Source of the DNA: a virus
IMG/VR virus record: IMGVR_UViG_3300032087_000579
Span: 1 to 35,062 of that record
DNA: 35,062 nucleotides
Strand: one strand, 5' to 3'
A program made the position numbers and the translations under genes. The notes under the pieces were generated by a model, which worked only from the letters and a program-made list of their open reading frames with translations, had not been told where the DNA came from and ran no database searches. Below, in pieces: positions 1-35,062 of the stretch (position 1 is its first letter; the number at the start of each line of letters is the position of its first letter).

Positions 1-50
1 GGATAGTTGAACCATAATTCATTAATTGCTTCGCTTGTTTCCTTATTCAT
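1..50 (-). CDS. 5' end of a small leftward gene (duplicate of the gene at 34842-35021)
   Basis: This is the first part of the 59-residue protein that is whole at 34842-35021. It appears twice only because of the terminal overlap. The ATG is at 48-50 on the minus strand, preceded by GGAG with a 6-nt spacer. It is not a separate gene and should be merged with the right-end copy when the circle is closed. Confidence 0.85.
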   Translation of the reverse strand, partial: MNKETSEAINELWFNY

Positions 51-91
51 TGTTTTCTCCATTTCTTTTTAAGTTTGATACTTTAATAAGT
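1..91. repeat. Terminal direct repeat, left copy (circular-assembly overlap)
   Basis: Bases 1-91 are identical to 34972-35062. An exact overlap at both ends of a contig is the usual sign of a circular or circularly permuted genome assembled from short reads. Removing one copy leaves 34,971 bases. A true short terminal repeat cannot be excluded from sequence alone. The repeat cuts through a small leftward gene, which is complete only at the right end, and that favours circularity. Confidence 0.9.
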
Positions 92-126
92 ATCTATCTG
101 CACACCCTAAGATGTGCAGTTAGATA
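77..126 (-). promoter_or_regulatory. Tandem-hairpin element A in a leftward spacer
   Basis: Read leftward, it follows the stop of the 128-226 gene. Hairpin 1 pairs 98-104 with 113-119 (CTGCACA/TGTGCAG) and can extend outward through 91-96 with 121-126 (TATCTA/TAGATA). Hairpin 2 pairs 77-83 with 88-94 (GATACTT/AAGTATC), a perfect 7-bp stem. The outer part of hairpin 1 and hairpin 2 share 91-94, so the extended forms exclude each other. It lies before the gene that starts at 50 (or 35021). Same layout as elements B-G. Confidence 0.6.
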
Positions 127-127
127 G

Positions 128-226
128 TTACTTACTATCGGTATTGTGTTCTGAATGTTCGCACTCTCCAGATTCACAAAGTTGTGCTAGATATTTTTGC
201 AAGTCAGCATTGTACCAACTACTCAT
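128..226 (-). CDS. Small hypothetical protein, 32 aa
   Basis: A short leftward gene from ATG at 224-226 to TAA at 128-130, preceded by AGGAG with a 6-nt spacer. The product begins MSSWYNADLQKYLAQL, then has a short acidic part with two Cys (CESGEC) and ends HNTDSK. No family is recognised. It is flanked on both sides by tandem-hairpin elements, so it is one cistron of the leftward early operon. The good ribosome binding site and the regular spacing are the main support. The two Cys and two His could bind metal, but that is speculation. Confidence 0.6.
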   Translation of the reverse strand: MSSWYNADLQKYLAQLCESGECEHSEHNTDSK

Positions 227-282
227 ACACAACTCCTTTCTGATTGTTGTTTAAGCGGTATTGATTTGTCATTTTAAGTTAT

Positions 283-323
283 GGTGCTATGCACCGTTCT
301 GCACTCACGCTGGGCAAGTGCAG
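283..323 (-). promoter_or_regulatory. Tandem-hairpin element B
   Basis: Leftward order: stop of the 331-654 gene, hairpin 1 pairing 299-305 with 317-323 (CTGCACT/AGTGCAG), then hairpin 2 pairing 283-287 with 291-295 (GGTGC/GCACC, 3-nt loop). Stem sequences differ completely from elements C-G but the architecture is the same. Next gene downstream: 128-226. Confidence 0.6.
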
Positions 324-330
324 TACGCTA

Positions 331-654
331 CTAGCTTAAGTTGGAAGAAGTAACTTGTCCGTTAGTCCAAGTAACTGTTCCGCATTTTTCAATGTCGCTT
401 GAGCTACCCTCGTTGTTATGACGCTTAACGATTTGAATATCAAATGTTGTTACGCCGTCTTGGTCTAGTAAAGTAACGTTGCAACCGTGTGGACAATTTC
501 TTTCGCCGTTGGTTGTAATGAAATCTACAATGTTACCGATTGTAGCGTTATCCATACTTCCCATTTCTTGCTCTGCGTCGATTGTTGTTAAGTCCCAGCA
601 CTCGCCGACACTCTCTGTATTTCTTAGCATTACGTATGTTTGTGTTATAGCCAT
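331..654 (-). CDS. Hypothetical early protein, 107 aa
   Basis: First gene of the leftward set as read from the 0.7 kb non-coding region. ATG at 652-654 has GAGAGGTAGCCAA before it, a good ribosome binding site. The product is soluble and rather acidic, rich in Thr, Asn and Asp, with a CPHGC motif near residue 54 and other Cys at about 19 and 91. I recognise no family. The start lies inside a small AGCCA-AA-TGGCT palindrome that could partly close the start codon in RNA. It is bracketed by tandem-hairpin elements C (upstream) and B (downstream). Confidence 0.75.
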   Translation of the reverse strand: MAITQTYVMLRNTESVGECWDLTTIDAEQEMGSMDNATIGNIVDFITTNGERNCPHGCNVTLLDQDGVTTFDIQIVKRHNNEGSSSDIEKCGTVTWTNGQVTSSNLS

Positions 655-689
655 TTGGCTACCTCTCTTTCTTTTATAGTTTTACTTAG

Positions 690-726
690 TGGATTTCTCC
701 ATAAGGCGCTCTCTTGCAAAAGCGCC
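690..726 (-). promoter_or_regulatory. Tandem-hairpin element C (operon leader)
   Basis: Hairpin 1 pairs 705-712 with 719-726 (GGCGCTCT/AAAGCGCC on the plus strand). The one imperfect pair is C-A on the plus strand but G-U in the leftward RNA. Hairpin 2 pairs 690-693 with 698-701 and in leftward RNA reads TGGA-GAAA-TCCA, a GNRA tetraloop. No gene ends just upstream of it, so here it is a leader element and not a terminator for a preceding gene. Confidence 0.65.
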
Positions 727-756
727 CTAGCAAAAATCAGGTACGTTGTTTTGGAT

Positions 757-793
757 ATACACTTGGCTTTGATAAAGCTGGTGTCAAGTGTAT
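757..793. promoter_or_regulatory. Nested inverted repeat
   Basis: A 9-bp perfect inverted repeat, ATACACTTG at 757-765 and CAAGTGTAT at 785-793, encloses a small hairpin GCTTT-GAT-AAAGC. It lies just upstream (in leftward reading) of element C. It could be an operator for a dimeric protein or part of the leader RNA. The sequence does not decide between these. Confidence 0.5.
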
Positions 794-1286
794 GGTGCAG
801 TTTTGTGTCCGTTGCCTACCGTGTTCAAAGCTAGTCCGTATGGATTGTCTATGCAAATGGATTCGCCGTACTAACGGGTGGTGAGTTGAGCAACGTTGTT
901 GCGATTAAAGATTACGCTGACGTGCTGGTCAAACTTCGCTTTTCATAATTGTTGTAATTGCCGTATGGGTTGGGCAACCACCGTACCCGAACGGGACACC
1001 GAATCGTAACTCAATGACCGCGCGGGCTGGTTTGCGGGCTTTTGTCCCAAAGCTTGAGGGCTTGATTTTTGAGTCGCGTGAGGCTGGTCGGAGCCCAAGA
1101 TTCCGCGATTTGCAATTTTTCCGTTTTTTCCTACTTTCTTTCGAGTAAGATAAGTATGGCAAGTTCTAGGGGTAAAGCAACATAACTTGTGGAAACTTTG
1201 CAAGATAAGGCTGGTTCTACTAAACTTGGTGGAAATAAGCCTAGATTTGCAGGGTTTTTTGAGCCAAAAAAGAGCTGATTTTTCCG

Positions 1287-1316
1287 AAAAAAAAATTTAA
1301 AAAAATACAAAAAAAA
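1287..1316. other. Phased A-tracts (predicted DNA curvature)
   Basis: Three A runs, 1287-1295, 1299-1305 and 1309-1316, have centres about 10.5-11 bases apart. That matches the helical repeat, so their bends should add up. The tracts are about 100 bases upstream of the small terminase gene. Confidence 0.6.
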
Positions 1317-1386
1317 TAGCAAATTTAGGTGCAAAAAGTGGCTTGAACTTTGATTTTCGTAGCTGGCTCTGTTGGTTAAAAAAAGG

Positions 1387-1415
1387 CTGACATACTCACA
1401 ATGTCTTAGTAAGGT
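1387..1415 (+). promoter_or_regulatory. Candidate rightward promoter before terS, leaderless geometry
   Basis: CTGACA at 1387-1392, a 17-nt spacer, then TAAGGT at 1410-1415, followed after exactly 6 nt by the terS ATG. The same spacing from a TANNNT box to ATG occurs before 19730 and 21292. The AAGGTGG here could equally be a ribosome binding site, so this one is ambiguous. Confidence 0.35.
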
Positions 1416-1421
1416 GGTTGT

Positions 1422-1880
1422 ATGGATAATCAAGAAATGAAACTTCGCTATAAATTTTTAGACGACTCCGTCTGGCAAAGGTTGAACCAAGCTCTATCCG
1501 TTGGTGCTTACATTGAGGACGCTTGCGTATTTGCTGGGATAAGTTCTAGACAATTCCGTCGTTGGCGTGAGCTGGCTGAAAATAATGTAGAGCCTTATGC
1601 TTCTCGCTGGGAGGAAATTGCTAAAAGTGAATCACAAGCTATTGTCCGTAATCTTTTCAATATACAAAACTCTGCTAACAATGGAAGCTGGCAAGCAAGT
1701 GCTTGGATATTAGAACGTAAATATCCTGATAAATTTGGTCGTAAAGACTCTCTTAACGTAGCTAGCTCTGGTAATCAATTTGATGTGGAGCTATACTGGT
1801 CGGATAATACTCGCTTCATTGAGGGGGAAACTTCCGAAATGTCCGACGAAAAAAAAGAGGATAACAATGGCTCTGCCTGA
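1422..1880 (+). CDS. terS: Terminase small subunit
   Basis: A 152-residue protein at the head of the packaging and structural genes. Small terminase subunits bind phage DNA at the packaging site, form a ring and recruit the large subunit. Residues about 30-52 have a helix-turn-helix look (DACVFAGISSRQFRRW), as usual for this role. The following helical part contains WASAWILERKYPDKFG-like residues typical of phage TerS proteins (here QASAWILERKYPDKFGRKD, about 94-112). The C-terminus is acidic. The ATG has AAGGTGG in front of it. Identification rests on the HTH, the length and the position just before TerL. Confidence 0.8.
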   Translation: MDNQEMKLRYKFLDDSVWQRLNQALSVGAYIEDACVFAGISSRQFRRWRELAENNVEPYASRWEEIAKSESQAIVRNLFNIQNSANNGSWQASAWILERKYPDKFGRKDSLNVASSGNQFDVELYWSDNTRFIEGETSEMSDEKKEDNNGSA

Positions 1881-2058
1881 CTTTGACGAAACTAATGAAA
1901 AATTTATTGACATAATCCAAGCAAATGGTTTTGTTGAGGAATTTCCTGTTGTTAATGAGATAGATATGTCTGGGTTTGTGGTCTTGCCTATACCAATAGA
2001 CGTTCTTGAAATGTGGAAAGATTTGTTAGGTGGTAATGGAAGCGACTTTATCGAATAA
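1867..2058 (+). CDS. Small acidic hypothetical protein, 63 aa
   Basis: It sits between the terminase subunits and overlaps the end of terS by 14 bases in another frame. I chose ATG 1867 because AGAGG precedes it. The product is very acidic (start MALPDFDETNEKFIDI), with a hydrophobic middle (GFVVLPIPIDVLEMW). No family is recognised. Its position suggests an accessory role in packaging or simply a coupled small gene. It ends about 25 bases before the TerL start chosen here. Confidence 0.65.
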   Translation: MALPDFDETNEKFIDIIQANGFVEEFPVVNEIDMSGFVVLPIPIDVLEMWKDLLGGNGSDFIE

Positions 2059-2083
2059 CGGTATTAAAAATTTTAAGGTTAAA

Positions 2084-3304
2084 ATGCCCGAACTTCATAG
2101 CGGGCAATTAAATGTTGCTACTTCTAAATCTCGTTTTAAAGTTCTCGTAGCTGGTCGTCGTTGGGGTAAGACTAGGCTGGGTGTCTGGTTGTGTATTGCT
2201 AAAGCTATGCAAGGTAAGAAGTCGTGGTGGGTTGCTCCAACTTATTCTATGGCGCTCGAGGGCTGGAAAGAAATCCGTACTCTTGGTGTTGATTACGGTT
2301 GTGAAGTTAAAGAATATGAAAAGACTTTATACACCCCAACAGGTGGTCAAGTTACTGTTCGTTCTGCTGATAACCCGTCTAGGCTTCGTGGTGCTGGTCT
2401 TGACTTTATTGTTCTTGACGAGTGCGCCTTTATTAAAGAGGACGTCTGGAAAGAAGTTCTACGTCCAACCCTTACCGAACGTCGTGGCGGTGCTTTGTTC
2501 ATAAGTACGCCTCGTGGTTTTAATTGGTTCTCTAAATTGTTTGACGAAGCTGATACTCTGCCTGATTGGGAACGCTGGCAACTTCCTACTACAACTAATC
2601 CATACGTACCTCTTGACGAACTTGAAATTGCTAAAAAAGAAATAGGTAGCTTTCTTTACTCTCAAGAATATGAAGCTCAATTCGTTGAACAATCTGGTGG
2701 TCTGTTTAATTCTAATTGGTTTAAGTATTTTAACTTTACGCAAGAACTTCGCTTTGACGAAAACGGTTATGAAAAATGGTTTAAGCAAGTGGAATTTGAT
2801 AATAAGTCTGTTGATGTATCTGATTTAAAAATAATTACAACTGTTGATTTAGCTACTTCAACAAAAGAATCTGCTGACTATACCGTTGCAACTACGCTTG
2901 GCGTAACTCCGTCTAATGAAATCTTGGTGCTTGATGTTGTAAGGCAACGTCTTGAAGCTCCGCAAGTTCTTAAAATGTTAGAAAGTGTTTATGCTCGTTG
3001 GGAACCGTCTGTTATTGGTATTGAACGTGCTGGCTTTCAACTTGCCTTTATTCAAATGGCTAGGCAACAAACACAACTTCCTATTCGTGAATTAAAAGCT
3101 GATAAAGATAAATACTCTAGGGCGCTTCCTCTATCTGCAAAGCTTGAAGCGGGACAAATCTATTTCGATAAGTCTGCTCAATGGGTTATGGATTTAGAAA
3201 AAGAGCTTCTACAATTTCCTGCTGGCGAACACGACGACCAAGTGGATAGTCTTGCTTATGGTGTGCTACAATTAGCAAGAAAAAAAGAATATAGGGCTTA
3301 CTAA
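2084..3304 (+). CDS. terL: Terminase large subunit
   Basis: The packaging motor, an ATPase plus headful or cos nuclease that pumps DNA into the prohead through the portal. With ATG 2084 as start (TAAGG 5 nt upstream, no overlap with the previous gene) it is 406 residues. Walker A is AGRRWGKT at 23-30 and Walker B FIVLDE at 108-113. The C-terminal RNase H-like nuclease shows VDLATSTKESADYT, then IGIERAG and HDDQVDS, giving the expected acidic residues. An in-frame ATG at 2036 would add 16 residues and is less likely, because it lies inside the previous gene with poor spacing. Length is normal, slightly short for the family. Confidence 0.95.
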   Translation: MPELHSGQLNVATSKSRFKVLVAGRRWGKTRLGVWLCIAKAMQGKKSWWVAPTYSMALEGWKEIRTLGVDYGCEVKEYEKTLYTPTGGQVTVRSADNPSRLRGAGLDFIVLDECAFIKEDVWKEVLRPTLTERRGGALFISTPRGFNWFSKLFDEADTLPDWERWQLPTTTNPYVPLDELEIAKKEIGSFLYSQEYEAQFVEQSGGLFNSNWFKYFNFTQELRFDENGYEKWFKQVEFDNKSVDVSDLKIITTVDLATSTKESADYTVATTLGVTPSNEILVLDVVRQRLEAPQVLKMLESVYARWEPSVIGIERAGFQLAFIQMARQQTQLPIRELKADKDKYSRALPLSAKLEAGQIYFDKSAQWVMDLEKELLQFPAGEHDDQVDSLAYGVLQLARKKEYRAY

Positions 3305-3393
3305 TGAACACGTGGAATTGGCTTTGGTTGGGTGGTTCCTTTGGGTGTGTTCAGCTACCCGCCTTAGCCGAGAGGAATTTAATTTATGGCTGA
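3304..3393 (+). CDS. Possible tiny protein between terL and portal, 29 aa
   Basis: A short frame opens with TAATG on the TerL stop and runs 29 codons, overlapping the first bases of the portal gene. It is rich in Trp, Gly and Leu (starts MNTWNWLWLGG). The same bases hold an inverted repeat (3305-3311 with 3347-3353), so the frame may be accidental. Translational coupling is the only positive evidence. Confidence 0.25.
   Translation: MNTWNWLWLGGSFGCVQLPALAERNLIYG
3305..3353 (+). promoter_or_regulatory. Inverted repeat between terL and portal
   Basis: TGAACAC at 3305-3311 and GTGTTCA at 3347-3353 form a 7-bp stem around a 35-nt G/T-rich loop, followed by GAGAGGA before the portal ATG. It could tune portal translation or mark an RNA processing site. 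No U-tract follows, so it is not a standard terminator. Confidence 0.4.
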
Positions 3394-5074
3394 TAATAAT
3401 AGGCGAACTTTAGGCGACATTTTGTTTGGTCGTGCTAACGTTCGGGACGAAAGAAAACGTTTTAACTTCTTTAATGATAACGATTCTATGTATAACAATG
3501 TTTCGTTTATTCAGGGCTGGCAAACTCGTGCTGGTTCTTGGGAAGTTGAACAAATGGGTAATGGTGCTTCTAACTCTGCCGTAGTTTCCTGCTTACAAGT
3601 TCTCGGTTTATCTTTCTCTGAAGCTACTTTAAAAGTAAATCAATATGACAATGAGGGTGTCGCTCAAGAAATTGCTAACCACCCGCTAACTAAATTAATG
3701 CGCCGTCCTAACCCGTATATGTCTGGCGATATTGTCCAACAATATATTATTAACGCTATGCACGTGTCTGGCGACGCTTACTTAATTAAACAAAAGAACC
3801 AAGCTGGACAACTTGTTGCCCTCTATCCTCTTATGCCTGAAAATGTTACGCCTAAAGGTAACGACGAAACTTTAATTACTCATTACGAATATGAAACTAA
3901 CGAAAGCAACGTAATCATTATGCCCAAAGATATGGTACATATTCGTCTTGGTCTTGACCAAACAAATCATAAAAAGGGTTTCGCTCCACTTCGTACCGTG
4001 CTTCGTGAAATCTACGGCGACGAATCAGCTGGTCAAATGGCTACGGCTTTGCTTGCAAATTCTGGCGTACCTAATGTCCTTATCACTCCTAAAGACGATT
4101 ATGGCGTAACTCAAGACGAAGCTGAACAAATTGCTAACGCTTACAAACAAAAAGTAGGCGGGCGTAATAAAGGTATGCCGTTGGTTATGTCTGGTTCTAT
4201 GGACGTAAAGAAAATGGCGTTTAGTCCTACTGAACTTGATATTGGAACTTTGCGTAGGGTTCCTGAGGAAAGAATTTCCGCCGTACTTGGTGTGCCTGCA
4301 ATTTTAGCGGGCTTAGGCGCTGGCTTAGAAAGAGCCACATACTCAAATGCAAAAGAGCTTCGTGAATTTTTTACTGAAAATAAATTGATACCGTTATGGA
4401 AACAAGTTGGCGAGGAACTTACCCAACAAATTCTTTTACGCGATTTCGATATTGATACTGACAATTACGCTGAATATGATTTCTCTGATGTTCGCGCTCT
4501 GCAAACTGACCAAGACGATTTATTTAATAGGCTCAATGTCGGTGTTCAGGGTGGCTGGATAACTATTGCCGAAGCTCGTGAGCAAGCTGGTCTGCCCGTT
4601 GAGGATAAGCAATCTGTTTATCTTATGGACGCTAATAAGATTATCGTTCCTGCAAATGATATGGGCGTTGCTTCTGTAAGTGAAGTTGAAGCTTCTGCTC
4701 CTGAATCTACTGTTGAATATGACGAACCTGAAATTGAAACTGAGGACGACGAAGCAAAGTCTTTTGAATATAAAGTGGTTAGGGAAATCGACGGCGAGTT
4801 CTGTGTTATTGCGGAGGAATCTGGAAAGAATATGGGTTGCTATCCTACTAGGGAACTTGCTGAAGCTAGGCTCGAGCAAATATCTCGTTATGGCGACGGT
4901 TCTAAAATTGCCTTAGGCGACGATTTATTTACAACACAAGAGGAAGCTGAAAAACGTGCCGAACAAATTGGTTGCGTTGGCTATCACACCCAAGATGTCG
5001 AGGGTAATTCTTATTATATGCCGTGTGCTTCCCACGAGGAATACGAGGAAATAATTGGAAGCGAAACAAGTTAG
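3386..5074 (+). CDS. Portal protein with an extra C-terminal domain
   Basis: The dodecameric ring at the unique capsid vertex through which DNA enters and leaves. The first ~420 residues match the HK97-type portal pattern: GHPLTKLMRRPNPYMS-like segment (here NHPLTKLMRRPNPYMS at about 98-113), YLIKQKNQAGQLVALYPLMP, and a stem region with RRVPEERISAVLGVPA. The remaining ~130 residues are an acidic linker followed by repeat-like segments (MGCYPTRELAEARLEQI, TTQEEAEKRAEQIGC, YYMPCASHEEYEEI) that I know as a small domain seen in other phage portal or head proteins. Its function is unknown to me. ATG follows GAGAGGA. Length 562 is longer than the usual 380-450 because of this tail. Confidence 0.92.
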   Translation: MADNNRRTLGDILFGRANVRDERKRFNFFNDNDSMYNNVSFIQGWQTRAGSWEVEQMGNGASNSAVVSCLQVLGLSFSEATLKVNQYDNEGVAQEIANHPLTKLMRRPNPYMSGDIVQQYIINAMHVSGDAYLIKQKNQAGQLVALYPLMPENVTPKGNDETLITHYEYETNESNVIIMPKDMVHIRLGLDQTNHKKGFAPLRTVLREIYGDESAGQMATALLANSGVPNVLITPKDDYGVTQDEAEQIANAYKQKVGGRNKGMPLVMSGSMDVKKMAFSPTELDIGTLRRVPEERISAVLGVPAILAGLGAGLERATYSNAKELREFFTENKLIPLWKQVGEELTQQILLRDFDIDTDNYAEYDFSDVRALQTDQDDLFNRLNVGVQGGWITIAEAREQAGLPVEDKQSVYLMDANKIIVPANDMGVASVSEVEASAPESTVEYDEPEIETEDDEAKSFEYKVVREIDGEFCVIAEESGKNMGCYPTRELAEARLEQISRYGDGSKIALGDDLFTTQEEAEKRAEQIGCVGYHTQDVEGNSYYMPCASHEEYEEIIGSETS

Positions 5075-6683
5075 CGCACAAGTTCGGGAAGCTCTTAAAA
5101 AGAAAGTCGATGAACACAATGAAAAGTTTGGCGATAATCCTGCTAAACGTGTAACACTTGGTATGCTTACGGCGGTATTTCGTCGTGGTGTTGGTGCCTA
5201 CAATACAAACCCTCAAAGCGTTAGACCGTCTGTTAATTCTGCTGACCAATGGGCATACGCCCGTGTCAATACGTGGCTTCGTGCCGTGCGTACTGGTAAA
5301 TTCTCTGGCGGTAAATTTGATACTGACTTGCTTCCGTCTGGACACCCGCTTTCAACTCGTGATAAAGGCGCTAAAGGTCTTTACGACGACTTGAACTTTA
5401 CAATTCCTAAAGGTGCAAAAGAGGAAGCTAAACGCGGTCTTGAGTGGGTTAAAGAATTTGGTAGAGGTGGAACTTCTGTAGGGCGTAACTCCGCTCGTTA
5501 TATTTTAAACAACACAACTGCTGGTGCTGAAAAAGTTAGGCATATTGCTAAATACTTTCCGCGCCACGAAGTTGATAAAAGAGCTGAGGGTTGGCGTCAA
5601 GGCGAAAAAGGTTATCCAAGCAACGGTCGTATCGCTTGGGCGCTCTGGGGTGGAGAAGCTGGTAAAAGCTGGTCGCAAAAACTTGTTAGGGCTATGGACA
5701 AACGCGACGAAAAAGCAAATAGCGCCTTTGAACTTATTGCCCGTAGAAATAAACTCCGTGAGGAAAATTGGGAATATAGGTTAAATCGTTTTCGTAATGA
5801 AAAAACAAAAGATATTTTATGGAAAGAACACGACAAGCTCCTTACTCAATGGGAAAAAGTAATCCAAAACTTGTTCTTTGATTTATTGCAAAAACAAGAT
5901 AGACGTATTCTCGCTATGTTAAATCAATACGGCGTTCAACAAATTGGTGTTAATGGTCTTATTGAATTTAGTATCGAGGAAAATACTAAGAGCTGGTCTG
6001 CTGATGTTTATGATTATTTCTTATCGTTGGTTAATGACTTTGCTTTCTATCAAGTGGATTTACTCTTGCCCGTTCGTAAGTCTGCTCCGCTTGTAATTCC
6101 TACTTATCAAAAAGAAAGTAAAAAAGAAATTATTGAACAGGGCTTCTTTTATCGTTTAGTGTCTGTTCAACAACTTCCTTTAACTAACCTTAGGCAAGAC
6201 CCTATTGTCCGTGAATATGTTGCTGATTTAATTGACGACTTGTTGCCCGAACTTTCTAAAACTTCTAAAAAAAGATTTGACGCTTCTTTCCGTAAGTCTT
6301 TAGAGGAAGCTTTAGAAATGGGGTTGAGTGGTCGTTCTCTACAAAACCACGTAGCTAAATCTGTAAAGAAAATCCTAAGTCAAAAGAACTTGACACGTGC
6401 TTTAACTATTGCTAGAACTGAAGCTAACAAGCTTGCTAACTACGGGCGCTTGGTTGGTGCAAAATCAACTCAGATTGTATATACTAAGGAGTGGATTTCT
6501 CAACGGGACGGAAAAGTTCGGGACGCACACGTAACGTTAGACGGTACGGAAGTACCAGAGGAACAACAATTTAGTTATGGTGGCTACTTGTTGGATTATC
6601 CTAGCGATAGTTCGCTTGGCGCTCCACCTGAGCTGACGGTTAATTGCCGTTGCTTTTTGAACTATCACGAAAAGAGGATTTGA
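5055..6683 (+). CDS. MuF-like head morphogenesis protein with N-terminal extra domain
   Basis: A minor head protein of 542 residues, expected inside the prohead next to the portal. The C-terminal ~90 residues have the Mu gpF pattern: ARTEANKLANYGR, then SQRDGKVRDAHVTLDG and the closing VNCRCFL (about 528-534). Residues about 1-115 are another conserved phage module (TLGMLTAVFRRGVGAYNTNP, then SVRPSVNSADQWAYARVN and FDTDLLPSGHP) whose role I do not know. I accept TTG 5055 as start since GAGGA lies 5-6 nt upstream. It overlaps the portal gene by 20 bases, so the two are probably translationally coupled. Confidence 0.88.
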   Translation: MEAKQVSAQVREALKKKVDEHNEKFGDNPAKRVTLGMLTAVFRRGVGAYNTNPQSVRPSVNSADQWAYARVNTWLRAVRTGKFSGGKFDTDLLPSGHPLSTRDKGAKGLYDDLNFTIPKGAKEEAKRGLEWVKEFGRGGTSVGRNSARYILNNTTAGAEKVRHIAKYFPRHEVDKRAEGWRQGEKGYPSNGRIAWALWGGEAGKSWSQKLVRAMDKRDEKANSAFELIARRNKLREENWEYRLNRFRNEKTKDILWKEHDKLLTQWEKVIQNLFFDLLQKQDRRILAMLNQYGVQQIGVNGLIEFSIEENTKSWSADVYDYFLSLVNDFAFYQVDLLLPVRKSAPLVIPTYQKESKKEIIEQGFFYRLVSVQQLPLTNLRQDPIVREYVADLIDDLLPELSKTSKKRFDASFRKSLEEALEMGLSGRSLQNHVAKSVKKILSQKNLTRALTIARTEANKLANYGRLVGAKSTQIVYTKEWISQRDGKVRDAHVTLDGTEVPEEQQFSYGGYLLDYPSDSSLGAPPELTVNCRCFLNYHEKRI

Positions 6684-6685
6684 AA

Positions 6686-7537
6686 TTGTTAGATAAAAAA
6701 GAATATAGAGCAAAAGATATTTTAAGCTTCGACGAGGAAGCTGGGACGGTTGAAGCCGTCTTTTCTGTTTTCAATGAAGTTGATTCTGACGGCGACGTAG
6801 TCCTGCCTAATTCAATTCGGTCTGGTTATGGTAATAAAGGTGTTGCTATGGTCTGGGGACACGATTGGAAAAATATTATCGGTAAAGGCAAAATCGTTCA
6901 AGACAACGACAAAGCCGTATTCAAAGGTTCTTTTAATTTAAACACTAACGCTGGTAGAGAAGCATACGAAACTGTAAAAGCTATGGCTGACTTGCAACAA
7001 TGGTCATTTGGGTTTGAAGTTCTTGATAGCGAAGTAGGTATGTTTCAAAAAGACGGTGGAGAGGAAAAAGAAGTTCGCTACTTAAAAGATTTAAAAGTTT
7101 GGGAAGTGTCGCCTGTTATGGTTGGTGCTAATCAAAACACTTCTACTGTTATGTTAAAAAATTTGGAAGCAGAGGAAAATGAAACTACTGACGAAATTGA
7201 AAATGGAATTGAGGATTCTAATATTGAGGCTCAAGAAGTTACTAAAAATGTGGGATTAAGGTTTACCGACGAAGTGGATAATGTGCTTATCACAATGACC
7301 GCTTTGTTAAAAAGAGCAAAGGAGCTTACTGCCTTACGTCTGGGTAAAGAAAAAACATTATCAAGTGAAAGTGCTGAAGCGCTTGAAAGTCTTAAGGACG
7401 CATTACAAGATATGCACCAAGACATTGATACGCTTTTAAGTATTGGTACTGATAATGAAGTATTGGAAAATGAGTTAGACGCAAATGAGTTGTTTAGGGA
7501 AACTTCACAACTTCTTGCTGACACTCTCGATTTATAA
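6686..7537 (+). CDS. Prohead protease, HK97 (S78) type
   Basis: A serine protease that cleaves the capsid N-terminal scaffold (delta) domain during head maturation. The VEAVFSVFNEVDSDGD segment is typical. Catalytic residues visible are His59 (MVWGHDW) and Ser107 (QQWSFGFEV). Start TTG 6686 is chosen because GAGG lies 8 nt upstream. The longer frame from 6644 would overlap the previous gene. The C-terminal ~110 residues are acidic and helical, possibly a scaffolding extension. That would make the 283-residue product longer than a bare protease domain of about 160-200. Confidence 0.92.
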   Translation: MLDKKEYRAKDILSFDEEAGTVEAVFSVFNEVDSDGDVVLPNSIRSGYGNKGVAMVWGHDWKNIIGKGKIVQDNDKAVFKGSFNLNTNAGREAYETVKAMADLQQWSFGFEVLDSEVGMFQKDGGEEKEVRYLKDLKVWEVSPVMVGANQNTSTVMLKNLEAEENETTDEIENGIEDSNIEAQEVTKNVGLRFTDEVDNVLITMTALLKRAKELTALRLGKEKTLSSESAEALESLKDALQDMHQDIDTLLSIGTDNEVLENELDANELFRETSQLLADTLDL

Positions 7538-7548
7538 AGGATAAAGTT

Positions 7549-8799
7549 ATGGCTGACTTGGAAAAGAAAAATGCAGAACTTCAAGAATTAAGAGGTAAAT
7601 TGCATAAGTTTGCTAGCGAAAAAGACTTCGCTGACTTTACTGCTGAGGATAAGGAAACTTGGGCGCAAATGAACGAGGAAGCAAAAGAACTTGCTGACTC
7701 TGTTAGAGAAGCTCAAATCTTTGAAAAAGAGCGTAAAGCTAACGAGGAACTTTTAGAAGCTGGTAAAGTTGTCAATCCACTTCCTATTCACGAGGAAAAA
7801 ACTGCACAACCAACAACTTTAGGCGACGAAGTAATCAACTCTAACGCTTATAAATCTTATATGGATAATGGACAACTCAACATCACAAGTGAATTAAAAT
7901 ACAATCCAATCTTGGAAAGTAAAACACTTGTAGACGAGGGTACTGCATATCCACCTAAGGTTGTAAGAAGCGACTTGATTTACCCAACCGCTTTAAGAAA
8001 TCCAAACTCTGTTATTGATTTGTTTTCAGTAATTCCTACTGACCAATATCAATATAAGTATTTGGAAGAAACTACCTTTACTAACAACGGTGCTGAAGTC
8101 GCAGAAGCTAACGCTTTCGGCGAATCCGCACTTGCGTTTACCGAACAAACTGAAAACATCAGAAAGTTTGGCGTATCTATTCCTGTAACTGAGGAACTTC
8201 TTGCTGACGTTGCAACTGTAAATGGTTATCTTGATTCAAGATTAAGAACTATGTTGCAATTAAGACTTGACTCTCAATTACTTAACGGTAATGGAACTGC
8301 TCCAAACATAAGAGGTATATTAAATAAATCTGGTATAAACACATTCGATTACTCAAGCTACTCTGGTAACTTAAAGAGAATTGGACAAATCTATCAAGCA
8401 ATTACTGAAATACGTAAGGACGCTTTCTTAGAACCAGACGCAATTATAATGCACCCGTCTGATTGGAACGACGTTGTAACCGAAGTAAACGCAGTAACAA
8501 CATCTGGAGCTTTGAATCCATTGTTCGTTGGTGCTGGTATGTTTAATGGCGCTCCTACATCAAGTATGTGGGGTGTTAAAGTTGTTCCTACAACTGCAAT
8601 TTCTGCTGGAACTGCATTAGTAGGTGTATTCGGTGGCGGACTTGCTTCTCATATCATCTCAAGAGCTGGTATGGAAGTAGCAATGTCTGATTCACACGAC
8701 GACTTCTTTACAAAAGATAAAGTAATGATGAAAGCTTCTATGCGATTAGGTTTTGCAATCTATCGTGCAACTGCTTTCTGTTCTATTACTAACTTTTAA
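7549..8799 (+). CDS. Major capsid protein, HK97 fold
   Basis: 416 residues. Residues 1 to about 90 are highly charged and helical (ADLEKKNAELQELRGKLHKF and on), the usual delta scaffold removed by the protease. The rest fits HK97-type capsids: VIDLFSVIPTDQYQYKYLEE, FGVSIPVTEELLADV, LDSRLRTMLQLRLDSQLLNGNG, PDAIIMHPSDW, WGVKVVPTTAI and the closing MRLGFAIYRATAF. ATG follows AAAGGATAAAGTT. It comes directly after the protease, as in most phages of this type. Confidence 0.95.
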   Translation: MADLEKKNAELQELRGKLHKFASEKDFADFTAEDKETWAQMNEEAKELADSVREAQIFEKERKANEELLEAGKVVNPLPIHEEKTAQPTTLGDEVINSNAYKSYMDNGQLNITSELKYNPILESKTLVDEGTAYPPKVVRSDLIYPTALRNPNSVIDLFSVIPTDQYQYKYLEETTFTNNGAEVAEANAFGESALAFTEQTENIRKFGVSIPVTEELLADVATVNGYLDSRLRTMLQLRLDSQLLNGNGTAPNIRGILNKSGINTFDYSSYSGNLKRIGQIYQAITEIRKDAFLEPDAIIMHPSDWNDVVTEVNAVTTSGALNPLFVGAGMFNGAPTSSMWGVKVVPTTAISAGTALVGVFGGGLASHIISRAGMEVAMSDSHDDFFTKDKVMMKASMRLGFAIYRATAFCSITNF

Positions 8800-8813
8800 T
8801 AGATAACATTGGT

Positions 8814-8860
8814 TTTGTTTTCCCACTCGTCTTACGCAAGTGCTTCGGGTGGGGAGCAAA
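8814..8860 (+). promoter_or_regulatory. Strong stem-loop after the capsid gene
   Basis: Bases 8814-8826 pair with 8849-8860 in a 12-bp stem with G-U pairs and one bulged T, around a 22-nt loop. It lies in the 75-base spacer between the major capsid gene and the next start at 8875. No U-run follows. Such a hairpin could protect the abundant capsid mRNA or attenuate read-through. Confidence 0.5.
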
Positions 8861-8874
8861 CAAAAGGAAAAATT

Positions 8875-9066
8875 ATGAAATTAAAAAAAGATGTTTATGA
8901 GAAAGACGGAAAAATTGTTCTTTCAAATGGACACCCAAAAGAATTTGCTGGACAATCTTGTCGTAAGCTTGCTATAGCTGGCGAGGAAATTTCTGACGCT
9001 CAAGCAAAAGCTTGGGGTATCAAAGAATCTAAAGCAAAAGAACCAAAAGAAAATAAAGCTAAGTAG
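8875..9066 (+). CDS. Small Lys-rich protein downstream of capsid, 63 aa
   Basis: ATG 8875 has AAAGGA 6 nt before it. A longer frame from 8809 would run through the stem-loop and lacks a site. The product starts MKLKKDVYEKDGKIVLSNGH and ends in a Lys/Glu-rich tail (KESKAKEPKENKAK). I do not recognise a family. The position between capsid and connector suggests a head-associated or neck protein, but the sequence does not show it. Confidence 0.7.
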   Translation: MKLKKDVYEKDGKIVLSNGHPKEFAGQSCRKLAIAGEEISDAQAKAWGIKESKAKEPKENKAK

Positions 9067-9072
9067 GTCTAA

Positions 9073-9699
9073 ATGGCTCACACTCAATACGTTGATAAAG
9101 AGGATTTAAAAACGTATTTAGGTCTTTCTGGTTCTGGGCAAGACACGAATATTGATAACGCTATCAACGGAGCTTCACGCCAAATTGACCAATACTGTCG
9201 TAGATACTTTTTTCAAGACGAAACTGTTAATGCAAAATATTATACGCCAAACAATTATGTGGAAATTGTAACTGACGATATTTCTACTGCTACTGGTCTT
9301 GTTGTATCTCTTGACGATAATGACGACGGAACACACGAAAAAGTTTTAACTATAAATACGGATTTTATTTTACTTCCTAACAATCCTGAATATATTGAAA
9401 TCTCTGACGCTGAATATCGCTTTCCGCAAAACATTATACGGTTATTGCCTACTCGTTCTAGTGAAAGGTTTGACCCGTTAATTATTAACAATGTAAAAGT
9501 AGAAGCTAAGTTTGGCTTTGTTAAAGTTCCTGAAGCTATCAAACAAGCTACTTTAATTCAAGCTACTCGTCTTTTTAAAAGAAAAGATACTCCGTTTAAT
9601 GTATTTGGAAATGAACAAACGGGTACTCAAGAATTATTTTCTAAATTCGACCCAGACGCAAAAGAACTTATTAAAGGGTATGTAAAGAAAACATTATGA
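9073..9699 (+). CDS. Head-tail connector (gp6-like adaptor)
   Basis: 208 residues, expected to form the ring below the portal that joins head and tail. The N-terminal part (YVDKEDLKTYLGL, then AINGASRQIDQYCRRYFF) is typical of the phage gp6-like connector family, a helical bundle starting with 'dlk.yl'. The middle is beta-rich and a helix near the end (PEAIKQATLIQATRLFKRKDTP) matches the family's conserved closing helix. ATG follows TAGGT. It overlaps the next gene by 4 bases (ATGA). Confidence 0.82.
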   Translation: MAHTQYVDKEDLKTYLGLSGSGQDTNIDNAINGASRQIDQYCRRYFFQDETVNAKYYTPNNYVEIVTDDISTATGLVVSLDDNDDGTHEKVLTINTDFILLPNNPEYIEISDAEYRFPQNIIRLLPTRSSERFDPLIINNVKVEAKFGFVKVPEAIKQATLIQATRLFKRKDTPFNVFGNEQTGTQELFSKFDPDAKELIKGYVKKTL

Positions 9700-10226
9700 G
9701 CTACGAAGTTGCTGGCTCTCGTGAGTTCCAAAGACGTTTAAAGCTTCAAGCTCTTGCTGGTGTTCATTTAAGAAACTTCTTTTCCAATTACGGAAAACTT
9801 ATTGTAACTGACGCAAAAAAAACTGCTCCTAGATTTGAGGGTAAATTGCGTGGCTCATTGACTATGCGTCATCTACCTAGCGAGGCTGGTATTCCCGTTG
9901 GTATTGAATTGTTTTCTCGTAGTCCTTACGCTCTTTACGTTCACGGATTTTATGACCAAAAGTTTAATTTAAAAGAGCCTTGGAGCAGAAGTAAGCCTCA
10001 CTACCCGCCAATCTCCGCGCTTCAAAAATGGGCTGACGCTAAAGGCATTAATGTATATGCGGTTCAATCTGCTATTGGTCGTAAAGGTACGCCTTTAATA
10101 CCGTTCTTTAAAATTGCAATTAAAAATAATGAAGCTGAAAAGAAATTACTTTTAGCTAAAACGGGTGTTAAGATAGAGGCACAATGGCGAGCTGGTCGTC
10201 GTGGAACTTTTGGGAAAAAGATATAA
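9696..10226 (+). CDS. Neck/tail protein of the HK97 gp10 type
   Basis: 176 residues. TAPRFEGKLRGSLTMRHL followed by GIELFSRSPYALYVHGF is the usual pattern of the HK97 gp10 group of head-tail joining proteins, where a basic helix comes before a beta region with the 'YA.yvH.G' motif. The C-terminal part is strongly basic (QWRAGRRGTFGKK). It starts by ATGA overlap with the connector gene and ends one base before the next ATG, so it sits in a tightly coupled neck module. Confidence 0.78.
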   Translation: MSYEVAGSREFQRRLKLQALAGVHLRNFFSNYGKLIVTDAKKTAPRFEGKLRGSLTMRHLPSEAGIPVGIELFSRSPYALYVHGFYDQKFNLKEPWSRSKPHYPPISALQKWADAKGINVYAVQSAIGRKGTPLIPFFKIAIKNNEAEKKLLLAKTGVKIEAQWRAGRRGTFGKKI

Positions 10227-10634
10227 ATGGCTAATTTAACAAACATAAGAAATGAAATTAAAAACAATTTGGCTAACATAACCTCTTTGTCTGTCTATGG
10301 CTATGTGCCTGATTCTGTTGAACCACCTACGGCGGTAGTTGGCGTAATGGACACAATTACGTATGACGATACTATGTCGCGTGGTGCTGATAGGTATTCT
10401 GTTCCCGTCTATCTTTACGTATCTCGAGTTGATGCTCAAGATAGTCAAGAAACTCTTGACGGTTATTTGGTGTCCTCTGGTGCTAGCTCTGTTAAAGCGC
10501 AAATCGAATCCGATACAACGTTGAACGGGGAAGCTCAATCTGTTAGAGTTGTAAGTGCTGGTAATTATGGTGTGTATGAAATTAACAACATTAATTACTT
10601 AGGCGTAGAATTTATTGTTGAGGTAATCGCATAA
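10227..10634 (+). CDS. Probable tail terminator protein
   Basis: 135 residues. The pattern SVYGYVPDSVEPPTAVVGVMD (about 22-42), followed by a beta-rich region (YSVPVYLYVSRVDAQDSQETLDGYL) and an alpha helix, resembles tail terminators of siphoviruses that cap the finished tail tube and meet the neck. Position just before the tail-tube genes agrees. The family signal is moderate. It ends with TAATG coupling to the next gene. Confidence 0.68.
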   Translation: MANLTNIRNEIKNNLANITSLSVYGYVPDSVEPPTAVVGVMDTITYDDTMSRGADRYSVPVYLYVSRVDAQDSQETLDGYLVSSGASSVKAQIESDTTLNGEAQSVRVVSAGNYGVYEINNINYLGVEFIVEVIA

Positions 10635-10816
10635 TGAAATATTTAATTAAACAAACATTAATGACGGGTGGTAAAGTTCTTGAAGCTGGTTCTATTGTTG
10701 AGCCTAAAGTAATTCCTAAAAAGTCATTGAGCTGGTTGCTTGACCAAGAAATTATTGTAAAAGTTGATAAAAAAATTCAAGAGGATATTTTACAAGCGAA
10801 AGTAGAGGAAGAATAA
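10634..10816 (+). CDS. Small hypothetical protein, 60 aa
   Basis: Coupled to the tail terminator gene by TAATG. The product starts MKYLIKQTLMTGGKVLEAGS, is mixed charged with an amphipathic C-terminal helix ending KVEEE, and has no recognised family. It may fold as a small SH3-like or ring-associated unit, judging only from 'GGKVLEAGSIVEP'. It lies between tail completion and tail-tube genes, so a minor virion or assembly role is a reasonable guess. Confidence 0.65.
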   Translation: MKYLIKQTLMTGGKVLEAGSIVEPKVIPKKSLSWLLDQEIIVKVDKKIQEDILQAKVEEE

Positions 10817-10818
10817 AA

Positions 10819-10902
10819 ATGGGTAAAGGTTCTTACGGTAGTGGTTCAAGACGTGGAAGTAGTCGTCGTGGTAGGCGTGGTTCTGGTAGGAGAAGTAGAT
10901 AA
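10819..10902 (+). CDS. Tiny Arg/Ser/Gly-rich basic protein, 27 aa
   Basis: Starts at ATG 10819, with GAGGA 9 nt upstream, and ends with TAATG on the first tail-tube gene. The product is MGKGSYGSGSRRG followed by repeated Arg-Arg, Gly and Ser residues. It has no acidic residues and looks like a small protamine or RNA-binding tail. Size and bias could reflect a real microprotein or a spacer between genes. The site, the coupling at the end and the lack of other content in these bases favour a gene. Confidence 0.6.
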   Translation: MGKGSYGSGSRRGSSRRGRRGSGRRSR

Positions 10903-11615
10903 TGGCTTTTAAACACGGTAAAAATTCTAAAGTATTTTTTCATAATAACGATTACTCCTCTTACTTCAATAACGTTGATACAACCTTAACTAGCGACGTT
11001 GCTGAATCAACTACATTTGGTAATTCAAGTAAAACTTATATAGCGGGTAATTTAGACGGTACTGTATCTGTTAGTGGATTTTTTGACGCAACTGCTGACG
11101 CTACTTTAAATTCTTATTTAGGTGGCTCTGATTTTGTTTTTGCGTTGGGTATTGACGGTATTGACGCTACTGACGGTGTTGTGTTTGGTAACTCAAATGT
11201 AACTTCCTACGGTAAGTCATCTCCAGTTGGAGATATTGTTGCTACTTCAATAGATGTCCAAGCTGACGGCGGTTTGTTTGCTGGTAGTGTTTTAGAAAAT
11301 GCTACTTATACTGCAACTGCTTCTGGTACTGCTCGTGATTATGGCGCTTCTACTGGCGACGGTGGTGGTGCTTTTATAATCGTAACTTCGGCTAGTGGAA
11401 CTACGCCGACGTTGGACGCAAAAATAACACATAGCGCTGACGATTCTACCTATGTTGATTTAGTAACATTTACTCAATTTACTACTTCAGCTGGTGCTGA
11501 ATTTAAATCAGTTGCTAAAGGAACTACCGTTAATCGCTATTTAAAGGTGGAGCTAACTATTGCTGGGACAAGCCCGTCCTATGATGTTATAATTGGCTTC
11601 GGTAGAAATAATTAA
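10902..11615 (+). CDS. Tail-tube protein paralogue 1, with extra C-terminal domain
   Basis: 237 residues. The first ~135 residues align by eye with the next gene: MAFKHGK/MAFVHGK, then NNVD, SDVAEST/SDIAETT, GNSSKTYIAG/GAGSKTYIVG, and YGKSSPVGDIV/YAVSSPVGDVV. The remaining ~100 residues (from about GSVLENATYTATASG) look like a beta-sandwich of the kind added to tail-tube or fibre proteins. The subunits would stack as hexamers around the tape measure. This copy may give decorated rings or a separate tail structure. Confidence 0.82.
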   Translation: MAFKHGKNSKVFFHNNDYSSYFNNVDTTLTSDVAESTTFGNSSKTYIAGNLDGTVSVSGFFDATADATLNSYLGGSDFVFALGIDGIDATDGVVFGNSNVTSYGKSSPVGDIVATSIDVQADGGLFAGSVLENATYTATASGTARDYGASTGDGGGAFIIVTSASGTTPTLDAKITHSADDSTYVDLVTFTQFTTSAGAEFKSVAKGTTVNRYLKVELTIAGTSPSYDVIIGFGRNN

Positions 11616-11627
11616 TAAGGAGAATAT

Positions 11628-12038
11628 ATGGCTTTTGTTCACGGTAAAGACTCAGTTTTTAAACTAGACAACGCGTCTGGCACTTTAACTGATATTTCAA
11701 GTTATGTTAATAACGTGGATTTTCCCGCTACAAGTGATATTGCTGAAACAACAACACTTGGTGCTGGTTCTAAGACTTATATTGTAGGTTTAAAGGACGC
11801 AACAATTTCTTTTGCTGGACTTTGGGACGCAACTTTCGACGCTATCGCTGGTGCCGTTAGAGGTCAATCTGCAACATTAAGTTTCGAATACAGCCCTGAG
11901 GGTACTGGCTCTGGTGCAGTAAAATATACTGGAGAAGCAATTATGACTAACTATGCGGTATCAAGTCCAGTTGGCGACGTTGTCGGTTATAGTTGTGATT
12001 TACAAGTTAGTGGCGACGTAACCCGCGCAACACATTAA
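11628..12038 (+). CDS. Tail-tube protein paralogue 2 (core-only form)
   Basis: 136 residues, preceded by AAGGAGAATAT, a strong ribosome binding site. It matches only the core of the upstream paralogue and ends at VSGDVTRATH, without the extra domain. Its near-consensus site and compact core suggest it is the main tail-tube subunit. Tandem duplication with loss or gain of the C-terminal domain is the simplest origin. The pair could share one tube, or one could be a tail-tip or neck variant. Confidence 0.82.
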   Translation: MAFVHGKDSVFKLDNASGTLTDISSYVNNVDFPATSDIAETTTLGAGSKTYIVGLKDATISFAGLWDATFDAIAGAVRGQSATLSFEYSPEGTGSGAVKYTGEAIMTNYAVSSPVGDVVGYSCDLQVSGDVTRATH

Positions 12039-12059
12039 TTAATCTAAGTAAAGGACACA

Positions 12060-12404
12060 ATGGAATTTTTAGATTTAAACAAAATAGATAAACTTCCTGA
12101 CGTTCCCATTAAAGAAGTAACGCTCGACGATTGGAACGTCAAAGTTAAGATAAAAGGTCTTTCTAAGAAAATGCAAGTTGAACTCGCTCGTATCTCTGGT
12201 GCTGAGGGAAGCGACGCATTTGATTATCAAAAAGCTTTACTACAAGCTAGCGTAGTCGAACCTAAGCTAGACGAAAAAGCTATTGAAAGTCTTTATGAAA
12301 AAGACGCTACCGTTCTCGATAAATTGTTTTTAGAGATTGCTAACTTAAATGGGATAGGCGGTGATGTTCAAGAGGAAATCTTGAACGAATTTCAAGACGA
12401 ATAA
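12060..12404 (+). CDS. Tail assembly chaperone, short form (gpG-like)
   Basis: 114 residues, located exactly between the tail-tube and tape-measure genes, where siphoviruses encode their tail assembly chaperones. It is soluble and acidic with a helical second half. AAAGGACACA precedes ATG. The short form would coat the tape measure with the frameshifted long form during tail assembly. The last codons run GAA TTT CAA GAC GAA TAA. The TTT before C is a plausible +1 slip site leading into the frame described next. Confidence 0.8.
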   Translation: MEFLDLNKIDKLPDVPIKEVTLDDWNVKVKIKGLSKKMQVELARISGAEGSDAFDYQKALLQASVVEPKLDEKAIESLYEKDATVLDKLFLEIANLNGIGGDVQEEILNEFQDE

Positions 12405-12585
12405 CGAACTCGCTTTTAAATTTCGATTAGCCCGCGACCTTTGTATGACGGTGGGCGAATTATCTACTACAATGTCCTCATTAGAGTTTTCACAATGGGT
12501 AGCTTTCTACTTGTGGGAACAAGACGAACAAAATAAACAGATTGCTATGGCGCAAGCTGAAGCGAAAAAGAGGTCAAATAGATAA
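12391..12585 (+). CDS. Tail assembly chaperone frameshift extension (gpT-like)
   Basis: An open frame that begins right after a stop at 12382-12384 and ends with TAATG on the tape-measure start. It has no good start codon of its own near its beginning. It reads LAFKFRLARDLCMTVGELS then SSLEFSQWVAFY, the classic gpT pattern ('RLa..lgmt..EL...ms..Ef..W.ayy'). Its phase is +1 (or -2) to the upstream gene. A +1 slip at TTT-C (12390-12393) would give a fused protein of about 174 residues. Other siphoviruses mostly use -1 slips. Confidence 0.75.
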   Translation, partial: FKTNNELAFKFRLARDLCMTVGELSTTMSSLEFSQWVAFYLWEQDEQNKQIAMAQAEAKKRSNR

Positions 12586-15077
12586 TGGGAGCTGGTGCTG
12601 ATTTAATAATTAGGATTGCTACTAAGGGTGCAACCTTAGCAAAAACTCAATTAAACAAATTGGGTAAAGAGGGTGGCGCTCTTGGTGGAAAAATGGGCTT
12701 ACTTGCCAAAGCTGGTATAGGTGCCGTTGCCGTTGGTCTTGTCGCTCTCGCTAAAGGTGCAGTAGAATCCGTCCAAGCTTTTACGAAGTTCGAGGATAAA
12801 TTAACGCAATCACTTGCGATAATGGAAACTACAACCGCCCAACAAGAACAAATGGCGCGAGTTGCACGTCAAGTTGCTACTGAAACTACTATTGGTGCTA
12901 CTGAATCTGCTGAAGCTTATTTCTTTCTTGCTTCTGCTGGTCTTGACGCTGAACAATCTATGTCCGCGCTTCCTCAAGTTGCAAAGTTTGCTCAGGCTGG
13001 TATGTTCGATATGGCTACCGCTACTGACCTCGCAACCGACGCCCAATCTGCACTTGGTCTTACTGTTAAAGACGCACAACAAAACTTAATGAACTTAACT
13101 AGGGTAACTGACGTACTTGTTAAGGCTAACACTCTTGCTAACGCTACCGTCCAACAATTTTCTGAAGCTCTTACAAATAAGGCGGGTTCCGCATTAAAGG
13201 TAACTAACAAATCAATCGAGGAAGGTGTTGCGGTTCTTTCTGCCTTTGCTGATAGAGGTGTTAAAGGTGCAGAAGCTGGCGAAAAACTTAATCAACTTTT
13301 AAGAGATGTAACTCGTGCCGTAGGTAAAAATGCTGACGAATTTAAGAAAGCCAATATACAAGTTGTTGATAATGAGGGCAACTTAAAGAACTTAGCTGAT
13401 GTTATTGCTGAACTTGATAAGGGTATGTCTGGTCTTTCTGACCAACAAAAAGCCGTTTTACTTGACCAGCTTGGCTTGAATAGAGGTGTAGCCGACGCGG
13501 TTAAAATTCTTTCGGGTGCTGAGGAGCAAATTAAAAACTATCAACACGAATTAGAAAATGCTGGCGGTATGACGGAGCAAGTTGCACAAAAACAAATGGA
13601 AAGCTTTGCGAGTCAAGTAAAGATTTTAAGGAATCAATTAAACAACTTAGCAATTACTATTGGCGAGGACTTGGTGCCGTTCTTAACTAAACTCGTTAAA
13701 CAAGCTCAAATAACCGTTGAGCGTTTCCAAAATTTTAGAAATAGATTAAATAGTGTTAATGCTCCTCTGGAAGTTATGGGCGTAAAAGTTAAAACCATAG
13801 CTAAAGTTTTATCTTTTGCTTTCTTTCCCGGAATTTCTTTAGCCGTTACTGGTTTGAAAAAATTGTTTAAATGGGTTGGTAAAAATAATGACCAATACCA
13901 AGCAAACATAGAAAAAGCTACTCAACTTACTGACGCTTATAAGAGGCAAGCTTATTATCTTGGGTTCGTTGCTCCTGCTACTGAAACTGTTGCCGAGGAA
14001 ACTATGGACTTAAATGATATTTTAGACGGAACTAATTATACCGTCGAGGAACTTACTAGCTTGCTTGACGATAATGGTATTGCTCTTGACGATAATGCAA
14101 AAGAGGCTCTTAAAACTGCTGAAGCTTACGAACAAGGTTTGCTTGGTGGTATTCAAGAAGTTATTGACGCCCTACAAGCATTTGAGGATAGGCAAGAATC
14201 TATTAATCGTGCTGAAACAAAAAGAAACAAAGCTCTCAAAGAACAAACTCGTGCTGAACAAGAAGTTCAAACTGCTACTGAAAATTTAGATAACGCTAAA
14301 CGCCGACTTCAAGAAGTTCAAGGGCTTGGCGCACAAGTAACTGCTGACGAGGAACTTGCTATACTCCGTCAAAAACAAGCTATACAAGAACTTACTGACG
14401 CTCAAGACGGAAGCCGTGAAAAAGAATTAGAGCTTCAAGTTGCTAAAGCTGAACTTACTCGCTTAATCGAGGAATCTGTTGCTATCTCTCGTGAGGAAGA
14501 AGAAGCAATTAGGGCGGTTGAACAAGCTGAAAAAGATTTAATAAGTGCTGAGGAAAAGAAAACTAAAGCTATTGAAAAAGTTCAAGAGGCACAAAAAGCA
14601 TTAAACAAATTAACTGAACAATCAATTATAAATACTCTTGAACACGCACAAATGCAAGAAGCTCTTAACGAAGCTATGAAAGATTTCGGTAAAGGCACAA
14701 AAGGTTATGAGGACGCTCTTAATAAAATAGCTGACCTTACTGGCGTAAAAGTTGAGGATATGATTAAAAGCTACGACGCGTTGTTTGCAAGTGTCAATCA
14801 ATTTGGTATGGCTATTCCTACTGCCCAAGATAATTCAAGTTCTGGTGGTGGTGGAAATGGTGGCGGTACTGGTGGCGGTCTTAAGTTCCCAGCAAGCGGG
14901 GGTAATGCAATTCCTGATATAAGTGGTTCTCAATTTTTGAAAACACAACAAGCTGGTTCTACAACTGTAATTACTGTTAATACTGGTTCTGTCTTAGGAA
15001 CTGAAAAAACTATTGAGGACGCGGTTGCTACTGCTCTCCAAGAGGGTGCAAGACGTGGAATTAATGTGGTATTTTAA
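12585..15077 (+). CDS. Tail tape measure protein
   Basis: 830 residues, the longest gene. Tape measures set tail length. At roughly 0.15 nm per residue this predicts a tail near 125 nm. The N-terminus has a hydrophobic helix (about 33-60), then the TP901-type conserved core: KFEDKLTQSLAIMETT, ATETTIGATESAEAYFFLASAG and FDMATATDLATDAQSALGL. Residues about 545-720 are a long Lys/Glu/Ala coiled coil. A Gly-rich linker near 755-770 leads to a short C-terminal piece. It begins on the stop of the chaperone extension and ends by TAATG overlap with the tail hub gene. Confidence 0.95.
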   Translation: MGAGADLIIRIATKGATLAKTQLNKLGKEGGALGGKMGLLAKAGIGAVAVGLVALAKGAVESVQAFTKFEDKLTQSLAIMETTTAQQEQMARVARQVATETTIGATESAEAYFFLASAGLDAEQSMSALPQVAKFAQAGMFDMATATDLATDAQSALGLTVKDAQQNLMNLTRVTDVLVKANTLANATVQQFSEALTNKAGSALKVTNKSIEEGVAVLSAFADRGVKGAEAGEKLNQLLRDVTRAVGKNADEFKKANIQVVDNEGNLKNLADVIAELDKGMSGLSDQQKAVLLDQLGLNRGVADAVKILSGAEEQIKNYQHELENAGGMTEQVAQKQMESFASQVKILRNQLNNLAITIGEDLVPFLTKLVKQAQITVERFQNFRNRLNSVNAPLEVMGVKVKTIAKVLSFAFFPGISLAVTGLKKLFKWVGKNNDQYQANIEKATQLTDAYKRQAYYLGFVAPATETVAEETMDLNDILDGTNYTVEELTSLLDDNGIALDDNAKEALKTAEAYEQGLLGGIQEVIDALQAFEDRQESINRAETKRNKALKEQTRAEQEVQTATENLDNAKRRLQEVQGLGAQVTADEELAILRQKQAIQELTDAQDGSREKELELQVAKAELTRLIEESVAISREEEEAIRAVEQAEKDLISAEEKKTKAIEKVQEAQKALNKLTEQSIINTLEHAQMQEALNEAMKDFGKGTKGYEDALNKIADLTGVKVEDMIKSYDALFASVNQFGMAIPTAQDNSSSGGGGNGGGTGGGLKFPASGGNAIPDISGSQFLKTQQAGSTTVITVNTGSVLGTEKTIEDAVATALQEGARRGINVVF

Positions 15078-16342
15078 TGTCTGTTGCTTTTGACTCTAAT
15101 GTTGATTTAACTGTTGAAATAGGTTTTGACTCTAATCCATTTGACGCAACGCAATCTTTTACTGACATAAGTTCTTATGTTCGTGAATTTACAACTAAAC
15201 GTGGTAGGCAAAATGAATTAGGACAATTTGTTGGTGGTACTCTTTCTTTGCTTTTATCAAATGCTGATAATAGGTTTAATCCAAACAACACTTTAAGTCC
15301 TTATTATGATTCAACAAATGCAATTACAAAAATACAACCCTATAAAGTTGTTAAAGTTACTGCTACTTATGACTCTACTAATTATGTTTTGTTTTACGGC
15401 TTTCTTGATACGATACCCGTAAGCTATCCAGCAATTGGTTCTGACTCTGTTGTTCAATTTAATTGTGTTGATGCTTTTAAGATTTTTAAATCACAAAGCT
15501 TGAATACTACTGGCTGGCTTCTTGGTCGTAGTGGGTTTTCTGAATTAGGTATTTCTACTGCTCTTGGTTATATTGACGAACAAGAATTATCAAGCGCTAG
15601 AGTATCTCGTATTTTAAATGCTATTCAATTTCCGTCTGCTTTGCGTGATATAAATACTGGTATTCACGAAGTTCAACAACAAGCCCTTACAAAAGATGTC
15701 CTGTCCGCTATTCGTGAATGTGAAATTGCTGAAAATGCACAATTCTTTATAAGCGCTGACGGTAAAGCTACTTTTAGAAATCGTGATTATAAATTGTCAA
15801 ACGTAAAAGCTACAAACGTTCAAGCTTATTTTTCTAATAGTGGTTCTAATTTACCTTATGTTGATGTTAAAACTTCTTTTGATATTAACGAGGTGCGCAA
15901 CGTTTATAAATGGACTAGGGCTGGTGGAACCGAACAAAACATTAGCGACGCTAACTCGGTTCAAAAATATAGACCAATAGCAAGCGTTCAATCTACTATA
16001 AATATTTCTGACGCTGAAGTTCTTTCTATTATTGAACAAAAACTTGCCGAAACTTCTATACCTATTGTTCGTATTGATTCTCTCAAAGTAAATCCTAGAC
16101 AACATACTGACATTTGGGAAAAAGCTTTAGGCTTAGAATTTGGCGATAGAATTTCTGTCAATATTGTAAATCCCGATAATTCTAGCTATACTGACGAATT
16201 ATGGATTGAAAGTATTAGCCATACGGTTAATGCTTCCGCGCAAACTTGGTCTTGGGATTTAACATTAAGCCCTGCGGGTGCTTCTGGCTGGGTACTTGGA
16301 CAAGCAAAGTTAGGCGAGGGAACGAGGTTAGTTTATGCGTAA
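15077..16342 (+). CDS. Tail tip/hub protein (distal tail-type minor tail protein)
   Basis: 421 residues, coupled to the tape measure by TAATG. The N-terminal part (FTDISSYVREFTTKRGRQNELGQF, then GTLSLLLSNADNRFNP, then YYVLF-like and FYGFLDTIPVSY) is typical of minor tail proteins in phages of Gram-positive hosts, where a split-barrel domain builds the hub below the tube. The C-terminal part is a second beta domain ending in WSWDLTLSPAG. Position just after the tape measure agrees with distal-tail or baseplate-hub function. Family assignment is by pattern memory. Confidence 0.75.
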   Translation: MSVAFDSNVDLTVEIGFDSNPFDATQSFTDISSYVREFTTKRGRQNELGQFVGGTLSLLLSNADNRFNPNNTLSPYYDSTNAITKIQPYKVVKVTATYDSTNYVLFYGFLDTIPVSYPAIGSDSVVQFNCVDAFKIFKSQSLNTTGWLLGRSGFSELGISTALGYIDEQELSSARVSRILNAIQFPSALRDINTGIHEVQQQALTKDVLSAIRECEIAENAQFFISADGKATFRNRDYKLSNVKATNVQAYFSNSGSNLPYVDVKTSFDINEVRNVYKWTRAGGTEQNISDANSVQKYRPIASVQSTINISDAEVLSIIEQKLAETSIPIVRIDSLKVNPRQHTDIWEKALGLEFGDRISVNIVNPDNSSYTDELWIESISHTVNASAQTWSWDLTLSPAGASGWVLGQAKLGEGTRLVYA

Positions 16343-16355
16343 AGGAAAATTTTAA

Positions 16356-17402
16356 ATGGGAGCTGGTTTTAAAGTTTGGGCTACTGGCGATTTAATTAAC
16401 GCTAACGATTTTAATAATTATATTCAAGAGCAAGTCGTTATGGTTTTTGACGACGCTTCTGCTCGTTCAACTGCCGTTACTTCTCCTGAGGAAGGAATGT
16501 TTGCATACTTAAAAGATACAAATACTTTAACCTACTATGACGGAAGTAGCTGGGGTTCTTATATTGGCGAGGGAGATATTTCGGCGGTAAATGCAGGAAC
16601 GGGTTTATCTGGCGGTGGAACTACTGGAGCCGTTACCGTTAATTTAGACGCTAACTCTCTTTCAAGTGTAACTGCCGTATCTACGGACTTTGTTGTTATT
16701 GAGGACGCTTCGGATAACTCTACAAAGAAAGCTCTTATTAGCGACATAATTGACCAAGGAGATATTACTGGTGTAACTGCTGGCGACGGTCTTAGCGGTG
16801 GTGGAACTTCTGGAACTGTAACTTTAGATTTAGACTTAAATGAATTAACAGGCGCAACTGTTGATGTAGCTTCCGATAGCGTTGCAATTATTGACGCAAC
16901 TGATAATAGTTCTAAAAAAGAAACAATCGCTGATTTAGTTGCTGGTATTACTGGTTCTAATCTAACTGCTACTAGCGGTGTAATCGCTCTTGACATAGAC
17001 GCCGAAGTCGATTTCAATGACCAAACCGCTAAAGAAATTGTTTTAAAAGATTATGCTGAAACTGACCAAACTGTAACTTCTGGTACTACTCTTTCTATTG
17101 ATTTAGCTAACGGAAATACTGGACAATTAACTATTGGACATAACGTTACCGATATTGATTTTACAAACGTCCCAGCCAACGGCGTTTCAACTTTTACTTT
17201 AATCTGTACTCAAGACGGTACTGGTTCTAGGACAATGGCAATAAATGCGGTTACTGTTAATGGTGGTGGAAACGTAACTGCAAAGACACCCGGAGCCTCT
17301 GGTTTAACTTTAAGTACGGGCGCTAACGATATAGATTTATTAACTTTTATTTTCATTGACGCTGGAACACCAATGCTGGTTTCTCAATTAGACTTTGCGT
17401 AA
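16356..17402 (+). CDS. Tail fibre protein with duplicated motif
   Basis: 348 residues. The N-terminus (FKVWATGDLINANDFNNYIQEQ) is the usual phage fibre adaptor that attaches to the tail tip, followed by MFAYLKDTNTLTYYDGSSW, a common fibre module. Two copies of a GDIxxVxAGxGLSGGGT motif lie at about 73-90 and 129-147, each followed by an acidic, Ser/Thr-rich beta repeat, as in trimeric fibres. The C-terminal half is beta-rich. It probably takes part in host recognition. Start ATG has AAAGGA about 10 nt upstream. Confidence 0.82.
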   Translation: MGAGFKVWATGDLINANDFNNYIQEQVVMVFDDASARSTAVTSPEEGMFAYLKDTNTLTYYDGSSWGSYIGEGDISAVNAGTGLSGGGTTGAVTVNLDANSLSSVTAVSTDFVVIEDASDNSTKKALISDIIDQGDITGVTAGDGLSGGGTSGTVTLDLDLNELTGATVDVASDSVAIIDATDNSSKKETIADLVAGITGSNLTATSGVIALDIDAEVDFNDQTAKEIVLKDYAETDQTVTSGTTLSIDLANGNTGQLTIGHNVTDIDFTNVPANGVSTFTLICTQDGTGSRTMAINAVTVNGGGNVTAKTPGASGLTLSTGANDIDLLTFIFIDAGTPMLVSQLDFA

Positions 17403-17405
17403 AAA

Positions 17406-18299
17406 ATGCCTTTAGGTATTGCAAGAGCATTAGCGATTTCTGGAGCTGGCTTCTCGCCAATCGTTGCTTCTGGTGGTAGCACAAGCACATACACCGAAAG
17501 TGGTGCCGAATATAAAGCACATACTTTTACTTCCTCTGGAACTTTTTCTGTTAGTGATGTTGGTTCTGAGGGATTACTTGAAATATTAGTTATCGCTGGC
17601 GGAGCAAGTGGAGGAGGCGGAGGCGCGACCGATACTGGCGGAGGCGGTGGAGCTGGCGGTGCATTATTAGAAACTTTAACTTTAACTGCTACTGGTAGCT
17701 ACGCTATCGTTGTTGGCGGTGGCGGTGGTGCTCAACGTTGGCGTTCAAGCGGTGGTAACAATGGTGGCGAAAGCACTATTTCTAATCCAAGCGCAACTGT
17801 AATTGCAAGAGCAAGACGTGGAGGAGCTGGTGCGCCGTACGCAAGTAATGGTACTAGCGGTGGTTCTGGTGGCGGTTCTGGAGGCACAACTCGTACTGGT
17901 GGTGCTAGATTATTTGATACTGTAAATTTTCCCTCAACTGCTCAGGGTAACTCTGGACACCAAGCTTCTGGCTCACAAACGGGTGGCGGTGGTGGTGGCT
18001 ATGGTGGAACTACTGGCGACTCTACCAATGTTGCTGGCGGTAATGGTCAAGCTGGTATAACAAATACTTATAGGGACGGTTCATCTGATAAATACGCTGG
18101 CGGTGGCGGTGGCGGTGGTAATTCGCCCGGAAGTGCTTCGGCTGGTTTTGGTGGTACTAACGGTACTGACACAACGCAATCTGGTAACGCTTCTGCAAAT
18201 ACTGGTTCTGGTTCTGGTGGTTCTGGTGGTGCTGATAATTGGGCTACGGGAAGTGGTGGTTCTGGTATTGTAATTGTTAGATATTTGACGGGTAACTAA
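17406..18299 (+). CDS. Glycine-rich tail fibre/tip protein
   Basis: 297 residues. After a beta segment (YKAHTFTSSGTFSVSDVGSEG, about 36-56, then LLEILVIAGG) the protein is dominated by Gly runs, with repeated GGGGG segments at about 75-89, 103-108 and 225-242. It closes with GSGGSGIVIVRYLTGN. The pattern 'y.a.tFtssGtf.v....g.leilvvaGGa.GGG' followed by 'sGivivRY' is a common glycine-rich domain in tail proteins of environmental phages, thought to form a polyglycine-helix receptor-binding tip. The next gene is coupled by TAATG. Confidence 0.85.
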   Translation: MPLGIARALAISGAGFSPIVASGGSTSTYTESGAEYKAHTFTSSGTFSVSDVGSEGLLEILVIAGGASGGGGGATDTGGGGGAGGALLETLTLTATGSYAIVVGGGGGAQRWRSSGGNNGGESTISNPSATVIARARRGGAGAPYASNGTSGGSGGGSGGTTRTGGARLFDTVNFPSTAQGNSGHQASGSQTGGGGGGYGGTTGDSTNVAGGNGQAGITNTYRDGSSDKYAGGGGGGGNSPGSASAGFGGTNGTDTTQSGNASANTGSGSGGSGGADNWATGSGGSGIVIVRYLTGN

Positions 18300-18583
18300 T
18301 GGCGCATTTTGTAAAACTAAGTGATAGTAATGTTGTTGAGGAAGTTATCGTTATTGACAATTCTGTTTTAGACGACGGTTCTGGCTCTGACAATGAACAA
18401 CTTGGTAAGGATTATATTGCTAATGATTTGAAATTGTCTGGTAATTGGATTCAAACTTCTTACAATAATAATTTTCGTGGTATGTATGCTGAAATTGGCG
18501 GTACTTATAATGAAACATTTGATAAATTTGTTCCAGCAAACGGTATGCTGGATTCAGAGGGAAACTATCAAGAAAAAACTTAA
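18299..18583 (+). CDS. Fibre-associated small protein of marine-phage type
   Basis: 94 residues. MAHFVKLSDSNVVEEVIVID at the start and the central WIQTSYNNNFRGMYAEIGGTY are the hallmarks of a small module seen repeatedly in cyanophage and other marine-phage tail proteins ('MahFaklde.n.V..VivV...', 'W.QTSYN.nfRgnyAgiG.tYd'). Its exact role is unknown, probably part of the receptor-binding tip. It starts by TAATG on the glycine-rich gene. Its stop is followed after one AAGGA by the unusual ATT-started halogenase gene in the same frame. Confidence 0.78.
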   Translation: MAHFVKLSDSNVVEEVIVIDNSVLDDGSGSDNEQLGKDYIANDLKLSGNWIQTSYNNNFRGMYAEIGGTYNETFDKFVPANGMLDSEGNYQEKT

Positions 18584-18592
18584 GGACACACA

Positions 18593-19717
18593 ATTAAAAA
18601 ACTTGCAATTATAGGTAAAGGTACTGCGGGTTCTTTTGCCTTGAATCATTTTTCTTATTATACAAATTCAAAAGAATTGGAAATTGTTTGTTATTACGAT
18701 AGCAATATAAAGGAGCAGACCGTAGGAGAGGGAACTACGGTTGATGTTCCTGAAACTTTATACAATCAACATAAATTAGAGTTTCACGATATTTTTGAAA
18801 AGCTGAACGGTCATTTTAAAACGGGTATTTACTATAAGGGCTGGGGTAAGCAAAATTATATGCATACTTTCCCAATGCCTAATGTTTCAATTCACTTCAA
18901 CGCGGTAAAGCTTCAAAACTTGTTGCAAGAATTAAATAAAGACCGTGTAAAGTTTATTGATAAAAATGTTGAACATAAAGATATTGACGCCGACTTTATT
19001 CTTGATTGTTCTGGTAAGCCTAAAACTAATGAAGCTTTTAACAAAGCTAAATACATACCCGTTAATTCTGTTGTTGTTGCCCAATGTCAATGGGAAGTCC
19101 CAAAGTTTTATTACACAATTTGTGAAGCTTATAAAAATGGTTGGATATTTGGTATTCCCTTACAAGATAGAATTAGCTTTGGTTATCTTTACAACGAAAA
19201 TTTAAATGACAAAAACTTTATTGAACAAGAACTTAAAGAATATATTGACGGTTTTAATTTAAAAGTTAATCAAGTTAATTATTTATCTTTTGGTAATTAT
19301 TACCGTAAAGTAAATTATTTTAAACGCGGTGCTTTTAATGGTAATGCAAGCTTCTTTCTTGAACCAATGGAAGCTACAAGTATCGCTACAATCGACGATA
19401 TTAATAGAAATGTTTATGATTTATTGTTTGAAATAAATACATTAAAAAATATAAATAAAAAATATAACGAGTGGTTTAAACAAGTTCAAGATGTTATTAC
19501 TCTGCATTATCTTGCTGGTAGTAAATACGATACAGACTTTTGGAAGTTTGCTAAAGAACTTGCTTTTGATTGTGTTGAAAATAAATCTGATTTATACAAA
19601 CAAATAATTAAAAATCTTGACAATGAACATTTTGATTTTAATGGTAATTATGGAACTTGGGGTATGCACTCTTTTAGGCAAAACGTTTCAGGGCTGGGAA
19701 TTTCTAATTTACTATGA
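18593..19717 (+). CDS. Flavin-dependent (tryptophan-type) halogenase, ATT start
   Basis: 374 residues if it starts at ATT 18593. These enzymes use FADH2, O2 and halide to halogenate an aromatic substrate. The FAD-binding GKGTAG is at 8-13 and the VGEGTTVDVP motif at 44-53. The candidate catalytic Lys is K76 (HFKTGIYYKGW) and the catalytic Glu is in LEPMEATSI (Glu257). The family WxWxIP is altered to WIFGIP (184-189). Starting at the first in-frame TTG (18641) would delete the FAD loop. No ATG, GTG or TTG lies between the upstream stop (18581-18583) and the loop. AAGGA is 6 nt before ATT. A marine viral halogenase (VirX1 of a cyanophage) is a known relative type. Substrate unknown. Confidence 0.85.
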   Translation: MKKLAIIGKGTAGSFALNHFSYYTNSKELEIVCYYDSNIKEQTVGEGTTVDVPETLYNQHKLEFHDIFEKLNGHFKTGIYYKGWGKQNYMHTFPMPNVSIHFNAVKLQNLLQELNKDRVKFIDKNVEHKDIDADFILDCSGKPKTNEAFNKAKYIPVNSVVVAQCQWEVPKFYYTICEAYKNGWIFGIPLQDRISFGYLYNENLNDKNFIEQELKEYIDGFNLKVNQVNYLSFGNYYRKVNYFKRGAFNGNASFFLEPMEATSIATIDDINRNVYDLLFEINTLKNINKKYNEWFKQVQDVITLHYLAGSKYDTDFWKFAKELAFDCVENKSDLYKQIIKNLDNEHFDFNGNYGTWGMHSFRQNVSGLGISNLL

Positions 19718-19723
19718 TACAAT
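19715..19723 (+). promoter_or_regulatory. Extended -10 promoter candidate, leaderless start
   Basis: TG-A-TACAAT at 19715-19723 lies exactly 6 nt before the ATG at 19730. No ribosome binding site is seen. A transcript starting at the usual distance from this box would begin at or next to the ATG. Confidence 0.5.
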
Positions 19724-19729
19724 TTTCAA

Positions 19730-20326
19730 ATGAAACTCAAATTAATAAGAATCTCTAGTCAAGCTGATTCTACTAATGGTGTTCTTTATATTGACGACGA
19801 ATTTGCTTGCTTTACTCTCGAGGACGAACAAAGAGAAATAAAAGTAAAGAGCGAAACTGCTATACCTTTAGGTATTTATAAAATTGAATTTCGTAAAGTT
19901 GGTGGCTTTCATACTCGCTATGCTTCTAGGTTTCCTGATATTCACGAGGGTATGTTGGAACTTCAAGACGTCCCGAACTTTGAATATATTTTAATTCATT
20001 GCGGGAACACCGACGAGCATACGGCTGGTTGTATTCTTGTAGGCGATTCTCAAGAAAATAATGTTCTTATGAAAGACGGGTTTATCGGTAAATCTACCCA
20101 AGCTTATAAACGCATTTACCCTCGAATAGCTTCTGCTTTAAAAAACAATGAGGAAGTAACTATCGAAATAGTTGATGTTCGTTCTTTAAAAGCTGGTTTA
20201 AATGGTGTAAGCAATAAGCAATCTGACGAATATATTTCTAGCAAAATGGTCTGGGATAAGCTGGCTGAGATAAATGGAAATCTAAAGTCAATTGATGTAA
20301 AGTTAGACGGTAAGAAAATAATTTAA
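19730..20326 (+). CDS. DUF5675-like protein, probable lysis-module protein
   Basis: 198 residues. The pattern LYIDDEFACFTLEDEQRE, then TAIPLGIYKIEFRKVGGFHTRY, then FEYILIHCGNTDEHTAGCILVG (about 84-105) is that of the DUF5675 family, often near lysozymes and with an 'IHxGN...tx.GC' active-site-like motif similar to L,D-transpeptidase-fold proteins. Peptidoglycan is thus a plausible substrate, unproven. The C-terminal ~45 residues form a helical tail. It opens a group of small membrane-protein genes, consistent with lysis. It has an apparently leaderless start. Confidence 0.72.
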   Translation: MKLKLIRISSQADSTNGVLYIDDEFACFTLEDEQREIKVKSETAIPLGIYKIEFRKVGGFHTRYASRFPDIHEGMLELQDVPNFEYILIHCGNTDEHTAGCILVGDSQENNVLMKDGFIGKSTQAYKRIYPRIASALKNNEEVTIEIVDVRSLKAGLNGVSNKQSDEYISSKMVWDKLAEINGNLKSIDVKLDGKKII

Positions 20327-20335
20327 GGATAACTT

Positions 20336-20554
20336 ATGGCTAAAACTAATTGGAAATCTTATTGGAAATTTATGTTAAGCAAAGCTTTTCGTACTGGTTT
20401 ACAATCTGCTATTTCTCTCTATCTTGCTAATTCATCTGGATTAATTGACGCTGATATGGTGCAACTACTTGCCGTATCGTTCTTATCTGGATTTATTACT
20501 GTAATTCAACACGCCCTAGAACAATATAAACCTGCACAAACTTACGACGGGTAG
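20336..20554 (+). CDS. Putative holin-like membrane protein, 72 aa
   Basis: Preceded by AAGGATAACTT. Positively charged N-terminus (MAKTNWKSYWKFMLSKAFR), then a weakly hydrophobic segment (GLQSAISLYLA) and a stronger one (MVQLLAVSFLSGFITVIQHAL). This is the size and layout of a small phage holin. It is followed by three more small proteins with membrane segments, so which one makes the pore is unclear. Confidence 0.6.
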   Translation: MAKTNWKSYWKFMLSKAFRTGLQSAISLYLANSSGLIDADMVQLLAVSFLSGFITVIQHALEQYKPAQTYDG

Positions 20555-20557
20555 TTT

Positions 20558-20770
20558 ATGAAAGCTACTGTTAATCTAAATCAAATATTACAGGGTGGTC
20601 TAGCTGGCTTGGTAGCTTGGCTTTTTAAAACAGTTAATGACTTGCAACAAGAAGTTGCCGTTCTTATGGTTCAAATTACTGACGCTAAAGACGATTTAAT
20701 TAATTTAGCTTTACGTGAACAAGAACTTAATTCTGCAATTACTGAAATATTAATTAAACTTGGTGGCTAA
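20558..20770 (+). CDS. Small protein with N-terminal membrane segment and coiled coil, 70 aa
   Basis: Starts 3 bases after the previous stop. One hydrophobic segment (ILQGGLAGLVAWLF, about 10-23) is followed by a helical heptad region (VNDLQQEVAVLMVQITDAKDDLINLALREQEL). No family is recognised. A membrane anchor plus coiled coil could act as a holin partner or spanin-like protein, a guess from layout only. It is coupled to the next gene by TAATG. Confidence 0.6.
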   Translation: MKATVNLNQILQGGLAGLVAWLFKTVNDLQQEVAVLMVQITDAKDDLINLALREQELNSAITEILIKLGG

Positions 20771-20940
20771 TGGAAGTTCTTAAAGAAACTATTGAGGATT
20801 GGTCTAAGCCATTTGTTGCTTGTTTGCTTGGTATGACTTCGGGTATTGATTTATCTTTAGGTCATTTATTTATTGCAACTAAAACTGCAACAATTACTTT
20901 GGTGCTTGGTCTTATAATAAAGAAAGTTAAAGGCTCTTAA
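20770..20940 (+). CDS. Small membrane protein, 56 aa
   Basis: Starts with TAATG on the previous stop. It has two hydrophobic stretches (FVACLLGMTSGIDLSLGHLFIA and TITLVLGLII) and a basic end (KKVKGS). It looks like a two-pass mini-holin. The frame is clean and the coupling good. No family is recognised. Confidence 0.65.
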   Translation: MEVLKETIEDWSKPFVACLLGMTSGIDLSLGHLFIATKTATITLVLGLIIKKVKGS

Positions 20941-20941
20941 T

Positions 20942-21019
20942 ATGTGCGAATGTGAACCTAAACAAAATGATAATGGAACGTGGATTACAATTTGTAATTG
21001 TGAATACCCGTCTATGTAA
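20942..21019 (+). CDS. Cys-rich microprotein 1, 25 aa
   Basis: Starts one base after the previous stop. The product MCECEPKQNDNGTWITICNC has two Cys pairs (CxC and CNC), then EYPSM. With the next microprotein it forms an unusual Cys-rich pair. Lack of a clear ribosome binding site lowers confidence, but tight packing between stops suggests coupled translation. Confidence 0.5.
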   Translation: MCECEPKQNDNGTWITICNCEYPSM

Positions 21020-21020
21020 T

Positions 21021-21071
21021 ATGAACGTTTGTGAAAATGATTGCGCTTATAATTGTATTTGTGAGGATTAA
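21021..21071 (+). CDS. Cys-rich microprotein 2, 16 aa
   Basis: One base after the preceding stop. The product MNVCENDCAYNCICED has four Cys in 16 residues, spaced like a metal knuckle or disulfide knot. It is very short, so support is weak: Cys density, tight spacing and similarity in character to the preceding microprotein. Confidence 0.35.
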   Translation: MNVCENDCAYNCICED

Positions 21072-21073
21072 TT

Positions 21074-21256
21074 ATGGCTGACAATGGTTATACACAAAAA
21101 GAAATGACGGCAAAAATTATGCTTGATATAGAAAAAATATTTAACAAATTAGACGAATTGCAAAAAGATATAAATACTCGTCCTACTCGTCAAGAAATTT
21201 ATGGCTGGATTATTGCTGGTATTTCTATTGCTACTTTGATAACAATTTTAATGTAG
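21074..21256 (+). CDS. Small tail-anchored membrane protein, holin/XhlA-like layout, 60 aa
   Basis: GAGGATTAATT before ATG gives a good start. Residues 1-42 are a charged helix (IEKIFNKLDELQKDINTRPTRQEI) and residues 43-60 a single C-terminal membrane segment (WIIAGISIATLITILM). This matches the layout of XhlA-type holin partners or other tail-anchored lysis proteins. Last gene of the small membrane-protein group. Confidence 0.68.
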   Translation: MADNGYTQKEMTAKIMLDIEKIFNKLDELQKDINTRPTRQEIYGWIIAGISIATLITILM

Positions 21257-21267
21257 CTGATTTCCTC

Positions 21268-21285
21268 GAACATTTGTTCTACAAT
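21268..21285 (+). promoter_or_regulatory. Operator-like palindrome abutting a leaderless promoter
   Basis: GAACA-TT-TGTTC at 21268-21279 lies directly against TACAAT at 21280-21285, which is exactly 6 nt before ATG 21292. CTGATT at 21257-21262 could be a -35 with a 17-nt spacer. No ribosome binding site is visible, suggesting a leaderless transcript with possible repressor control. Confidence 0.5.
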
Positions 21286-21291
21286 TTAAGT

Positions 21292-22488
21292 ATGAACAAA
21301 GACGTTGAAAGTCTTATTTCTAAAAGAAAAGACGTCCAACACAATGAGGATTTAGGTAATAACTTTTATCCGTCTGGCTGGAAGCCCGAAGCTTCTTTCG
21401 ACGAAGCAAGCAAAACGGGTTCTATTACGCATATTCAACCCAGCGATAATAATTTTAAATATGATTCTTTGTTATCTGAGTGGGGTTTTGACCCGAAAGA
21501 ATTTTACATAGATAAAGATACAATTAAGTTTTCTACTTGGAACGCTCAACAAAAAGGTGGAGCTATTGTTGATATGTACGCTTTTAAGGCAATCATTAAG
21601 AAAAAAAATCCTCACCACGATAAATATTTTAAGAAGCTCCTTAAAGAAGTTAAGAACAAAAAGCCCGTTCAAGTTAAGTCTGGCGGTAACTGTTCTTGGT
21701 TTTTCTTTATGGCTGATTGGCAACTAGGTAAAAAAGATTTAGGAAGTAATGAAACTGTTAAATTAATTAGGAAAGCTATTGCTAACGGTAAAAAACAATT
21801 AAAAGATTTAAAGAAGTCGGGTTTTGAAGTTAAAGAAATTTATTTAATTGGACTTGGCGACTTAATTGAGAACTGTTATGGCTTCTATGAACATCAACCC
21901 TTTAACGTTGAATTAACTCGTACGGAACAAGAACATCTTACGCGTGTAATGATTCTTGAAATACTTGACGCTTTCTTGGGACAAGCTGAGTCTATCGTTC
22001 TTGGTGGCGTTGCTGGTAATCACGGCGAACATAGGGCTGGTAAAGGTTCTATCGTAACTAATCGACTTGACAATAGCGATACTGCGCAAATACAAATTGT
22101 TGGCGAAATAATTGCTGGTCGTGAAAGATACAAACACGTTAAGGTAGTTGTTCCTGACGACTTCCATTTAGTCCTCGAAACTTACGGCAAACGTATTGGC
22201 TTCACGCACGGGCATATGACGTCTGGTGGTGGCGACATTTGGTCAAAGATTGAAAAATGGTGGAAAGGTCAGATGTATGGCTGGCTTCCAGCTGGTACTT
22301 GCGAACTTCTGGTAACGGGACATTATCATCATTTGCGTATTGTTGAACAACTTGGGCGTACTTGGTTTCAAGCTCCTAGTCTTGACCAATCTATTGAATT
22401 TAAAGCTCGTACGGGTAATATGACGCGTAATGGCGTTCTTTCTTTTACGGTTAATGAAAATGGCTGGGATAATTTGAAAATTCTTTAG
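21292..22488 (+). CDS. Calcineurin-like metallophosphoesterase
   Basis: 398 residues. The two-metal phosphoesterase motifs are in order: ADWQLG (Asp142), GLGDLIEN (Asp190), GNHGEH (242-247), FTHGHM and GHYHH. These enzymes cut phosphodiester or phosphomonoester bonds. Phage relatives are often taken to be DNA exonucleases or repair nucleases. 'ADWQLGKKDLGSNETV' recalls homologues in actinophages. Residues 1 to ~130 form an N-terminal extension of unknown use. I start at ATG 21292, since no site supports the upstream TTG and the promoter geometry fits. Substrate is not shown. A role in handling modified or damaged DNA is a guess. Confidence 0.85.
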   Translation: MNKDVESLISKRKDVQHNEDLGNNFYPSGWKPEASFDEASKTGSITHIQPSDNNFKYDSLLSEWGFDPKEFYIDKDTIKFSTWNAQQKGGAIVDMYAFKAIIKKKNPHHDKYFKKLLKEVKNKKPVQVKSGGNCSWFFFMADWQLGKKDLGSNETVKLIRKAIANGKKQLKDLKKSGFEVKEIYLIGLGDLIENCYGFYEHQPFNVELTRTEQEHLTRVMILEILDAFLGQAESIVLGGVAGNHGEHRAGKGSIVTNRLDNSDTAQIQIVGEIIAGRERYKHVKVVVPDDFHLVLETYGKRIGFTHGHMTSGGGDIWSKIEKWWKGQMYGWLPAGTCELLVTGHYHHLRIVEQLGRTWFQAPSLDQSIEFKARTGNMTRNGVLSFTVNENGWDNLKIL

Positions 22489-23002
22489 TGCATATAGAAC
22501 TAGAGCATAAAAGCCTAAAAACGCTAGCTTTTGCATTTTTCTTACCTTTATTACTGCATTAATGCAAAAATTTCCGCTTTACTAAATAACAAAAGCCTAA
22601 TTTTACTAAGGTTTTACTAATGCAATAGAGCATTAGAGCTTTTTGCTAAAAGCCTAAATTTACTAGGGTTTTGCGTTTTTGATACCTTTATTAGAGCATT
22701 AGAGCAAGTCCTAATTTTACTAAGGTTTTTCTTTTTGCTTTCTTGAAAAAGTCCTAAGAGGTGTAATAGAGCATTATAGCTTAAAATAGGGCTGATTTTT
22801 TTGGCTTACTAAATTTAAAAGCCTAATTTTACTAAGGATTTATTTTTTCTTAATGCATTGGAACTATTGCGGAAAGTCCTAATAAACCTAGCTTTTTGGT
22901 TTTTCCTACCTTTATTAGTACAATAGGGCTTATTTATTCTAAATATTTTTGAAATATTATTTTTTTTTTATTATTATGGGAAGTGCATAAGGAGATAAAA
23001 AT
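22489..23002. repeat. Non-coding AT-rich repeat array
   Basis: About 500 bases without a gene. A 25-base element, consensus AAAAGCCTAATTTTACTAAGG plus TTTT, recurs at 22509-22532 (diverged), 22591-22615, 22648-22672, 22706-22730, 22746-22763 (partial), 22817-22841 and 22873-22897. TACCTTTATTA occurs exactly at 22543-22553, 22683-22693 and 22907-22917. GAGCATTA or GCATTA boxes lie between, including the 12-base palindrome TGCATTAATGCA at 22555-22566. The right end (about 22930-22975) is nearly pure A/T. One diverged copy of the 25-base element lies at 1234-1258. This suits an origin with iterons and an unwinding region, a partition-like site, or a regulator binding array. Confidence 0.75.
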
Positions 23003-23182
23003 ATGGCTGAAATAGTCGCAATAGAAAATAGTATATGGGGTAAGCCTGTGCTTTGGAAACGGAACGAAGCTGGAGCTTTGTTTAGCGAACCATTGCCTAA
23101 CGGGATTACTCGTCTGGAGGATAGTGTTAAATCTGGTAGCGCCTCTGCTGAGTTGCCTACTACCGAACACGCTCACGCCTGA
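23003..23182 (+). CDS. Small hypothetical protein, 59 aa
   Basis: AAGGAG 8 nt before ATG 23003 is one of the best ribosome binding sites in the window. The product starts MAEIVAIENSIWGKPVLWKR and ends with an Ala/Glu/His tail. It is soluble and unrecognised. It is the first gene after the repeat array and overlaps the start of the lysozyme-like gene by 59 bases, so it probably controls or couples that gene's translation. Confidence 0.7.
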   Translation: MAEIVAIENSIWGKPVLWKRNEAGALFSEPLPNGITRLEDSVKSGSASAELPTTEHAHA

Positions 23183-23543
23183 TACTCTCGACTCGTATCG
23201 GGTTTGTCAAGAACAATCTTTAATAATAGAACACGTTATTGAGTGGCAACCGCTAGTAGAAAAATATTTCGACGACGCTGATGTCGTAAAAGCTCTTACA
23301 ATTATTTATTGTGAAAGTTCAGGACGTCCGTCTGCTATAAATACAAATTCAAATGAAAGTAAGGACATAGGCTTATTTCAATTTAATGACTTCACTTGGA
23401 ATTGGCTTAAAGAAAAATTAAAGATTAAAGATACTAGGTATAATCCTGAAACTAATGTAGCCGTAGCTTCTTGGTTGGTTTATAACGACGGCTGGTTTCA
23501 TTGGAACGCTAGTAAGAAATGTTGGGGGAAATATGACGGTTGA
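23124..23543 (+). CDS. Lysozyme-like lytic transglycosylase
   Basis: 139 residues. Pattern ALTIIYCESSGRPSAINTN (about 57-75, candidate catalytic Glu64), then DIGLFQFNDFTW (81-92) and NVAVASWLVYNDGWFHWNA is the SLT/lysozyme fold that cleaves glycan strands of peptidoglycan. Start is GTG 23124, with GGAGG 23117-23121 just upstream, inside the previous gene. The N-terminus is hydrophobic (LNLVAPLLSCLLPN) with a lipobox-like LLSC, so it may be exported by itself. It may be the endolysin or a virion-associated lysin. Lying apart from the holin-like genes, it is separated from them by the phosphoesterase and the repeat array. Confidence 0.8.
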   Translation: MLNLVAPLLSCLLPNTLTPDTLDSYRVCQEQSLIIEHVIEWQPLVEKYFDDADVVKALTIIYCESSGRPSAINTNSNESKDIGLFQFNDFTWNWLKEKLKIKDTRYNPETNVAVASWLVYNDGWFHWNASKKCWGKYDG

Positions 23544-23601
23544 ACAATTTTTATTAATTATTATTTTAGTGATACAAATTGTAACTTTTCGATTAAAATA
23601 A
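23533..23601 (+). CDS. Tiny single-pass membrane protein, 22 aa
   Basis: ATG 23533 overlaps the end of the transglycosylase gene and follows GGGGGAA. The product MTVEQFLLIIILVIQIVTFR is almost one membrane helix. Proteins of this size act as regulators or lysis helpers in other systems. It is followed by an AAGGA-led ParB-like gene. Confidence 0.5.
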   Translation: MTVEQFLLIIILVIQIVTFRLK

Positions 23602-23618
23602 AACACAATAAGGAATTT

Positions 23619-24227
23619 ATGGCTGAACAATTTGCGGAAGTTGATGTAAGGGATTTAAAAGAATATCCTGACAACGCTCGTATCGGCGACGTAATTGCAA
23701 TTTCTGAATCTCTTTTAGAAAATAAACAATACCGCCCTTTAGTCGTCAATCGTAAAGACAATGTTATTCTCGCTGGTAATCATACTTACCGTGCTATTAA
23801 ACGCTTAGGCTGGGCGAAAGCTCTTGTCTGGTATGTTGATGTTAATGACCAACAAGCAAAACAAATTGTACTTGTTGATAATAAATTAAATGACGACGCA
23901 ACTTACGATTATGAAAAACTTGAAAAAGCTATTAAAGAATTACAAGATGTTGGAGAGTTAATTGGTTCTGGTTATACGGCTGATTCGGTTGCTGAACTGC
24001 TGGATAATGTTGAGGCGGAAGTTCCGTTTATTCCGCCTCAACGCCCTAAAGCTGAAGCTAATGTAACTCCTGTATTAGATATCGTTCTTTTGTTAAATGA
24101 CGAAAAGTTTGATAAATATAAAACTGCTATAAATATTATTTCTGATTATTTTAAATGCAATCCAACTACGGCTGGTTTAAAAGCCGTCGAGCTTTACGCA
24201 AAGAAAGTTGAAGCAAATGAAGTATGA
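23619..24227 (+). CDS. ParB/Srx-fold nucleotide-binding domain protein 1
   Basis: 202 residues. The ParB N-terminal pattern is clear: LKEYPDNAR (13-21), QYRPLVVNRKDNVILAGNHTY (37-57, with GNHTYRAI at 53-60) and KQIVLVDNKLNDDATYD. No HTH domain of plasmid partition ParB follows, only ~80 residues of helices. ParB-fold proteins bind CTP or ATP, and phage copies often accompany DNA-modification genes. AAGGAATTT precedes ATG. The next gene is a diverged paralogue, so duplication has occurred. As first genes of the modification operon they may activate a substrate or guide enzymes on DNA. Both roles are inference. Confidence 0.82.
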   Translation: MAEQFAEVDVRDLKEYPDNARIGDVIAISESLLENKQYRPLVVNRKDNVILAGNHTYRAIKRLGWAKALVWYVDVNDQQAKQIVLVDNKLNDDATYDYEKLEKAIKELQDVGELIGSGYTADSVAELLDNVEAEVPFIPPQRPKAEANVTPVLDIVLLLNDEKFDKYKTAINIISDYFKCNPTTAGLKAVELYAKKVEANEV

Positions 24228-24927
24228 AATAAAAGAAGTTGATATTAATTCTTTAAAAGAATTTCCTAACAATCCTCGTTCTAGTGATTTAGAACCTATA
24301 AAAATATCTTTAGAAAAACACGGGCAATATCGTCCGCTAACTGTAAATCAACACAACAATCAAATTCTTACTGGTAACCATACTTGGCTTGCTATGAAAG
24401 AACTTGGCTACAAAACTTGTAATGTAATGTTTGTTGATGTCGATGAAAATAAAGCACGTAAAATTGTTCTTGTTGATAATCGTATGAACGAGCTGGCTTC
24501 GTACGATAAATCTAAATTATCTAATATGCTTGGCGACCTTATGGAGCTGGGCGAATTGTTTGGTACTGGTTATTCTGCTGACGAAGTTGATAATATGTTT
24601 GCTGAAACTGAACAATTAGAGGAAACTGACTTCGAGGAATTTACTGGTGGTTTTGCTTTGAGTGAGGACGAAATCGCCGACATAGAAAAACGCATACAAA
24701 CGCCTACTGAAAAAAAATCGAGCGAACGCCTTAATGAAATTATTTTGGCTTTATATAAAGAGGAATACGATAAGTACCAAGAAAATATACAAATAATTTC
24801 TAATGGTCTTTCCATAGGAACTACTGAAGCTTTGTTCTTATCTGTTATTACTTTGGCTGACGAAATATCAGCTGGTCAAGTTAATCGTCCTACTTTGTTA
24901 AATAAAATATTTAAAAGTGGAAATTAA
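24217..24927 (+). CDS. ParB/Srx-fold nucleotide-binding domain protein 2
   Basis: 236 residues from ATG 24217. It repeats the motifs of its neighbour: LKEFPNNPRSSD (13-24), QYRPLTVNQHNNQILTGNHTW and KIVLVDNRMNELASYDKSKL. It has a longer acidic C-terminal half (EETDFEEFTGGFALSEDE) and a helical end. Overlaps at both ends (11 bases with the previous gene, 11 with the next) make the three genes a tight translational unit. An upstream TTG at 24208 is an alternative start. No partition HTH is visible. Confidence 0.82.
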   Translation: MKYEIKEVDINSLKEFPNNPRSSDLEPIKISLEKHGQYRPLTVNQHNNQILTGNHTWLAMKELGYKTCNVMFVDVDENKARKIVLVDNRMNELASYDKSKLSNMLGDLMELGELFGTGYSADEVDNMFAETEQLEETDFEEFTGGFALSEDEIADIEKRIQTPTEKKSSERLNEIILALYKEEYDKYQENIQIISNGLSIGTTEALFLSVITLADEISAGQVNRPTLLNKIFKSGN

Positions 24928-25789
24928 AGACGAACAAGTCTTTGTCGATTATTTAGAATTTCATAATAATCAAATGCTATCTAAAGATATTGACCCTGTT
25001 TATCCTGTCCTTAAATACACTTTGGATTCTTTAAATTTAAATATTGAACAGAAAATGTGGTGTATTCTTTTGTACGTTGCTTATTACCAAATTGGTTCTG
25101 GGTTTAAAGCTTTTGAGGAATATCCATTTATTGAAGTTCCCGATACCTGCTTGTCTTTACCGTGCGAAACTGAAAGGCGTAATCATCGCGTACCCGAAAG
25201 GCTTGCAAAACATTTTGAAAGCATTGTTGATGTAGCTTATTGGAACGGTAGTTTATTTTCTTATTTCTCTAAAGGCTTTACTTTTAATAGACGTGAAAAT
25301 TGGCTTCTATTAAATGAAAGGTTAATGAAGTTCTGGGGTAATGGTCGCTGGGCTGGTTATAAAACTGCTGAAATATTTATGAAAGTTCTTGACTTTGATG
25401 TTGAACCTACTGATATGGGACACAATGGAGCGTCTGGCTCTAGGCGTGGTCTTGAAATATTATTTAATAATGTGCCGTCTGGTAATTCCAGTAATGATAT
25501 TAAGGAACTTGATTTATTAAGTAATGAACTTGTCCTAACTATGAACGACCGAGGATATCACGCAACTATTGAAACTGCTGAAACATCTCTTTGTGATTTT
25601 AATTCTAAATTAAAAGGGCGATACTATACGGGAATTGATATTGATAAAATGCAAACCGCCTTAAAAGAAGTACCTAGCAAATATACGGATTTATTATTTG
25701 AAGCTCGTAAAGAAACTTTACCACATCAATTTCTTGGCGAGTTAAATAATTGGGACGGTGTAAGGAAAGATGTTAAGCTTCGGTCTTGA
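24917..25789 (+). CDS. Thymine-hypermodification transferase (AADT / alpha-glutamyl-putrescinyl-thymine pyrophosphorylase-like)
   Basis: 290 residues, GTG start overlapping the ParB-like gene. The key region is WGNGRWAGYKTAEIFMKVL (140-158) followed by HNGASGSRRGLEILF (169-183). It resembles the DNA-glycosylase-like helical family that displaces the (pyro)phosphate from activated 5-hydroxymethyl-uracil in DNA with an amino acid or polyamine ('w.AY...DL.......GpGSrRGL'). Aravind and colleagues named the group aGPT-Pplase, and members in phages with modified T were later shown to be amino-acid:DNA transferases. Assignment is from motif memory. The adjacent kinase and dioxygenase strongly support it. 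The amino acid used cannot be read from sequence. Confidence 0.72.
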   Translation: MEIKDEQVFVDYLEFHNNQMLSKDIDPVYPVLKYTLDSLNLNIEQKMWCILLYVAYYQIGSGFKAFEEYPFIEVPDTCLSLPCETERRNHRVPERLAKHFESIVDVAYWNGSLFSYFSKGFTFNRRENWLLLNERLMKFWGNGRWAGYKTAEIFMKVLDFDVEPTDMGHNGASGSRRGLEILFNNVPSGNSSNDIKELDLLSNELVLTMNDRGYHATIETAETSLCDFNSKLKGRYYTGIDIDKMQTALKEVPSKYTDLLFEARKETLPHQFLGELNNWDGVRKDVKLRS

Positions 25790-26633
25790 ATTAGAACTTC
25801 CTGATATTGATACCTCTGTTGAAATACCAGAGGAACTTGGCTCGTACGATAGGCAAGATTATACAATCGTAAATAATTGCGGTGTTGCAAATGACAATTT
25901 AAAAAAATTTGTATTAATTGGTTCTGAAATAAATACAACTCCTACTGAAAGTGTTATTGAACAATTACATATTGTTGAAAAGCTTTACAAATTGTTTGAT
26001 ACAAAAACAAATCATAAAAGTAATTTGCATATTCACGTGGGCGTTAATGATATGTTGCACTCGGTTGAAATGATTAAAGAGTTTCAATTCTATGTAAATA
26101 AATACGAGGACTTTGTTTATTATTTTATAGACCCAATGCCCGTTCCTAATTCTGAATTAATGAGGCAAAGAATTGCACACGTAAGAAAATCACATCAAAC
26201 TAAATTAACTCGTGAAGCAAAGAAACTAATTGCAACTGCGCGTAATCACTCTCAATTAAGGAATGCTCTTGCCGTTAATCGTATTAGTAGGCGAGCTGGT
26301 ATAAATTTAAAAAGCTTGTATTCAAATGGAACGATTGAATTTAGACATTTTTTTGGAACAGACGATATACAAGAATATGCTTCCGCTCTTGTCTGGTGTG
26401 AGCATTTTGTTAAGTGCTTTCTTTCTCAAAGAAATCCATTTGCAAGTTTTGAAAGTATGAATTTAAAACTACCGCGTATGGCTGAGTTCAACGAAACTTT
26501 ACAACTTGGTTTTGAATTTACAAATAAAAAAGTTAAAGAAAAATTTGGAGAAGCTGAATATCTTAAACGCTTACAATTTATGAAAGAAAGGGGAAAAGTT
26601 GAAGCCAAACATCTTGGTAGTATGTTCGGGTAA
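25770..26633 (+). CDS. Amidoligase (glutamine-synthetase-fold COOH-NH2 ligase)
   Basis: 287 residues. All marks of the Amidoligase_2 family are present: FGLELEL (4-10), GSEINTTP (51-58, Glu53), NLHIHVG (85-91, His87/His89) and NGTIEFRHFFGT (186-197, Glu190/Arg192). These enzymes use ATP to join a carboxylate to an amine. It starts in an overlap of 20 bases with the transferase gene, with AAGGA before ATG, so it is made with the modification enzymes. I infer it may extend an amino-acid-bearing base, or a small precursor, through an amide bond. Peptide or protein tagging is the alternative role seen for other members. Confidence 0.85.
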   Translation: MLSFGLELELPDIDTSVEIPEELGSYDRQDYTIVNNCGVANDNLKKFVLIGSEINTTPTESVIEQLHIVEKLYKLFDTKTNHKSNLHIHVGVNDMLHSVEMIKEFQFYVNKYEDFVYYFIDPMPVPNSELMRQRIAHVRKSHQTKLTREAKKLIATARNHSQLRNALAVNRISRRAGINLKSLYSNGTIEFRHFFGTDDIQEYASALVWCEHFVKCFLSQRNPFASFESMNLKLPRMAEFNETLQLGFEFTNKKVKEKFGEAEYLKRLQFMKERGKVEAKHLGSMFG

Positions 26634-26997
26634 TATAAATCGTTCTGCCGTTGCCGAACAAATGTTTAAAGACAAAGGTTATACAAATGTTGATTCGGCT
26701 GGGTTAGGTAAAGGCGCGTTAAAAGGTCTGCCCGCTACTAAAAGAATTATGAACGCGTATGGGAAATTTTTTGAACACAAAAGTAAGCAAGTTGATTTCT
26801 TGTTAGTTGAGTGGGCTGACGTTATTTATTGTATGGGTAGTGGTCAAGTAAGTAAGCTCAATAAAAAGTTCTTAACTAACAAAGCTCGTAGGCTGGCTGA
26901 TTACAATATTGCTGACCCGCATTTTACGAAAGAATATGCGCTAGCGGTTGTTCAAATTAAAAAAGAAGTAGAAAGGATATTATGCGAATTGGAATAA
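26599..26997 (+). CDS. Low-molecular-weight phosphotyrosine-phosphatase-fold protein
   Basis: 132 residues from TTG 26599 (GGGGA upstream). The P-loop is ILVVCSGNINRSAVAE: Cys9, five residues, Arg15, Ser16. The general acid is Asp106 in IADPHF. The fold is complete, so it should be an active phosphatase or arsenate-reductase-like enzyme. It overlaps the amidoligase gene by 35 bases and the FAD gene by 16. Such enzymes are rare in phage modification clusters as far as I know. It may remove phosphate from a modified-base intermediate or recycle a by-product. Host-protein dephosphorylation is the alternative. Confidence 0.85.
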   Translation: MKPNILVVCSGNINRSAVAEQMFKDKGYTNVDSAGLGKGALKGLPATKRIMNAYGKFFEHKSKQVDFLLVEWADVIYCMGSGQVSKLNKKFLTNKARRLADYNIADPHFTKEYALAVVQIKKEVERILCELE

Positions 26998-27767
26998 TTG
27001 GAAATGGAATAGCTGGCTCTATGGCTAAAAAGATTGCTATTAAAAATGGTTATGAAGCAAAAATTCACTCGACCAATAGAGATGTTGCTTCTCGTTCTGC
27101 GCTGGCTACGATACGTCCTACTTGGTTTTCAAAAGACCAAAGGGCAAACATTGAGGAAAGCTGGGCTTGGTATGAGGAATTTGGCGCTACTGTAACTCGT
27201 TCCGCTTGGGTAAGTAGTTGGCGTAATGATAAAGTCGTTGAACAGGATTCGTGGTGGCTGGTAAATCCATTAAGCGTTTTAGAAGCTCCTGATTATCTTT
27301 CTGAAGTTTGGCATATTGACCAGATTAAAAGGTTTGGCTATGACGCGGTGCTTGACGCTCGTGGTATAAATTTAAATAAAAATCTAAATAAGTTCTGGGG
27401 AGCTACGTTGGTAAGTAGGTCTGCTGAAATGTTAAACGCTCCGTACCGTGTTCATCACGTCCGCCCATATCATTCTATTCAAATTGTAAAAACTGACGGA
27501 GCCGTTCGTCTGGGTTCAAGCATAAGTAAAGATAAAGAAAAATGTAAGCTTCAAGTATTTGATATGTTGGACTTGGCTGAAAAACTTGGGTTAGTGTCTG
27601 AAGTTAATGATTGGTCTTTGTCTATGGGCGTTAGGACGCAAACTGTAAGTAAAGATGTTATCGTTCCAAGTGTGAAAGAAAATTTTACTTCTATTGGTGG
27701 CTTGCATAGAGTTGGCTATGGTCTTGCTCCGTCTTTAATTGCTAGGTGGCTTGATTCGTTATGTTAA
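26982..27767 (+). CDS. FAD-dependent oxidoreductase, DAO/glycine-oxidase-like
   Basis: 261 residues. The dinucleotide fold starts at once: MRIGIIGNGIAGSMAKKIAI (GxGxxG at 7-12). SALATIRPTWF (36-46) sits where amino-acid oxidases carry their flavin-contact loop, and the end has IGGLHRVGYGLAPSLIARWL, the usual second FAD motif. It is shorter than typical DAO enzymes (about 350-400). In thymidine-hypermodifying phages a FAD enzyme acts on the amino acid already joined to the base, giving an aminomethyl product. That reaction is my leading hypothesis. AAGGATATT precedes the start. Confidence 0.75.
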   Translation: MRIGIIGNGIAGSMAKKIAIKNGYEAKIHSTNRDVASRSALATIRPTWFSKDQRANIEESWAWYEEFGATVTRSAWVSSWRNDKVVEQDSWWLVNPLSVLEAPDYLSEVWHIDQIKRFGYDAVLDARGINLNKNLNKFWGATLVSRSAEMLNAPYRVHHVRPYHSIQIVKTDGAVRLGSSISKDKEKCKLQVFDMLDLAEKLGLVSEVNDWSLSMGVRTQTVSKDVIVPSVKENFTSIGGLHRVGYGLAPSLIARWLDSLC

Positions 27768-28318
27768 ATACTTTTTATATTATTGGCGCTCCAGCGTGCG
27801 GTAAATCTACTCAAATGGAAAAAATAATGCACGGCTGGGAAGTTGTTGAACAATTTACGAAGCCAATTAGATACACCGTGTATCGTTCTGGTAAAAACTT
27901 AAATATATATTTAGGTAAAAAGCACGAAGTTTTTTCTGGTACCGATACTCTTTCTTTTACTGCAATTAAGTTTATGAACGGTTTGTATTCTGCTTGGTCA
28001 AGTCTTGAGAAAATTAATTGCGTTGTTGCTGAGGGCGATAGGTTGGCTAATGCAAAGTTCTTTGATACTGCTAAACGTTATGGCGATTTACATTTGTTAA
28101 GTTTAGAACTTGACGAACTTGTTCGTAATGAACGTGCTGAAGCTAGGGCAAAGGCAAACAATTTAGATGTCCAGAATTATGAGTGGGTTAAATCTCGAAT
28201 AACAAAACATAATAAACTTGCTGAACAATATGGCGCTTATCGGATAGATTGCACTGGTAAAGGTAAAGATAAAGTCTTTGTGGAAATTGCTGAAAAATTT
28301 AGTAACATTGGGTTATGA
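27761..28318 (+). CDS. P-loop kinase, probable 5-hydroxymethyl-uracil DNA kinase
   Basis: 185 residues. Walker A is GAPACGKST (9-17). A later CVVAEGDR segment (about 87-94) serves as Walker B-like acidic site. Basic residues in RNERAEARAKANN form the lid-like region. The size and gene company fit the phage 5-hmdU DNA kinases, which phosphorylate the hydroxymethyl group in DNA to activate it for the transferase. The sequence alone would only say small P-loop kinase. ATG 27761 overlaps the FAD gene by 7 bases and its stop overlaps the next start (ATGA). Confidence 0.72.
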   Translation: MLNTFYIIGAPACGKSTQMEKIMHGWEVVEQFTKPIRYTVYRSGKNLNIYLGKKHEVFSGTDTLSFTAIKFMNGLYSAWSSLEKINCVVAEGDRLANAKFFDTAKRYGDLHLLSLELDELVRNERAEARAKANNLDVQNYEWVKSRITKHNKLAEQYGAYRIDCTGKGKDKVFVEIAEKFSNIGL

Positions 28319-28476
28319 ACGCACTAATTGAATTAATTAAACAAATAGATATAAGTAAATATAGTCAAGACGAATTTAGAGCGATTGTCGATGAAATTGT
28401 TTTGCATTGGAAAGCTAATAACTTTGATAAGGTTCTTGATAAGTCTGGCTGGCTAGACATTGGGGGTTCTGGTTGA
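28315..28476 (+). CDS. Small hypothetical protein inside the modification operon, 53 aa
   Basis: Coupled on both sides: ATGA with the kinase stop, and its last bases contain the TTG of the dioxygenase gene. The product MNALIELIKQIDISKYSQDE is helical and ends WLDIGGSG. No family is recognised. Retention between two modification enzymes with strict overlaps suggests a small subunit or adaptor of one of them. Confidence 0.65.
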   Translation: MNALIELIKQIDISKYSQDEFRAIVDEIVLHWKANNFDKVLDKSGWLDIGGSG

Positions 28477-29336
28477 TTGATATAAGGTTAAGAAAAAAAA
28501 TTTCTCAAGAGGAGCTTGACCAAAAAAAAGGCAAGATACTTACTGACGAGGATTACAATTTATTAATTCATAAAGATACTACCGTGCGTGGTTTAGACGG
28601 TCGCGTAATTGCCGTCTTTCAAAAAGGTGTTATACCTGATTCTATTGTTGAGGAAACTTACGAAACTTTACACGAATTAAAAGGTTATCAAACTAACAAT
28701 AGAGGTCTTGCTTCTGGAACTCCGCGCCTTACTAAGAAACAGGGTATGCGTTCTGCTTCTGCTAAAAGTATTTCAAGCGCTATTGTTGGAAGCTTCGACG
28801 CTATGGGCGCAAAACAATATTGTAGGCTTACTGCGTTTAGTGGTCGTGAAATGGACAAGTATAAAAAGCTCTTTCCTCTATTTGTCTTTATTGGCGACGA
28901 AATGAAAAAGGTAGCACCCGATAGATACAACGCTCAAATGGAATTTGTTAATCGAACTCATCAAGATTGGGTTATTCCTAATACGCCATTTACTACGGTA
29001 ACTGTTAATAACTCCTACCCTACTGGCGTTCATACCGACAAAGGCGATTTAGACGAGGGTATCTCTACTCTTGCTTGTATTAAAAAAGGCGATATAGCTG
29101 GTGGGTATTTGGTTCTGCCTGAATATCGTATTGCTTTTAAAATGGAACATAAAGACTTGCTTATCTTTGACGCTCACCAATGGCACGGAAATACAGAGCT
29201 AATTAAAAATACTGAGGACGGCGAACGTATTTCTGTTGTTTGTTATTACCGTACCCGTATGGAAAATTGTGATTCTATGGAAAGCGAATACATTAAACGC
29301 TTAAAGGTTCAAGAAAAAAAATTAGTTAATGATTGA
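28473..29336 (+). CDS. TET/JBP-family 2-oxoglutarate/Fe(II) dioxygenase
   Basis: 287 residues. The jelly-roll metal site is readable: GVHTDKGD (His187, Asp189), FDAHQWHGNTE (distal His, probably His238) and ERISVVCYYR (2-oxoglutarate-binding Arg, probably Arg252). ARLTAF-like and STLACIKKGDIAGGYLVLPEY segments match TET/JBP proteins, which hydroxylate the 5-methyl group of thymine or 5-methylcytosine in DNA. Since I see no cytosine methyltransferase and the neighbours are thymine-type enzymes, thymine to 5-hydroxymethyl-uracil is the likely reaction. Start TTG 28473 follows GGGGG. Confidence 0.85.
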   Translation: MIDIRLRKKISQEELDQKKGKILTDEDYNLLIHKDTTVRGLDGRVIAVFQKGVIPDSIVEETYETLHELKGYQTNNRGLASGTPRLTKKQGMRSASAKSISSAIVGSFDAMGAKQYCRLTAFSGREMDKYKKLFPLFVFIGDEMKKVAPDRYNAQMEFVNRTHQDWVIPNTPFTTVTVNNSYPTGVHTDKGDLDEGISTLACIKKGDIAGGYLVLPEYRIAFKMEHKDLLIFDAHQWHGNTELIKNTEDGERISVVCYYRTRMENCDSMESEYIKRLKVQEKKLVND

Positions 29337-29838
29337 GTGGGAGCCTAACGAATCCTACGCCGAATTTAAAGCTCGCAAATATGCTGGGCGTTCTGGTATG
29401 GGACAACCAAATTCTAATAAACGTATGGCGGGTAAATGTCCTAACACGGACGAAATTAAAACTAAGTGTAGTTGCCGTACTTGTATCAATAGACGTAATC
29501 GTTCTAAAGGTAGGCGCAAACAAAATCTAGCTCGTAAAAAACTAGGAATACCAGATAATCGTTTTCACGGTGCTGACGCTCACGAGGAAAATTGGGCTAC
29601 AGGTTTAAGGGTTGAAGTTAAAGCTGGAAAACAAGTGGAGCCTTTAAAGAAAATATTTTATAAAAGCAAATTACAATCTGATACTTCACATAGGGCTTTC
29701 GGTGGTATGGGCAAACCGTTTATTCAAGTGTCTATGCCTGACGGTTCCTCTAAAGGTATTGTTAGTTTTGAACTTGACGATATTGAAAATGTTTGTGTTG
29801 AGGTTTTGAAAAACTTTGGTTACGAATTTGGGGATTGA
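29329..29838 (+). CDS. Cys-rich, PD-(D/E)XK-like putative nuclease
   Basis: 169 residues, last solid gene of the rightward set. It has a Cys cluster (CPNTDEIKTKCSCRTC at about 35-50) followed by a very basic helix (INRRNRSKGRRKQNLARKK). Then comes GADAHEENWATGLRVEVKAGKQ (about 82-103), where Asp84 or Glu86 with Glu-Val-Lys could form a PD-(D/E)XK site. The end is a beta-alpha unit (GKPFIQVSMPDGSSKGIV). It reminds me of an uncharacterised actinophage protein family. Holliday-junction or Vsr-like nuclease activity is possible. It starts within the dioxygenase gene's end and could be part of the modification operon. Confidence 0.55.
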   Translation: MIEWEPNESYAEFKARKYAGRSGMGQPNSNKRMAGKCPNTDEIKTKCSCRTCINRRNRSKGRRKQNLARKKLGIPDNRFHGADAHEENWATGLRVEVKAGKQVEPLKKIFYKSKLQSDTSHRAFGGMGKPFIQVSMPDGSSKGIVSFELDDIENVCVEVLKNFGYEFGD

Positions 29839-29839
29839 G

Positions 29840-29923
29840 ATGTTCAACTATGGCGAAGCTTTTGAAGTTAATACTTCGGAAAGGCACCACGTCCGTAGTT
29901 CTCCTACGACTCTATTTCTCTAG
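29840..29923 (+). CDS. Possible tiny protein at the convergent junction, 27 aa
   Basis: A 27-codon frame from ATG 29840, with GGGGATTGAG upstream, overlapping a hairpin. It starts MFNYGEAFEVNTSERHHVRS. It lies in the only space where a terminator is expected, so it may be chance. Confidence 0.25.
   Translation: MFNYGEAFEVNTSERHHVRSSPTTLFL
29891..29910. terminator. Hairpin between convergent gene sets
   Basis: CGTAG (29894-29898) pairs with CTACG (29904-29908), extended by GT/AC around one bulge, 5-nt loop. The plus strand continues with a mildly T-rich tail. Position between the two convergent operons suggests a bidirectional terminator, but the stem is short. Confidence 0.35.
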
Positions 29924-29938
29924 GTTCCCCAATTCTCT

Positions 29939-30691
29939 TTAGCTTGGACTATAAGGATTTTTCTCTGGGTATTCTGTACCGCAACGATTACAATAACTAA
30001 AATCATTATCGAATTTAATTATCTGTAAATGGTTTTCTGAATCGCACATAGGCGCTTCTTTTGGTACTTGCTCCTCTAGTAATTGTCCTAACGCCGTCCA
30101 ATGCTTAACAAGTGCATAAGGCGTAATAGTCATATTAGACCATTTGGATTTATAAATCAAAACTCTTTCAAGTATGTCATCATAAGTCGCTTCTGCTTCG
30201 TGCAATTGTTTTGCGCATTTATTGAATCCGCCAATCTCGGTCTTTGTAGTTGGCTTGTAAAAAGCTTCTACAAGTGCCGAATATTGTTCGGCAAACTTAC
30301 TATGGTTATATGACTTTAGTTTGTAGCTCTCTGGAGAACTGCCCTCTAGCTCATATTTGGTCTGGGGTGGTTCGTATGTGAAAGCTGGAACCGTCATCAA
30401 CGTATATAAGTTGCTGGTTTGCTCGCCCGTAGCTTTGTTGTACCGAGCTTCTACTGTTATTGCTTTAATGTCTTTTAATTCCTCTAAAGCTCTTTTAACT
30501 GTTGAAGCGCTGACTTGCATACGTTTTGCTATCGTGTTGATAGCTGGGTAGCAGGTCTTGTCGCTTTTGTCTGCGTATCGGTGCAACGTAGCGTAAAGGC
30601 GGACGGCTTGAGCGGATATTGGCGCGTCAATTATCCACTCTGGAACAATGGCGAAATATAAATCGCTTTGTATCTTATTGCCGTCCGTCAT
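29939..30691 (-). CDS. Winged-helix replication-initiator-like protein
   Basis: 250 residues, last gene of the leftward set. Residues about 8-95 form a helix-turn-helix of the replication/primosomal type: APISAQAVRLYATLHRYADK, then TCYPAINTIAKRMQVSASTVKRAL and an IKAITVEAR wing. This is common in DnaD-like and phage replication proteins. Residues about 140-220 form a second helical domain. The C-terminus has CDSENH and CNRCGTEYP, a likely zinc ribbon (Cys-Cys-His set at about 208-240). It may bind the phage origin and recruit host helicase. It starts 1 base after the previous stop. Confidence 0.68.
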   Translation of the reverse strand: MTDGNKIQSDLYFAIVPEWIIDAPISAQAVRLYATLHRYADKSDKTCYPAINTIAKRMQVSASTVKRALEELKDIKAITVEARYNKATGEQTSNLYTLMTVPAFTYEPPQTKYELEGSSPESYKLKSYNHSKFAEQYSALVEAFYKPTTKTEIGGFNKCAKQLHEAEATYDDILERVLIYKSKWSNMTITPYALVKHWTALGQLLEEQVPKEAPMCDSENHLQIIKFDNDFSYCNRCGTEYPEKNPYSPS

Positions 30692-30692
30692 T

Positions 30693-31175
30693 TTAAAATG
30701 GTGCTTCTAGTGGAGTTCCGTCTGAATCTTTCTTGACTTCGTCCATAGGTTTTGCTACTGGCTTTTGTCCGTCAATAATCTCTTGCATTTCGCCGATTAA
30801 TGAGGAAGCCAAGCCCATTTTCATATTATCTTTAATTAATCCTGCAAAGCCGTTTTGCTGGTCTGCTGGTAATTCGCCTACTAATTTGTTAAGTAGCCAT
30901 AGTTGTTTATCGCTGACGGGTGCGTCTGGATTTTTAACTGTTGCCTTATTTCCATTAGTAGTTTTCTTGTAATTATCTTTTGGCTGGAAGTTAGGTTTCC
31001 CGTCGCTCTTGACAACGGTGGTCTTACTTTCATTACCATAAGATTTGATAATATCGTCTGTCCATTGTTGCGTAAGCTCAAAGACTTGTTCAACCGTAAT
31101 CTTATTAGCTACGGCTAAATCAATAGCGCCTTTGAAACAACATTGAGCGACAATAATGTTATCGTTCTTGTTCAT
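30693..31175 (-). CDS. Probable single-strand DNA/recombination accessory protein
   Basis: 160 residues. The N-terminal helix pair (NIIVAQCCFKGAIDLAVANK, 7-26, then VEQVFELTQQWTDDII) is followed by a Lys/Asn/Thr-rich linker. Then comes a C-terminal module PVSDKQLWLLNKLVGELP...SSLIGEMQEII resembling the 'sdkQ..ll..l.......ls...as.lI..l' unit found at the ends of phage recombination proteins. It ends in an acidic stretch and PLEAPF, faintly like an SSB tip. Placement next to the initiator-like gene supports a replication role. Exact activity is unknown. GGAG is only 2 nt from ATG. Confidence 0.55.
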   Translation of the reverse strand: MNKNDNIIVAQCCFKGAIDLAVANKITVEQVFELTQQWTDDIIKSYGNESKTTVVKSDGKPNFQPKDNYKKTTNGNKATVKNPDAPVSDKQLWLLNKLVGELPADQQNGFAGLIKDNMKMGLASSLIGEMQEIIDGQKPVAKPMDEVKKDSDGTPLEAPF

Positions 31176-31187
31176 TGCTCCTGCTTT

Positions 31188-31490
31188 CTAGACTAAACGC
31201 AAAACGGATTGCCCGTTCTCGTCGTCGTCTGGTTTAGATACAAGATAAAAAACAAAATGACCTTGCTCTTTACCCTGTACGGTTTCGATAATCCACCCGT
31301 CGTTATGACGTAGATTATGTATTATTGCGCCAAATCTTGTGCAACGTAAATCAAATACGAACTCGCCATTTGATATTGGCGTGCTATTTCTGTATTTGAC
31401 CAACACGTATGCTACAAGCTGGCTTTTATTTTTAACGTAAGCTGGTATCACTTCGCCTCTGAAGTGGCTTACTATATTTCTAGTTTTCAT
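31188..31490 (-). CDS. Small winged-helix protein, 100 aa
   Basis: The C-terminal two thirds read VFDLRCTRFGAIIHNLRHNDGW followed by IIETVQ and HFVFYLVS, the pattern of a phage winged helix (helix-turn-helix 55 type) in which 'r.s.rIhdLR..Gw.I' is the recognition helix. N-terminal residues are basic. It probably binds phage or host DNA and may regulate the leftward genes. AGGAGAACT precedes ATG. It is the first gene after a 128-base structured spacer, so it may be separately controlled. Confidence 0.6.
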   Translation of the reverse strand: MKTRNIVSHFRGEVIPAYVKNKSQLVAYVLVKYRNSTPISNGEFVFDLRCTRFGAIIHNLRHNDGWIIETVQGKEQGHFVFYLVSKPDDDENGQSVLRLV

Positions 31491-31618
31491 AGTTCTCCTA
31501 TTTTTCTAGTTGTTAAGCGTGTGCCTAACGAGGAAGCTACTAGCGTTGTGTTGATACACAAAGGGGTTACAGGGTTGTGCTAATAACTTCCTCGCTAGAC
31601 ACTTGGTCTAGCGTTGCC
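31491..31618 (-). promoter_or_regulatory. Structured 128-base spacer (tandem-hairpin element H)
   Basis: Leftward order after the 31619 stop: hairpin 31593-31600 with 31606-31613 (CGCTAGAC/GTCTAGCG, perfect 8-bp, 5-nt loop), hairpin 31547-31551 with 31556-31560 (TGTGT/ACACA), and imperfect hairpin around 31512-31529. A longer-range pairing of GAGGAAG with CTTCCTC can enclose the second hairpin. No gene fits. It resembles elements A-G but is longer. Confidence 0.5.
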
Positions 31619-31840
31619 CTACTGGGAATTTGGTTTTACCCAAACTGTTGGAAAATCTTTTTCATATTGATTTACCAATTTTTCTAACTCGGTCGTCTTG
31701 GTTCTGCGTAATGTTCTTTCTATTGAGTCGAGCATATTATCTTGCTCAAGCCAACTTTGTATTGAAAAAACTACGTAGCCAAATAAACCAGTTACGATTA
31801 TTGCTTCAATCCACATTTCTAGTGGTACGTTATTAACCAT
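31619..31840 (-). CDS. Small membrane protein, 73 aa
   Basis: Begins with TAATG on the previous stop. One membrane segment (AIIVTGLFGYVVFSI, about 13-27) with Trp before and after, then a charged cytoplasmic helix (IERTLRRTKTTELEKLVNQY). No family is recognised. An early membrane protein could alter host envelope or exclude other phages, which is conjecture. Confidence 0.7.
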   Translation of the reverse strand: MVNNVPLEMWIEAIIVTGLFGYVVFSIQSWLEQDNMLDSIERTLRRTKTTELEKLVNQYEKDFPTVWVKPNSQ

Positions 31841-32121
31841 TAGAACTGTGCCTCGATATGCTTGCGTTCCTCGTCAAGTTTATCTGCAATCTTGATATTA
31901 AGTTTGTATCTATTTAATATGTTCAAGACTTTGCAAAGTTCCTCGTGAGAAGCCGACAAGACTTGACGATAGACTAGGCTACCGTTAATGGAATCATTTT
32001 CGCGTAGCTTTTCGGCTAATGGTTGCAAGCAAACTTCTTGTATGCTTGTAAATATATCATCAACCAAATCGCTTGCGCTTGGTTCCGTGTCGTACTCTGG
32101 TACTTTGTATTCTGTACTCAT
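31840..32121 (-). CDS. Hypothetical early protein, 93 aa
   Basis: Coupled on both sides (TGA-ATG upstream, TAATG downstream). An acidic N-terminus (MSTEYKVPEYDTEPSASDLVDD) is followed by helices with regular Leu spacing (ELCKVLNILNRYKLNIKIADKL). No family is recognised. Composition agrees with a soluble small host-interaction protein. Confidence 0.72.
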   Translation of the reverse strand: MSTEYKVPEYDTEPSASDLVDDIFTSIQEVCLQPLAEKLRENDSINGSLVYRQVLSASHEELCKVLNILNRYKLNIKIADKLDEERKHIEAQF

Positions 32122-32249
32122 TTCATACTCTTTCTAACACTCTTGCTAACTAATCCGTGTGCGGATTCGCTACTAACTAAAAGTCCATTGACTTTCCTGA
32201 GTGTATTTTTCTTTTTAGACTTCATCGCTCTACGTTGATGTCTGTTCAT
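32118..32249 (-). CDS. Small basic phage protein, 43 aa
   Basis: ATG 32249 overlaps the previous stop (TAATG) and TGA overlaps the next start. AGGAG lies 10 nt upstream. The product begins MNRHQRRAMKSKKK, a frequent start of short basic proteins in phages ('MNRaeRR...k'). The rest is Ser/Val-rich. The strict overlaps on both sides make it a real gene. Function unknown. Confidence 0.7.
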   Translation of the reverse strand: MNRHQRRAMKSKKKNTLRKVNGLLVSSESAHGLVSKSVRKSMK

Positions 32250-32653
32250 TAATACCACGCTCCTAACTGGATTTCGTCGCCAAACTTATTACGAAGCTCC
32301 AGCATATAGCTGAAAAACTTTCGTAAGTTAATCTGGTTTTGTACTGTAATTGTATGACCATACTCGTTGATATAGTCTTTCTCTGCATAATCGTTGATAA
32401 ACATTTGCGCTACTACTTTTGCGTAGTCGTGGTCTGACCACTCGTCGCTCTTGTATAAATCAACGAAACATTTTTCTTTTAAAAGCTTTGCATACACTTT
32501 GCCTCTAAAAGAGTTTGAATCGCTTGTCGCAATTCCGCCAATAAGGTTCTGACAAAGGCTTGCAAGTTTGTCATCTACCATAGGTAAATAAATCTTGTCG
32601 CCCGCGTCGTCAATTTCGTGGGTATATTGAAACACAATATTATCCAATCCCAT
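32249..32653 (-). CDS. Hypothetical early protein, 134 aa
   Basis: Begins MGLDNIVFQYTHEIDDAGDK, a pattern ('MGLDniv...') that I associate with uncharacterised phage early proteins. It is acidic and mixed alpha/beta with many aromatic residues (WSDHDYAKVVAQMF). Cys at about 34 and 62. TAATG coupling at both ends. No function can be given. Confidence 0.72.
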   Translation of the reverse strand: MGLDNIVFQYTHEIDDAGDKIYLPMVDDKLASLCQNLIGGIATSDSNSFRGKVYAKLLKEKCFVDLYKSDEWSDHDYAKVVAQMFINDYAEKDYINEYGHTITVQNQINLRKFFSYMLELRNKFGDEIQLGAWY

Positions 32654-32913
32654 TATTCCTCACTTTCTTTTTTTAGTTCTGAAGCCTGAACGATTGAATA
32701 TCTAAATTCTTTCTTTTCGGCTTCTGTTCTTTTGTTGTTATATAATTTGGTTTCCGCATTAATCCAGTTTTGAATTACTTCTGCGGGGTTACTTAAAGTT
32801 GGTTCAAGCATAATTGTATCTGTGTAATACAAATTTCTCATTACTGGTTCGTAAGGGTGTTGCTCTTGCCTCTTTATAGTTTCCTTATACACAACGTAAA
32901 TTAATTCTATCAT
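32653..32913 (-). CDS. Hypothetical early protein, 86 aa
   Basis: GAGGTAATTAATTT before ATG, directly after tandem-hairpin element D. It starts MIELIYVVYKETIKRQEQHP, with a basic/acidic helical second half (ETKLYNNKRTEAEKKEFRYS). No family is recognised. It opens the four-gene TAATG-linked block that ends at 31619. Confidence 0.7.
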   Translation of the reverse strand: MIELIYVVYKETIKRQEQHPYEPVMRNLYYTDTIMLEPTLSNPAEVIQNWINAETKLYNNKRTEAEKKEFRYSIVQASELKKESEE

Positions 32914-32935
32914 AAATTAATTACCTCATTCTTTC

Positions 32936-32975
32936 TGGTCGTAAAGACCATAAGGCGCTTACGTGAATAAGCGCC
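32936..32975 (-). promoter_or_regulatory. Tandem-hairpin element D
   Basis: Leftward order: stop of the DUF932 gene, hairpin 1 pairing 32954-32961 with 32968-32975 (GGCGCTTA/TAAGCGCC, perfect 8-bp), hairpin 2 pairing 32936-32940 with 32946-32950 (TGGTC/GACCA), then GAGG and the next ATG. Confidence 0.7.
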
Positions 32976-32983
32976 CTAGCTCT

Positions 32984-33937
32984 TTACAAAGCGCTAACTA
33001 ATCTTTGTGCTTTTAGAGTTAGTGTTTGTCCGTCGTTAATGAAGTTCTTTGCTTGTCGCTCTAACTTCTCGCCACGACTCTTTTGTTGCCATAACTCGTA
33101 GGAATTGAAAGCGTTGATAACGCCCCAAGCTGAACCTTTATGAAGTTCGCCGTTCCAATTCTTTGTTATGTCGCTAACAATTCTTTCGTAATTGTTTGCG
33201 GTTCTTGGTTTTTCCATTTCCTCATCACTTGGTCTTGGAAATAGTTTTTCCATAATTGAGTTGAACTCTGCGTTAGTAACTTCTTTGTTAATAAGTCTTT
33301 CAACTTCATCTTGGAAAGCTTCGTAATACTTGCTTACGAAGTTTAATGTTTCCCTAGCTTGCTGAACTTTGCCCGCTATACCAGAAGTGTGTCGCATACT
33401 GAACTGTTGTGAAGCTCCGTTTAAAGCCATACGTAAAGTGTTTTGACAAACAACTCTTACTGGTGTCATTGTAACTTTTAACGCGGAACTTCCGTCGTGT
33501 GAGTTAGACAACAACACATAAGGCTCGAACATATCTGGTTGGAATGAATTGTTTTCTAATGAATCTAACTTCATTAAAATCCAAACAATCTTACCGTCTG
33601 CTATGCTTCCAGCGGTTTCGTATTTGGCTTCGCCACTTCCTACTAAAGCGTCCATAAAGTTAAACGCTTCACTATTTTGTACTGGTGTATATCGGTTGCC
33701 GACAACACCCAAGCAACTCTCGTCGCTGGTTCGTACGGTTGCGTAGTGGCTGGGCGCTTTATGTTCAGCGCCAAAAGTTGTATCACTTGTGTAATACAAG
33801 TCTTTCAATTTGACTTTCCAATCAAGTCCAGCTTCTACTATTGCGTCGGCGCTTGTTAAGACGCCGTCTGTAACTGTTCCCAATTTGTGCCAAGGTGTTT
33901 CCTTAGCTGAGAACATTGTTTCTATATTTGCTACCAT
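32984..33937 (-). CDS. DUF932 (phage/plasmid-like protein family)
   Basis: 317 residues from ATG 33937 (GAGGT 7 nt upstream); an upstream frame would run through element E and is rejected. The start MVANIETMFSAKETPWHKLG, then WKVKLKDLYY, LGVVGNRYTPVQNSEAFNFM and a middle GSSALKVTMTPVRVVCQNTL are clear DUF932 marks. The family is found on many phages and plasmids. Its role is not firmly known, with suggestions of DNA-associated or anti-host function. As one of the larger early genes it is probably well expressed. Confidence 0.88.
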   Translation of the reverse strand: MVANIETMFSAKETPWHKLGTVTDGVLTSADAIVEAGLDWKVKLKDLYYTSDTTFGAEHKAPSHYATVRTSDESCLGVVGNRYTPVQNSEAFNFMDALVGSGEAKYETAGSIADGKIVWILMKLDSLENNSFQPDMFEPYVLLSNSHDGSSALKVTMTPVRVVCQNTLRMALNGASQQFSMRHTSGIAGKVQQARETLNFVSKYYEAFQDEVERLINKEVTNAEFNSIMEKLFPRPSDEEMEKPRTANNYERIVSDITKNWNGELHKGSAWGVINAFNSYELWQQKSRGEKLERQAKNFINDGQTLTLKAQRLVSAL

Positions 33938-33978
33938 TTGTGGTACCTCATTTCTTTCTTTTAGTTTATTTATACTGT

Positions 33979-34017
33979 TGGTCAAAGACCATAAAGCGCT
34001 CTCATAATAAGAGCGCT
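33979..34017 (-). promoter_or_regulatory. Tandem-hairpin element E
   Basis: Hairpin 1: 33995-34002 with 34010-34017 (AGCGCTCT/AGAGCGCT). Hairpin 2: 33979-33983 with 33987-33991 (TGGTC/GACCA, 3-nt loop). Lies between the 34026 stop and the DUF932 start. Confidence 0.7.
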
Positions 34018-34025
34018 CTAGCTCT

Positions 34026-34496
34026 TTACCCGTTGGTAATACAATGGTCATATCCTGACCAATTTTTCTTGCCGTACCAAGTGTCAAGCACGTCAAGTCC
34101 GTCGATATAATTAATTAATTGTTTTACGTCTGTAAAACTTCTAATTTTTTTCCAATCAATATCGCTCTTGCCTGCTCTGTCTGGTTTATACCCAGAGCAT
34201 TTATGGTCAAATACTAAATGTAAAACATATTTACTATCTAAACCGTCGCCCCAAGTAATGTCTGTGTAAGGTTGGCTATTAAAAGCTTTTCTTACTTTTG
34301 CATTGTTCTTAAATATAAAAGTAGTTGAACCAATGTCGTCGTGGCTTCCACCAAATACTAAAACTTGGTCGCCATTTGTAAAGTCAATAACTTTCCATAC
34401 GTCATAGTTGTTTGCTTTTATATCTTTTACTATTGCGTTGAAATCTTTCTTAATGTTGAAATCAACGTCTTTGTTATATGTTTGTAATGTAGCCAC
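34026..34496 (-). CDS. Hypothetical early protein, 156 aa
   Basis: GTG 34496 is the start, with GAGGT 5 nt upstream. The longer frame from 34547 would translate element F's flank. Mixed alpha/beta, with FTNGDQVLVFGGSHDDIGST, then a TWGDGLDSKYVLHLVFDHKC segment and a Lys/Trp-rich end (DTWYGKKNWSGYDH). I recognise no family. It ends 8 bases before element E. Confidence 0.7.
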   Translation of the reverse strand: MATLQTYNKDVDFNIKKDFNAIVKDIKANNYDVWKVIDFTNGDQVLVFGGSHDDIGSTTFIFKNNAKVRKAFNSQPYTDITWGDGLDSKYVLHLVFDHKCSGYKPDRAGKSDIDWKKIRSFTDVKQLINYIDGLDVLDTWYGKKNWSGYDHCITNG

Positions 34497-34532
34497 GCTA
34501 CACCTCACTTTCTTTTTTTTAGTTTTTACTTT

Positions 34533-34571
34533 TGGTCTAAAGACCATAAAGCGCTCCCGTTAAGAAGCGCT
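34533..34571 (-). promoter_or_regulatory. Tandem-hairpin element F
   Basis: Hairpin 1: 34550-34557 with 34564-34571 (AGCGCTCC/GAAGCGCT). The one non-Watson-Crick position is C-A on the plus strand but U-G in leftward RNA. Hairpin 2: 34533-34538 with 34541-34546 (TGGTCT/AGACCA). Confidence 0.7.
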
Positions 34572-34579
34572 CAAGCTCT

Positions 34580-34753
34580 TTAGCATTTTATGAATCTACG
34601 GTTAGCCATATCGTCATAAAGGTTTTCCATACCAAGTGGATTATGCTCATAAACTGATAATGAAAGTTTGTAACATAATACAAATCTCCATTTACCAATT
34701 TTAAGTTTGAGTTGTGCAACTCGTCCGCTCTTTGCTAATATATTGAATTCCAT
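34580..34753 (-). CDS. Small basic hypothetical protein, 57 aa
   Basis: ATG 34753 follows AAAGGAGTTCCAAA. The longer frame upstream crosses element G's flank and is not used. Product MEFNILAKSGRVAQLKLKIG, then WRFVLCYKLSLSVYEHNP and a DDMANRRFIKC end. Basic, beta-rich, unrecognised. Flanked by elements G and F. Confidence 0.65.
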   Translation of the reverse strand: MEFNILAKSGRVAQLKLKIGKWRFVLCYKLSLSVYEHNPLGMENLYDDMANRRFIKC

Positions 34754-34785
34754 TTTGGAACTCCTTTCTTTTTTAGTTTGTACTT

Positions 34786-34825
34786 TGGTTCTAAGAACCA
34801 CAAAGCGCTCTCGTTAAAGAGCGCT
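34786..34825 (-). promoter_or_regulatory. Tandem-hairpin element G
   Basis: Hairpin 1: 34804-34811 with 34818-34825 (AGCGCTCT/AGAGCGCT, perfect). Hairpin 2: 34786-34791 with 34795-34800 (TGGTTC/GAACCA). Both arms of hairpin 2 differ from D-F in a way that keeps pairing. Confidence 0.7.
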
Positions 34826-34841
34826 CAAGCTTCTTAGCTAA

Positions 34842-35021
34842 TTAGCAACCAGCGTTGATTGCATTTTTGATTTCTTGTACTAATACGTTTGTATTGATTT
34901 TTTTTGTATTAATGTTTGTGTTGGTGTCTAACCAATAAATCATATCATTGACATCAAAGTCTAAGCTTATCGGATAGTTGAACCATAATTCATTAATTGC
35001 TTCGCTTGTTTCCTTATTCAT
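34842..35021 (-). CDS. Small hypothetical protein, 59 aa
   Basis: ATG 35021 has GGAG 6 nt upstream, so I prefer it to the ATG 12 bases further up. The product starts MNKETSEAINELWFNYPISL, acidic then polar (NTNINTKKINTN), ending EIKNAINAGC. No family. The first 50 coding bases are repeated at 1-50 by the terminal overlap, so on the closed circle this gene follows the 128-226 gene and element A. Confidence 0.7.
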   Translation of the reverse strand: MNKETSEAINELWFNYPISLDFDVNDMIYWLDTNTNINTKKINTNVLVQEIKNAINAGC

Positions 35022-35062
35022 TGTTTTCTCCATTTCTTTTTAAGTTTGATACTTTAATAAGT
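34972..35062. repeat. Terminal direct repeat, right copy
   Basis: Exact copy of bases 1-91. It holds the start of the small leftward gene at 34842-35021 and most of the first arm of a hairpin that is completed just beyond the junction at 77-94. Confidence 0.9.

What the first reader, a model, noticed from the sequence alone, without database searches (positions are those of the whole stretch)
23619..29336. Thymidine hypermodification operon built on a TET/JBP dioxygenase
Seen: in one overlapping series lie two ParB-fold proteins, an AADT/aGPT-Pplase-like transferase (GASGSRRGL motif), an amidoligase, a Cys-x5-Arg phosphatase, a FAD oxidoreductase, a P-loop kinase, a 53-aa protein and a TET/JBP dioxygenase with HxD...H...R. 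Known: phages such as ViI and M6 make hypermodified T by 5-hmU kinase plus amino-acid:DNA transferase plus tailoring enzymes, from hmU made before replication. Inference: here T is hydroxylated in DNA, phosphorylated, joined to an amino acid and tailored. Gene order is nearly the reverse of the proposed reaction order. I do not know of a characterised pathway with this full set.
Basis: partly seen in the sequence, partly recalled or inferred. Interest (0 to 1): 0.93.

Follow-up and report, generated by a model that had tools for sequence, protein, structure and literature searches.

The report
Phage thymine-remodelling operon, TET type
A small bacterial virus carries a ten-gene operon that most likely turns ordinary thymine in its finished DNA, step by step, into an amino-decorated base, probably to hide from bacterial DNA-cutting defences; the core is a recognised type of system, but the last, amide-forming branch has not been described as far as I could find.

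Summary
Window 23619-29838 holds ten overlapping + strand genes: two ParB-like proteins, amino acid:DNA transferase (ADDT, PF18724), Amidoligase_2, LMW phosphatase, FAD enzyme, P-loop kinase PF18751, a 53-aa protein, Tet_JBP dioxygenase, and a 169-aa protein. The genome is apparently complete (91-bp terminal repeat), with no cytosine-C5 methyltransferase and no dUMP hydroxymethylase. The FAD model's best three matches among 350,542 PDB chains are the phage N-alpha-glycinylthymidine lyase NGTO. Comparative scans (~180 ADDT loci) show a ParB-TET-ADDT-kinase core. TET and a thymidylate-synthase-like enzyme replace each other (45 versus 3 of 48 records, no overlap), which points to hydroxymethyluracil. 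FAD lyase and a glutaminase (GATase II) also exclude each other across two ADDT clades. Best reading: T -> hmU (TET, in DNA) -> phosphate -> N-glycyl -> 5-aminomethyl-dU -> amide made by the amidoligase. Steps before the amide rest on homology and gene swaps; the amide step and the phosphatase's role are inference. The TET-based core was already proposed (phage Tonitrus). The amidoligase-phosphatase branch recurs in many other phage contigs and seems undescribed: a new variant of a known kind.

The parts
23619..24227 (+). ParB-like protein 1 (202 aa), first gene of the operon
   Evidence: PHROG_723 2.2e-38; Pfam ParB_N 0.0019, below cut-off; ParB accompanies TET in 82 of 86 loci with room, 0 of 7 thymidylate-synthase-type loci
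24217..24927 (+). ParB-like protein 2 (ATG at 24217; TTG at 24208 possible)
   Evidence: Pfam ParB_N 4.7e-7; PHROG_723 8e-42
24917..25789 (+). Amino acid:DNA transferase (ADDT), predicted glycinyl transferase onto 5-phosphomethyl-dU
   Evidence: PF18724 1.2e-19; M6 ADDT is in the same family; profile matches PDB 8z2m 'Glycinyltransferase'
25770..26633 (+). Amidoligase_2, glutamine-synthetase/gamma-GCS-like carboxylate-amine ligase
   Evidence: PF12224 2e-9; model pLDDT 93.9; top fold matches glutathione synthetase and gamma-glutamylcysteine synthetase
26599..26997 (+). LMW-PTP-type phosphatase, catalytic residues intact
   Evidence: PF01451 1.6e-11; alignment A6; found only beside the amidoligase in the loci studied
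26982..27767 (+). FAD enzyme, predicted N-alpha-glycinylthymidine lyase (makes 5-aminomethyl-dU)
   Evidence: AF2 model; best three PDB matches 8z79_C, 8z79_A and 8z2o = NGTO; profile top PDB hit the same lyase
27761..28318 (+). P-loop kinase (Ploopntkinase3), predicted 5-hmU DNA kinase
   Evidence: PF18751 8e-18; in L113 the same family sits with a thymidylate-synthase-like enzyme instead of TET
28315..28476 (+). 53-aa protein of unknown role, just upstream of TET in this backbone
   Evidence: Conserved in glycosyltransferase- and ADDT-type relatives, absent from the GNAT-type ones
28473..29336 (+). TET/JBP 2-oxoglutarate/Fe(II) dioxygenase, predicted thymine hydroxylase acting on DNA
   Evidence: PF12851 1.5e-28; HxD...H...R intact
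29329..29838 (+). 169-aa protein coupled to TET by stop/start overlap; unknown
   Evidence: Overlap seen directly; conserved after TET in the relatives

Best explanation
The operon is a post-replicative thymidine hypermodification pathway. (1) TET/JBP, probably guided or loaded by the ParB-like proteins, hydroxylates the methyl group of T in phage DNA to 5-hmU. (2) The PF18751 kinase phosphorylates the hydroxymethyl group. (3) ADDT displaces the phosphate with glycine, giving N-alpha-glycinyl-T. (4) The FAD lyase removes the glycine carbons, leaving 5-aminomethyl-dU. (5) The amidoligase uses ATP to join a carboxylate, probably of an amino acid such as glutamate, to that amine, giving an amide; in sister operons a GNAT acetyltransferase takes this place. 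The phosphatase serves the amidoligase branch in an unknown way. The product would protect phage DNA from host nucleases. Shown here: gene families, intact active-site motifs, predicted fold of the FAD enzyme, and recurring gene swaps. Inferred: all chemistry, order and purpose. Rough confidence by step: T as target 0.8; hydroxylation in DNA 0.85; kinase 0.75; glycine 0.65; lyase 0.7; amidoligase acting on the amine 0.5; phosphatase role unresolved.
For: Families. ADDT family shared with M6 and related to a solved glycinyltransferase. FAD model's nearest solved structures are the glycinylthymidine lyase NGTO, and an undoubted NGTO (L129, E 7e-37) lies with M6-type genes and matches the FAD profile made without it (29 bits). 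Target T: among 48 records of ADDT-type or FAD-type loci, 45 have Tet_JBP, 3 have a thymidylate-synthase-like gene, none both, none neither; L113 keeps ADDT and PF18751 kinase but has that gene in place of TET, with the Asn-containing motif shared with M6. No C5-methyltransferase in the window or 15 relatives, and in only 6 of 48 wider records above cut-off. Window apparently complete: 91-bp terminal repeat. Amine logic: one ADDT clade carries the FAD lyase or a FAD-position gene (84 of 93 loci), the other a class II glutaminase (83 of 85), never both; all 19 amidoligase+ADDT loci have an amine-generating partner. GNAT occupies the amidoligase-LMWP place in L030 and L048-L057.
Against: No modified base has been measured. 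The PF18751 kinase and this TET clade have no biochemistry that I could read. The window ADDT alone matches the solved M6-type ADDT only weakly (E 0.0033), so glycine is not certain. FAD identity to NGTO is 16%. The amidoligase could act on the glycine carboxylate instead of the amine; 19 of 19 with an amine-generating partner is weak, because most ADDT loci have one anyway. Loci were gathered by similarity and are not independent.
Confidence: 0.65

Rival explanations
1. Same pathway, but the amidoligase activates the carboxylate of the transferred glycine and joins it to a free amine or ammonia; the FAD enzyme then acts on a side pool or a different substrate.
For: ADDT products carry a free carboxylate; Amidoligase_2 is a carboxylate-amine ligase; some amidoligase loci (L132, L135, L145, L146) lack the FAD lyase.
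Against: Those four loci all carry a glutaminase that tracks the divergent ADDT clade, not the amidoligase (79 of 80 further loci of that clade, only 2 with amidoligase), so ammonia seems to feed the transferase. In the window amidoligase and lyase lie in one overlapping series, and the lyase would destroy the carboxylate substrate.
Confidence: 0.2
2. Cytosine hypermodification: TET oxidises host- or phage-made 5mC to 5hmC, and kinase, ADDT and the rest decorate hmC.
For: Some phage TETs are reported to act on 5mC beside C5-methyltransferases (own knowledge, Burke et al. 2021, not read). TAGT-family glycosyltransferases, which swap with this cassette, include an enzyme acting on cytosine in T2/T6 (PMC13216743).
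Against: No C5-methyltransferase in the window or 15 relatives and few in 48 more; swap with an M6-type thymidylate-synthase-like gene; every characterised ADDT pathway I know of acts on hmU.
Confidence: 0.1
3. The hydroxylation-kinase-ADDT-lyase core works and stops at 5-aminomethyl-dU; amidoligase and phosphatase act elsewhere, for example on a host protein or metabolite.
For: Most relatives lack the pair; in L097 and L101 it lies about 6 kb from the core; L136, L137 and L143 hold amidoligase without ADDT in the stretch fetched.
Against: The pair sits inside the ADDT-FAD interval in many unrelated contigs and accompanies both TET- and thymidylate-synthase-type pathways; GNAT takes the same place.
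Confidence: 0.15

Closest known systems
M6 / PaMx11-type thymidine hypermodification (Pseudomonas phages)
   Same: ADDT of family PF18724; FAD enzyme fold of NGTO; kinase-then-transferase logic (PMC6449724)
   Different: hmU is made before replication by a thymidylate-synthase-like enzyme and phosphorylated by HMUDK; the window has neither and uses TET and PF18751 instead
TET-type system of Rhodococcus phage Tonitrus and Gordonia, Mycobacterium (Acadianvirus) and Microbacterium phages
   Same: ParB, TET, ADDT and PF18751-type kinase; FAD enzyme in Phelemich and Kozie; annotated as thymidine hypermodification in Tonitrus (PMC11955845)
   Different: No amidoligase or LMW phosphatase there; TET and ADDT only about 20-40% identical to the window's
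TET + TAGT glycosyltransferase phages (base-J-like logic)
   Same: Same backbone, with ParB, 53-aa protein and TET about 70-90% identical
   Different: TAGT (PF20691) takes the place of the ADDT...kinase cassette, presumably giving glycosylated hmU
CmoX/CmoY amide-forming cytosine hypermodification (Synechococcus phage S-B43, PMC12783734)
   Same: An ATP-dependent ligase forms an amide on a DNA base; ParB-like proteins nearby
   Different: Carboxymethylcytosine, with a ligase of the asparagine-synthetase type; unrelated enzymes and base

Membership tests
M6/ViI-type thymidine hypermodification | ADDT / aGPT-Pplase transferase | tested here: met
   PF18724 1.2e-19 in window; 1.4e-46 in M6
M6/ViI-type thymidine hypermodification | Thymidylate-synthase-like dUMP hydroxymethylase | tested here: not met
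   PF00303 absent from the window, found in M6
M6/ViI-type thymidine hypermodification | 5-hmdU DNA kinase HMUDK (PF18748/PF18723) | tested here: not met
   Window kinase is PF18751; M6 has HMUDK
M6/ViI-type thymidine hypermodification | Modified T in virion DNA | not testable with these tools
   Needs LC-MS
N-alpha-glycinylthymidine FAD lyase (NGTO) | Fold and sequence similarity to NGTO | tested here: met
   Best three of 350,542 chains; profile E 7e-5 over residues 3-66 only; 16% identity, so activity is unproven
TET/JBP dioxygenases | PF12851 above cut-off and HxD...H...R | tested here: met
   99.5 bits against cut-off 34.9; residues intact
TET-type thymidine hypermodification (Tonitrus type) | ParB + TET + ADDT + P-loop kinase in one gene cluster | tested here: met
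   Window and L036-L038
Phage 5mC-TET hypermodification | C5-methyltransferase encoded with TET | tested here: not met
   No PF00145 in the apparently complete window genome or 15 relatives
Amidoligase_2 (PF12224) | Curated score and GS-like catalytic residues | tested here: met
   38.1 bits against cut-off 22; invariant E, H, R, N; gamma-GCS-like fold, low TM-scores
LMW-PTP phosphatases | PF01451, C-x5-R and DP motif | tested here: met
   substrate unknown

The most novel reading that the evidence does not exclude
A new DNA base: an amide-linked amino acid (for example gamma-glutamyl) on 5-aminomethyl-deoxyuridine, made wholly inside DNA from ordinary thymine by TET, kinase, glycine transferase, FAD lyase and a glutathione-synthesis-like amidoligase, within a modular scheme in which TET or a thymidylate-synthase-like enzyme supplies hmU, glycine-plus-lyase or glutaminase-derived ammonia supplies the amine, and GNAT or amidoligase caps it.
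Probability: 0.4. Interest if true: 0.85.

Novelty: new variant of a known kind. Interest (0 to 1): 0.7.

Why it matters
If true, phages have a second, in-DNA entrance to thymidine hypermodification that can be put before the same downstream chemistry, so a phage that relies on the host replisome can use it. It would make phage TETs of this kind thymine hydroxylases with a clear product, predict at least three end states (free amine, acetyl, amide), give a testable role to the ParB-like proteins (they follow TET, not the tailoring genes), and supply enzymes for building functional groups onto thymine in DNA.

Tried and rejected
Cytosine target: searched for C5-methyltransferase; absent. Reading the gene order as reaction order: rejected, order varies. 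GATase as the amidoligase's ammonia source: tested with a scan of the divergent ADDT clade; the GATase follows that ADDT clade (79 of 80), not the amidoligase. Single-sequence searches of the FAD and amidoligase proteins against PDB and viral contigs gave little and were replaced by profiles. phmmer of the LMW phosphatase found YwlE (arginine phosphatase), YfkJ and Wzb; no role could be settled. M6 ORF L042:12439-13119 is not the FAD lyase. The gene in the FAD position of L113 ('u17') shows only a weak Rossmann match to the FAD profile. In alignment A4 the row L039:1826-2689 turned out to be the FAD protein, not TET, so its conservation line understates TET conservation. Papers that would have helped (Iyer 2013, Lee 2018 and 2022, Wen 2024, Burke 2021) are not held, so what I say of them is from memory, apart from PDB titles and citing text.
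Full report
What is there. The window is a virus record of 35,062 bases with a siphophage head-tail module at 1.4-18 kb and an exact 91-bp direct repeat at its ends, so it is probably a complete, circularised genome of about 34,971 bp. Ten + strand genes from 23619 to 29838 overlap one another. Pfam and PHROGs place them as ParB-like, ParB-like, ADDT, Amidoligase_2, LMW phosphatase, unassigned, Ploopntkinase3, a 53-aa protein, Tet_JBP and a 169-aa unknown.

The FAD enzyme. It has no Pfam match. A profile of four relatives hit, as best among all PDB sequences, the phage 'Flavin-dependent lyase' 8z2o/8z79, but only over residues 3-66. An AlphaFold2 model from 31 relatives (pLDDT 93.9) gave as its best three matches 8z79_C, 8z79_A and 8z2o, titled 'N-alpha-GlyT FAD-dependent lyase gp47/NGTO', ahead of D-amino-acid and glycine oxidases. 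The M6-type locus L129 carries an undoubted NGTO (E 7e-37) with a thymidylate-synthase-like gene, HMUDK, ADDT and GNAT. The window protein is therefore most likely a glycinylthymidine lyase, at 16% identity.

Which base. In ADDT- and FAD-type records, TET and a thymidylate-synthase-like gene are alternatives: 45 have Tet_JBP, 3 have PF00303, none has both and none has neither. Two of the three PF00303 records are near-identical M6-type contigs, but the third, L113, is independent and keeps the window's kinase family PF18751 next to ADDT with no TET. Its substrate-binding Asn motif is that of M6. C5-methyltransferases are absent from 16 records including the window and above cut-off in 6 of 48 others. 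This favours hydroxymethyluracil. The window has a replication-initiator-type gene and no thymidylate-synthase-like gene, which also suits hydroxylation after replication.

Swapped cassettes. In one phage backbone (lysozyme-like gene, ParBs, 53-aa gene, TET, 169-aa gene, replication gene) the stretch between ParB and TET holds a TAGT glycosyltransferase (PF20691), a kinase alone, ADDT-GNAT-FAD-kinase, or ADDT-amidoligase-phosphatase-FAD-kinase. TET stays about 67-94% identical across these, so its substrate is presumably the same.

Wider scan. The ADDT scan gave 80 loci, nearly all with ParB, TET and PF18751 kinase, most with FAD. The amidoligase scans found the amidoligase-phosphatase pair in L105, L125, L130, L134, L135, L138-L141 (TET type where the core is visible), L145 (thymidylate-synthase type) and L147, and amidoligase without the phosphatase in L132, L142 and L146. 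L105, L139, L140 and L141 have exactly the window's order.

Two ways to an amine. Four amidoligase loci without FAD lyase (L132, L135, L145, L146) all have a class II glutamine amidotransferase beside a divergent ADDT. I first saw it in L132 and L135, then looked for it in L145 and L146, and it was there. A scan with that ADDT clade gave 79 of 80 loci with the glutaminase, none with FAD lyase, and only 2 with amidoligase. Over all loci: FAD or a FAD-position gene in 84 of 93 of one clade, glutaminase in 83 of 85 of the other, never both. The simplest reading is that one clade transfers glycine, later trimmed by the lyase, and the other transfers ammonia; both would reach 5-aminomethyl-dU. The amidoligase, whose fold is nearest to gamma-glutamylcysteine and glutathione synthetases (low TM-scores), would then cap the amine. 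This is inference; that all 19 amidoligase+ADDT loci have an amine source is weak because most ADDT loci have one.

ParB. Among loci with room on both sides, 82 of 86 TET-type loci have a ParB-like gene, 0 of 7 thymidylate-synthase-type loci. ParB thus follows in-DNA hydroxylation, suggesting a DNA-loading or targeting role for TET; contigs are related, so this is not a corrected statistic.

Phosphatase. It occurs in 14 of 19 amidoligase+ADDT loci and not without amidoligase in the loci studied. Its substrate is unknown.

What is known. PMC6449724 describes hmU, then kinase, then transferase in M6, ViI and phi W-14. PMC11955845 annotates ParB, Tet-like, aGPT-Pplase2 and kinase in Tonitrus as thymidine hypermodification. 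Gordonia, Mycobacterium and Microbacterium phages carry the same core. PMC12783734 shows amide formation on a modified cytosine by unrelated enzymes. I found no description of an amidoligase-phosphatase branch, or of the TET-glutaminase type, in the library, but key papers are not held.

Verdict. Real, and well supported as a TET-driven thymidine hypermodification operon; a new variant of a known kind, with a predicted amide-capped base as its most novel and least certain part.

Noticed in passing
L149-L228 (e.g. L150:4402-8412): A large set of environmental phage contigs carries ParB-TET-GATase II-ADDT-kinase, with the glutaminase next to a divergent ADDT clade in 79 of 80 loci; possibly direct amination of phosphomethyl-dU.
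   Followed up: partly
window 18641-19717: Tryptophan-halogenase-like protein (PF04820 7.5e-32), after the tail genes, also in L029; role in a phage unclear.
   Followed up: no
window 29329-29838: 169-aa gene coupled to TET, conserved in about 28 relatives, no family match; an 'EVK' segment may hint at a nuclease fold.
   Followed up: no
window 28315-28476: 53-58-aa protein between the cassette and TET, kept across glycosyltransferase and ADDT types but lost in GNAT types.
   Followed up: partly
L006-L023, L028, L029, L032: TAGT glycosyltransferase next to an about 70-90% identical TET: candidate phage makers of a base-J-like glycosylated hmU.
   Followed up: partly
L136:7099-11208: Three amidoligase-related ORFs in one contig without ADDT in the stretch fetched.
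   Followed up: no
L113:8896-9792, L036, L037, L106, L109, L111, L117, L123: 'u17' family takes the FAD gene's place in ten ADDT loci; only a weak Rossmann-type match to the FAD profile.
   Followed up: partly
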